Assembly (NCBI RefSeq): GCF_027579695.1
Contig: NC_083577.1
Location: 63,920,741-63,984,740, forward strand
DNA: 64,000 nt
Source: Neoarius graeffei
Lineage: Eukaryota > Chordata > Actinopteri > Siluriformes > Ariidae
Reading direction: 5' to 3'
Shown here in pieces: positions 1 through 64,000 of the stretch; positions within the stretch are counted from its first letter, which is position 1; every line of letters starts with the position of its first letter. The translations under genes and the position numbers were made by a program. Under the pieces are notes generated by a model. It was not told the origin of the DNA. It saw nothing but the letters and a program-made list of their open reading frames with translations, and did not search any database.

Positions 1-7548
<7,548 letters not shown>

Positions 7549-8400
7549 TGTGTGTATGTGTTTGTCTGAAAACCAGAAATGTATTAGCATCCTAATAACA
7601 GTGGTGTTTATAAATGGTGATATACTTGAGTATTACATTTTTATCTGCTATTTGATATATATTTTGGTGTGTTTTAATTCATTATTCTTGATGACTCTGT
7701 ATTAAATTGTCTGTAAAGAAAAATAATTATATTAAAAAAAAGTGATCCATAATGTTCTGTCTGTACTGCTAATATGACTTCCTATTCAATAATTATTTCT
7801 GTAAAGCACAAATCAAACCACTAAACACAAGGCTCATTTTAATTTTGTATTTTTTTTAAACCTCTGGTGAGTAAGGGATTAAATTAGGCTGTAGAAAGCT
7901 TTCTGAACTTTCAGTTTGCCCGTCAGTCTTTTCACTGTCAGGGAGACTGAGCCCTTTTGTTTTCTTTCTCAAGACATCCTCTCTTCTCTGTCCTATTCAA
8001 GCATTAGCTCTTCGATGTGGAAAAAAAAAAAAACCCACACCCTTTGTTGTATTTGAGAATACCCTGTATAGGGGTTTCAGAGTTAAAACATGAGTAAAGT
8101 TAGTTCTGGTGTTATTCCAGTAACTAAATGCCAAATAAAGAAAACAGCAAGGCTCCTAGATGCAGAATCCTGAGACTATATTAGACTTTAATCTTAAGTG
8201 TGCAGTAGCTGCGGCTCTCTCCTCTTTGCTTGCTCAGTGAGGTGCCAGTAAGGAAGGACAGACAGAGGGGGAAGTCTCGTGGAGCTGAAGCTGGTGCCCT
8301 TCTTGGCATGTCCGTCTATCTGTAGAGCTGAACAGCCACAGACACCGCTGTTCCTCTCACATGGCCGTTGTTCCTGCTGTCCTTCTGCCCTTTAGCCTCC
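7549..8400 (+). other. TTC21B 3' UTR and TTC21B-GALNT3 spacer
   Basis: This AT-rich stretch has no coding potential. An AATAAA at 8134-8139 and ATTAAA-like hexamers near 7700 are candidate polyadenylation signals. I cannot fix the transcript end. Confidence 0.45.
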
Positions 8401-8474
8401 ACTCCATCATCCGCTCTGTGCGCGCGCGGAGACAACATGGATTAAACAAAACTTTCACGAGTGCAATGGTAAGG

Positions 8475-8511
<37 letters not shown>

Positions 8512-8950
8512 AGTAGGCATCATGTACAAGCATTACTACTTGGCATCGCTTTGTCCTTGTCAGACCCCCGGGGTCGTCACTTAACTTTGATAATCACCGG
8601 CGAGCACTTATATTCAACACAAACCGAGCTTTCCGCACGTGGGGTAAGTTTGAGCAGTTTGTCTGGACGCTGTTAAGCGTTATTGTGTAAGAAGGCGCTG
8701 CACCGAAGTGCTTTCGCTTCGCTTTGTGTTGTAACTTCAGTGAGAGTTTCTGCTGCTTTTGTGGTCACTCTTGCTTCTCTTTTGATGCGGCTCGCGCGCG
8801 TTCCTCCGCTCGCTGTATCCCAGCAACCGTGTGAGGGCGAGAGGGGCTCGCGAGAGAAGCCGGTTAACTTTGCGGGATCTTCAGGCGACGTCCCAGACTG
8901 ACTGCTGCACCGCACACTGCTGCACCACACACACTGCTGCAGGCTCAATA
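8400..8950 (+). promoter_or_regulatory. galnt3: Putative GALNT3 promoter and non-coding 5' exon
   Basis: GC and CpG content rise sharply above the flanks, with cgcgcgcgga near 8422 and gcgcgcg near 8793. A CACGTG E-box at 8637-8642 sits directly before gtgggg|taagt-type donor sequence (GT at 8644-8645). This suits a non-coding first exon ending near 8643 that splices to the coding exon at 16527. The position, between TTC21B and GALNT3 on the GALNT3 strand, supports this, but no transcript evidence is available. Confidence 0.5.
8468..8511. repeat. (TTTC)n microsatellite
   Basis: About ten copies of ctttcttt-type tetranucleotide lie just upstream of the GC-rich GALNT3 promoter region. Confidence 0.9.
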
Positions 8951-9220
8951 AATCACCATTAATACACTACAATACACTCGCATCCGGTTTATGGACATAG
9001 CCTGACTCTCCTTAAAATCGGACATTTAAATAATATTGGCTGCCACTGAGTGGTAGAGTAGATTGGGGGGAAAAGCCCCCCTTAAGGAAAATTCAGTTTT
9101 TCTCCAAGTTGAAATGAACCATGTGTTTAGTTTTAATCATAGTTTTTACAACAGTGACATGAACAATAATGCCACCTAAAGTTAATACTTAATTTTTTTT
9201 TTTAAACAAAAACAAACATG

Positions 9221-9636
9221 GCGGCACGGTGGTGTAGTGGTTAGTGGTTCTCCCCGTGTCCGCGTGGGTTTCCTCCGGGTGCTCCGGTTTCCCCCACAGT
9301 CCAAAGACATGCAGGTTAGGTTAACCGGTGACTCTAAATTGACCATAGGTGTGAATGTGAGTGTGAATGGTTGTCTGTGTCTATGTGTCAGCCCTGTGAT
9401 GACCTGGCAACTTGTCCAGGGTGTACCCCGCCTTTCGCCCATATGTGTCAGCCCTGTGATGACCTGGCAACTTGTCCAGGGTGTACCCTGCCTTTCGCCC
9501 ATATGTGTCAGCCCTGTGATGACCTGGCGACTTGTCCAGGGTGTACCCTGCCTTTCGCCCATAGTCAGCTGGGATAGGCTCCAGCTTGCCTGCGACCCTG
9601 TAGAAGGATAAAGCGGCTAGAGATAATGAGATGAGA
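9221..9636 (+). mobile_element. V-type SINE with internal deletion and 60-bp triplication
   Basis: The head gcggcacggtggtgtagtgg is intact, but most of the tRNA-like body is missing, jumping to ttctccccgtgtccgcgtgg. The 3' part contains a 60-bp unit present three times in a row (about 9383-9562). Confidence 0.85.
9383..9562 (+). repeat. 60-bp tandem repeat, three copies, inside a SINE
   Basis: The unit begins atgtgtcagccctgtgatga and ends cctttcgcccat. The copies differ at only a few positions (ggcaactt or ggcgactt; gtaccccg or gtaccctg). Confidence 0.9.
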
Positions 9637-9669
9637 GAAAAACAAACATTGTGCCAAGGGGGCCTTTTT

Positions 9670-9692
9670 ACCCCCCCCCCCCCCCCCCCCAG
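9670..9692. repeat. Poly-C run inside a hairpin-like context
   Basis: A run of about 22 C is flanked by gggggcctttttac on the left and gtggggtaaaaggccccc on the right, which can pair. Confidence 0.8.
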
Positions 9693-10394
9693 TGGGGTAA
9701 AAGGCCCCCTGAGGTGGGGCAATAGGCCCCCTCACTCAAAAAAAGCTGTTTGGATAGCAAAAGTGTTTACTTAAGCCTATAATGTGAAAGAAACAAGAAA
9801 ATATTCCTGAATTAATGAATAGATGCATTATTTTATTATATTTTGCATTTTAATTTCAATTTTTTTTTATTTCAATTATTTTTAAGTTCAAATTACTCAA
9901 CCGGGTAAGCGAGATGTTATTAAAAACTATGTATCTGCTATTCAGAAATGTATGAAATACAGTAATTATGATAAAAGGAAACGATGCCCCCTGAGGGCCA
10001 TTTACCCCGCCATTAAGGAGGCGTTTTACCCCACAGACTACACTTTTACAAAAAAGGGTCTTACTTTCAAAATGTGATTCAACTTTTTATACCTAATGTA
10101 TTTTTTAACGTACTGACTTGTCTACTCATACCACATACACAGCTGTGATATCTGACGAAATAGCAGCTATCTAAATACAGTTTTACTGATATCTGAAAAT
10201 TATATCACTTACCATGAAATTTGATTTCTCTCCGCTGCGTTGCTGATATGCGATCCACAGTGGATATTTGTATATCCCCGTTGTCAAGCCAGCCCATAGC
10301 AACAATAGAAATGTAACTTTGCGCCGTCTGGTGGTTATTTTGGGTAAAACAGGCCGGGGGCGTATTACCCCACGGGGGCTTTATCCCCCACTCT

Positions 10395-10490
10395 ACTCTA
10401 TATCAGATATATTCCATTCAGCTAGCATGATATCGGATGATGCTAGCTAAATGGAATATATATATGATATACCACGAAAAAGCCATTATT
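10395..10490 (-). mobile_element. Palindromic MITE end (copy 1)
   Basis: The arms atatattccattcagctagc and gctagctaaatggaatatat face each other. They are followed by accacgaaaaagccattatt and a TTA run. The same sequence occurs inverted at 56766-56885. Confidence 0.7.
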
Positions 10491-10508
10491 ATTATTATTA
10501 CTATCCAT

Positions 10509-11141
10509 TAGGGTGCATCAGTTGCCCTCACTTTCATAAAATCTGATGCATTTTTGTTTGGGTGTTCCTTTTCACCAATAAAGACATCCTGTAAAAATTT
10601 TTGACCATATTCAAAAGTCTAATGGTGGCACCATGAGGTTCATTTTTTTTTTTTTTGCCAAAAAACGCTTATTTTATGTTTTCACCTAAGGTTTGAATCA
10701 CAATGTTGGACTCCATTTATTGATTTCTCATGATCCAGAGATCATGTTAAGAACCTTTGCAAGGGATTGAGAAGCATTAATGTGATTCATAATACATCTG
10801 TATTGTTTAAAAGTAGTTGAACAATGATACAATGAACAGCTGAAACTCAAACTGTGCTTGATAATATATTTAGAATATGTACTAAAAATGTGTATCTAAG
10901 ATATTTGGTATACTCTATAAGGTGTCATAATGTTTCATGAAAAGTGATCGAAATTTTGTCATAAAAGTCATAAAATTGCAGCTTTTTCTATAACTTTGAG
11001 CTCCTGATGCCACCATTAAACTTTTTGAATTTTGTCAAAATATTTCACCCAGTGTGTTTTCTTACCAAAAGGAACATAAAAACAAAAATACATCATGATC
11101 AGAGGAACTTTTCATTTTTAGGGGGCAACTGATGCACCCTA
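10509..11141. mobile_element. hAT-type non-autonomous element with 8-bp duplication
   Basis: The terminal inverted repeats are tagggtgcatcagttgcccy. The flanking 8-bp duplication CTATCCAT lies at 10501-10508 and 11142-11149. Further inward the ends also match (atttttgttt / tgttccttttca). There is a second inner inverted pair (ggtggcaccat / atgccaccatt) and no coding frame. The 8-bp duplication and TAGGG ends fit the hAT superfamily. Confidence 0.85.
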
Positions 11142-12689
11142 CTATCCATCCATCCATCCATCCATCCATTATTTGTAGCCGCTCATCCTGTTCTACAGGG
11201 TCGCAGGCAAGCTGGAGACAGGGTACACCCTGGACAAGTCTATTATTATTATTAGTAGTAGTAGTAGTACTTACACACTCACTCTTTTCCAGTTTTTCGA
11301 TTTCCATTGATGCATATTTACTAGAGAAAAACATGTGAAGAATATCTAATGAAGTTTTGGTAGACTTTCAGGTGTTCGATGTGTTGTTCTCTTTCCCACC
11401 GAACAAAGAAAAGCTTCTGCGCACGCGCAGCAGAAAACTTTCTCCTCGGATATTCACATCAGCTCCGATGTATGACGTCTTGACAACCGTGCAATATCCA
11501 TCCATTATCTGTAGCCGCTTACTTTTTCTACAGGGTTGCAGGCAAGCTGGAGCCTGTCCCAGCTGACTATGGGCGAGAGGCAGGGTACAACCTGGACAAA
11601 TTATTATTATTATTCCCATCTCATTATCTCTAGCCGCTTTATCCTTCTACAGGGTCGCAGGCAAGCTGGAACCTATCCCAGCTGACTACGGGCGAAAGGC
11701 GGGGTACACCCTGGACAAGTCGCCAGGTCATCACAGGGCTGACACATAGACACAGACAACCATTCACACTCACATTCACACCTACGGTCAATTTAGAGTC
11801 ACCAGTTAACCTAACCTGCATGTCTTTGGACTGTGAGGGAAACCGGAGCACCCGGAGGAAACCCACGCGGACATGGGGAGAACATGCAAACTCCGCACAG
11901 AAAGGCCCTCGACGGCCACGGGGCTCGAACCCGGACCCTCTTGCTGTGAGGCGACAGCGCTAACCACTACACCACCGTGCCGCCCATTATTATTATTATT
12001 ATATACACACTTCCAGTTTTTCGATTTCCATTGATGTGTTTTTCTCTAGTAAACATGCATGAAGAATATATAATGTTTTGGTAGACTTTCGGGTGTTCAA
12101 TGCGTCTTTCTCTTTCCTGCCGAACAAAAAAAGCTTCTGCACACGCACACACACAGCAGAAAACTCTCTCCTTGGATATTCGCATCAGCTCCAATTTATG
12201 ACATCTTGACAACCATGCAATATCCATCCATCCATTATCTGTAGCCGATTACCTTTTCTACAGGGTCGCAGGCAAGCTGGAGCCTGTCGCAGCTGACTAT
12301 GGGCAAGAGGCAGGGTACAACCTGGACAAGTATTATTATTATTATTATTATATACAACTGTACACACTTCCAGTTTTTCGATTTCCATTGATGTGTTTTT
12401 CTCTAGTAAATATGCGTGAAGAATATCTAATGTTTTGGTAGACTTTCGGGTGTTCAATGCGTCTTTCTCTTTCCCGCCGAACAAAGAAATGCTTCTGCGC
12501 ACGCGCAGCAGAAAACTTTCTCCTTGGATATTCGCATCAGCTCCGATGTGTGACGTCATGTTGTTTTGACAACCGTGCAATATCCATCCATCCGTTATCT
12601 GTAGCCACTTGTTCTACAGGGTTGCAGGCAAGCTGGAGCCTATCCCAGCTGACTATGGGCAAGAGGCAGGGTACACTCTGGACAAGTCT

Positions 12690-12720
<31 letters not shown>

Positions 12721-13090
12721 CACACACTTTTCCAGTTTTTCGATTTCCATTTATATGTTTTTCTGTAGTAAATATGCATGAAGTATATCTAATGAAGTTT
12801 TGGTAGCCTTTCAGGTGTTCAATGCATCTTTCTCTTTCCCGCTGAACAAAGGAACACTTCTGCACATGTGTAGCAGAAAACTTTCTCCTTGGATATTCGT
12901 GTCAGCTCCGATGTATGACGTCCTGTTTTGACAACCGTGCGATATCCATCCATCCATCCATCCATCCATCCATCCATTATCTGTAGCCACTTATCCTGTT
13001 CTACAGAGTCACAGGCAAGCTGGAGCCTATCCCAGCTGACTATGGGCAAGAGGCGGGGTACACCCTGGACAAGTCGCCAAGTCATCGCAG
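11142..13090. repeat. Composite tandem array, period about 355 bp
   Basis: Each unit has three parts: a truncated V-SINE tail in - orientation (tccatccattatctgtagcc to ccctggacaag), a (TTA)n run, and about 225 bp running from cagtttttcgatttccattg to gacaaccgtgcaatatcc. Unit starts lie at 11144, 11495, 12222, 12582 and 12944, the last being partial. A full SINE (11615-11985) interrupts the second unit. No protein is encoded. Confidence 0.85.
11615..11985 (-). mobile_element. V-type SINE inserted in the tandem array
   Basis: This is a full-length - strand copy, from gtgccgcc at its right end to catctcattatctctagccg at its left. It is inserted into a TTA run, which flanks it on both sides. Confidence 0.88.
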
Positions 13091-13590
13091 GGCACCGTGC
13101 AATACCGTAAACCATATTCAATGCTCATTCTCCATTGGGTACTTACTTAATCTTCTTCACCCCGAGTGGGCCATAAGGCCAATAACAAGCGCCTCAACTT
13201 TTGACAGTCTTTAGCAAAATATTGTGCCTTGCTCCATGATGGATTTAACTTTGATAGCTCAGAGGTGATGGTTCTTCTCAAATGGTCTTAGGTCTTCCAG
13301 GCTTCCGCCTTCCAGGGGGTGTCCACATTAGGGCAACTTTGGGGATCTGCTGTTGGTCCATACGTAAGCCATGCCTGAGCCATCTCATGCGTTGGTGTTT
13401 GATTTCATCAACCACGCTCCGACTTCTGGTCTTTTTGTATAGCTCCTGATTCTCCATTGGGTAGAGTGACGTAATTTCATGTAGGATTAGTGATATGCTA
13501 ATATCAATATTGCATGCTATCAAACCAAATGAATCAAACCTGCTAGAAGGGAATAGAATACATGTTTTTATTCCGTCGAAAAAGTGTCCT
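13091..13590 (-). mobile_element. Non-autonomous DNA-element segment continuing the array
   Basis: The sequence from accgtaaaccatattcaatg through agtgatatgctaatatcaat to atgtttttattccgtcg matches the complement of 56045-56210, apart from the LINE insertion at 13142-13448. It is non-coding. Confidence 0.7.
13142..13448 (-). mobile_element. LINE 3' fragment with 15-bp target duplication
   Basis: The - strand encodes VVDEIKHQRMRWLRHGLRMD then PPGRRKPGRPK, a typical C-terminal tail of a non-LTR reverse transcriptase. ATTCTCCATTGGGTA flanks it at 13127-13141 and 13449-13463. It is a 5'-truncated retrotransposon insertion. Confidence 0.85.
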
Positions 13591-13599
13591 GTATGTATA

Positions 13600-13870
13600 A
13601 TAATGTGCATTACATTAATGGCATTTAGCAGACACTTTTATCCAGAGCGACAATACAACATACCCAGAGTAGCCTGGGGAGCATCTGGGGGTTAGGTGCA
13701 CTTGTTTGTTTCATGCGTTGGAGGTCGCTTAAATATTAAATACGCATTTAAAACACATTCAGCCTTGCTCAAGTGCACTTGAGGTATTCCTGCTGGTCCA
13801 AGGAATTGAACCGTTAACTTCTTGGTCCCAAAGCTGCTCCTCTAACCTTTAGGGCCCTATCTACCCCACT
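13600..13870. repeat. Common teleost interspersed repeat
   Basis: The run 'cattaatggcatttagcaga cacttttatccagagcgac' and the later 'cttgctcaagtgcacttgag' belong to a repeat I recognise from many fish genomes. It is interrupted near 13700-13770. Confidence 0.5.
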
Positions 13871-13929
13871 GAGTTTCTGGAAGCGGTTTAGGAGAATTAA
13901 AAAACTTGGTTGTTTCATGTGTTGGAGGT

Positions 13930-14270
13930 CTCATCTCATTATCTCTAGCCGCTTTATCCTTCTACAGGGTCGCAGGCAAGCTGGAGCCTATCCCAGCTGA
14001 CTACGGGCGAAAGGCGGGGTACACCCTGGACAAGTCGCCAGGTCATCACAGGGCTGACACATAGACACAGACAACCATTCACACCTACAGTCAATTTAGA
14101 GTCACCAGTTAACCTAACCTGCATGTCTTTGGACTGTGGGGGAAACCGGAGCAAACCCACGCGGACAACATGCAAACTCCACACAGAAAGGCCCTCACCG
14201 GCCATGGGGCTCGAACCCGGACCTTCTTGCTGTGAGGCGACAGCGCTAACCACTACACCACCGTGCTGCC
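13930..14270 (-). mobile_element. V-type SINE with 14-bp target duplication
   Basis: CATGTGTTGGAGGT flanks the copy at 13916-13929 and 14271-14284. The SINE body is complete apart from small internal deletions. Confidence 0.92.
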
Positions 14271-14284
14271 CATGTGTTGGAGGT

Positions 14285-14555
14285 AATTTAAATATTAAAA
14301 ACGCATTTACATTGCCTTCATCATCCAGATGTAATACAACGAAATATATCACGCACAGGCCATATTTCTCAGCACAAACCAACCCTAGTCAGACTGTGGC
14401 AGCCTACAGCAAAACTTGACCCATACCTGTTGTATTTGACTTCCCTGAGAAATGAGGAACTTGGTTAAGTATTACGTATTCAGGGAAGAAGAAGAAAAAA
14501 AAGTCACCACATTGCACTTTTCCTTGTCCCTGGGCTGGTACCACGGAGGGGGCAT
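14285..14555. other. Spacer without recognised feature
   Basis: AT-rich, non-coding sequence with a short A-rich run near 14490. Confidence 0.4.
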
Positions 14556-14559
14556 CCTT

Positions 14560-14985
14560 TGTACCTTTTATGTTGGGTTGCCATGGCATGGAGTGGTTAT
14601 AAAGGCGGCCTCTGCGCATGCGTGGTAAAGGCTCGCCTCCGAACTTCTTACCTGACAAGCACACCTGGATTCAGCAGGCGGAAGTACTGTGTAGTGCTGA
14701 GATTGTTGAATCGGGCGTGCTGTCTCTCATTACGTGGCCGTTTCCTCGGGGTTGGGATCGGACCGTCGGGACTGTGTTTGGAGTAAAACTTCCCTTTTTT
14801 AAACGATTCCGGATGAACCTCCGTGAGAACGCGGCTGATCAAACACGAACAGATAAATACAGTTCAGGCTTTCGCACGTGGAGTCATTTTTAGCGTCGTT
14901 ATATGGTATTGTGTAATAAATAGGCTACTGAAGTAATTTTGGTTGGATTGTAACTTTATTAGAAGTTTCCCATGTTGGAATTCTG
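14560..14985 (+). promoter_or_regulatory. Second GC-rich promoter-like block, similar to 8.6 kb
   Basis: A CpG-rich block contains TATAAAG at 14599, an NRF1-like tgcgcatgcg near 14613 and a CACGTG E-box near 14875. Its 3' part (ctttcgcacgtgg, then ttgtaacttta.tagaagttt) resembles 8625-8755 (ctttccgcacgtgg, then ttgtaacttcagtgagagttt). It may be a duplicated alternative first exon of GALNT3. Here the donor-like GTAAGT is missing. Confidence 0.4.
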
Positions 14986-15299
14986 CTTGGAATAAAACCT
15001 CACCTGTCTCCATGAAACTTGGATTATATGTTTTTACTGGCATACTGTATGTTATGGCAGTGTAGTCTGGGTAAGATTATGGTTTTCAGTGAAAGCCATT
15101 CCTGAATGTATCTTCTGAGTGGGCTATGTAGGTGGCATTTTGACACTACTAAGTCATGCAGCACTGACATAGTAATATGTTGGCTGTCTTCAGTTCACAT
15201 CATTCTACGCTGTGCTTTTAAAGCCTTAAAAATGTTTTGTAAAGCATGACAGACAGCACTGCAATGACCTGCTGCACTCCAACCTCTCAAACTTTGTGT

Positions 15300-16156
15300 G
15301 TTTTTTGTACATTGTAGAACAACAAATCTGTGAAATAACATATGGAACATGTATGAATTATACAGTAAAAATCTGTGAAATAACATATATGGAATTATAC
15401 AGTAAACAAAAAGTGTTAAAAAGCAAAATGTGTTTCATGTTTTAAATTCTTCAAAGTAGTCACCTTGATGACACTTTGTACACTATTGCATTAACCAGCT
15501 TCATGAAGTAGTCACCTGGAATGCTTTTCAGTTAACAGGTGTGCTGTGTCAAAAGTTAGTGATTTTTTTTTTTTTGTCTTCTTAATGCATTTGAGATCAA
15601 ACAGTAAATAATAAAAAATACAATAATTAGTGGGCGGCACGGTGGTGTAGTGGTTAGCGCTGTCGCCTCACAGCAAGAAGGTCCTGGGTTCGAGCCCTGG
15701 GGCCGGTGAGGGCCTTTCTGTGTGGAGTTTGCATGTTCTCCCCATGTCCGTGTGGGTTTCCTCCGGGTGCTCCGGTTTCCCCCACAGTCCAAAGACATGC
15801 AGGTTAGGTTAACTGGTGACTCTAAATTGACCGTGAGTGTGAATGGTTGTCTGTGTCTATGTGTTAGCCCTGTGATGACCTGGCGACTTGTCCAGGGTGT
15901 ACCCCGCCTTTCGCCCGTAGTCAGCTGGGATAGGCTCCAGCTTGCCTGCGACCCTGTAGAAGGATAAAGCGTCTAGAAATGATGAGATGAGACAATAATT
16001 AGCCCTATTCCACAACTGCAGTAATCCATATTATATCAAAAATCACTCAACTAAGAAAAGAGAAATGACAATCCATCATTACTTTAAGACATGACGTGTC
16101 TTAATTAATAAAAATAAAGAAAACCCGCTGTCCAAACTTTTTGTCTGGTACTGTAT
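15300..16156. mobile_element. Deleted Tc1-like element carrying a SINE
   Basis: The right part ends ccaaactttttgtctggtac tgtat. The left part contains ttcttcaaagtagtcacctt and agcttcatgaagtagtcacc, both typical of an internally deleted fish Tc1 family. The SINE at 15631-15991 splits it. The exact left end is not clear. Confidence 0.5.
15631..15991 (+). mobile_element. V-type SINE with 11-bp target duplication
   Basis: ACAATAATTAG flanks it at 15620-15630 and 15992-16002. The A-box and B-box regions are intact (tagtggttagc, ggttcgagccc). Confidence 0.93.
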
Positions 16157-16526
16157 ACAATTATTTCCAGTGCTTAGAGTTACCATGTTTCAGTTTGGTA
16201 GGAACGAAACCTCAGCAGTATCAGTAATTTCCTGGAGAATGTATAAAAAGACATGAAAACACGTTTCTCTCATTGAGAATAATTTCCCAGTCATCCTAAA
16301 AAGATCTTAAATGTCAATGAAAATGTTTATTTTGGGGAACTTAGACATTGAAACTGACTAAAATACCTCAAAGTTTTTCCTTTCCCAATCCTATACTCAC
16401 AAGTATTTAAAGTGGGCTTTCTTTAAAATTGAGATGTTTTATAATCATAACTAAATATCACCCTTAAGATTGTGCATACAGGTAATGTTTGTCACTGACC
16501 TTTTTTTTTTTCTTCTTCTTTCACAG

Positions 16527-19500
16527 GTTTAGGAATCAGTGATGTTACTCACACTGTGTGTCAGGTGAATCATTGTCTGCAACATTTGAGAAGTACATGC
16601 ACACCACTATTTGTTCCCACCACAGAAGAATGACTTTGATCCGCAGACTGCTACGCAGGCGTTTGCACCCATGGAAGGTTGCCATTGTGGCGCTAGTGTT
16701 CGTCACATTTTTGTTCCTGATGCAAAGAGAGGTGGTCAGTCAGAGCCCACAGGAGGAGCCCTGGCTAAAAGGGATTGTAGAGAAACGGGACACCATGCTG
16801 GGCATGGTAATGGGGGCTGTGAATAACTTTAGGGACGCCATGCCAAAGATGCAGATCCGAGCCCCAGTGAGGCAGCAGGAGAGCAGGAGCAGCCAGCTCT
16901 GTTTGCCTGGTTACTACACAGCTGCAGAGCTGAGGCCTGTGCTGGAACGGCCCCCACAGAATCCCAGTGCCCCAGGCGCCTCGGGGAAACCCTTCCATAC
17001 AGAGAACCTCAGCCCAGCTGAGCAGAAGGAGAAGGAGAAAGGCGAGGAGAAACACTGCTTTAACCTGTATGCTAGTGATCGTATCTCACTCAGTCGAGAC
17101 CTCGGCCCTGATACAAGGCCACCAGAGTACGTAAGCACGTTGTACTTTCTTATGTAACAACACTTGGCAAAGCAACGGTATTTGTTTGGTTTTAAGTAAA
17201 AAGTAGACTGATCTGTAATGTGATCCTAACTATAAAATTTGGCACCCGATAGTGTCTACGATCATTAATGGGGAGTATTTTTTGATAACCTTTTGTATAA
17301 ATGAAATAAACTAGTGTAATAACTAATATTGTGCTGGAACATGTTTGCTAATTGCAAACATTGCTATAGCGCCATCTAGTGCTTAAATTAAGTTCTATAC
17401 GGTCGTCTTTAAACACAAATGACCAAATTCCGAAAACTTGATGGATGAAAGGACCACCATTAAGCAGAAATGATAACATACATATTTCAATTTCTAGCAC
17501 ACACTGAGGCTAAACCCCAAACACTATTTATATTTGGCTGCTGCTCTGAAAAACCACAGACTTTTTTTTTTCTTCCTGAGACATTGCTTCAGCATGTCTG
17601 CCTAGTTGAACTGGCTGATTAAAGAGAAATAGAGGAAAGAAGGATGTTGTGCTACGTCTGGCTAATTACACAAGTCTGTTCTTGTTCTTATTAGTGTCAC
17701 TAGGCAATTTAGACTGTACCAAGCCCCATTTTATTGTTCTTTTCAGTCATTTAGTGAACCACCAGATATTTCATGGATGTATTCACCTTATGGTTGTACA
17801 CCCTGCTTTATAGCAGTAGGGGAATGTCGTACATCTGTCTTGCTCCATATCTCCAAGCATCATTCCAGCTATTTCTCTCTATTTTTCTCTTTCTTTCCTT
17901 CAGATGCATAGAGCAGACATTTAGGCGCTGCCCATCCTTGCCGACCACGAGCGTGATCATCGTGTTCCATAACGAGGCATGGAGCACATTGTTGCGGACT
18001 GTCTACAGTGTGCTCCACACCTCTCCTGCCCTTCTTCTCAAAGAGATCATCCTTGTTGATGACGCCAGCACAGACGGTAATGACTTCTCAGCTTTTAGGA
18101 CTGCAGGACCACCCATGTGTTTAACTGAACTAAAGTCAGTCAGGTGGCCCACTTTATAGCTCTCTAACCAAACTGCTAAGGCAGGACAGCACGACCTTGG
18201 CAGATCTTTGTACCAGTGGCTTATAATGGGCTGTAGAGCAGAAAGCATAGCTGCCTGTGATAGGGGTTTTACAGTATCTTTTGAGGGTGTTTAGGTGAGG
18301 CAGATACAATAGAGTTGTATAACACACCCTAGGCTTAAAGGAAATGGTCCCACTGTTAAGCTTCAGTTATAAACTAGTCCCTAGAATGACCATCCAGAGA
18401 CTGATTGGATCAGGACCGGGAGACTGCCGTGTAGGGCTGACTTACTGCAATGCAAGTTTTACACCGCCTTTTCCCTCATGAAAAATCCCTGACCCCTGGA
18501 AGTTTCTGTATGGAATCCTAAAACAGGGAGTGTTTTTGATGTGGTCATTCTACTACCAAGTGAAGATGCCATATGCCAAGTACTGAGGCATTTGCCTGGG
18601 ACAGAACAGAACACATCCTTCTGAACCGAATTCATCATCAGTAAAGAGAAGTGAGTCAGTTCTACTGGCAACCATGCATTTCAGTTTTCTCTGAATTATT
18701 AGCAGGGTATTTGCCTGCATATTTTCTCATTCTATTTCTCTGGTACAGGTTAATTTTTGTAATAATGATTTTGTCCTAGGACCCTACAGGCTTAAGGTAA
18801 TTGAGGCCAATCTGGTGTAGGCTTCTATTTATGGTCGTCTCTGACACACATAGTGACATCCATACGTAGTGCATAGTGTTCTTATGAGCAGTTGAAGATT
18901 TTCTTTATGATCGTTTTCTTCATGCATCCACTGCTGAGGTCTTCATAAATCTTCTATACGTTTTCTCTGATGTTTTGCACTTTGACCTCAAAATCAGTGT
19001 TTTATCTCAAATTCACTCTGCTGGGGTTTAGAGGCAAATCAGAAATGGCCAATGTATGCTTATTTATGGACTTCACTACATCTTTTCACATGGCATAGCT
19101 TAGATTCTGTTTCCCTAAAAATGAAAATTGTGTACGTATGCACAAGTGCACACCTTGACTGTATTCTCAGCAGTAACAACGTGTTTTGGTTTTCTACCAT
19201 CCAGAACAGCTGAAGGAAGAGCTAGATGTGTATCTGAAGCAACTGCACATTGTGCGTGTGGTGCGGCAGCTCGAAAGGAAAGGTCTCATCACTGCACGAC
19301 TGCTGGGAGCCTCGGTAGCCACTGGAGACACCCTCACTTTCCTGGATGCTCACTGTAAGTCAAAAAAATACTGAGTCATCATGAGTTCGGGGCTTTTGCA
19401 CTCATACACGCCTACACTGTACCATGCAGAATAGTCACTGCAGTTTTCTCTCTAGCAAAACAAGCATGATGGCAGTAATGATGGCTTTTGCTGGAAAGCG

Positions 19501-22500
19501 TGTGCCTCTGTGTCATGCTGGTTAAGCTCATAAAAATTGTTATTATTCAGTGTGGTTTCACACACTGTTTACTTAGAGATTTTCCAATGCACCAGTGCCT
19601 TGCAAGTATGAAGCTCTACACTGTTGTTCTTGGAATGTTTGTTTGGTCTGTACCCACACTTCTCCCCCTCTGAGTGCTTGAAGCTTGGACATCCTTGAAC
19701 CACAGTTCCGACTTTTGCCACAGCAGCAATGGACTACTCTCTTAAATGCTCTTCTTGTGCAGGTGAGTGTTTTCATGGCTGGCTGGAGCCTTTGCTGGCC
19801 CGGATCGCAGAGAACTACACAGCAGTGGTGAGTCCAGACATCACCACTATTGACCTGAACACATTTGAATTCATGAAGCCTTCTCCATATGGGCAGAACC
19901 ACAATCGGGGCAACTTTGACTGGGGCCTGGCCTTCGGCTGGGAGAGTTTGCCTGATCATGAAAAAAAACGTCGCAAAGATGAGACCTACCCCATCAAGTA
20001 AGACACACAGCACATGGATTAAACAGATAAGACATTGTAAACAAATCAAGACTGAAGGACAGTTTTGTAAAGAGCAGCCCTTCAGTTCTATTTGCTTAGA
20101 TTTGCTTACAAATCTACTGATGTACATTTTTTTTCCTGTACTGTACAGAACACCAGCATTCGCTGGAGGACTGTTCTCTATCTCTAAAGATTATTTCTAT
20201 CACATTGGGAGTTATGATGAAGAGATGGAGATCTGGGGAGGAGAGAATATTGAAATGTCCTTCAGGGTAAGAAATGGGGGGGGGGGGGGGGGGGGACATT
20301 TACACATGGTGACCCTGGGTGTGAATGTATCTGTGCATGGTTTCCTGTGATGGACTGATGTCCCATTTAAGGTCTATTCCTGCCAAACATCCAGTATTCC
20401 TAGCATAGAGTTGGCAATCATCGACACATGCATCTCAATTAGAATATTATGAAAAAGTTCACTTGTTTTTCATAATTTAATTCAAAAAGGTATATCTTCA
20501 TATAATTTACATTCATTACACGTAAAGTGAAATACATTTCAAGCCTTTTTTCTTTTAATTTTGATGATTATGGCCAATAAATCACAAAAATCAGAAATCC
20601 AGTATCTCAAATTACAACCCCAGTTCCAAGAAAGTTGGGACATTGTGTAAAGCATAAATTAAAAACAGAATGTGAAGATTTGCAAATCATGGAAACCTTA
20701 TATTTCATTGAAAATGCTACAAAGACAACATATCAAATGTTGAAACTGAGAAATTTTTATTGTTTTTTGAAAAATGTATCATTTTGAATTTGATGTCAGC
20801 AACATGTTTCAGAAAAGTTGGGACAGGGGCAAGAAAATACTGAAAAAGTTGTGTAATGCTTAAAAAAAAATTGGTTAATTGGCAACAGGTCAGTAACATG
20901 ATTGGGTATAAAAAGAGCATCCCAGAGAAGCAAAGTCTCTCAGAAGTAAAGATGGAGAGGGGTTCACCACTCTGTGAAAGACTGTGTGGGCAAACAGTGT
21001 AACAATTTAAGAATACCGTTCCTCAATGTAAAACTCCAAAGAATTTGGGGACAACGTCATCTATGGTACATAATATCATTAAAAGATGTGTGTATGCACC
21101 TGCTCATTGCTCACTTGTGTGTGCATGTGTGTGTTCACGGTTTCAGATGGGTTAAATGCAGAGGAGGAATTTCACTGTGTGCTTAAGTCTGTGCTTGAAT
21201 GTACTTGTGATAAATAAAGGCTCCTTGTTTTTGTTCTTCTTATTCTGAAATCTGTATGCAAGAGACAAGGCTGAAAACTGACGTTGGATGCCTGTGATTT
21301 TCAGGCCCTCAGGCAACACTGCATTAAAAGCAGACACGTGTCTGTAGTGGAAATCACTGTATGGGCTCAGGAACACTTCAGAAAACCATCGTCTGTGAAA
21401 ACAGTTCATTACTGCATCCATAAATTCAAGTTAAAACCAGATATAAACAATATCCAGAAACACCGCCACCTTCTCTGGGCCCGAGCTCTTTTATGATGGA
21501 CTGAGGTGAAGTGGAAAATTGTCCTGAGGTCTGACTAATCAGAAGTATAATTTTTTTTCAAAATCATGGACACCATGTCCTCCAGACTAAAGAGGAGAGG
21601 GACCATCAGGCTTGTTATTAATGCACAGTTCAAAAGCCAGTATCTGTGATGGTATGAGTGCATTAGTGCACATGACATGGGTAGCTTGTGCATCTGGGAA
21701 GGCATCATTAATGCTGAATGATATATACACGTTTCAGAGCAATAGACTGCCATCCAGACAAAATCTTTTTCAGGGAAGGCCTTCCTTCTTTCAGCAAGAC
21801 AATGCCAAACTGCTTTCTACACATATTAAAACTGTAGGGCTGCGTAGTAAAAGAGTCTGGGTGCTAAACTGGCCTGCCTGCAGTCCAGACCTGTCTCCCA
21901 TTTAAAACATTTGGCACATTATGAAGCAGAAAATATGAGAAAGGAGACCCCTGGACTGTTGAGCAACTGAAATTGTACATCAGGCAAGAATGGGACAACA
22001 TTTCTCTCTCAAAACTATAGCAGTTGGTCTCCTCAGTTCCCAAACATTTACAGAGTGTTGTTCAAAGCAGAGGTGATGCAACATAGTGGTAAACATGCCC
22101 CTGTCCCAACTTTTCTGAAACATGTTCCTGACATCAAATTCAAAATGAGCATATATTTTTCAAAAAACAATAAAATTTCTCAGTTTCAACATTTGATTTG
22201 TTGTCTTTGTACTATTTTCAATGAAATGTAGGGTTTCTATGATTTGCAAATGATCACATTTGTTTTTATTTACAGTTTACACAGCGTCCCAACTTTTTTG
22301 CAATTGGGGTTGTATTAGAATATTTCCTAAGATCAATCAAAAAAGGTTTCACAATACAGAAATGTCCAGTTTCTGAAAAGTATGTTAATTTTTACACTCA
22401 ATACTTGGTTGGGGCTCCTTTACCACGAATTAATGCATCAATGTGGCGTGGCATGGAGGCGATCAGCTTGTGGCACTGCTGAGGTGTTATTGAAGCCCAG

Positions 22501-23534
22501 GTTGCTTTGATAGTGGCCTTCAGCTCATCTCTATTTTTTGGTCGGGTGTTTCTCATCTTCCTCTTGACAATACCCCATAGATTCTCTATGGGGTTCAAGT
22601 CAGGTGAGTTGGCTGGCCAATCAAGCACAGTAATATCATGGTCAGCAAACCATTTGGTAGTAGTTTTGGCACTGTGGGCAGGGGCTAAGTCCTGCTGGAA
22701 AAGGAAATCAGCATCTCCATAAAGCTTGTCAGCAGATGGAAGCATGAAGTGCTATAAAATCTCCTGGTAGATGGCTGCATTGACTTTGAACTTGATGAAA
22801 CACAGTGAACCAACACCAGCAGATGACATGGTACCCCAAATCATCACAAACTGTGGAAACTTCACATTGGACTTCAAACACTTTGGCTTCTGTGCCTCTC
22901 CACTCTTCCTCCAGACTCTTGGACCTTGATTTCCAAATGAAATGCAAAATTTACTTTCATCTGAAAAGAGGACTTTGGACCACTGAGCAACAGTCTAGTT
23001 CTTTCTCTCCTTAGCCCATATAAGACACTTCTGATGTTGTCTCTGGTTCAGGAGTGGCTTGATATTAGAAATGTGACAGTTGTAGCCCCTTTCCTGAAGA
23101 CACCTGTGCATGGTGGCTCTTGATGCACTGACACCAGCCTCAGTCCACTGCTTCTGAAGCTCACCCAAGTTCGTGAATCGACTTTTTTCTTGACAATCCT
23201 CTCAAGGCTGTGGTCATCCCTGTTGCTTGTGCACCTTTTCCAGCCAGTCTTTTCAGCAATGACCTTCTGTGGCTTACCCTCCTTGTGGAGGGTGTCGATG
23301 ATCATCTTCTGGACAACTGTCAAGTCAGCAGTCTTCTTCATGATTATAGTTGCATGTACCATCTCTAGACCAAGAGATGCACAGTATTTATACTGTTTTA
23401 CTCAAACTCAAAATGAAATATTCTCATATTTTGAAGTTTATTTTGTTGTTGCTGCTCTGTAGGCTATAATTATCATAATTAAAAAGAAAATTGTTTGAAA
23501 CATTTTAATGAATCTACAATATATGAAATGTTCA

Positions 23535-23623
<89 letters not shown>

Positions 23624-26600
23624 ATGGATGGATGGATGTTTTACTCAGGTACCATGTGCAAAAAATGAAGACATAGCTATAATGGCTCATAGCCTTCTGT
23701 CCTCATTAAGTAATGACTCAAAGGATAACAATTCAGTGCTTTGGTCAAGGATGCCAGGTCACAGCAAAATCTTCAGCCAAAGTATATTAAAAAACACACG
23801 CACAACAAGACCTGAAACTGTCTCAAAATGTTCAGGCAATGGAAAAGGGAGCTAAAAAAATTTTCATATGTTTTTCAGTCTTTGGGTTGGAATTCAGTTT
23901 ACCTCGGTGCACACACATTTCTGATTTGCAGAAGACTTTTCTGCAATGTGTTTGTTTATGCTGTAATTGGCTGACCATTAACCACTGCATAATCCTTAAA
24001 AATGCCACTTTCTCTTTGTGTTCCATACCTATTGTTTATTGATTTAAAGTTTACATTTAATTCCAATTATTTGCTTTAAAACATGAGCTTGGCAGCTGCA
24101 GGCTATGTTTAAATTGGCCAAAAAGGCACATGTGGACTTGCTTTTTCCACCCACAATCTTGTTCCAAACCTATCCCAATTTGGCATTAAAAAAAACAAGG
24201 CCCTGGCAACCCTGGTTCAAGATCATGTTTAGGATTTGAGAGAAATGTTGTCAAATCGTAGACTAAATAAAAAAATATATATATTCATTAGCATGTTTGA
24301 AAGCGGGCGGCATTGGTGGTGTAGTGGTTAGCACTGTCACCTCACAGCAAGAAGGTTCTGGGTTTGAGCCCAGTGGCCGACACGGACCTTTCTGTGTGGA
24401 GTTTGCATGTTCTCTCCGTGTCTGTGTGGGTTTTCTCCGGGTGCTCCGGTTTCCCCCACAGTCCAACAACATGCAGGTTAGGCTAATTGGTGACTCTAAA
24501 TTGACTGTAGGTGTGAATGTGAGTGTGAATAGTTGTTTGTCTCTGTGTCAGCCCTGTGATGATCTGGCGACTTGTCCAGGGTGTACGCTGCCTCTCACCC
24601 ATAGTCAGCTGGGATAGGCTCCAGCTTGCCTGCGACCCTGTAGAACAGGATAAAGCGGCTAGAGATAATGAGATGAGATGAGGGGTTTTTTTTAACCTTG
24701 TTGCATAGAAATTCAGTTGTATATGAAATAATGTACATGTGTTCCTTCCTTGTTTTCATGCCTGCAGGTGTGGCAGTGTGGGGGTCAGTTGGAGATTATC
24801 CCCTGCTCCATTGTGGGCCACGTGTTCCGCACCAAAAGCCCTCACACTTTCCCCAAGGGCACACAAGTTATTGCGCGTAATCAGGTGAGACTGGCTGAGG
24901 TCTGGATGGATGACTACAAAGAGATCTTCTACCGCAGGAACCAGCAGGCGGCGCAGATGTCTAAAGAGGTAATGCAAGGTTTTTAGGCACTTTTATTTCT
25001 GGTTCCAGATATCTCACACAGTGGTACAGAGTTAACGTCCACTTCCAGAAGCAGTGACAGGCTTCCCCCACCCCTTCTTCACAGTCTCTGACTGACATTT
25101 CATTAATGTCCAGGTTGACAGATGGATGAATGTGTTTTGTGACAAGGGGGTACCATTGTTGATAGCTTTAATGTTCCACAGACATAAGTTGTACTTATTG
25201 CCAGCAGAGCATTAATATGCTTGATTATACAGAATGAGTATACATCTTTTGTATAGAAATTACATAGCTTTTCTGGTTGAGACTGTCGAGAACTGGTTTG
25301 TGTAACCCGACACCTAACTCGTGCTGGCCAAGTTAAGCATGTGTGGATTTAATGTTTTCCAGGCACAGATTAAGACAAATGTAAGACTGAAAATGACTTT
25401 CAATGAAGCACCATGAGCTTAATTCAATTAAATAAAATCTAGGATTAATCATGTGTCTAGAGGATGGTCATAATGTCTGTGCTGGATAAAATGAACAGAG
25501 GAGAAACAAAGACAGTCATTCTTAGACTTCCATGCTCTTGTTATCCTTTGCTTTCCTTTGGGTCAAATTTCTCATATTCACATTTTACCAAATTTTGAAA
25601 TGAAAGAATAAAAAGGCTTTACTTGTCCTAATGGAGATCTTTCACATAAAGATCATGCACTAATCTGTGCCTAGACTGTCTCTGAACACATGTAGGGTCT
25701 CCTATAATGTACATTGGATCACACTTAACACTATACTGTTGTGGTTGCACAGCCAGGCCTCTTTGGAATGATGAATGTTCTCCACATATCCAATAAAGTT
25801 TCACTGAATGTTTATGAAATTTTTAGGTAGTCATGGCACATGGTAGATGGGCAATGCATAAAGACGCTACTAGATGTACTCTGGATATTCATCAGTTTCT
25901 ACGCCTAGATGCTTGTGCTGTCCTATTATAAAGATTTGTGGCCACATATTTGCTGTGGGGAAGAAAAAAAACCCACACTTGGTCATTTTGCAGTGTTGGG
26001 TTGATTTTAAAGGCATCTTGCCAGACTCTCAACTTGAATCCAAGACTTGCTGCTCTTTCATGGCCCAAACCACTGAAACCCATCACCAGACTTTCAACAT
26101 GTAGCCAAGACCTGCTGCTAGTCTAAACCCGAGGGGAAAAAGACTGCCTAAAACCAGTTCCTATAAGGTCTGAGGGCAACAGAATGGATAGTCTCCTTCT
26201 GATTCCAAAGCAGCTTCAGAGTTGAACCCCTCCCTTCACCTTTATTAACTATGTCATTAATAAAATGTTAATAAAGTCTGGGTCTGTTTCCACAGAGAAC
26301 ATTTGGAGATGTCTCCAAACGCTTGGCACTCCGTGAGAGGCTACAGTGTAAGAGCTTCTCCTGGTATTTAGAGAACGTGTACCCAGAGGTCTTCATGCCT
26401 GATCTCAACCCAGTGCAGTTTGGCGCGGTAAGTGTGTGTGTGTGTGTGTGTGCGTGTGTGCGTGTGTACACAGTGGCGGGTCTCATTTTCACTCATTATT
26501 TCCATTTATTGCCTATTTCTGCCCATTTTTTTTCTCTCTCTCCCCATTCTTTTCCTCTCTCCCCCCATTCATTTGGCTCTCCCAATTCTTCCTTCAGTCT

Positions 26601-27968
26601 TTTTCTCTCTCTTTGTCTTTCTCCTCGTTCCAATACTCCAGACCACAGAATGTTGTGTCTGGCCACTGTGGTTTCCCACAATGTATCTCTCCCTACAGAG
26701 GGTCTGGGAGAAAGCTCGGTTCCATGTTTTAACAGCTTGGATCTTACTGCCCTGATGGCCCTCTCCTTCTCCAATTTATTTTTTCATCTAGCTCTTGCCT
26801 CTATCTACCCCATCTCACTGTCTTTTTTTTTCTGACTGTACACACTGTTTCCGCAGATAAAGAATACAGGCAAGGACATGTGTCTTGATGCAGGAGAGAA
26901 CAACGAAGGAGGCAAGGCACTTATCATGTACCCATGCCATGGCCTGGGAGGCAATCAGGTACCACCATTTAACTATTACCAGTTGATAGATCATGCTAAT
27001 ATTTGTCTTCCCTCTAAGAAACAATTTTTTTTCTTGTAAGAACAAGAAAAGTGTATTTTTTTTAAATGTTATGATTTAAAAAATAAAATATTTAAATTGG
27101 TCAGTGGAATTTGGGGATTTAATGTGAATTATTTCATCTGTATTTTATAACATGGATATTATATGTAATGTATGAAATACACAACCCTTTCAAAGAGCAT
27201 TTGTATTACCGTAAATAGTGTTGCTTTTATCCTCTCAAACCATACATATGTAGTATTTTGAGTATTCAACGCACCATGAAATACGACACAACATTCAGAA
27301 GGAGCTTTGTCTGCATGCGACTGATGGAGTGGTGAAACTCCAGGATTGTCAGTATAAAGGCCTAAACTCCTTCACTGGTCCTGAACAGAAATGGGAGCTG
27401 CAGGAGGTAATGAAACTTTAAGAGCAGCCACATTTTTTACACTGTTTACTAATCCTTCTCCCCTGTGGCTAGTCATGCTGTTTGATCTGTGCTTAAGCAG
27501 CACACTAATAAGTTCTGAATGGCCTAAAGCACTGTAGCATTGTATAGTTCTCTGTACAGTCTTTCTTGGTCTGAAAAAGTGTAATAATCTGTTAAATTTA
27601 ATAACGTGTCAGGGCATGGTTGTCTGACGTAGCAGAGGAATGAACAGAGACGTATCCCTCGCTTACTAATGTACTCTGGTCTAACTCCTGAACCAATCAG
27701 TATTCTTTGTGCATCTTTGCTCTTGTTTTAAGAGAGAGAGAGAAGTTGTATTTTTCTTGTATTACTTGCTATAAATTTCTGAGTGTTTTCTTTTATTGGA
27801 TTGCAGTGATACGTTGCCAATCACCTCTCTGTGTGCTCCTCTTTGGCTCTGTAGAATCAGCTATTTTATAACCGCGGGCGGAAGCTGTGCCTGAGCGCTC
27901 GTTATGAAAACCCCTCTATGGTCCCCTGCAACTCGGCGGACAGATTCCAGCTTTGGGCTTTCACCTGA
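16527..27968 (+). CDS. galnt3: GALNT3, polypeptide N-acetylgalactosaminyltransferase 3
   Basis: This Golgi type II membrane enzyme transfers GalNAc from UDP-GalNAc to Ser/Thr, the first step of mucin-type O-glycosylation. In mammals it protects FGF23 from cleavage. Coding exons are 16630-17126, 17904-18076, 19205-19354, 19763-19997, 20149-20266, 24768-24968, 26296-26427, 26857-26958, 27254-27406 and 27855-27968 (TGA at 27966-27968). All phases agree and give 624 aa, against 633 in human. Residues 1-16 are basic and cytosolic, 17-31 form the membrane anchor ([15 protein letters not shown]), and a stem follows. The family-2 transferase domain carries the metal-binding D271-A-H273 motif and the Gal/GalNAc-T stretch [21 protein letters not shown] ricin B lectin domain fills about 503-624 ([26 protein letters not shown]). 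The ATG at 16630 is chosen because [15 protein letters not shown] matches fish GALNT3. An in-frame ATG at 16597 is possible. GALNT6 is the nearest alternative, and synteny decides for GALNT3. Confidence 0.95.
16630..17126 (+). CDS. galnt3: GALNT3 first coding exon
   Basis: The exon begins at 16527 (acceptor ctttcacag|), with 103 bases of 5' UTR. It codes residues 1-166: cytosolic tail, membrane anchor, stem, and the start of the catalytic region ([20 protein letters not shown]). The donor is ccaga|gtacgt, splitting the Glu codon. Confidence 0.94.
17127..17903 (+). other. GALNT3 intron, no recognised element
   Basis: AT-rich intron without a SINE or Tc1 signature. A pyrimidine tract precedes the acceptor. 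Confidence 0.5.
17904..18076 (+). CDS. galnt3: GALNT3 coding exon 2
   Basis: The acceptor is tccttcag| and the donor cagacg|gtaatg. It holds the nucleotide-sugar binding start of the GT-A fold: [20 protein letters not shown] and IILVDDAS. Confidence 0.95.
18077..19204 (+). other. GALNT3 intron, no recognised element
   Basis: About 1.1 kb of non-repetitive intron. I see no coding exon or repeat in it. Confidence 0.5.
19205..19354 (+). CDS. galnt3: GALNT3 coding exon 3
   Basis: The acceptor is accatccag| and the donor gctcact|gtaagt. It encodes [20 protein letters not shown] and the DAH metal-binding motif. Where the family usually has RQRERKG, this copy reads RQLERKG. Confidence 0.95.
19763..19997 (+). 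CDS. galnt3: GALNT3 coding exon 4
   Basis: The acceptor is cttgtgcag| and the donor atcaa|gtaaga. It encodes [20 protein letters not shown] and [20 protein letters not shown], conserved catalytic-domain segments. Confidence 0.95.
20149..20266 (+). CDS. galnt3: GALNT3 coding exon 5
   Basis: The acceptor is ctgtacag| and the donor ttcagg|gtaaga. It carries the Gal/GalNAc-T motif ([19 protein letters not shown]). A poly-G tract begins about 10 bases after the donor. Confidence 0.95.
20275..20295 (+). repeat. Poly-G tract next to a splice donor
   Basis: About 20 consecutive G begin within 10 bases of the donor of GALNT3 coding exon 5. Confidence 0.9.
20615..22312 (+). mobile_element. Tc1-like transposon (family 1 relative), decayed and nested
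   Basis: The ends are caaccccagttccaagaaag and the complement of ttttgcaattggggttg, with TA at 20613-20614 and 22313-22314. It is inserted in the family 2 element. The transposase is broken in several frames (fragments near 21284-21496 and 21780-21900, including [11 protein letters not shown]). Confidence 0.85.
21085..21245 (+). mobile_element. Retroelement tail nested inside the nested Tc1
   Basis: The run gcagaggaggaatttcactg, then cttgtgataaataaaggctc, is typical of a fish L2/CR1-type LINE or SINE 3' end. It interrupts Tc1-coding sequence between 'atcattaaaaga' and the later transposase part. Confidence 0.55.
22398..23362 (-). pseudogene. Tc1-like transposase remnant (family 2)
   Basis: The - strand N-terminus [20 protein letters not shown] (about 23338) and the C-terminus [15 protein letters not shown], then [20 protein letters not shown], ending at TAA/TAG near 22398, are both recognisable. 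The second D and the E of the triad are present. Frameshifts and stops between about 22745 and 23260 separate the halves. Confidence 0.8.
23527..23621. repeat. (CT)n(AT)n microsatellite
   Basis: About 45 bases of CT are followed by about 50 bases of AT. Confidence 0.95.
24304..24680 (+). mobile_element. V-type SINE in GALNT3 intron
   Basis: It runs from gggcggcattggtggtgtag to agataatgagatgagatgag. The B box ggtttgagccc is mutated. It lies about 90 bases upstream of coding exon 6. Confidence 0.9.
24768..24968 (+). CDS. galnt3: GALNT3 coding exon 6
   Basis: The acceptor is cctgcag| and the donor aaagag|gtaatg. It encodes [20 protein letters not shown] and [16 protein letters not shown]. The 4.5-kb intron before it is filled with nested transposons. 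Confidence 0.95.
24969..26295 (+). other. GALNT3 intron, no recognised element
   Basis: About 1.3 kb of non-coding sequence with no repeat signature that I can name. Confidence 0.5.
26296..26427 (+). CDS. galnt3: GALNT3 coding exon 7
   Basis: The acceptor is tttccacag| and the donor ggcgcg|gtaagt, directly followed by a GT repeat. It encodes the end of the catalytic domain and the linker ([20 protein letters not shown]). Confidence 0.94.
26857..26958 (+). CDS. galnt3: GALNT3 coding exon 8, lectin domain start
   Basis: The acceptor is tttccgcag| and the donor aatcag|gtacca. It encodes the CLD-type sugar-binding repeat ([20 protein letters not shown]). Confidence 0.94.
27254..27406 (+). CDS. 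galnt3: GALNT3 coding exon 9, lectin domain
   Basis: The acceptor is atatgtag| and the donor caggag|gtaatg. It encodes the second lectin repeat, [18 protein letters not shown], with the Q-x-W motif EQKWEL. Confidence 0.94.
27855..27968 (+). CDS. galnt3: GALNT3 last coding exon
   Basis: The acceptor is gctctgtag|. It encodes the third lectin repeat ([14 protein letters not shown]) and ends DRFQLWAFT, with TGA at 27966-27968. Confidence 0.95.
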   Translation, partial: NQLFYNRGRKLCLSARYENPSMVPCNSADRFQLWAFT

Positions 27969-29060
27969 GAGGACAAGCCAATTAAAATACACACTATTGT
28001 TACTGAACTTCTGAACAAAAAAAATAATTTATTTTTATATGTGAAATTACTGCTGCTGGAAAGATTTGAATATCATTAAGTGGTATGCATCGAGTACATG
28101 TATAGAAAATACATGCACGATAAAGTTAAAAAAAACAACAAAAAAAAACAAAGCACCTTCAGGAAGTATACTGAAGTTGTACAGGAAAACATCAAGTGAA
28201 GACTTCTGAACTATTAATGTTTCTCAAATGTTCTTTCTCTCTATGTTGAAAGGGTTTCTCTCTTCATTGAAAGGATCTAACAAAAACAGAGGCCTTCAAA
28301 TTCTTTTGTGGTTCTAATCTGAAGTTGGTCTAACCTGCACATTTTAATGCACCAAAGAGTATCTGTAAGCCCAGTTTCACTAAGTGCAATTCCCCCCATA
28401 TGCACTATAAATTACCCTCACTTCAAGTATTTAGATCCTGAATTAAATAGCCATGCACTGACTCATTCCTGTCCTTCACTGACAGCCTTTTTTCAGACTT
28501 AGAAAACACAGAACTGACTGGCAGACAAATAGCATTAAATGGGTGGTCTGTATTTATTGAAGGAGTCTGTCATTGGATCAAAATCCCCCACAAAAATCCT
28601 CACAGTCTTCCAGAATTCATGAGTCGTGAACAAAACCAGTGTCTCTGCTTCTAATTTTCAATTATTTGTCAATTGCTTGCACACCCAAAACTACAATTTT
28701 CGGGGTTGGTCACTTGAGTCAGCAGTCCATTCAAGTGTAGCGATCCCCCCCCCCCCCCCCTTTTTTTACTCACTGTGTCAGTGTTCGAGTTGGTGCCAGT
28801 TTTTGTTCACAAATGACACTTTTTTTTAAATAATACTTTGTAAATTAATATTGTGGACAGAGAGATGGTAGTAAACAGTACTGTAACCTTAACAACACAA
28901 GAAAATGTCAATGAAAAAGGGCAATGTATGCTTTTAAAATAAACATTCCAAAAACTTTTTTTATGATCTTAAACAGGCTGGCTGGTGTTGTCTCTATGTT
29001 GGGCTGGTTGTGATTTTTTTTTTTCTTTTTGTTGTTGATTAAACATGGACATATTAAAAA
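27969..29060 (+). other. galnt3: GALNT3 3' UTR and downstream sequence
   Basis: AT-rich and non-coding. ATTAAA at 27981 and AATAAA at 28939-28944 are candidate polyadenylation signals. A run of about 19 C followed by T occurs at 28745-28770. Confidence 0.4.
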
Positions 29061-29064
29061 CCAG

Positions 29065-29957
29065 GCTTGTAATACTCGAGTCCAGGACTCAGACTCAAGT
29101 CCGACTCGTGGCCTAATTTTAAGGACTTGTGACTTGACTTGGACTTGAGCACTGATGACTTGGACTCGAACTCGTACATTAACTGCATTCGGACTCGTAA
29201 TTTCGAGATGAAGACTTGGATTTTTTTCTTTATTTTTTGTAATATGCCATAATAATTTGGCATAAGATACTGTATTTATATCTACATTAATTTTTGTACC
29301 AATTTCATGCAAGAGTGTCACACCTACGTGCCTTGGCACGTGCATCAGATAGACTCTTGGGCGCACTCTGGACAGCACACGCGCGCCGTAAATGACTCAC
29401 ACCTGCACAGGATTAAGGCGCAATCAGCGCACCTTTATAAAAACTGTGAAAACACACTTACTTTGCAAAGTATTGAGTTGCGTTGCTGACACATTACTGA
29501 GCCTTATTTCCTTGTTTGGTTTCCTGATTTCCTGTTTCTTGTCTTTGATTCTGTTGAGTCTACGATAGCCTGTTTGTGCCTCGCTCGACCTATTGCCTGT
29601 TTCACTGTTTTACGATTTTGCCTGCCGGTCTGGATTGTTTACCTGTTTTCACTTGTATTAATAAGCGCACCTTCTGCACTCACATCCGTCTCCCAACCAT
29701 CTCTGAAAGAATACTTCGCTCTCTCTGATAAAGAGAATGCACATTCACCTGTTCATACGTCATGTTCAGGAACAAACTAATGTTCATGGCGCTAAAATAA
29801 CCACCGTCAAATGGTGCAATTGGAGTCTTGTTCTTGGACTCGACTTGGATCAATAGTGGACTCAACTCAATTTTTTTTTTAATGACTTGGACTTGAACAC
29901 TGGGGACTCAAAACTGGACTTGGACTCAAGGTTTAGTGACTCGACTACAATACTGCT
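29065..29957. mobile_element. DNA element with iterated gacttggact motifs at both ends
   Basis: Both ends are built from many near-copies of gacttggactcga. On the left (29075-29220) they read actcgagtccaggactcaga, and the complement of the right end (29830-29957) reads similarly. The middle has GC-richer, exon-like sequence but no recognisable protein. Terminal bases (ttgtaat / attgtag) are roughly inverted. The class is uncertain. Confidence 0.5.
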
Positions 29958-30570
29958 TAAATACTAATGCTAAAATCACACAATAATAATAATTAGCTAT
30001 TCTTGCATTGTTCAGAATGTTATCACTGAAAGAAACAATATGGTACCGTACTTAAAAAAAGCTTAACAAGAGACATGATCTGCATGCATGTGAAATTTAG
30101 ACAAACTGGAAATGCTTGTGAATGAGCAAACTTAACAAACTTGAAACTCTTGTCTGACGTATTTATACTCTATAACTGACATCATTTTGAACCCTGTTTA
30201 TATTTGGCAGAATGAGTAACATTTTAGGATTAGTTTGGTGTTTCCACACTCATGCTCTGGGGAGTGCCACATATTTCTGGGCTCCATGGAAATGCAAGAT
30301 GTGCCCCTTCCAACTTGCTGAAAATGCTTTAGTTCAGGTCCCTCAACCTAGGGTTCCTGGGTAGTCAGTTCAATTATTACCCCTGTAGTGATACTTCTGC
30401 TCTTGGAGATATTTTTCATACATTTCCTACTTTTAGAAGTAGACCTATCTCAGAATTGTACTGTCCTCTACTGAAGATTTTAAAAAAAAATTGTCAAATC
30501 AAAAGTGTGATTTTTTGAAAGGTCGACTAACCATTAAACACTAGACAATATAGGGCAAGACAATGCGCAG
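29958..30570. other. Intergenic sequence without recognised feature
   Basis: AT-rich and non-coding. I see no repeat signature. Confidence 0.4.
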
Positions 30571-30572
30571 GA

Positions 30573-31095
30573 GTCATGTCAAGTTTATTTGTATAGCCCT
30601 TTTAATAACAGACATTGTTGCAAAGCAGCTTTCCAGAAAAATAAAGACTTTAAACATATGAGCTAATTTTATGCCGAATAAATGTATTTATCCCTGATGA
30701 GCAAGCCTGTGGCGATAGTGGCAAGGAAAAACTCCCTCAGATGACATGAGGAAGAAACCTTGAGAGGAACCGGACTCAAAAAGGAACCCATCCTCATTTG
30801 GGTGATACCAGATAGCATGATTATAAATAACTTACTTCTGTAACTGTGTCCTATAGAGTCACAAAGTACAACTGTGAAACCAGGAAATTCATTATAGTTT
30901 TAACATGAAGTCTATTTTATTGATGTTATCAACTATTCATTGTTCGTTGTCAACAATCCCGAGTGAACGTGTGAGAGTGGGGGAGAGGGCGCGACAGCAT
31001 CCATACAACTCAGTTTACCAGATAACACTATGCCTGAGGACCCCCCAGATCTACTCCTTTACCTAATAAAAAGCTATGTTTTCAGCCTAGACTTA
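30573..31095. repeat. Teleost repeat 'caagtttatttgtatagc', left part
   Basis: The block caagtttatttgtatagccc, cattgttgcaaagcagcttt, then accttgagaggaaccggact is a frequent fish repeat. It recurs at 32863 and 59385. It is cut by the Tc1 element that follows and resumes at 32715. Confidence 0.6.
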
Positions 31096-32712
31096 CAGTG
31101 CCTTGAAAAAGTATTCATACCCCTTGAACTTTTTCACATTTTTCCACCTTACAACCACAAACTTAAAAGTTTTTTATTGAGATTTTATGTGATAGACCAA
31201 CACAGAGTAGCACATAATTGTGAAGTGAAACGAAAATGATAAATGGTCTTCAAAATTTTAAACAAATAAAAATCTGAAAAATGTGGTGTGCATTAGTATT
31301 CAGCCCCCTGTACTCTGATACCTCTAAATACAATCCAGTGCAATCAATTGCCTTCAGAAGTCATCTAATTAGTTAATAGAGTCCTACTATGTGTAATTTA
31401 CTCTCAGCATAAATACACTTGTTCTGTGAAGGCCTCAGTGGTTTGTTAGAGAACACTGAAGAACAAACAGCATCATGAAGACCAAAGAACTCACCAGACA
31501 GGTCAGGGATAAAGTTCTGGAGAAGTTTAAAGCAGGGTTGGGTTATAAAAAAATATCTCAAGCTCTGAACATCTCAAGAAGCACTGTTCAATCCATCATT
31601 CAAAAATGGAAAAAGTATGGCACAACTGCAAACCTACCAAGACATGGCCGTCCACTTAAACTGACAGAGCGAGCAAGGAGAGCACTGGTCAGAGAAGCAG
31701 CCAAGAGGCCCATGATCACTCTGGAGGAGCTGCAGAAATCCACAGCTCAGGTGGGAGAGTCTGCGCACAGGACAACTATAAGTCATACACTCCACAAATT
31801 TGGCCTTTTTGGAAGAGTGGCAAGAAGAAAGCCATTGTTGAAAGACAGGCATAAGAAGTCCCATTTGCAGTTTCCCAGAAGCCATGTAGGGGACACAGCA
31901 AACATGTGGAAGAAGGTGCTTTGGTCAGATGAGACCAAAGTTGAACTTTTTGGCCTAAATGCAAAGCGCTATGTGTGGCGGAAAACTAACACTGCTCATT
32001 ACCCTGCACACACCATCCCCACTGTGAAACATGGTGGTGGCAGCATCATGCTATGGGGATGCTTTTCTTCAGCAGGGACAGGGAAGCTGGTCAGAGTTGA
32101 TGGGAAGATGGATGGAGCTAAATACAGGGCAATCCTGGAAGAAAACCTGTTGGAGGCTGCAAAAGACTTGAGACTGGGAAGGAGATTCACCTTCCAGCAA
32201 GACAATGACCCTAAACATACAGCCAGAGCTACAATGGAATGGTTTAGATCAAAGAATATTCATGTGTTAGAATGGCCCAGTCAAAGTCCAGACCTAAATC
32301 CCATTGAGCATCTGTGGCAAGACTTGAAAATTGCTGTACACAGATGCTCTCCATCCAATCTGGCTGAGCTTGAGCTATTTTGCAAAGAAGAATGGACAAA
32401 AATTTCAGTGTCTAGATGTGCAAAGCTGGTAGAGACATACCACAAAAGACTTGCAGCTGTAATTGCAGCAAAAGGTGGCTCTACAAAGTATTGACGCAGG
32501 GGGGCTGAATACTAATGCACACCACATTTTTCAGATTTTTATTTGTTTAAAATTTTGAAGACCATTTATCATTTTCGTTTCACTTCACAATTATGTGCTA
32601 CTTTGTGTTGGTCTATCACATAAAATCTCAATAAAAAACTTTTAAGTTTGTGGTTGTAAGGTGGAAAAATGTGAAAAAGTTCAAGGGGTATGAATACTTT
32701 TTCAAGGGACTG
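31096..32712 (+). mobile_element. Tc1-like transposon (family 3), apparently intact
   Basis: The terminal inverted repeats are cagtgccttgaaaaagtatt and its near-complement, with TA at 31094-31095 and 32713-32714. Long matching sub-terminal arms (about 200 bp) enclose one uninterrupted transposase frame. Confidence 0.93.
31475..32494 (+). CDS. Tc1-like transposase, uninterrupted, 339 aa
   Basis: This cut-and-paste transposase binds the element's inverted repeats and inserts at TA. The frame runs from ATG 31475 to TGA 32492-32494 with no stop, matching the 340-aa norm. A paired-type bipartite DNA-binding region fills about residues 1-110, with the first helix-turn-helix GYKKISQALNISRSTVQSII. 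The catalytic DD34E triad is complete: D in WSDETKVELF, D in QQDNDPKHTA, E in NPIEHLW. A glycine-rich loop ([13 protein letters not shown]) is present. The gene ends SKY-like (GGSTKY), as its relatives do. It may be functional, though activity cannot be judged from sequence. Confidence 0.93.
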   Translation: MKTKELTRQVRDKVLEKFKAGLGYKKISQALNISRSTVQSIIQKWKKYGTTANLPRHGRPLKLTERARRALVREAAKRPMITLEELQKSTAQVGESAHRTTISHTLHKFGLFGRVARRKPLLKDRHKKSHLQFPRSHVGDTANMWKKVLWSDETKVELFGLNAKRYVWRKTNTAHYPAHTIPTVKHGGGSIMLWGCFSSAGTGKLVRVDGKMDGAKYRAILEENLLEAAKDLRLGRRFTFQQDNDPKHTARATMEWFRSKNIHVLEWPSQSPDLNPIEHLWQDLKIAVHRCSPSNLAELELFCKEEWTKISVSRCAKLVETYHKRLAAVIAAKGGSTKY

Positions 32713-32714
32713 TA

Positions 32715-33295
32715 AACACAGACTGTGTCTGATTCCCAAACACTACTTGGAAGACTATTCTGTAACTGTGGGGCTTTGTAAGAAAAGGCTCTGCCCCCTG
32801 ATGTAGCCTTCACTAGATGAGGTACCAACAGATAGCCTGCACCTTTTGATCTAAGTAGTCAAGTCAAGTTTATTTTTATAGCGCTTTTAACAATAGACAT
32901 TGTCGCAAAGCAGCTTTACAGAAATTTAAAGACTTTAAATATGACCTAATTTTATCCCTAATCTAGTCTAGCCCTAAGTAGGCATGGTGGGTCATAAAGG
33001 ACCAGAAATTTGCTCAGGTACTGTGGTGCAAGACCATTCAGTGCTTTAAAGGTCAATAGTAGTATTTTATAATCAGTGTGAAATTTGATTGGGAGCCAGT
33101 GCAGTGTGGATAAGACAGGGGTGATGTGGTCATATCTTCTAGTTCTAGTAAGGACTCTTGCTGCTGCATTTTGTACTAACTGGAGCTTGTTGATGCACTT
33201 ATTGGAACATCCAGACAGTAAGGTATTACAATAATCCAACCTGGAGGTAACAAAAGCATGAACTAGTTTTTTCTGCATCATGTAGTGACAACATA
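32715..33295 (-). mobile_element. L2-type LINE 3' fragment with teleost repeat
   Basis: The - strand at about 33281-32958 encodes [20 protein letters not shown], then [20 protein letters not shown] and [20 protein letters not shown]. This is the C-terminal region of an L2-clade non-LTR reverse transcriptase. The adjoining caagtttatttttatagcgc block at 32868 is the common 3' companion. It is 5'-truncated and non-functional. Confidence 0.75.
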
Positions 33296-33879
33296 TTTCT
33301 TATCTTGTCATGTCACTCATGTACCCATCTCCACCTTTGTTGAGGTGACCTTTTATACACAACCCTCATTGTTTTGGCATAAACGGTAGCTGTGTTTGAA
33401 ATGGCATACTGAACCCCACCCAAAAGCAAAATGTAAAACACAGGATGTGAAGAATGTAAATGTTTCCAGTACATCATTGATTCCTGAATGACGTACTAAT
33501 TGGATGCAGTTTCAAGAGCTATTTCCGTGATGTAGTGCATTCCACAATACAATGTGATCCCTTTGTTTTTCAAAAAATGAAACTGATTAAAGTGTAGCCC
33601 ATATTTAATGTCAGTCATCTTTTTAGTCCGAAGCTGGCATCCACAGCTGGATAAGACAGAAGAGAAAAAAGTTTAATACTGATGTTTCACTATTCCAAAA
33701 TTAAAGCTAAATCAGGTTATGACTATCGTAAAGCATTTCTCCACCACATCATTTTTGGCCTTAATGACTAAAAGTTACACACTAGCCAAGCCCAAGGCCA
33801 ATTCTAAAGTGCAGTGAGAATGTATGGCATGCATACAATGAGGAAATAGAAATGTAATTTTTGGCAAAATGACACTGTC

Positions 33880-33946
<67 letters not shown>

Positions 33947-34640
33947 GCACATTGAGTCTCTTTCCATTTGGAAATACGCAAAGTAAGCTTTCATTAAAGT
34001 TCCAAAATGCTTTTTCCCCATTCTGAATAGACTGAGATGGGGCAGAGTGATTTAGGGGCATTGGGGGGGTGTTTATAAATCACAATCACAATGATCGATA
34101 GGAGACCCACACAAGCACAAACACTCCGGCCCTTAAAGTTTTTCAAACAGGGTTTCTCAGCCAAATAATACACTTGTGTTGATGCCAATGTTTAAACTGT
34201 TTTTTTTTTTGTCTGTTTAAACATTTTTCCCTTTTACATATTGTGTATCTCACTTGTACTAGTAAGTAATAAAAATAATTTCAGACTATTAACCAACAAC
34301 TGGAAAGCAAAACAAAAACAAACAAAAAAACCTTCCTCAAATCTGTGCCCACATACTGTACAAACATGAAAATAAAGATTCTTAGTGTGCTTTTTCTTTT
34401 TTCTTCTTCTTTTTTTCTGACTGCTTGCATGCCATACTATACCAATAGATAGATGTCATACCAATCAATCAATGCCACACCCTATAGCAGGTTCACATGC
34501 TAAAAAAAAAAAAATCCTGTGATCATCATGGCTTATGGCTGAGTTTTCCTCCATGTTGATATTTTGTTATCAATCTGAGAGCTTAAAATACAAATGTATA
34601 ACATGCAGCACAGTATATGTTAAATCCAGACAGTTAGTTA
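33296..34640. other. Intergenic sequence between GALNT3 and CSRNP3
   Basis: Non-coding. Apart from the GT microsatellite and short homopolymers I see nothing definable. Confidence 0.4.
33883..33942. repeat. (GT)n microsatellite
   Basis: About 30 GT dinucleotides. Confidence 0.97.
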
Positions 34641-34644
34641 ATAT

Positions 34645-35027
34645 CCATCCATCCATCCATCCATCCATCCATTATCTGTAGCTGCTTATCCTGTACAGGG
34701 TCGCAGGCGAGCTGGAGCCTATCCCAGCTGACTATGGGTGAGAGGCGGGGTACACCCTGGACAAGTAGCCAGGTCATCGCAAGGCTGACACATAGACAAA
34801 CAACCATTCACACTCACGCCTATGGTCAATTTAGAGCCACCAATTAACCTAACCTGCATGTCTTTGGACTGTGGGGGAAACCGGAGCACCCAGAGGAAGC
34901 CCATGCAGACACGGGGAGAACATGCAAACTCCACACAGAAAGGCTCTCATCAGCCACTAGGCTTGAACCCGGACCTTCTTGCTGTGAAGCGACAGTGCTA
35001 ACCACTACACCACCGTGCCGCCCGTGA
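34645..35027 (-). mobile_element. V-type SINE with 10-bp target duplication
   Basis: TAGTTAATAT flanks it at 34635-34644 and 35028-35037. The 3' tail is an extended (ATCC)n run. Confidence 0.92.
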
Positions 35028-35248
35028 TAGTTAATATAATAACTATATGTTAATAACTATATTAACAACTTAATTATACATTTAAATTTACTTAAGGCAT
35101 TTTTTACTATATACCTCTGGTTATCCTACCTGCTATCTTACAAGTCTTTGCTTCACTTATGTGAAGGTTGTTCAGCAGTGCTGTACTGTTAAACACTGCG
35201 TTACAGTTTAAAAGCATGCATTCCTCTAACCCAGCTGATCTGGAAACA

Positions 35249-36437
35249 TCCATCCATCCATTATCTGTAGCCACTTATCCTGTCCTACAGGGTTGCGGGC
35301 AAGCTGGAGCCTATCCCAGCTGACTATGGGCGAGAGGTGGGGTACACCCTGGACAAGTCACCAGGTCATCACAGGGCTGACACATAGGTGGTGTTTACAT
35401 TAGACCGTATCCGTCTCGTTTTCGTCGTGGATGCACTGTCCATTCACATTAAAACGCCAGGAAACGACTCCACAGGCGGAACAACTTGAATCCGCCAGGG
35501 CCCACGTATTCAACCCAGTTCGTATCTGATCCGGTGCTGTGTAAACATTGAGATACGAGGAAACGCAGTGCTGAGCTCTAGCTGACGTCGTCATTGGACA
35601 ACGTCACTGTGACATCCACCTTCCTGATTCGCTGGCGTTGTTCATGCCACGTTGGTCATGTGACGCGACTGCTGAAAAACGGCGTGGACTTCACTTCCTG
35701 CTATTGTTTCCGCCTTGTATCACCTTTTTGTTTTTCATTTAAGAGTATAAAAGTATGAATATAATGCTTTGCTTTGTCATTCTTAATGTTGTTCATGGTA
35801 AGATGCAAATACTGCCCATTGTGTAGTTATGATTGTCCTTGCCATCCTTCCACTTGCAAGTGGTGAGTGACTTGCGCATGCCCGATATGCACTGGGATCA
35901 CACACACAGCGGCTCAGTCCTGAATCACTGCTCGTGCGCTTCACTCGCGCGCTCTGTGAGCTGCGCAGGGCCGGAGTGCGCACCCTCCAGAGGGCACTCG
36001 CTGTTCAGGGCAGAGTGATTTGGAGCGCAGCCGCTGAGGAGGAAGCGCTGAGCCGCACTGACACATTTCAACTTACGTGCCGTCTAATTAGTCATGTGAT
36101 TAGCGTATCCGTGTATTGGCATTGCTGTGTGCACGCGAATCGTTTTAAAAACGTTAATCTGATGATCCGCTGATACGGTCTAATGTAAACACCACCATAG
36201 CCACAGACAACCATTCACACTCACATTCACACCTACGGTCAATTTAGAGCCACCAATTAGCCTAACCTGCATGTCTTTGGACTGTGGGGGAAACCGGACT
36301 ACCTGGAGGAAACCCACGCGGACACGGGGAGAACATGCAAACTCCGCACAGAAAGGCCCTCGCTGGCCACGGGGCTCGAACCCAGACCTTCTTGCTGTGA
36401 GGCGACAGTGCTAACCACTACACCACCGTGCTGCCCC
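35249..36437 (-). mobile_element. V-type SINE interrupted by a MITE
   Basis: The SINE halves are 35249-35386 and 36197-36437. GATCTGGAAACA duplicates the target at 35237-35248 and 36438-36449, so the SINE landed first and was later split. Confidence 0.92.
35387..36196. mobile_element. 810-bp non-autonomous DNA transposon nested in SINE
   Basis: The perfect terminal inverted repeats of about 25 bp start ggtggtgtttacattagacc. The 3-bp duplication ATA lies at 35384-35386 and 36197-36199. The interior is CpG-rich (for example near 35930-36050) with no recognised protein. A 3-bp duplication suggests PIF/Harbinger, which is an inference. Confidence 0.88.
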
Positions 36438-36449
36438 GATCTGGAAACA

Positions 36450-37031
36450 AATAACATTAAAATGTATCTACATTTTAAACTAACTAAATGCATTTAGTTA
36501 TACAGTCAATGAAAGCCCCTTTTTGGTCTGTCAAATAAGCCATAAAGTAAAACATCCATCTATTGATTATACTGCTCAGGCTTTTCACAAGTAGAGGGCC
36601 TACATTGTAGGATGTGTTTTTGAGCAGTAGAGGGTGCAGTCTGAATTCCTGTTTGAATTTCAGTTCATGACACATCTGGCAGTGGTGCAAGACATCCAAA
36701 ACTGCAGTTTCTGAGATGTCCGAGTTTCTATCTGTAGGCAACTAAAACAAAATTTGCATAAATGCACGAATCTGTATGATTCACCTCAGTGATTTCTAGG
36801 TTGAAATGCTGCTGACACTTTTTTATTTTTCTTACTTCAAATTAATAGACTAAGGTAAATTCTGCAAGTACAGAAACATTCACTACAGGGATTCACAATT
36901 GAAAAAGGAAATGCCCCAGGTTAATAATTGCACAATCCATAAATCTATATAGACATTTTATTCTTCAGGAATGAGACATCCAAAACTGCATAACACAAAA
37001 TTAATGCAGATTTTTAAAAAGGCTGTGAAAT
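36450..37031. other. Intergenic sequence without recognised feature
   Basis: AT-rich and non-coding. Confidence 0.4.
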
Positions 37032-37044
37032 CACACCATGAATT

Positions 37045-37420
37045 CTCATCTTATTATCTCTAGCTGCTTTATCCTGTTCTACAGGGTCACAGGCAAGCTG
37101 GAGCCTATCCCAGCTGACTACGTGCGAAAGGCGGGGTAGGTACACCCTGGACAAGTCACCAGGTCATCACAGGGCTGACACATAGACACAGACAACCATT
37201 CACACTCACATTCACACCTATGGTCAAATTAGAGTCACCAGTTAACCTAACCTGCCTGTCTTTGGACTGTGGGGGAAACCGGAGCACCCGGAGGAAACCC
37301 ACGCGGACACGGGGAGAACATGCAAACTCCGCACAGAAAGGCCCTTGCTGGCCACGGGGCTCGAACCCGGACCTTCTTGCTGTGAGGTGACAGCGTTAAC
37401 CACTACACCACCGTGCTGCC
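37045..37420 (-). mobile_element. V-type SINE with 13-bp target duplication
   Basis: CACACCATGAATT flanks it at 37032-37044 and 37421-37433. The body is full length. Confidence 0.93.
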
Positions 37421-37757
37421 CACACCATGAATTAATTTTCTTATTGTTAATTATGTATTTTTATTCTAAAGCTTGATTTTCTGTCTCTCTAAGTTTCCAT
37501 CTGATTATCTTGTAGCTCCACTTATTAGTTTTTTCATCAGGATCACTTTGTAGGTATAAACTTACTGAGTGCAATCTGTTTGTTGCTATGTTGGCTCTTT
37601 TTATTATGTTCATCAGTGGAAAAGTCTATTCTACAGGACTGATCAGATAACTTTGGTAATGGGCCATTTGAGGCTGTGTATGGAGACATATTTTGGGGTC
37701 CAAAAGTCTGAGACCACTCGTGGAAATGCTGCAATTTTGCATTATTTTCTAATGTAA

Positions 37758-37759
37758 TA

Positions 37760-37807
<48 letters not shown>

Positions 37808-37826
37808 CAACAACAACAACAACAAC
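37758..37826. repeat. (ATT)n(CAA)n microsatellite
   Basis: About 48 bases of ATT are followed by CAA repeats. The flanks (gtccaaaagtctgagaccac and gcatggaccacacaagtttg) look like remnants of another Tc1 family. Confidence 0.85.
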
Positions 37827-37949
37827 TTGAGTGAAAAGTTGTTTCTTTCAAATATTCAGATGGATTTCAGAGTTTATTAGTATTTGGTACAGTGTGCACT
37901 TGAGCTGGCATGGACCACACAAGTTTGTTCAAACCTTATGAGGCACTTT

Positions 37950-39290
37950 ACAACCCCAAATCAGAAAATGTTGGGACAGTATGTTGCAATTGAAATTAAA
38001 ACTGAATACAATAAGTTGTAAATAATATTTGACCTGTTTTGCACTCAAAACAATACAACAGCACATTATTTGATATTTTACCTCATTAATTTTATTGTTT
38101 TTTTCCAAAATACACACATTTCAATTCTGATTCTTGCAACACATTAAAAAAAGTTGTGATAGGAAATCATTTACCACTTTGTAATGTTGTCATTCCTTCT
38201 CACAACACTTAAAATATATTTAGGGAATGAAGACACCAAGTGATGAAGTGTTTCAGGTGTTATTTTGTCCCATTCTTCTGGCAAACAGGACTAAAGGTGT
38301 TCAAAACTACAGGGCCGCCGTTGTCATTTCATTTCAAAATTCATCACACATTTCTCTATTGGGGACAGAGGCACCCTCTTCTTCCACAGCCATGCCTTTG
38401 TAATGTGTGCAGAATGTGGTTTTGCATTGTCTTGGTGAAATATCCCTGGAAAAGATGTCATCTTAAAGGCAGCATACATTGTGCCAAAATCTCAGTGTAC
38501 TTTTCTACATTAATGCTGCCATCACAGAAGTGTAAGTTACCTTTGCCAAGGCCACTGACACAACCCCATACCATGACAGACTCTGGCTTTTGGACTTGTT
38601 GTTGGTAACAGTCTGGATGGTCCTTTTTGTCTTTGGTCTGGAGCACATGGCGTCCATTTCTTAAAAAAAAAAAAGACCTGGAATACTGATTTATCTGACT
38701 AGAATACAGATTTCCACTGTGTGATGGTCCATCCCAGATGCCCCAGAGTCCAGAGAAGTCGACAGTACTTCTGTACACGGTTAACATAAGGCTTCCTTTT
38801 TTTGCACGGTAAAGTTTTAACTGGCATTTGTGGATGTAACTCTGTACTGTAGAGCATAACAAAGGTTTGCCAAAGTAACCCTGAGCACATGTGGTTATAT
38901 GAGCTATAGGTGAATGACAGTTTTTGATGCAGTACCATTTGAGGAATCAGATGATCACGTGTTCAGCTTAGGCTTGCGCCCTTGCCCTTTACACATAAAA
39001 ATTCTGAAAGTTTAATGATATAATGCACCATGGAGGGTGAAATATCCAAATTCATTAATATCTTTCATTGCCTTTAAACATTTCAATAATTTTCTCACAC
39101 ATTTGTTGACAAACTGGAGATCCTTGGCCCATCTTCGCTCCTCAAATACTAGGCCTTTCCTGGATACTGATTTTGTACCTAATCATGATTACAATCGTCT
39201 AAATCACATCATTACCTAAATGTTTTACTTCATTACTAGCCCTAAATTTCCCCCATTCCAACTTTTTGTTGTGACTCATTACTAAAAAGA
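37950..39290 (-). mobile_element. Decayed Tc1-like transposon (family 4)
   Basis: The left end reads caaccccaaatcagaaaatg ttgggacag. On the - strand, fragments of transposase remain: YIHKCQLKLYRAKKGS, then DKKDHPDCYQQQVQKPESVM and GKGNLHFCDGSINVEKYTEI (about 38862-38458). Stops and frameshifts are numerous. The right boundary near ccccattccaactttttg is approximate. Confidence 0.75.
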
Positions 39291-39299
39291 TCTTCAGCC

Positions 39300-40386
39300 C
39301 TAAATCTAACTGTCATCTGAACACATTTTTCAATAGAAGAGATTAGGCATGAGGAAAATCTGACCTTTTGTACAAAGTAGTTAACATGGTCACTATCAAA
39401 TTGGTCACAAAATTGAGTACATTTAAATAGGGACCTAGAAATAGTGCAGATCCTTGAATGTGAAATATTCAAGGTCTTGAATCTTTACTTTCTATGTTTT
39501 TAATACTTTGAAATTCCAAAATCTGTTTATTTCCAATTCTAAAAGAAAAAAAATCCCAGATATTCATTGTTGAGACATTGGGACTTTCAAAATGATTTGA
39601 TCTGTACGTGGTTCCCATCAATGCTGTGAGTCACATAATAAAGATGGAACACAGGAAGGTGAACTTGGCGGAAACAGCCTTCTCCAATCTCATCCAGAGA
39701 GGTGAAATAATACATATTTATGTACTCTATTTATCTGTGTGCTCAGTACATCTATGGTTTATTATATATATATATATATATATGAAAATTACTCAGAAAT
39801 GGATTTAATCTTAGTTTTTCCCCATCAATATTAGTCTTCATTTTATAACACATTTTCCACTATTAAATCCCATTGATGGAAATTCATTTGAGTGAACACA
39901 TTGGTAAAAAAAAAAACGTAAAAAAAAGGTCACTTTACAGCTTTTTGTGATTCTGTATGCAAATATTTTGTCATTACACTAGTTTAAGAGGAAAAGGAGC
40001 TGGGTGTATCGAGTTGGGTGTTTCCATTTTTTATATTCATAGAATCTTTTTTTTTTAAATGAGACTAGCCACTTCCATTTACTATTCAAATAGTCATCAA
40101 AATATGATTGGAGGAACTAAAATAAAGCGTTTTAGTTCTTAACACACCTTCCCAGCTTCATGCTTTATGTAGAAATGATTAGCTGTTGTTGCTGTGGATT
40201 GATGTGTTTAAAATACAATTTCAGATCCTTTTCATTGCCTCATATTTGGCTTTAACTGCTGAAAACTAAGACATTTTTGGTGACTGAAATGGTGAACATA
40301 CTCAAAGATTAAATGATGCAAGGTCATTCTGGCATGTCGCTACAGTGATGTGGCTGCTCTGACTTCCTTTTCTTGAGACAACTGCA
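39300..40386. other. Intergenic sequence, one (TA)n run
   Basis: Non-coding. A TA microsatellite of about 20 bases lies at 39762-39782. Confidence 0.4.
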
Positions 40387-41595
40387 GTCGTGATCAAACA
40401 ACCATTCACACTTATGGGCAATTTAGAGTAGCCAGTTAACCTAACTGCATGTCTTTGGACTGTGGGGGAAACCAGAGCACCCGGAGGAAACCTACACAGG
40501 CACGGGGAGAACATGCAAACTCCACAAGACCCTCTTCGGCCACTGGGCTCAACATCCACACGACAACGGCAACGAGATGTTATTTAAAAATATATCACAT
40601 CCAAATGGGCAACGATCAGTAAAATATCAGGTCCATATGGCAACGCAACGCTTGCTGAAAACGATGCAATACACATGCCACACCTCTAGGGGTGCTGTAA
40701 GACAGTCCCTTCGGAGACACCAGAACAATAGAAGAAGTAAGGACGCATGCGCATAAACTATTATGCGCGAGACTTCATGTTAGCCACAAAGTCAGGAAAA
40801 TCTGTTCGTAAAATTACATTATAATGACCAAATACAATGAAAAGTATTTTTCCAGTCTCACCTGTGAAAGGTAATCCCATGTGATCTCGTTTGGATGGCA
40901 AACCTGTTGGTACAGTTAAACGCAGCTAATCTTTATTCTCCGCTTTGACCTATCCAATATGGCGGCGAGGATGACGTATGATTCTACGCGGAAGGCGGCG
41001 TCTTTAATGGTCCGGAATAAATTGAATGCTACACGTTGATGGATTAATTTGCTCTTCTACGCCCTTTTTGAGGAATGTATTGTAGGACTTAAATCAACAT
41101 CTGAAGAGGTGAGATCGCTCCTTTTTTTCCCTATTTTTGCTGGCGGGATTGACTCTGCCCTAAGGGCAGAGTCTCTCTCTCTCTCTCTCTCACACTTTGC
41201 ACCATTACACAATAAATATTCACAGTGAAAATATTTTGTAAGCGCGTTTCATGAACCAAGTTATAGGATTTGTTGACAACTCGCATCGAGTTCGTTACAC
41301 TTCTACCCGGCGTGAAGCACTCACAGTCATGTGGTTGTGACGTCATCGTAAACAAATCCGTTCTACTCATCCAGACGACTTCGCAACGGCAACGTTGCCA
41401 GATCTTTCCACTCTGGAACCCGTTCTCAAAAAGATTGCGTTTTGGGCACCCAAAACGCCGGTGCCGTGTGGACGCCAGGCCTAAACGATAAGCAATTGTA
41501 TCGGAGTCACCTGAATCCGTTGCCATGTGGACAGGGCCTTAGAGTCTTCTTGCTGTGAGGTGACAGTGCTAACCACTACACCACCGTGCCGCCCT
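40387..41595 (-). mobile_element. V-type SINE split by another DNA element
   Basis: SINE core sequence at about 40397-40552 (gcatgtctttggactgtggg) stops at gggctc. The tRNA-like head (tcttcttgctgtgaggtgac to accaccgtgccgccc) resumes at 41546. The SINE 3' half is truncated. Confidence 0.8.
40553..41545. mobile_element. hAT-like non-autonomous element inside SINE
   Basis: The left end has ccacacgacaacggcaacg. The complement of the right end reads aaggccctgtccacatggca acgg, giving imperfect inverted ends. The interior is CpG-rich with (CT)n at 41171-41192 and no recognised protein. The class is inferred from the 'aggccctgtccaca' end, common among fish hAT elements. Confidence 0.55.
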
Positions 41596-41599
41596 CACA

Positions 41600-43792
41600 T
41601 GCTTATACAAAAGGATAATTTCGCACACTGCATGCTACTACAAGGAATAGCATATATACAGTGTACATTATATTCTGAGCAACAGCCTGAGGCTATGGTT
41701 GTTGTTATTAAAATCACAACACATTATGGACACCATTAGCAAAGAAATGTTTAATTCAGCACATACCATTTCAGGAAATCACAATAAATACACATTTCAA
41801 TAGATCATTCAGAATAAATACTGCAAACAGAGTGTGTTCGTGATGCGGGATGTGCTGCCTTCTGCTACAGCACGGCCAAGACATCGCTTCATTTGATGAA
41901 CTCCAACAGAGAATGAGGTCAAATACGTTCACTGTCCATTAAGATGAAAAAAAAATGCTAGAAATACAAACTATGGAAACAATGGGACATGATCATCCCA
42001 AGACAAACCCAAACTACAGTATAAGGACATAGTCTGTTTTGTGAAAAGATTTCCTCTTTTACTTTTGAGAGCAAATGTAATTTAAAAAAAAAGAAGAAAG
42101 AAAGGCATTCACTTTGTGTGAAGTCACACCAAAGGCAATGTTCCAGTTTACCTTTCAAACTATTTTCCCTTTATATCTTTAAGAAACACTCCCTTATTTG
42201 TTCAATAATTTAGTCTAAGATTTTGTTCATGAAATTTATTTATGGCATATACACCTGCTCTAAAATGCTGGCTGTAGTGAGCTCTGTAGTTCTGGCAAAA
42301 TCACTGCAGGAATATGATTGTCCTCTTTTCTGCTTCTTGAAAAACAACTATTCGCGTAAAAAATAGCTTACATTTCATCGAAACACTATTGAGGAATATA
42401 TAACATTATTGTAATTGTGTGGGAAATACATTTTCATTTTAAGGTCAGTCAGAAAATTAATTGAAAATGATATCTGGTAATGAAGGGCTGACAACCAGAA
42501 AGGACCATAATTGTTATCCTGTTACACTATTGCACTCGACTGTCTAATCAGTCTTTAAAAATCATTTGTTCGTATATTATACATTTATAATTTGTCAAAT
42601 TTAGAATTAATTTCATGATTTCATGCTCAGATACATCAATTCAATACTGCAAATTTGTAATGCCTCTTTAGCACGTATGCTTATATAATTTTTTTTAAAA
42701 ATACAGTACTAAGTGACACATTAAAGTGGGAATTAACCATATGCTGAAACACAAGCCTTTTTATAACTTGTGAGAAATCAGACCTATTTTATCTCTCTTG
42801 CTGGTTCTCCACATTATGATTAGTTTAACTTGATAAACTTTTTACAATTTAAATTTCAGAAATATGCTTGCTTTCCTTCCTTTTTTCCTATAAACTTTTT
42901 TTAAAATAATTTGAACACATAACTTCATTTTAAAAGATATGCAGTACCTAAGAACAAATTAATCTGATGTTTTTCAAAGTGCATTTGATCAGATGTCCCT
43001 GTATAATCCCAAAAATATTAGTTCGAATTGCTAAAAATGAAGAACTCTTTCATTCTCTCACCACCGGGATGGTGTAATGAAAATTAAATAATGGTCGAGT
43101 AAGAGATAGTTCACTTTATCAGTGCTCTGCTCAAGACTATTTGCCATTTTGCATGGCATCAGCCTCTGGAAAAGTGCATTATCTTCATGAAGTGTATTAT
43201 ATTCACAACTTAAATCATCTGATTTGGTATTGCAAAAAACAGCAAACATTTTAAGATCAGGCGTCATGCTTTTACAAATGCTTTAAAAGCATGATATACA
43301 TATGTAACAACAAGAACTTAATCTTTTTTTTTTACAGTACATCAATGCAATCAATACAAAAACCATATATTGCCAACAAAAGCTACAAAAGAACATGCGC
43401 TTTTATCAAAATGATTAAGTATACACATTTTCTTTAATATATTTATGAACGGCAACATTTTTTTTTTTGCACCACTGACACATAGACATAGAAAAGTTCT
43501 ATCCACAATATCGGCTCAAAACTAGAACTTTGACTTTTGAAATACCAGATAACATTGCACAGGCCTAAAGCTTACAGTTTATATGATCTCAGTTTGCACT
43601 TAGAATTATGGATTTTTTTTTCTGGCTCATTGAAAAATACATGAATATGAATGTCATACATGTCAACATCTTCAAACTAAACTATGTCAAGTGTAGAAAC
43701 AAAGACCCGTATTTGAGTCTGTGTGGTATTTGAATCAAACACTTGATAGCTTACCGTTTGTGTTCTCCTCTTCATGGATTTAATGTGTCTAT
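41600..43792 (-). other. csrnp3: Probable CSRNP3 3' UTR
   Basis: About 2.2 kb of AT-rich, repeat-poor sequence follows the CSRNP3 stop. AATAAA on the - strand (42240-42235) is a candidate polyadenylation signal. Mammalian CSRNP3 also has a long 3' UTR, which is background knowledge. Confidence 0.4.
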
Positions 43793-44950
43793 CTAAACAG
43801 GGGTGGGCTCAGGGAAAGGCTCCAGTATTGGGGGTCCTTTGGTGGTCTCTGCTAAAGAGGGAACCTCAGAAAGGCTGTGAGATACCTCTTTTGGCTGCTC
43901 TACCACAAAACAGTTCCCGTTAGTTGTATATCCCTCTTCTGTGTTATTGTTCAGATAGTTTTGGTACTCCATCTGACTCAGCTCTCCTGATTGGCTGTGG
44001 TAGGTCCCTTTCGATTGCATGCTTTTGTCCTGCTCTGGTTCACAGCAGCCAATTGTAGCTGAGGATCCATTAGTGAGAGTGAAATGATGATTGGCATATT
44101 GTTCCTCAGGTGGCTGTGAATAGTCAGTGTAATGCTCAGTGGTCATGTTAAAGGCTCCTGGTGCCATGACTCCATTAGTGTTGTTCACCCTTTCTTGATA
44201 TGAAGCTGAATCTCCTCCATAGCTCTCATTAGCCTGGTTAGCAGCTGCTAAAATTGATGCTGAGCTGGCATTCTCCATCTGATAGTATTCAGCTGAGGAG
44301 TTGATAAAATAAGCGTTGCCATTGGTTTGGTTCTCCTGTGTGACCGTGTTCTCCGAGTAGCACATCACAGAGGATGAGGAAACCACCTCATTGTGTGACA
44401 AAGGAGCGATGGTCAGGCCGTCCTCAAACTCCTCTGTTTTGTCTTCATCCTCATCAACATCATCATCTTCCTCCTCCTCTGAGTCACTGTTCGCCAGACT
44501 CTGTGTACTCGAGTCCGACAGGCTACACAAACTGCTGCTCTCGTCTTCATCATCTTCATTTTCTTCCTCATCCTCATCTTCTTCTTCCTCCTCCTCCTCC
44601 TCTTCTTCATCCTCTTCTTCTTCCAAGGCTTCATCCATATCATCCACAGCTTGCAGGTGCATGATGGCACTTTGCTGGACGGGATCAGGGACGGGATATT
44701 CTAAAGCATGCTGGCCTGATGTCAGTGGACTGCAGTGGCCATTGGTTTCGCTGTGGTAACCATTGGGGGCAGGGACAGAGGCAGGACCAGGGGCCGAGCT
44801 CTGCTGCTGCTCCCTGCTCTTCTCCAGCTCCAGTTTCATGATGGTGTGTAGGAAGTGTGTGCGTACACGGATGGGGTTGAACTCAATTCGGCCGGCCGCA
44901 TTACTGCAGCCCTCTTTAGTGCAGCCACACGGGAACGACATGCGGTCCAC
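43793..44950 (-). CDS. csrnp3: CSRNP3 last coding exon
   Basis: The acceptor is tccatgcag|. It begins [17 protein letters not shown], continues through [20 protein letters not shown] and the Glu/Asp-rich tract (44450-44640), and ends PEPTPV. Confidence 0.95.
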
Positions 44951-45989
44951 CTGCATGGAAACAACACAACCAAGCCTTAAAGCTAGACTGCTTTTCAGAT
45001 TTTTCAAGTGTAGGTCATAAAAAGAATTTTCCCTGACACCCAGTTATTTTTGTTTAATGGACTGAAAGCTACCAAATTCAAATCACAGACTTCTGATTTA
45101 ATTAGTAAAAAAAAAAAAAAGAACAATTAATGCTCCGCTATTTTTTCCTGCTTCACCATGACCCAATTCAAGATACTATGTCATGCATCACATGGTGGGC
45201 TTTCCCTGTATGCGCAAGGCATTGTGGGATACAAATTTGAAACAGGAGAGAACAATGAAGGACGTGAGTGTGCGAATGAAACGTGAAAGACCGATGACAG
45301 TAAAGGAAAGCGAGAAGAAAAGATGTTATGCTGCGAAGGAAAGGAAATGCAGGATCAAACTAATAAATATCGGCGGTCAGCGAGCACCTCGGTGTGAACA
45401 GCTGTTCATTTAGCGACAGAATAATGTAACTGTCAGTGCACGGTCAAGGTAAGCCTGTAGATGGCAGTAATGCAACACTGGATGCCAGCTGCCGTAAAAC
45501 CCAAAAGAAGAAGAAGACAACGAAGGTAAGCATGCGCACACAGACTTCCTCTGTCTGCTTGACTGTGTGAAGCAAGCGATTTCATGCACATAATTTGCTC
45601 AGGAATCCCCTCAACTTAAATAACTTCCTAGCCACATAATGGCCTGATATTTTTTTTAGATATTACAGAAATAAACATATATCACAATGACCAAATTTCA
45701 GAGGGAACTAAATTTCACCGATTTTATGAAATCAAAAGGTCGTCTAGCTTAAAGATCTAAATGGAACTTAACATGAAACCTCATTGGAATGTCCAAAGTA
45801 AAAGCATGAGACATCTTAACATAAATTAACTCCATTTATCAGCTCATCTGTGTCATCTATTTCATGCTTCATGTCTTAATTTGATAAGGCTATATCTCAA
45901 ATAAAGATGATCTTGATCACATCTTAATCTGTTTTAACTTGTCAGTCTGCAATTTAGTAGTGTTTGAATTATCTTTTGTCTGTAAAGTG

Positions 45990-46064
<75 letters not shown>

Positions 46065-47688
46065 GTAGATAGGAGTGGTGCTTGAAAATTTGTGAACCCT
46101 TTAGAATTTTCTATATTTCTGCATAAATATGGCCTAAAACATCATCAGATTTTCACACAAGTCCTAAAAGTAGATAAAGAGAACCCAGTTAAACAAATGA
46201 GACAAAAATATTATACTTGGTCATTTATTTATTGAGGAAAATGCTCCAACATTACATATTTGTGAGTGGCAAAAGTATGTGAACCTCTAGGATTAGCAGT
46301 TAATTTGAGTCAGATGTTTCCAATCAATGGGATGACAATCAGGTGTGAGTGGGCACCCTGTTTTATTTAAAGAACAGGGATCTATCAAAGTCTGATCTTC
46401 ACAACACATGTTTGTGGAAGTGTATCATGGCACGAACAAAGGAGATTTCTGAGGACCTCAGAAAAAGCGTTGTTGATGCTCATCAGGCTGGAAAAGGTTA
46501 CAAAACCATCTCTAAAGAGTTTGGACTCCACCAATCCACAGTCAGACAGATTGTGTACAAATGGAGGAAATTCAAGACCATTGTTACCCTCCCCAGGAGT
46601 GGTCGGCCAACAAAGATCACTCCAAGAGCAAGGCGTGTAATAGTTGGCGAGGTCACAAAGGACCCCAGAGTAACTTCTACGCAACTGAAGGCCTCTCTCA
46701 CATTGGCTAATGTTCATGTTCATGAGTCCACCATCAGGAGAACACTGAACAATAATGGTGTGCATGGCATGGTTGCAAGGAGAAAGCCACTGCTCTCCAA
46801 AAAGAACATTGCTGCTCGTTTGCAGTTTGCTAAAGATCACGTGGACAAGCCAGAAGGCTATTGGAAAAATATTTTGTCAACGAATGAGACCAAAATAGAA
46901 CATTTTGGTTTAAATGAGAAGCGTTATGTTTGGAGAAAGGAAAACACTGCATTCCAGCATAAGAACCTTATCCCATCTGTGAAACATGGTGGTGGTAGTA
47001 TCATGGTTTGGGCCTGTTTTGCTGCATCTGGGCCAGGAACGCTTGCCATCATTGATGGAACAATGAATTCTGAATTATACCAGCGAATTCTAAAGGAAAA
47101 TGTCAGGACATCTGTCCATGAACTGAATCTCAAGAGAAGGTGGGTCATGCAGCAAGACAGTGACCCTAAGCATACAAGTCGTTCTACCAAAGAATGGTTA
47201 AAGAAGAATAAAGTTAATGTTTTGGAATGGCCAAGTCAAAGTCCTGACCTTAATCCAATCGAAATGTTGTGGAAGGACCTGAAGCGAGCAGTTCATGTGA
47301 GAAAACCCACCAACATCCCAGAGTTGAAGCTGTTCTGTACAGAGGAATGGGCTAAAATTCCTCCAAGCCGGTGTGCAGGACTGATCAACAGTTACCGGAA
47401 ATGTTTAGTTGCAGTTATTGCTGCACAAGGGAGGCACACCAGATACTGAAAGCAAAGGTTCACATACTTTTGCCACTCACAGATATGTAATATTGGATAA
47501 TTTTCCTCAATAAATAAATGACCAAGAATAATATTTTTGTCTCATTTGTTTAACTGGGTTCTCTTTATCTTCGTTTAGGACTTGTGTGAAAATCTGTGAA
47601 AATCATATTTATACAGAAATATAGAAAATTCTAAAGGGTTCACAAACTTTCAAGCACCACTGTAGATAGATACCATAGATAGATAGAC

Positions 47689-47736
<48 letters not shown>

Positions 47737-50700
47737 CAATCTGTGTAAAAGTGTGTGTACACTTATATTCACAAAAGGGTTTCCCGAGCATTCTTTGGAT
47801 GGCCTAAGTATTTAAGTATTGGTTCTAAGTATTTAAAGAACCCTATAAATGATATGAAGGTTCTTTGCTGCTGCAAAGAGTTTGCACTTCAGAAGGGTTC
47901 TTCAAACGCTACAGAATTCCTGTTAATTATCTACAATTTATGAAATCTCTGGAAACCACGTTATTAACATCTTTGAGGACTTTATAATTTTCCAGAATCC
48001 TTTGAGGAAGAGGAACACTTTCTACGGTGGTTCTTCTAGGAACCATTTCTAAAAGTGTTTTTTCTTTTTATCTGAGAACGCTGTGTTGTAGGGTTTTACG
48101 TAGAAAGTTTTTGGGATACCCCCCCCCCAGAAGATCAAACCAATAAATGCTCTAAGATGGAACCTCTTTTTCTAAAAGTGCGTGTGTGCCCCAGACATCT
48201 TTGCTGATTTCTTATATACAGACATGTTTACCTGACACTTGATGCCTGCCAGGCTGCAGGTGCAAGTCTCTGGGTCACAGAAGAGTCTGCAGTCACAGCC
48301 GCAGTCCTCGCGTGACACTCGGATGGCTCTCAGTTCATGCTTCTCCTCCACATCGATCTTCTTGACACCAGAGGCACGAAGCAGGGCCCGACGCTTCTTC
48401 GTGGTCAGCGGCTGGAGGAAGAAGTATTCATCCACCTCTGTGTTGTCCAGGTCCAAGTCATCATCCGAGATATCATCCACCGTGAGCGCATTGGCCTCTT
48501 CTGACTCAACAGAACCATTTTTTGTCAGCTAGAAACAGAAAAGCAGTTCACAGAGTTAAGTTACTGCCTGTACCTGTTGTAGCTCACCAGTTCCTATAAA
48601 AGTCATCCTCCGAAACATTTTTTTTCTAATGGAGTCTGTTTCCTACCCTGAGTTTGATGGAGTTGAGTTTTTCCTCTTTCAGGTGATCTCTCAGCATGTC
48701 CCTGTGTATGCGCTCCTGTTCCTTGGCAAACTCGCCGAGTGTGTACTGCCGTACAGAGCTGTGTCGGCTTGACATGCCCAAGGTGCTTCCTCCCTGACTG
48801 GGCACACTGGTAAAGCCTTGCCGCCGGCTGAAATAATACACCGTCACCTTCTCGAAATGCACCCTCTGTGTTCTCATCCGCTTCTCTCGCTTCAGGATGG
48901 AGGAGGCTGGAGGAGAAAAAGAATTTAAAATTCATATTAAATACAAAAAAAAAACCAACAACCCCAAGATAAATATGGCTTTGAAAACTGGATGGATTTC
49001 AAAAAACTAAAATAGAAATTTTTGTAAACACATGCCACAGAAATGAATGTAGTGATATTGTGAGCTATTTTTACACACTAGATATTAGAATTGTAATGTG
49101 CTATTCTGAGATTTTGAGTGATCGATTTGGACTTCATTTCTTCCTTAACATTTTATTTTTCACTGAAACAAATATGTTATGCTTTATAATATTTATGCAC
49201 ATGAATAATTCTACTGCATATATTAATATATGCCTTTAGACACCAAAAGACACATATTGTCTTTGATCCATCCATCCATTATCTGTAGCTGCTTCTCCTG
49301 TCCTGCAGGGTCGCAGGCAAGCTGGAGCCTATCCCAGCTAATTATGGGCAAGAGGCGGAGTACACCCTGGACAAGTTGCCAGGTTATCACAGGGCTGACA
49401 TATAGATACAGACAACCATTCACACTCACATCTACGGTCAATTTAGAGCCACCAGTTAGCCTAACCTGCATGTCTTTGGACTGTGGGGGAAACCGGTGCA
49501 CCCAGAGGAAACCCACGCGGAGAGCATGCAAACTCCACACAGAAAGGCCCTCGTCGGCCGTTGGGCTCGAACCCAGGACCTTCTTGCTGTGAGGTAACAG
49601 TGCTAACCACTACACCACGGTGCCGTCTGTCTTTGACCCAAATTTCTTCAATTTATCTAATATAAAGGGATTTATATGTAGTCTTGCTTGAACAATGGCC
49701 TTTCGAATTACAGCATATTATCTGTTTTGAACAGTGCAAGAGACCCACATGGGCTGTTAACAATTCAGCTGCAGCTTTGAGAGACCTGCTTTTCCTGTAT
49801 TGCCTCTTTCAAATTACCTCATAAAGCGAACCACATAAATTAGAACAGCCATCTACACCTGAGAACCAGAACAGCTTGTTTAAGTGCAGCCCTACTGTGA
49901 CCTCCACTGGGCCGCTTAAGAACGTGCTGACTTGTGCTTCCCACTGGGTTGCTATGTACGTAAAAAAATAAAGGTGGAGGAATTTCCATCAGGGTAAATA
50001 TATACAGCATAAAAGTCTCTCATATTGGCTTTAATGTCCATTGAGTTCCCCACAGCCCCTCCTTGAGTCCCCCGCATGTCAGACATGCACAGGACAAATA
50101 GAAACCATCTGTTCCTGCAGCACCACCTCCCACAAGCATGAGCACAGGACATTTCATTACAGACAGAAGTATGGTCCATTTGCACATTCTCACGGCATGG
50201 GGAAGCACAAACTTCAGTATTAGTGTAAAGCAGAAGCACACAGAAGACACAATTTTAAATATCATTTGTACTTACACAAATGTGTGAATGTAATAAATGA
50301 GAAAATAGACAGTCAGATAGGTGATTAAATAATTTACTTCCTATTCATCTAATGATTCTTTGTATCTTCAAGCTTCACTCACCATAAATGTTGATTTATC
50401 TTATTTTTTGTCTTTATGGCTATTCATGCAATTAATGTGATTCCTGTGGATACAAGATCTGTTACAATACAACTCAGATTTATGGTTTCTTTTCAATCTA
50501 GGAGAAAATGGAGGGTGTTTTAAAATACAAGGACCAGAAGATTCACAGTAGTAGGAATCACACATTTCTGTTGAATTAAAACTTCTAATAAATTGAATCT
50601 CATGGTCTCAGAGCGACTGACAGACAGCAGGATGAAGCATTAAACAACCCTGAGGTGTGATGGAGCTCTTAAAATTAAATGCCTCTCCAGATGGTGGGAA

Positions 50701-51124
50701 GAGTAATCCAGGATGTGAGCTGCATGAATGATTGACACACAGGAAGCAAAGGTCTTCCACTTTTTGAAAATCATGCTATAACGTGCTGCATTCACAAGAA
50801 AATATTGAAAATGTGATTGTACCTCTAAGTATTATATATTAGATTATTTTATACTCTCTTACAATGAAGAATAAAAATTCTTTGCATAATTAAGACTGTT
50901 CACTTCCTAAAGTCTATGCTTCCTATACATAGACTTCCTGTACAGAATTGTAAAGGGTTCTCCAAAGGACTCTTTATGGTGCATAACAGAACACCCCCCC
51001 CCCCCCGCCCAAGAGTGTACAGACATTGTTGTAATTTTTAAAAATAGCTTCATGACCTGGTCCGATTGTTATTGGGCTCAATAAAGAAATACTTAGTGAA
51101 TCGTCTAACAACATACAATACAAC

Positions 51125-51157
<33 letters not shown>

Positions 51158-54100
51158 TGTTGTTGTTGTTTTATTTAATTAGGATAGTCAGATTGCAAAC
51201 AAATGTTAAAATATCTGTCCTCAATACATAGGGTTTTTTTTGAATAAACATACCATAATTCAAATTTACTGATTTGCTCATTCACTCATTAATTCAAAAA
51301 TAAAACATGGTGGTGTATGCTGTTATAGGAGAATAATAATAATTTTTTATCAGTTTATAGTTACATTTAATATTATGGAACATTAGTTCCTGTTATTACT
51401 TATAGCAGCTATAAACAGTTGTTCTCTCAGTAGTCTCTTTTATTTTCTCAAAGGCAAAGCATCCAGCTTGTCACATTACTGAGAAACTACAAAACGCACA
51501 AACCTGTCTCCTGAAGACTTTGCCGACTCTGACTGACACTGAAGACTCCTTCCATAAATGGAAATCAAGTGTCATCATAGAAAGCTTATACCCATATCGA
51601 TGATTGATTATACATTTCTCTTTATTACATAAAAACACATTTTAACTCATCTATTCATGCATTCTTTATACCACTTATTCATTGCAGGTTGCGGGTGAGC
51701 TAGAGTCAATCCCAGTTGACACTGTGCAAGAGGCAGGGTATAGAGAGCGTGCATGTGACGTCACGAGGTCACGTGATATTTGTTTATCTGCCATCTTGGA
51801 CGGCATGGCCGCGCATAGAACTTAGACGAACCTGTTCTAATTATCAAGTGTGTGGGAGTAGATCTTTCGAGAATGGTTATATCTTGTTCAGCATTTGGTT
51901 GTACCAATAGACAGGGCCAAAAGGAGGGCCTGTCATTTTATAGATTCCCCGCAGACGAGGAGAGATGCGCAAAATGGGTGTCCGCTGTGCGAAGAGAAAA
52001 CTGGAACCCCAGTTCTACCAGCCGAATTTGTAGTGAACACTTCATATCAGGTAGGGGTAATCTTCTAATTTAATACTCCGAGTACATCTGTTAAGTTGAT
52101 TTTTGGATTGAATGATAACTGCATAGTCGGTGACTTGTGATATTTTTTTCAGACAAAAACATACATATTTACAACCCTGTCATTATCTGGAACTGAGTTT
52201 AGATTTCGAACATTCTTATGATAAAACGTCCTGCGTAGTCTCTTTATGATAAACGTCTTAATGCCACTTACCCGTGAGGTTATCAAGTAGACATTCTTCT
52301 TCAGAACCTTCCAGAGGTATAGTTGGGATGCCCATCCCGCAACAAAATATTTATAAGCTTCCAGGCTCTTGTAAGCTTTGAGGGCTTTGCCAGTGTAACA
52401 CAATTCACGATTAACAAGAAAATTGCAAATGTCGTGGTAGGCGAGATCGGGCAAATCGCCGGCACCGCAGCTCCGAATTTCCCTGAACAAGGATTGTGGC
52501 AAGTTGTACGGATCTGCAATCCCCAACCTGGAACACTTTTCCACGTAACGCTGCCTCACGTCACTTTCAAGATGCTGAACAAACTTAGACAAGTTATTGC
52601 GCGATGTAGATGGGGTATTTTCTGAATTTTCTTGGGGATTACTCCCTGGATCCATTACACTCGCGCAAGGTAAACAATCCTGAAGCCGTCCAATATGGCG
52701 GAGTAAACATGGACGGGTCACGTGACTGCACATCCTCTATAACCTGGACAGGCTGCCAATCATGGGGCTAACACAGAAACAGCCAAGCATTCACACTCAC
52801 AATTTAGAGTAGCCAGTTAACCTAATCCACAAGTCTTTGGACTGTGGGGGAAACCAGAGCACCCGGAGGAAATCCACACAGGCACAAGAAGAACATGCAA
52901 ACTCCACACTGAAAGGCCGTGAGGTTCGAACTCAGAACCTGCTTGCTGTGAGGTGACCGTGCTAACCACTGCACCACCATGCCATTTATTATTCTGCTTA
53001 AATTAGGCTAAAAGAAACATCTGCCATACAAGACCTTGCGAATGAAAGAAATGCTTTTTCTCCCTGTTAAAACAAGCGCCTTAATATTAACCTTGCAGTC
53101 AGAACTACTGTCAGAACTGCAGTTATATAAAATGAATAAAACTGCATCTGCTTCAAAAAAGTGTTATCACTTTTCTTAACACAATCTAACCAATCAGATT
53201 TGAGAATTCAACAGCACCAAGGTACAATATTCTTCTTTATAATATATTTACATACCCAGTTATACAATACATTATACACAACACACAGCTACACATAATA
53301 TTACAAAATCTTATTATATTATGATATAACTCAAGTATGTGTTTGCTGAAGCAGTTACTAAGGAGTTTGGTGTTCTCTTCATCTTTTAAATTTAGTTTAT
53401 GTTAGTTGTGTTGAACCAAACATAGTCCTCTCAGTCAAGTAGAAAAAAATAACTACTAACCATAACCAATGTCAAATAGAGAGTTAAAAAATGGGAAAAC
53501 AAAAGCACATCATCCTGCACTAGGCTACATTTTGGTAATAGGACAGTGAAATTAGTGTTACACGTGTATGCCTTGAGCGTACATCACCCTGTACTCCCTA
53601 CACACCTATCTGGCTGTACTAGCCAATGAGGAAAGATCTCTGGGATGTGCCGCTTGCTTTGGAAATAACCCATCTCCCAGCTCTGAAGCAACACAGAACA
53701 AAAGCGCTGCTCACCTATTAGCACTGAGGTAGGCACCTTTGCTGTTATTAATCATTAATGAGCATCAGCATCAGGCACTTAGCTGGCGTGAGCCATGAAA
53801 AGGGAGCTGCTACCCACAGGCTCAGTAAGCAGCTCATGTGCTAGCCTATGTGATGAGCAATAGGGGTTAGGTTTACTCAGCTGTGGCTTTTTCTTAGAAA
53901 CCCACACACTCTTTCACTGAACTCTGTAAGGGGTGAGGATCACAGATTCATTGGTGTAGCTTCGCCTGCAGCAGTTTTAAATCATAGATTCATTGGCCTG
54001 GGCTTTCCTGCTGTAGCTCTAAATAAGAGACAGCTCGAGGTTTTATTGCAGTAGCAAGTGGGTGCAGCTGAAAAATCTCTAACTGCTCATTGCAACACAA

Positions 54101-54939
54101 ATCTCTGTTGTAATATAAATTGATCTAATGTGATAAAGTGGCCCTTTATTAAAAAAAAAAAAAAAACCTCAAGAGATTTTTTCTGTTTTTTCCATAGCCC
54201 TTATAATATGTTGTGTTTTTAGGACAGCATACTCTTAAATACTTAGTAGCTCTCTCTCATTTAATGAAGTCAAATACCAGAAAACACAAAGCATGCATGG
54301 AGTGTAGCCACTTGATGCTGAAACCTGCGAGATGCAGTCGTTTTAGGTTTATTGTCATAATGAATATTTTATTATAGACCACTACAGACTCAGATGAAAA
54401 TCAATATTAAATAGCAGTGCTAAATTCAGCTGTTGGAGAACCTCACAAGCATTTTCTATTGCCAAGAGTGCACATGCAGGAATATTACTCATTGCTTTAT
54501 ACGTTACAGGCCAATCAAGAGATTGAGAGACCAATGGAAAAAGAAGTGATTGAGAAAATATTTAGCTTGTGACTTATGACTAACTGCTTTTCCAGGGGAC
54601 ACTGAATATGATTCATCAGGTAGGACTTTTTTATTTTTATAACACTGTTCTCTAAGCCAGAGTAAATGTCAATGCTGAATCATTGTTAAATGTACAAACT
54701 CTATTATACAAAAGCAGACATTGATGTATCCTGGTGATGATAATGACGACAAAGGAAGCAGTGATGACTCACGTGTGAAGTGAGAGGCAGAGGGGTTGAC
54801 GCTGTCACTGCTGTCTCCACTCTCACTGCTCGATATCTCCTCCTCTTCTGACTCCCTCAGTGAGGAGCACGGTGATGCTCCCTCCACCTCCTCAAACTTC
54901 CTCTTCAGTATTCCACTCATGACTGCTGCTGAGCCACAC
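43793..54939 (-). CDS. csrnp3: CSRNP3, cysteine/serine-rich nuclear protein 3
   Basis: CSRNP proteins are nuclear transcriptional activators (AXUD1 family). CSRNP3 is mainly neural in mammals. The - strand coding exons are 54920-54773, 48906-48647, 48528-48232 and 44950-43793 (stop TAG at 43795-43793). Consistent phases give 620 aa. The N-terminus [20 protein letters not shown] is followed by a serine/acidic stretch, then a basic patch (SSILKREKR) and the conserved [20 protein letters not shown] block. The cysteine-rich region is [20 protein letters not shown], then [10 protein letters not shown], joined across the last intron. A long acidic low-complexity tract (poly-E/D, about residues 365-440) precedes the divergent C-terminus, which ends in PV as in human. 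CSRNP1 and CSRNP2 are alternatives, but the synteny with GALNT3 and TTC21B identifies CSRNP3. Confidence 0.95.
45180..45540 (+). repeat. Possible transposon fragment in CSRNP3 intron
   Basis: The end 'gtagatggcagtaatgcaac' with 'gccgtaaaacccaaaagaag' and an AAG run is a module found at the ends of fish interspersed repeats. A short open frame precedes it, with no recognised domain. Confidence 0.35.
45990..46072. repeat. (GATA)n microsatellite, left half
   Basis: About 80 bases of GATA repeats are cut by the Tc1 element that follows and resume at 47664. Confidence 0.95.
46073..47662 (+). mobile_element. Tc1-like transposon (family 5), copy 1
   Basis: The ends are (c)agtggtgcttgaaaatttg and its complement, and the right TA is kept at 47663-47664. 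It is inserted in a GATA microsatellite within the CSRNP3 intron, opposite to the gene. It is nearly identical to the copy at 57417-59026. Confidence 0.92.
46427..47449 (+). CDS. Tc1-like transposase, open frame but altered triad
   Basis: A full-length 340-codon frame runs from [20 protein letters not shown] to RHTRY and stop, without interruption. The helix-turn-helix is [20 protein letters not shown]. The second D ([10 protein letters not shown]) and the E (NPIEMLW) of the DD34E triad are present. The first position reads [11 protein letters not shown] where the sister copy at 58.2 kb has WADETKIELFG, so the first catalytic Asp is Asn. I infer that the protein would be catalytically inactive despite the open frame. 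The in-frame upstream GTG-led extension to 46349 is not used. Confidence 0.88.
   Translation: MARTKEISEDLRKSVVDAHQAGKGYKTISKEFGLHQSTVRQIVYKWRKFKTIVTLPRSGRPTKITPRARRVIVGEVTKDPRVTSTQLKASLTLANVHVHESTIRRTLNNNGVHGMVARRKPLLSKKNIAARLQFAKDHVDKPEGYWKNILSTNETKIEHFGLNEKRYVWRKENTAFQHKNLIPSVKHGGGSIMVWACFAASGPGTLAIIDGTMNSELYQRILKENVRTSVHELNLKRRWVMQQDSDPKHTSRSTKEWLKKNKVNVLEWPSQSPDLNPIEMLWKDLKRAVHVRKPTNIPELKLFCTEEWAKIPPSRCAGLINSYRKCLVAVIAAQGRHTRY
47664..47736. repeat. (GATA)n microsatellite, right half
   Basis: The continuation of the microsatellite at 45990, with one 'taccatagat' interruption. Confidence 0.93.
47790..48130. repeat. Possible repeat with 'gaaccct / aagggttctt' motifs
   Basis: The phrases agaaccctataaatgatatg, cagaagggttcttcaaacg and ggttcttctaggaacc resemble a fish non-autonomous element rich in inverted 'agggttct' words. 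A similar block lies at 50950-51015. Family unknown. Confidence 0.35.
48232..48528 (-). CDS. csrnp3: CSRNP3 third coding exon
   Basis: The acceptor is gtttctag| and the donor gtgtcag|gtaaac. It encodes [40 protein letters not shown] and the first half of the cysteine cluster. Confidence 0.95.
48647..48906 (-). CDS. csrnp3: CSRNP3 second coding exon
   Basis: The acceptor is ctcctccag| and the donor ctcagg|gtagga. It encodes [29 protein letters not shown] and [20 protein letters not shown]. Confidence 0.94.
49268..49627 (-). mobile_element. V-type SINE with 9-bp target duplication
   Basis: TGTCTTTGA flanks it at 49259-49267 and 49628-49636. It lies in the large CSRNP3 intron. Confidence 0.9.
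49640..51670 (-). other. CSRNP3 intron, partly non-repetitive
   Basis: No coding exon. (AGT)n lies at 51126-51165 and poly-C at 50995-51008. The blocks at 49740-49950 and 50590-50770 have balanced composition and could be conserved non-coding DNA. This is a guess from composition only. Confidence 0.35.
51873..52050 (+). pseudogene. THAP zinc-finger first exon of a transposase
   Basis: It has 59 codons from ATG 51873 and an intact donor, tatcag|gtaggg. The protein [20 protein letters not shown] to [10 protein letters not shown] is a THAP domain, a C2CH zinc-binding DNA-recognition fold: Cys5, Cys10, then Cys and His in ICSEHF, with the usual FYRFP and W in KWVSAVRR. The downstream exons with the rest of the transposase are absent from this copy. 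No stop or frameshift is seen in what remains. Confidence 0.85.
52272..52655 (-). pseudogene. First exon of the element's second gene
   Basis: On the - strand, ATG 52655 opens 128 codons ([20 protein letters not shown] to NVYLITSR), followed by an intact donor, cacgg|gtaagt. The core [15 protein letters not shown], then [20 protein letters not shown], resembles the N-terminus of fish SWIM/YqaJ-nuclease-type proteins of transposon origin. This is a recalled resemblance. The exon converges on the THAP exon 221 bases away. The remaining exons are missing. Confidence 0.65.
52990..54668 (-). other. CSRNP3 intron, candidate conserved block
   Basis: No coding exon or transposon signature. The part at 53540-54080 has low repeat content and includes a homeodomain-like ttattaatcattaatgagca. 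It may be regulatory, which cannot be shown here. Confidence 0.3.
54773..54939 (-). CDS. csrnp3: CSRNP3 first coding exon
   Basis: Coding bases 54920-54773 give residues 1-49, with 19 bases of 5' UTR up to the acceptor catgcag| at 54940. The donor is cacac|gtgagt, phase 1. At least one further non-coding exon must lie upstream. Confidence 0.92.
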
Positions 54940-55479
54940 CTGCATGTGTGTGAGGAAGACAGATAAAGAGAAAGGTTCTTTAATATCTTAGATTATGGCT
55001 AATACAATCCTCAAAGCACTCAATTAGCAACAATTTCTCTCTCTCTCTCTCTTTCTTTCCAGGGGCAACTGATCACCTTGCCACAAATGGCCTCAGGTGG
55101 AAGACGGAAGAGGAAAAACTACTAATTGAATGCTTCTAAGTTCCAGGAAGTGTGTTTAGTCTATCTTTTATTGAGTGGCCACAGAAAAGAAGGGGGTCTT
55201 CATTTGACTCTCCCTGTAAAGTGATAAACAGTATCTGCTATGAGGATGAACTGATCACAGGCATACAAACGTGTGGCTGAAAATGAGGTGAAATAAGGTT
55301 TGAAGCTTTGACTGTGGGATACAAAACATCACCTAGGCACAGAATATTGGGAACGTAAAGTGAGTTGTAGTAAAGAAATACGTCTTAAAAATCAACAAAA
55401 GTCATAGTTTAATTAGGATTACTGTTTATATTGCAGACAAATGATGAGTAGACAAATAATCACAGTGAATGTGACTTAA

Positions 55480-55760
55480 GAAAAAAAGAAGCCTCTATGA
55501 GGCTATAGCTCATACTGGCCAAGACGTCCATAAAATTGTAAATATGACAGGTGGCGCCACCATCTTGACAACTTTTATGCACATCCACCTGGAGAACATT
55601 GTATGAGTTTGATCAAAATCCAATCAATCCTGTAGGAGGAGTAGTGATTTTTGCAAATTGTGGATGGACAACGATGACGGACAGACAACGGACGAACGAC
55701 GCGTGATCGCATAAGCTCATCTGGCCTGGCCTGCAGCCAGATGAGCTAATAATAAATGAT
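55480..55760. repeat. Interspersed repeat ending in a hairpin
   Basis: The sequence acgacgcgtgatcgcataag, then agctcatctggcc, is followed by its inverted form ccagatgagct (55718-55750). It resembles repeats I recall from many aquatic animals. Non-coding. Confidence 0.5.
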
Positions 55761-56044
55761 GTAAAAAAGCAAAGCACAAAGCTCCATATTTGAGGCATGA
55801 TAAACATATATGAAACAGTGTATGCTCACTTTAGAGAACTAACCTACACATACTGTGTTAGTGTGATTAATACACGATATGCTGTATTCTGCCTCTGGAC
55901 ACTTAATATATATGGATAGTTGTATTAGTAACTGACTTTTTTCTGCTATTCCATATCTAATAAACACTTCCAAGCAAATCATCTTTCTGAACAGTGTGCA
56001 ATATGGCAAATTATTATACATACAGAACACTTTTTAGATGGAAT

Positions 56045-56372
56045 AAAAACGTATTCTGTTCCCTTCTAGCGGGTTTGATTCATTTGGTTTGAAAGCATGC
56101 AATATTGTTAGCATATCACTTATCCTACATGTATTATGTCACTCTACCCAATGGAGAATGAGCGTTGAATATGGTTTACGATTTTACATGGTTGTCCCAA
56201 CAACATGACATCACACATCGGAGAGGTAAAACTTCTGTGCTAGCGAGTGACTGTGACAATTTGTAAACAAACATGGCCACCAGGTTTGCTTCGTTACATA
56301 CGAAAGATTTTGAGAGAATTTTGAAAGAGAAAGATGCGTTGAACACCTTAAAGGAATGTATAATAATAATAA
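56045..56372 (+). mobile_element. Non-autonomous DNA-element segment, relative of 13.1-13.6 kb
   Basis: The complement matches the array unit's unique part and its extension (caaccatgtaaaatcgtaaa, then attctccattgggtagagtg). It lacks the LINE insertion and is not tandemly repeated. It also contains ATG-bearing sequence (catggccaccaggtttgctt) with no recognised protein. Confidence 0.65.
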
Positions 56373-56746
56373 TCTCATCTCATTATCTCTAGCCGCTTTA
56401 TCCTTCTACAGGGTTGCAGGCAAGCTGGAGCCTATCCCAGCTGACTACGGGCGAAAGGCGGGGTACACCCTGGACAAGTCGCCAGGTCATCACAGGGCTG
56501 ACACATAGACACAGACAACCATTCACACTCACATTCACACCTACGGTCAATTTAGGGTCACCAGTTAACCTAACCTGCATGTCTTTGGACTGTGGGGGAA
56601 ACCGGAGCACCCGGAGGAAACCCACGCGGACACAGGGAGAACATGCAAACTCCACACAGAAAGGCCCTCGCCGGCCCCGGGGCTCGAACCCAGGACCTTC
56701 TTGCTGTGAGGCGACAGCGCTAACCACTATACCACCGTGCCGCCCC
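56373..56746 (-). mobile_element. V-type SINE between TAA runs
   Basis: A full-length - strand copy. (TAA)n flanks it at 56359-56372 and 56747-56773, the target run. Confidence 0.9.
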
Positions 56747-56765
56747 AATAATAATAATAATAATA

Positions 56766-56885
56766 ATAATAATGGCTTTTTTTCGTGGCATATCAGATAT
56801 ATTCCATTCTGCTAGCATTATACTGAACTTGTCCTTGACTCATTCAGTATCATGCTAGTGGAATGGAATATATCTGATATACCAC
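56766..56885 (+). mobile_element. Palindromic MITE end (copy 2)
   Basis: The arms catatcagatatattccatt and aatggaatatatctgatata are separated by about 60 bases. The element matches the complement of 10395-10490, including the flanking aatggcttttttcgtgg. Confidence 0.75.
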
Positions 56886-57416
56886 TCAATGCCAGCCAAT
56901 ATTATTTAAATATCAAATCACAGTACTTGAAGACAACTTTATGTTACACTGTATGTATAATAATATTCAAGTTTGTTAACAGCAAAGTAAACAGTAAAAC
57001 CACATTCCAAAAACCTATCACTTTTAAGTTCAGCTTAGATAATCACTGCAGGCAGGAATGATTCAATACAGAAGAGGAAGGAAATGCAAACATCCAGTCA
57101 GCTACTTGTTACTAGGAGGGAGCCACTGTTATAAAAGTGTATTGAGGTATAATAATAACATAATGGCCATATTGCCTGGCCCTGATTTCTCCTGTACAAA
57201 AAAATCGATCAATCAAAACCAGGCTGCATGCTATATGTTATGAGAAACCTGTAAGATAAAAAGAAAAGCATTTATAATACTGTAGAGTCTTTCTAATACA
57301 TCCATCCATCATTGATACCGCTTATCTGTAAGAGTCGTGGGGGAACCTGAAGCCAATCCCAGCTGACTTTGGGTGAGACGTGGGGTACAGTATACCCTGG
57401 ACAGGTCAATGATCTA

Positions 57417-59026
57417 CAGTGGTGCTTGAAAGTTTGTGAACCCTTTAGAATTTTCTATATTTCTGCATAAATATGACCTAAAACATCATCAGATTTTCAC
57501 ACAAGTCCTAAAAGTAGATGAAGAGAACCCAGTTAAACAAATGAGACAAAAATATTATACTTGGTCATTTATTTATTGAAGAAAATGATCCAATATTACA
57601 TATCTGTGAGTGGCAAAAGTATGTGAACCTTTGCTTTCAGTATCTGGTATGACTCCCTTGTGCAGCAATAACTGCAACTAAACGTTTCCGGTAACTGTTG
57701 ATCAGTCCTGCACACCGGCTTGGAGGAATTTTAGCCCATTCCTCCGTACAGAACAGCTTCAACTCTGGGATGTTGGTGGGTTTCCGCACATGAACTGCTC
57801 GCTTCAGGTCCTTCCACGACATTTCCATTGGATTAAGGTCAGGACTTTGACTTGGCCATTCCAAAACATTCACTTTATTCTTCTTTAACCATTCTTTGGT
57901 ATAATGACTTTTATGCTCAGGGTCGTTGTCTTGCTGCATGACCCACCTTCTGTTGAGATTCAGTTCATGGACAGATGTCCTGACATTTTCCTTTAGAATT
58001 CGCTGGTATAATTCAGAATTAATTGTTCCAGCAATGATGGCAAGCTGTCCTGGTCCAAATACAGCAAAATGGACCCAAACCAGGATACTACCACCACCAT
58101 GTTTCACAGATGGGATAAGGTTCTTATGCTGGAATGTAGTGTTTTCCTTCCTCCAAACATAACACTTCTCATTTAAACCAAAAAGTTCTATTTTGGTCTC
58201 ATCCGCCCACAAAACATTTTTCCAATAGCCTTCTGGCTTGTCCACATGATCTTTAGCAAACTGCAGATGAGCAGCAATGTTCTTTTTGGAGAGCAGTGGC
58301 TTTTTCTTTGCAACCCTGCCATGCACACCATTGTTGTTCAGTGTTCTCCTGATGGTGGACTCATGAACATGAACATTAGCCAATGTGAGAGAGGCCTTCA
58401 GTTGCTTAGAAGTTACCCTGGGGTCCTTTGTGACCTCGCCGACTTTTACACGCCTTGCTCTTGGAGTGATCTTTGTTGGTTGACCACTCCTGGGGAGGGT
58501 AACAATGGTCTTGAATTTCCTCCATTTCTACACAATCTGTCTGACTGTGGATTGGTCTAGTCCAAACTCTTTAGAGATGGTTTTATAACCTTTTCCAGCC
58601 TGATGAGCATCAACAACGCTTTTTCTGAGGTCCTCAGAAATCTCCTTTGTTCGTGCCATGATACACTTCCACAAACGTGTGTTGTGAAGATCAGACTTTG
58701 ATAGATCCCTTTTCTTTAAATAAAACAGGGTGCCCACTCACACCTGATTGTCATCCCATTGATTGAAAACACCTGACTCTAATTTCACCTTCAAATTAAC
58801 TGCTAATCCTAGAAGTTCACATACTTTTGCCACTCACAGATATGTAATATTGGATCATTTTCCTCAATAAATAAATGACCAAGTATAATATTTTTGTCTC
58901 GTTTGTTTAACTGGGTTCTCTTTATCTACTTTTCAGACTTGTGTGAAAATCTGATGATGTTTTAGGTCATATTTATGCAGAAATATAGAAAATTCTAAAG
59001 GGTTCACAAACTTTCAAGCACCACTG
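57417..59026 (-). mobile_element. Tc1-like transposon (family 5), copy 2
   Basis: The ends are cagtggtgcttgaaagtttg and its complement, with TA at 57415-57416 and 59027-59028. It is full length, 1,610 bp. Confidence 0.94.
57637..58659 (-). pseudogene. Tc1-like transposase with one premature stop
   Basis: The 340-codon frame ([20 protein letters not shown] onward) keeps the DD34E residues: WADETKIELFG, QQDNDPEHKS, NPMEMSW. It is broken by a TAG at 58530-58528, directly after the first DNA-binding region (QSTVRQIV). The motif PIE is changed to PME. Confidence 0.9.
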
Positions 59027-59287
59027 TATTACAGGTCTAACACAGAGACGAGCAACTATTCACACTCACATTTACAGTTTTGGGCAATTTAGAGTGGCCA
59101 GCTGATTTAATCCACATGTCTTTGGACTGTGTTAGGAAACCGGCGCACCCAGAAGAAACCCACACAGGTACAAGGAAAATATGCAAACTCCACACAGAAA
59201 GGCCCCAGTCAGCCACAGGGTTCGAACCGGAACTTTCTTGCTGTGAGGTGACAGTGCTAACCACTGCATCACCCTTTGTAATACATA

Positions 59288-59365
59288 CAGTACCAGTCAA
59301 AAGTTTGAACACACTTACTCATTGCTATGAATGAGTAAGTGTGTCTAAACTCTTGGCTGGTACTG
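59288..59365. mobile_element. 78-bp palindromic Tc1-derived MITE
   Basis: The arms cagtaccagtcaaaagtttg and its complement, continuing acacacttactcatt / aatgagtaagtgtgt, leave a loop of about four bases. TA is duplicated at 59286-59287 and 59366-59367. The ends match the Tc1 relative at 16156 (gtctggtactgtat). Confidence 0.9.
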
Positions 59366-59384
59366 TACATATGTTCAATTCAAT

Positions 59385-59600
59385 TTTATTTGTATTGTGA
59401 TTTTAATAATAGTTATTGTCACAAAGCAGCCTGACAGAAATCTGGGTGTAGATTTAGATCCTTTAGGCCAAAGGTGACAGTGTTAAAAAACTCTCTGAGA
59501 TGACAAGTAAGAAACCTTGAGAGGAACCAGACTCAAAAGGGAACTCATCCTCTTCTGGGTGACACCAGATAGTCTGCTTATAAATCATTCCTCTTCTATA
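59385..59600. repeat. Teleost repeat 'caattttatttgtat' copy
   Basis: A diverged relative of 30573-30830: tgtcacaaagcagcctgaca, then accttgagaggaaccagact and gggtgacaccagatag. Confidence 0.65.
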
Positions 59601-59719
59601 ATTATATACTTTAAAATCCAAACAATACTAAATTTGTTGAGAGGATGTTCAGTATGAACATTATAATATTTATAATTACAGCAGCAGTTCTTAGATACAA
59701 GTCAACTGTATCCAGTTTC

Positions 59720-60215
59720 CATAGTATAGCCAATTGTTTGTAGACACCTGACCATCACACCCATATGTAGTTCTTCCCCAAACTGTTGCCACAAAGTTGG
59801 ATGCACACAATTGTCTAGAATACCATTGTATGTTGTAGCATTATACTTTCCCTTCACTGGAAATAAGAGGCCCTAACATGTTTCAGCATGACAATGCTTC
59901 TGTGCACCAAGCAAGGTCCATGAAGACATGGTTTTTCCAAGGCTGTACTGAGAAAACTCAAGTGTCCTGCACAGAGCCCTGATCTCAAGCCCATTGAACA
60001 CATTTAGGATGAACTGGAATGCTGACTGCACCTTGGGTCTTCTTGCCAAACATCAGGGCCTGACCTCACTAATGCTCTTCTCATGCTGAATGAGCACAAA
60101 TCCCCACAGCCATGCTCCAAAATCCAGTAGAAAACCTTCCCAGAAGAGTGAAGGGTTTTTTTTATAACAGCAAAGGGGAGTGGAATCTGGTATTTTGGGT
60201 TTTATAAAAAGCACC
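59720..60215 (+). pseudogene. Tc1-like transposase C-terminal fragment
   Basis: Broken + strand frames resemble QHDNAP...K.SMKTW, then a [17 protein letters not shown]-like stretch and an LPRRVE-like end (the sequence cagagccctgatctcaagcc cattgaacacattt). It is heavily decayed and the element's ends are not found. Confidence 0.65.
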
Positions 60216-62472
<2,257 letters not shown>

Positions 62473-62775
62473 ATGGGGAAATGTCAGGGAGTACGAGAGA
62501 GTGGCAGTAGGAGGAGAGAGAGAAATGGAAAAGGAAGAGTGTGTGTGAGAGAGAAACCTGTGCATTCAGCAGCAGCCAAGTCTTTACTGTTCTTTCCAGT
62601 AAAGAACTCTCCTCTTCCCTCTCACTGATTCTCTTTCTCTCTCTCTCTGCTTCTTTCTCCCTCGCTGCTTCTCTCTCTCTTATTCGTTCCAGCCACACAA
62701 AGACTCATTAGGTGCAGCCAGCTGAGGGCTGGAGACTGAGCACAGCCTGCCTGCGAGATCACATGGGTGGGATGT

Positions 62776-62777
<2 letters not shown>

Positions 62778-62819
<42 letters not shown>

Positions 62820-62891
62820 CACCCTTCTTCTGTGCGCCTGCTGTCTGCAGATATTTTTTACCAGTGTTGGGGGGGGGGGGTAAGAGAAGAT

Positions 62892-62950
<59 letters not shown>
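62778..62950. repeat. Two (GA)n microsatellites and a poly-G run
   Basis: (GA)n at 62778-62818 and 62893-62949, with about 10 G at 62871-62880. Confidence 0.95.
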
Positions 62951-63057
62951 GCAGAGATTGCATGAGAAGAGATGCACGAAGGAGAGGAAGCTACAAGTCA
63001 ATACCCTGCACAACAAGTAATCTAAAGAGATTAATGGTTACACTAACAAATTAGCCA

Positions 63058-63059
<2 letters not shown>

Positions 63060-63116
<57 letters not shown>
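63060..63116. repeat. (CA)n microsatellite
   Basis: About 28 CA dinucleotides. Confidence 0.97.
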
Positions 63117-63118
<2 letters not shown>

Positions 63119-64000
63119 TTAAGATTGTTGCACTGGGATTTGTGGTAAAAACTCATAGAGCTACAGTTAATATGAACTGCCACATGGTTTATCGATGCCA
63201 CAATTATGCAGAGTAATGATGCCTTCCGGCATCAAAAACTCCTTTCCAACTATCCCAAATGACATGTACTGTTCACCAAAATAAACTTTTATTTGCATAT
63301 TTGCATTAATACATATCTTAACCTTGTGTACACTTTCGTCTTATGCTTACCTAATGGCTAGCTTCACTTCAAAAGGTAAACAATACTTTTGCATTATTAT
63401 TATTATTTTTTAAAAATATGGATACACCAATGTAACAGCAGCCTAAAACTTTAAATCGGTATGGGGTCAGAAATGATATATTTTCTGATCTGACATAACA
63501 CATACGTGGCACATAAACACAGGAAACAAGCCCACCATCATCACGCCTGTGATGTTTCACATTACATATCAACATAAGCTTGTAAAGCATGTTTATTTGG
63601 AGTAACTAAGAGGATATGAGTAATGATTTACTATCAATTAGGTATTGGAAGATATTTAAAACTCTGTTATTGGTATCATATTAAAAAATAGTAAAAGGCA
63701 TGGAAGCATTCCTAGTCTTTGACCATCCACAGTCAGCCAATTATTTTGTGATTAAAGGAGATTACAGCGCACATTAAAACACCAGGTTGAAGCACAGCTT
63801 AATAGTGCAGAGTTCTACTGCTGGGATTCCTATTCAAACCCAAACTCAAACTGTGTTGTACATTTAGGGCAGGATGGGTAGTAGACTACTGTTACTAAGC
63901 AACGTACCTGCCAATCAGTGATCTGCAGGGTCATGTCGCAAAGCTAAACCCATGGGATTGGCCTCAGAAGATGTACAGGATAAATGAAGGTTCATATATT
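63117..64000. other. Upstream sequence without recognised feature
   Basis: AT-rich and non-coding. I see no repeat signature that I can name. Confidence 0.4.

What the first reader, a model, noticed from the sequence alone, without database searches (positions are those of the whole stretch)
11142..13090. Tandem array whose unit is a hybrid of SINE tail, TTA run and DNA element
Four full periods of about 351, 356 (after removing a later SINE), 360 and 362 bp are seen. Each joins a truncated SINE tail, a TTA microsatellite and about 225 bp of another element at the same junctions. A satellite-like array has therefore formed from a composite of mobile elements. Units differ by point changes and TTA number, so the array is not an assembly copy of one unit.
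Basis: seen in the sequence. Interest (0 to 1): 0.75.

Follow-up and report, generated by a model that had tools for sequence, protein, structure and literature searches.

The report
SINE-seeded tandem array inside a transposon
One copy of a common mobile DNA element caught two pieces of another mobile element (a SINE), and later mispairing between those pieces most likely copied the stretch between them until there were four in a row; this is a clear fossil of an ordinary process, not a new kind of DNA.

Summary
The array is real: five truncated SINE tails (S1-S5) alternate with four TTA runs and four ~215-bp bodies (B1-B4) at 11142-13093. It is not a satellite. It lies inside one copy of a dispersed element whose left arm (10401-10500) and right part (13105-13604, itself interrupted) flank it. 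A two-anchor pattern at that element's B/right-part boundary has 4,084 matches in this 2.34-Gb genome. An exact SINE-TTA-B pattern has 2 matches, both in this array, though it misses the array's other two units.

The junctions fit two same-orientation SINE insertions: S1 in the element's TTA run, S5 at GCAATA|TC with an 11-bp target duplication (one mismatch). Unequal exchange between them then gave S2-S4, which have S5's left and S1's right junction. Other element copies show the parts: a SINE at the same base in 21 of 26 cut loci, SINEs in the TTA region in 4 of 28 copies, and two copies with same-orientation SINEs on both sides.

Weak points: few diagnostic SNPs, short homology, reciprocal deletion untested. 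Verdict: new member of a known kind.

The parts
10401..10500 (+). Left part of the host element: remnant of its foldback hairpin and start of its TTA run
   Evidence: BLAST to the hairpin of element copy L033; TTA at 10485-10500 read directly
10509..11141 (.). hAT-like non-autonomous insert, 633 bp, that split the head of the array
   Evidence: 19-bp terminal inverted repeats TAGGGTGCATCAGTTGCCC and exact 8-bp duplication CTATCCAT (10501-10508 and 11142-11149); 93% identical second copy in L005
11142..11241 (-). S1: truncated SINE tail with TTA runs on both sides; internal 27-bp deletion
   Evidence: alignment; TTA 10485-10500 on the left once the hAT-like insert is set aside; ACAAGTC|TATTATT on the right
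11242..11495 (+). T1 + B1: TTA/AGT run and first body; holds a 22-bp microinversion at 11312-11333
11496..11600 (-). S2: inner SINE tail, left junction like S5, right junction like S1
11616..11986 (-). Later full-length SINE inserted into the TTA run T2
   Evidence: full-length matches elsewhere mostly 95-98% identical, among 40 scored of 17,099 candidates; TAATAA duplications
11987..12221 (+). T2 (right half) + B2
12222..12331 (-). S3: inner SINE tail
12332..12581 (+). T3 + B3
12582..12688 (-). S4: inner SINE tail
12689..12944 (+). T4 + B4; ends with the left target duplication ACCGTGCGATA (12934-12944)
12945..13093 (-). S5: outermost SINE tail, 5'-truncated at GCAGGGC, with (ATCC)n tail
13094..13104 (.). 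Right target duplication ACCGTGCAATA of S5
13105..13604 (+). Right part of the host element, ending TGTATGTATAATAAT; interrupted by an insert at 13142-13448 with a 15-bp duplication ATTCTCCATTGGGTA
   Evidence: BLAST to the right part of L033, 88% over 156 bp; duplication

Best explanation
A copy of a high-copy non-autonomous element carried two SINE landing pads, its internal TTA run and the site GCAATA|TC, about 230 bp apart in copies that hold module B alone. Shown: a 5'-truncated SINE tail sits at each of these positions, in the same orientation (S1 and S5), and the inner tails S2-S4 each have the left junction of S5 and the right junction of S1. Inferred: S1 and S5 were separate retrotransposition events, and misaligned exchange between them (unequal crossing over, or template switching between the same homologies) duplicated the S-TTA-B segment. 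Further exchanges raised it to four bodies. Later the units diverged, and a full SINE, a hAT-like element and a third element inserted. The array has no evident function; it is a by-product of recombination between SINE copies.
For: (1) All junctions fit: 4 of 4 body-SINE junctions (B1/S2 to B4/S5) read GCAATATCC (GCGATATCC in B4); 4 of 4 tails S1-S4 run from ACAAGT or ACAAAT into TTA; only S1 has TTA on its left; only S5 runs on to GCAGGGC and is flanked by the 11-bp duplication (1 mismatch). (2) The array sits inside an element copy with both outer parts recognisable. (3) The GCAATA|TC site is hit again and again: of 31 junction matches 4 are the array's own; of the 26 other loci cut out, 21 have a SINE starting there, 1 has a compound insert, 2 have other (ATCC)n-tailed inserts and 2 no insert. 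Seventeen of the 21 align to the window's SINE at 77-96% over 125-373 bp; in 16 of these the right part follows with a target-like duplication of varied length, in L091 a piece of B comes between. (4) Positional control: in 0-30 bp after GTCTTGACAACC, 6 of 7 non-array SINE tails are at that one base (these 6 are among the loci); a comparable window in the right part has 0, with 4,084 and 2,793 intact matches respectively. (5) SINEs occupy the TTA region in 4 of 28 copies chosen only by their body. Of 13 loci printed out of the 22 matches, 11 carry a SINE tail ending at or within a few bases of ACAAGT, and 6 of these 11 have TTA-rich runs on both sides; L010 is in the same element family. (6) L069 and L077 carry same-orientation SINEs on both sides of the module, close to the predicted precursor layout. 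(7) S1-S5 K2P 0.096 lies within the range of three unrelated tails in the window, 0.069-0.109, as separate insertions should.
Against: SNP-level support for hybrids is thin: one right-end state (A in GGCAGGGTAC) is shared by S1-S4 against S5, one left-end state (gccA) by S4 and S5, and most differences are private. The shared homology is only ~85-110 bp, and tails are now 6-14% diverged, short for classical unequal crossing over. The truncation base of the TTA-flanked loci was fixed by my pattern, so its recurrence there is partly selection; the reversed-pattern control of that call gave 5 matches against 22, and two printed loci (L016, L017) have no SINE. The control window gives only about P=0.03 for 0 of 7 by copy number (my arithmetic). 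In L061 the SINE sits about 9 bp from the hotspot, and one of 7 matches is off the site too. In L069 and L077 the left SINE is beside, not inside, the TTA run. The reciprocal deletion product was not tested. In 28 body-selected copies none showed a SINE at the GCAATA site.
Confidence: 0.7

Rival explanations
1. Only one SINE (S5) inserted. A tandem duplication then formed by end joining or slippage with one breakpoint inside the SINE at ACAAGT and the other in the TTA run, and the first body was later deleted, leaving S1 directly against TTA.
For: TTA runs are prone to slippage. L083 in the same element family shows a 363-bp, 2.5-copy tandem unit of SINE head + right part + flank, with no second same-orientation SINE recognised beyond it in the 3-kb locus, so simpler duplications do occur.
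Against: Needs an extra deletion that starts exactly at the SINE tail. SINE tails truncated at or within a few bases of this point and flanked by TTA on both sides exist at other loci (6 of 11).
Confidence: 0.2
2. The composite is a mobile unit or young satellite that spread to other loci.
For: Body-SINE and SINE-TTA junctions each occur at many loci.
Against: The exact SINE-TTA-B pattern has 2 matches, both inside this array; it missed 2 of the array's own 4 units, so the search is not exhaustive. SINEs at the hotspot differ from each other in length and divergence.
Confidence: 0.04
3. Assembly artefact (false expansion).
For: Repeats are a common source of misassembly; no reads were available.
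Against: Bodies differ by K2P 0.063-0.184 with private indels, and a 22-bp microinversion is present in one unit only.
Confidence: 0.02
4. Rolling-circle or template-switch amplification of the S-TTA-B segment rather than crossing over.
For: Would give the same junctions once two SINE copies are present, and tolerates short homology.
Against: No positive evidence; distances between units vary, so at least some steps are probably stepwise.
Confidence: 0.04

Closest known systems
SINE-SINE (for example Alu-Alu) non-allelic recombination giving tandem duplications (recalled; NAHR as an array-expansion route is discussed in PMC9659126, passages seen)
   Same: Two same-orientation SINE copies bound the duplicated segment; inner copies are hybrids by junction
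   Different: Tails are only ~85-110 bp; both lie inside one DNA element; taken to four bodies
Tandem repeats and satellites derived from transposable elements (Tetris foldback, Xmix MITE, Hy/Pol III SINE; listed in the table of PMC9659126, passages seen)
   Same: Mobile-element sequence turned into a tandem array
   Different: Two element classes in one unit; single locus, four bodies, no genome-wide amplification found
SINE insertion hot spots inside another mobile element (Cantrell et al. 2001, Genetics 158:769; title seen only in the reference list of PMC4084570; content recalled)
   Same: Many independent SINEs at one base of a repeated element
   Different: Here a fish-like V-SINE-type element (recalled resemblance) and a non-autonomous host element
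V-SINEs (HE1, DANA, Lun1; seen in a table of PMC3747384)
   Same: RNA-polymerase-III-type B box and a 3' tail of short repeats; recalled resemblance in sequence
   Different: No consensus library was available, so family not established

Membership tests
Satellite DNA | Long tandem arrays, usually at several loci | tested here: not met
   4 bodies, one locus; exact SINE-TTA-B search matched only this array, 2 of 2 matches, missing 2 of its own 4 units; mismatch-tolerant search not done
SINE-SINE NAHR product | Inner SINE copies carry the left junction of one outer copy and the right junction of the other | tested here: met
   3 of 3 inner tails S2-S4
SINE-SINE NAHR product | Internal SNP mosaic of the two outer copies | tested here: inconclusive
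   One informative site at each end; mostly private changes
SINE-SINE NAHR product | Reciprocal deletion product in some other copies | not tested
   25 right-junction loci found but the left sides of the 19 new ones could not be cut out
Retrotransposition of S5 | Target-site duplication and 3' repeat tail | tested here: met
   ACCGTGCGATA/ACCGTGCAATA (1 mismatch) and (ATCC)n
V-SINE | tRNA-derived 5' region | tested here: inconclusive
   B box GGTTCGAGCCC present, strict A-box pattern absent; ARAGORN finds no tRNA
V-SINE | Conserved central domain and LINE-shared 3' tail | not testable with these tools
   No repeat library; two other (ATCC)n-tailed inserts at the same site are only suggestive
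hAT (insert 10509-11141) | 8-bp target duplication and short terminal inverted repeats | tested here: met
hAT (insert 10509-11141) | Transposase or relation to an autonomous hAT | not tested
   Element is 633 bp; no autonomous relative was sought
Host element as TIR transposon | Terminal inverted repeats and fixed-length target duplication | tested here: inconclusive
   Inverted ends ATTATTATACATACA / TGTATGTATAATAAT read in several loci; a foldback arm lies outside them; duplications not established

The most novel reading that the evidence does not exclude
The element family is a repeated seed of composite tandem arrays. Because copies carry two preferred SINE landing pads a few hundred bp apart, SINEs convert dispersed copies into loci primed for unequal exchange, so arrays of this kind would arise many times across the genome and could grow into satellites.
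Probability: 0.2. Interest if true: 0.5.

Novelty: new member of a known kind. Interest (0 to 1): 0.32.

Why it matters
It gives an unusually readable step-by-step record (empty element, single insertions, double insertions, array) of how SINE landing sites inside another mobile element can start a tandem repeat. The thousands of element copies make the rate of array formation countable within one genome.

Tried and rejected
Rejected: a mobile composite or satellite family (within that pattern's limits); an assembly copy of one unit. Considered: that the parent is one large element with the hairpin as its true end, or a smaller inverted-repeat element next to a separate foldback; left open, since flank duplications were not established. 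Led nowhere: ARAGORN on the SINE; promoter scan (a bacterial scan of no bearing here); paper searches for V-SINE hotspots (two papers listed, not opened) and for Alu-Alu recombination with tandem arrays (no paper). Not done: mismatch-tolerant search for the composite unit; unbiased sample anchored on the right part (not answered, not repeated); reciprocal-deletion test.

Full report
Observation. The window is G000:C9:63920741-63984740 of an assembly of 2.34 Gb in 38 contigs. Between 11142 and 13093, five truncated SINE tails (S1-S5, SINE strand minus) alternate with TTA runs (T1-T4) and bodies (B1-B4). Tandem Repeats Finder reports period 357 with score 1380, and ungapped repeat families and BLAST agree. 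A 633-bp hAT-like insert (10509-11141; exact 8-bp duplication CTATCCAT, 19-bp inverted ends) has split the array's head. Setting it aside, S1 lies directly against the TTA run at 10485-10500.

What the body is. The 226-bp body finds 5,311 first-look candidates in the genome. The best 40 were scored and include two of the array's own bodies; the other 38 are 87-91% identical. Reading other copies shows a dispersed element with this order: foldback arm, TTA run, module A (~160 bp, absent in some copies), module B (~216 bp, the array's body, absent or short in some copies), GCAATA|TCGTAAACC, right part, TGTATGTATAATAAT. An exact two-anchor pattern has 4,084 matches around the B/right-part boundary. 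The window array lies inside one such copy, with its left arm at 10401-10500 and its right part at 13105-13141 and 13464-13604. The last two pieces are separated by an insert with a 15-bp duplication.

Junctions. Bodies meet the next tail at GCAATATCC in B1/S2, B2/S3 and B3/S4, and at GCGATATCC in B4/S5. S1-S4 meet TTA at ACAAGT or ACAAAT. S5 alone continues to GCAGGGC and is followed by ACCGTGCAATA, which duplicates ACCGTGCGATA on its left. S1 alone has TTA on its left. S2-S4 therefore combine S5's left junction with S1's right junction, as expected if S1 and S5 were two insertions and exchange between them made the inner tails.

Independent support for the two insertions. A pattern for the body-SINE junction with up to one mismatch has 31 matches: 4 in the array and 27 elsewhere; the reversed-pattern control has 0. 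Of the 26 others that were cut out, 21 have a SINE starting at that base, 1 (L089) a compound insert, 2 (L075, L088) other (ATCC)n-tailed inserts, and 2 (L081, L084) no insert. Seventeen of the 21 align to the window's SINE at 77-96% identity over 125-373 bp; in 16 of these the right part follows with a target-like duplication of varied length, while in L091 a piece of B lies between. In the other four (L070, L076, L078, L079) the SINE is interrupted or the right part was not found within reach. The spread of identities and lengths makes most of them separate events. A control inside one pattern: within 0-30 bp after GTCTTGACAACC, 8 strict SINE-tail matches, 1 in the array, and of the other 7, 6 at the same base (these six are among the loci). 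The same test after CATTGGGTAGAG gives 0, with 2,793 intact matches there against 4,084 at the hot region. By copy number alone that is P about 0.03 (my arithmetic), so the positional clustering is the stronger point. A right-side pattern finds 25 SINE heads abutting the right part; 6 of these are loci already seen, and the left sides of the other 19 were not seen.

The TTA pad. In 28 body-selected copies (L032-L060 without the window's own L040), 4 have a SINE in the TTA region: L035 and L043 in the opposite orientation, L048 (truncated) and L052 in the array's orientation. None of the 28 shows one at GCAATA. The SINE-TTA pattern with up to 2 mismatches has 22 matches, 2 in the array, and its reversed control has 5. 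I printed 13 of the 22; 11 of these carry a SINE tail, 2 (L016, L017) do not, and 6 of the 11 have TTA-rich runs on both sides. One, L010, is in the same element family. The truncation point in this set was fixed by the pattern.

Precursor and uniqueness. L069 and L077 carry same-orientation SINEs on both sides of the module, one at CCAATAT|CTCATC beside the TTA run and one at GCAATAT|CC. The combination SINE-TTA-B was searched exactly and found twice, both in this array (units 3 and 4). The same pattern missed the array's units 1 and 2, which carry a longer run or the later SINE, so a diverged copy elsewhere could escape it. L083 holds an independent 363-bp, 2.5-copy composite repeat of SINE head, right part and flank. 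It shows that such arrays recur, but apparently by another breakpoint pair.

Age and order. K2P between bodies: B1-B3 0.063, B2-B3 0.094, B3-B4 0.114, B1-B4 0.144, B1-B2 0.161, B2-B4 0.184 (microinversion masked). Between tails the range is 0.062 (S2-S3) to 0.137 (S1-S2), with S4-S5 0.063 and S1-S5 0.096; three unrelated tails in the window differ by 0.069-0.109. The array is therefore probably old relative to the full SINE in T2. Its distances do not give a simple order of events.

Against. Sequence mosaicism within the tails is barely informative. Homology of ~85-110 bp is short for crossing over, so template switching between the same two SINEs is a fair variant. The hotspot is not absolute (L061; one of 7). 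The reciprocal deletion product was not tested. Reads were not available.

Literature. From PMC9659126 I saw passages and parts of a table listing satellites derived from mobile elements and discussing NAHR; from PMC3747384, passages and parts of a table of V-SINEs; from PMC4084570, passages on SINE insertion hotspots and a reference to Cantrell et al. 2001, which I did not read. The listings, which cover open-licence papers only, show no paper on this array or on SINE hotspots in this element; the other papers listed were not opened.

Verdict. It is a good teaching fossil, but of a known kind.

Noticed in passing
window 11312-11333: A 22-bp exact microinversion in body B1 relative to the other bodies.
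   Followed up: partly
window 9382-9563: A 60-bp unit repeated three times at 98% inside a SINE tail: a second, internal SINE tandem expansion.
   Followed up: no
L083 373-1284: Independent composite tandem array of 363-bp units (SINE head, right part of the element, flanking DNA), 2.5 copies.
   Followed up: partly
L061 1799-4302 (minus strand): Two element copies about 30 bp apart, head to tail, the second with a B-A-B duplication of internal modules.
   Followed up: partly
L002, L013, L048, L080 and S5: 5'-truncated SINEs that start at about position 247 of the SINE recur in loci not selected for that end, as if reverse transcription stops there or a short source element exists.
   Followed up: no
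L075 and L088, about position 1515 (read on the minus strand): Other (ATCC)n-tailed inserts at the same GCAATA|TC base; possible 3' ends of the LINE that moves this SINE.
   Followed up: no
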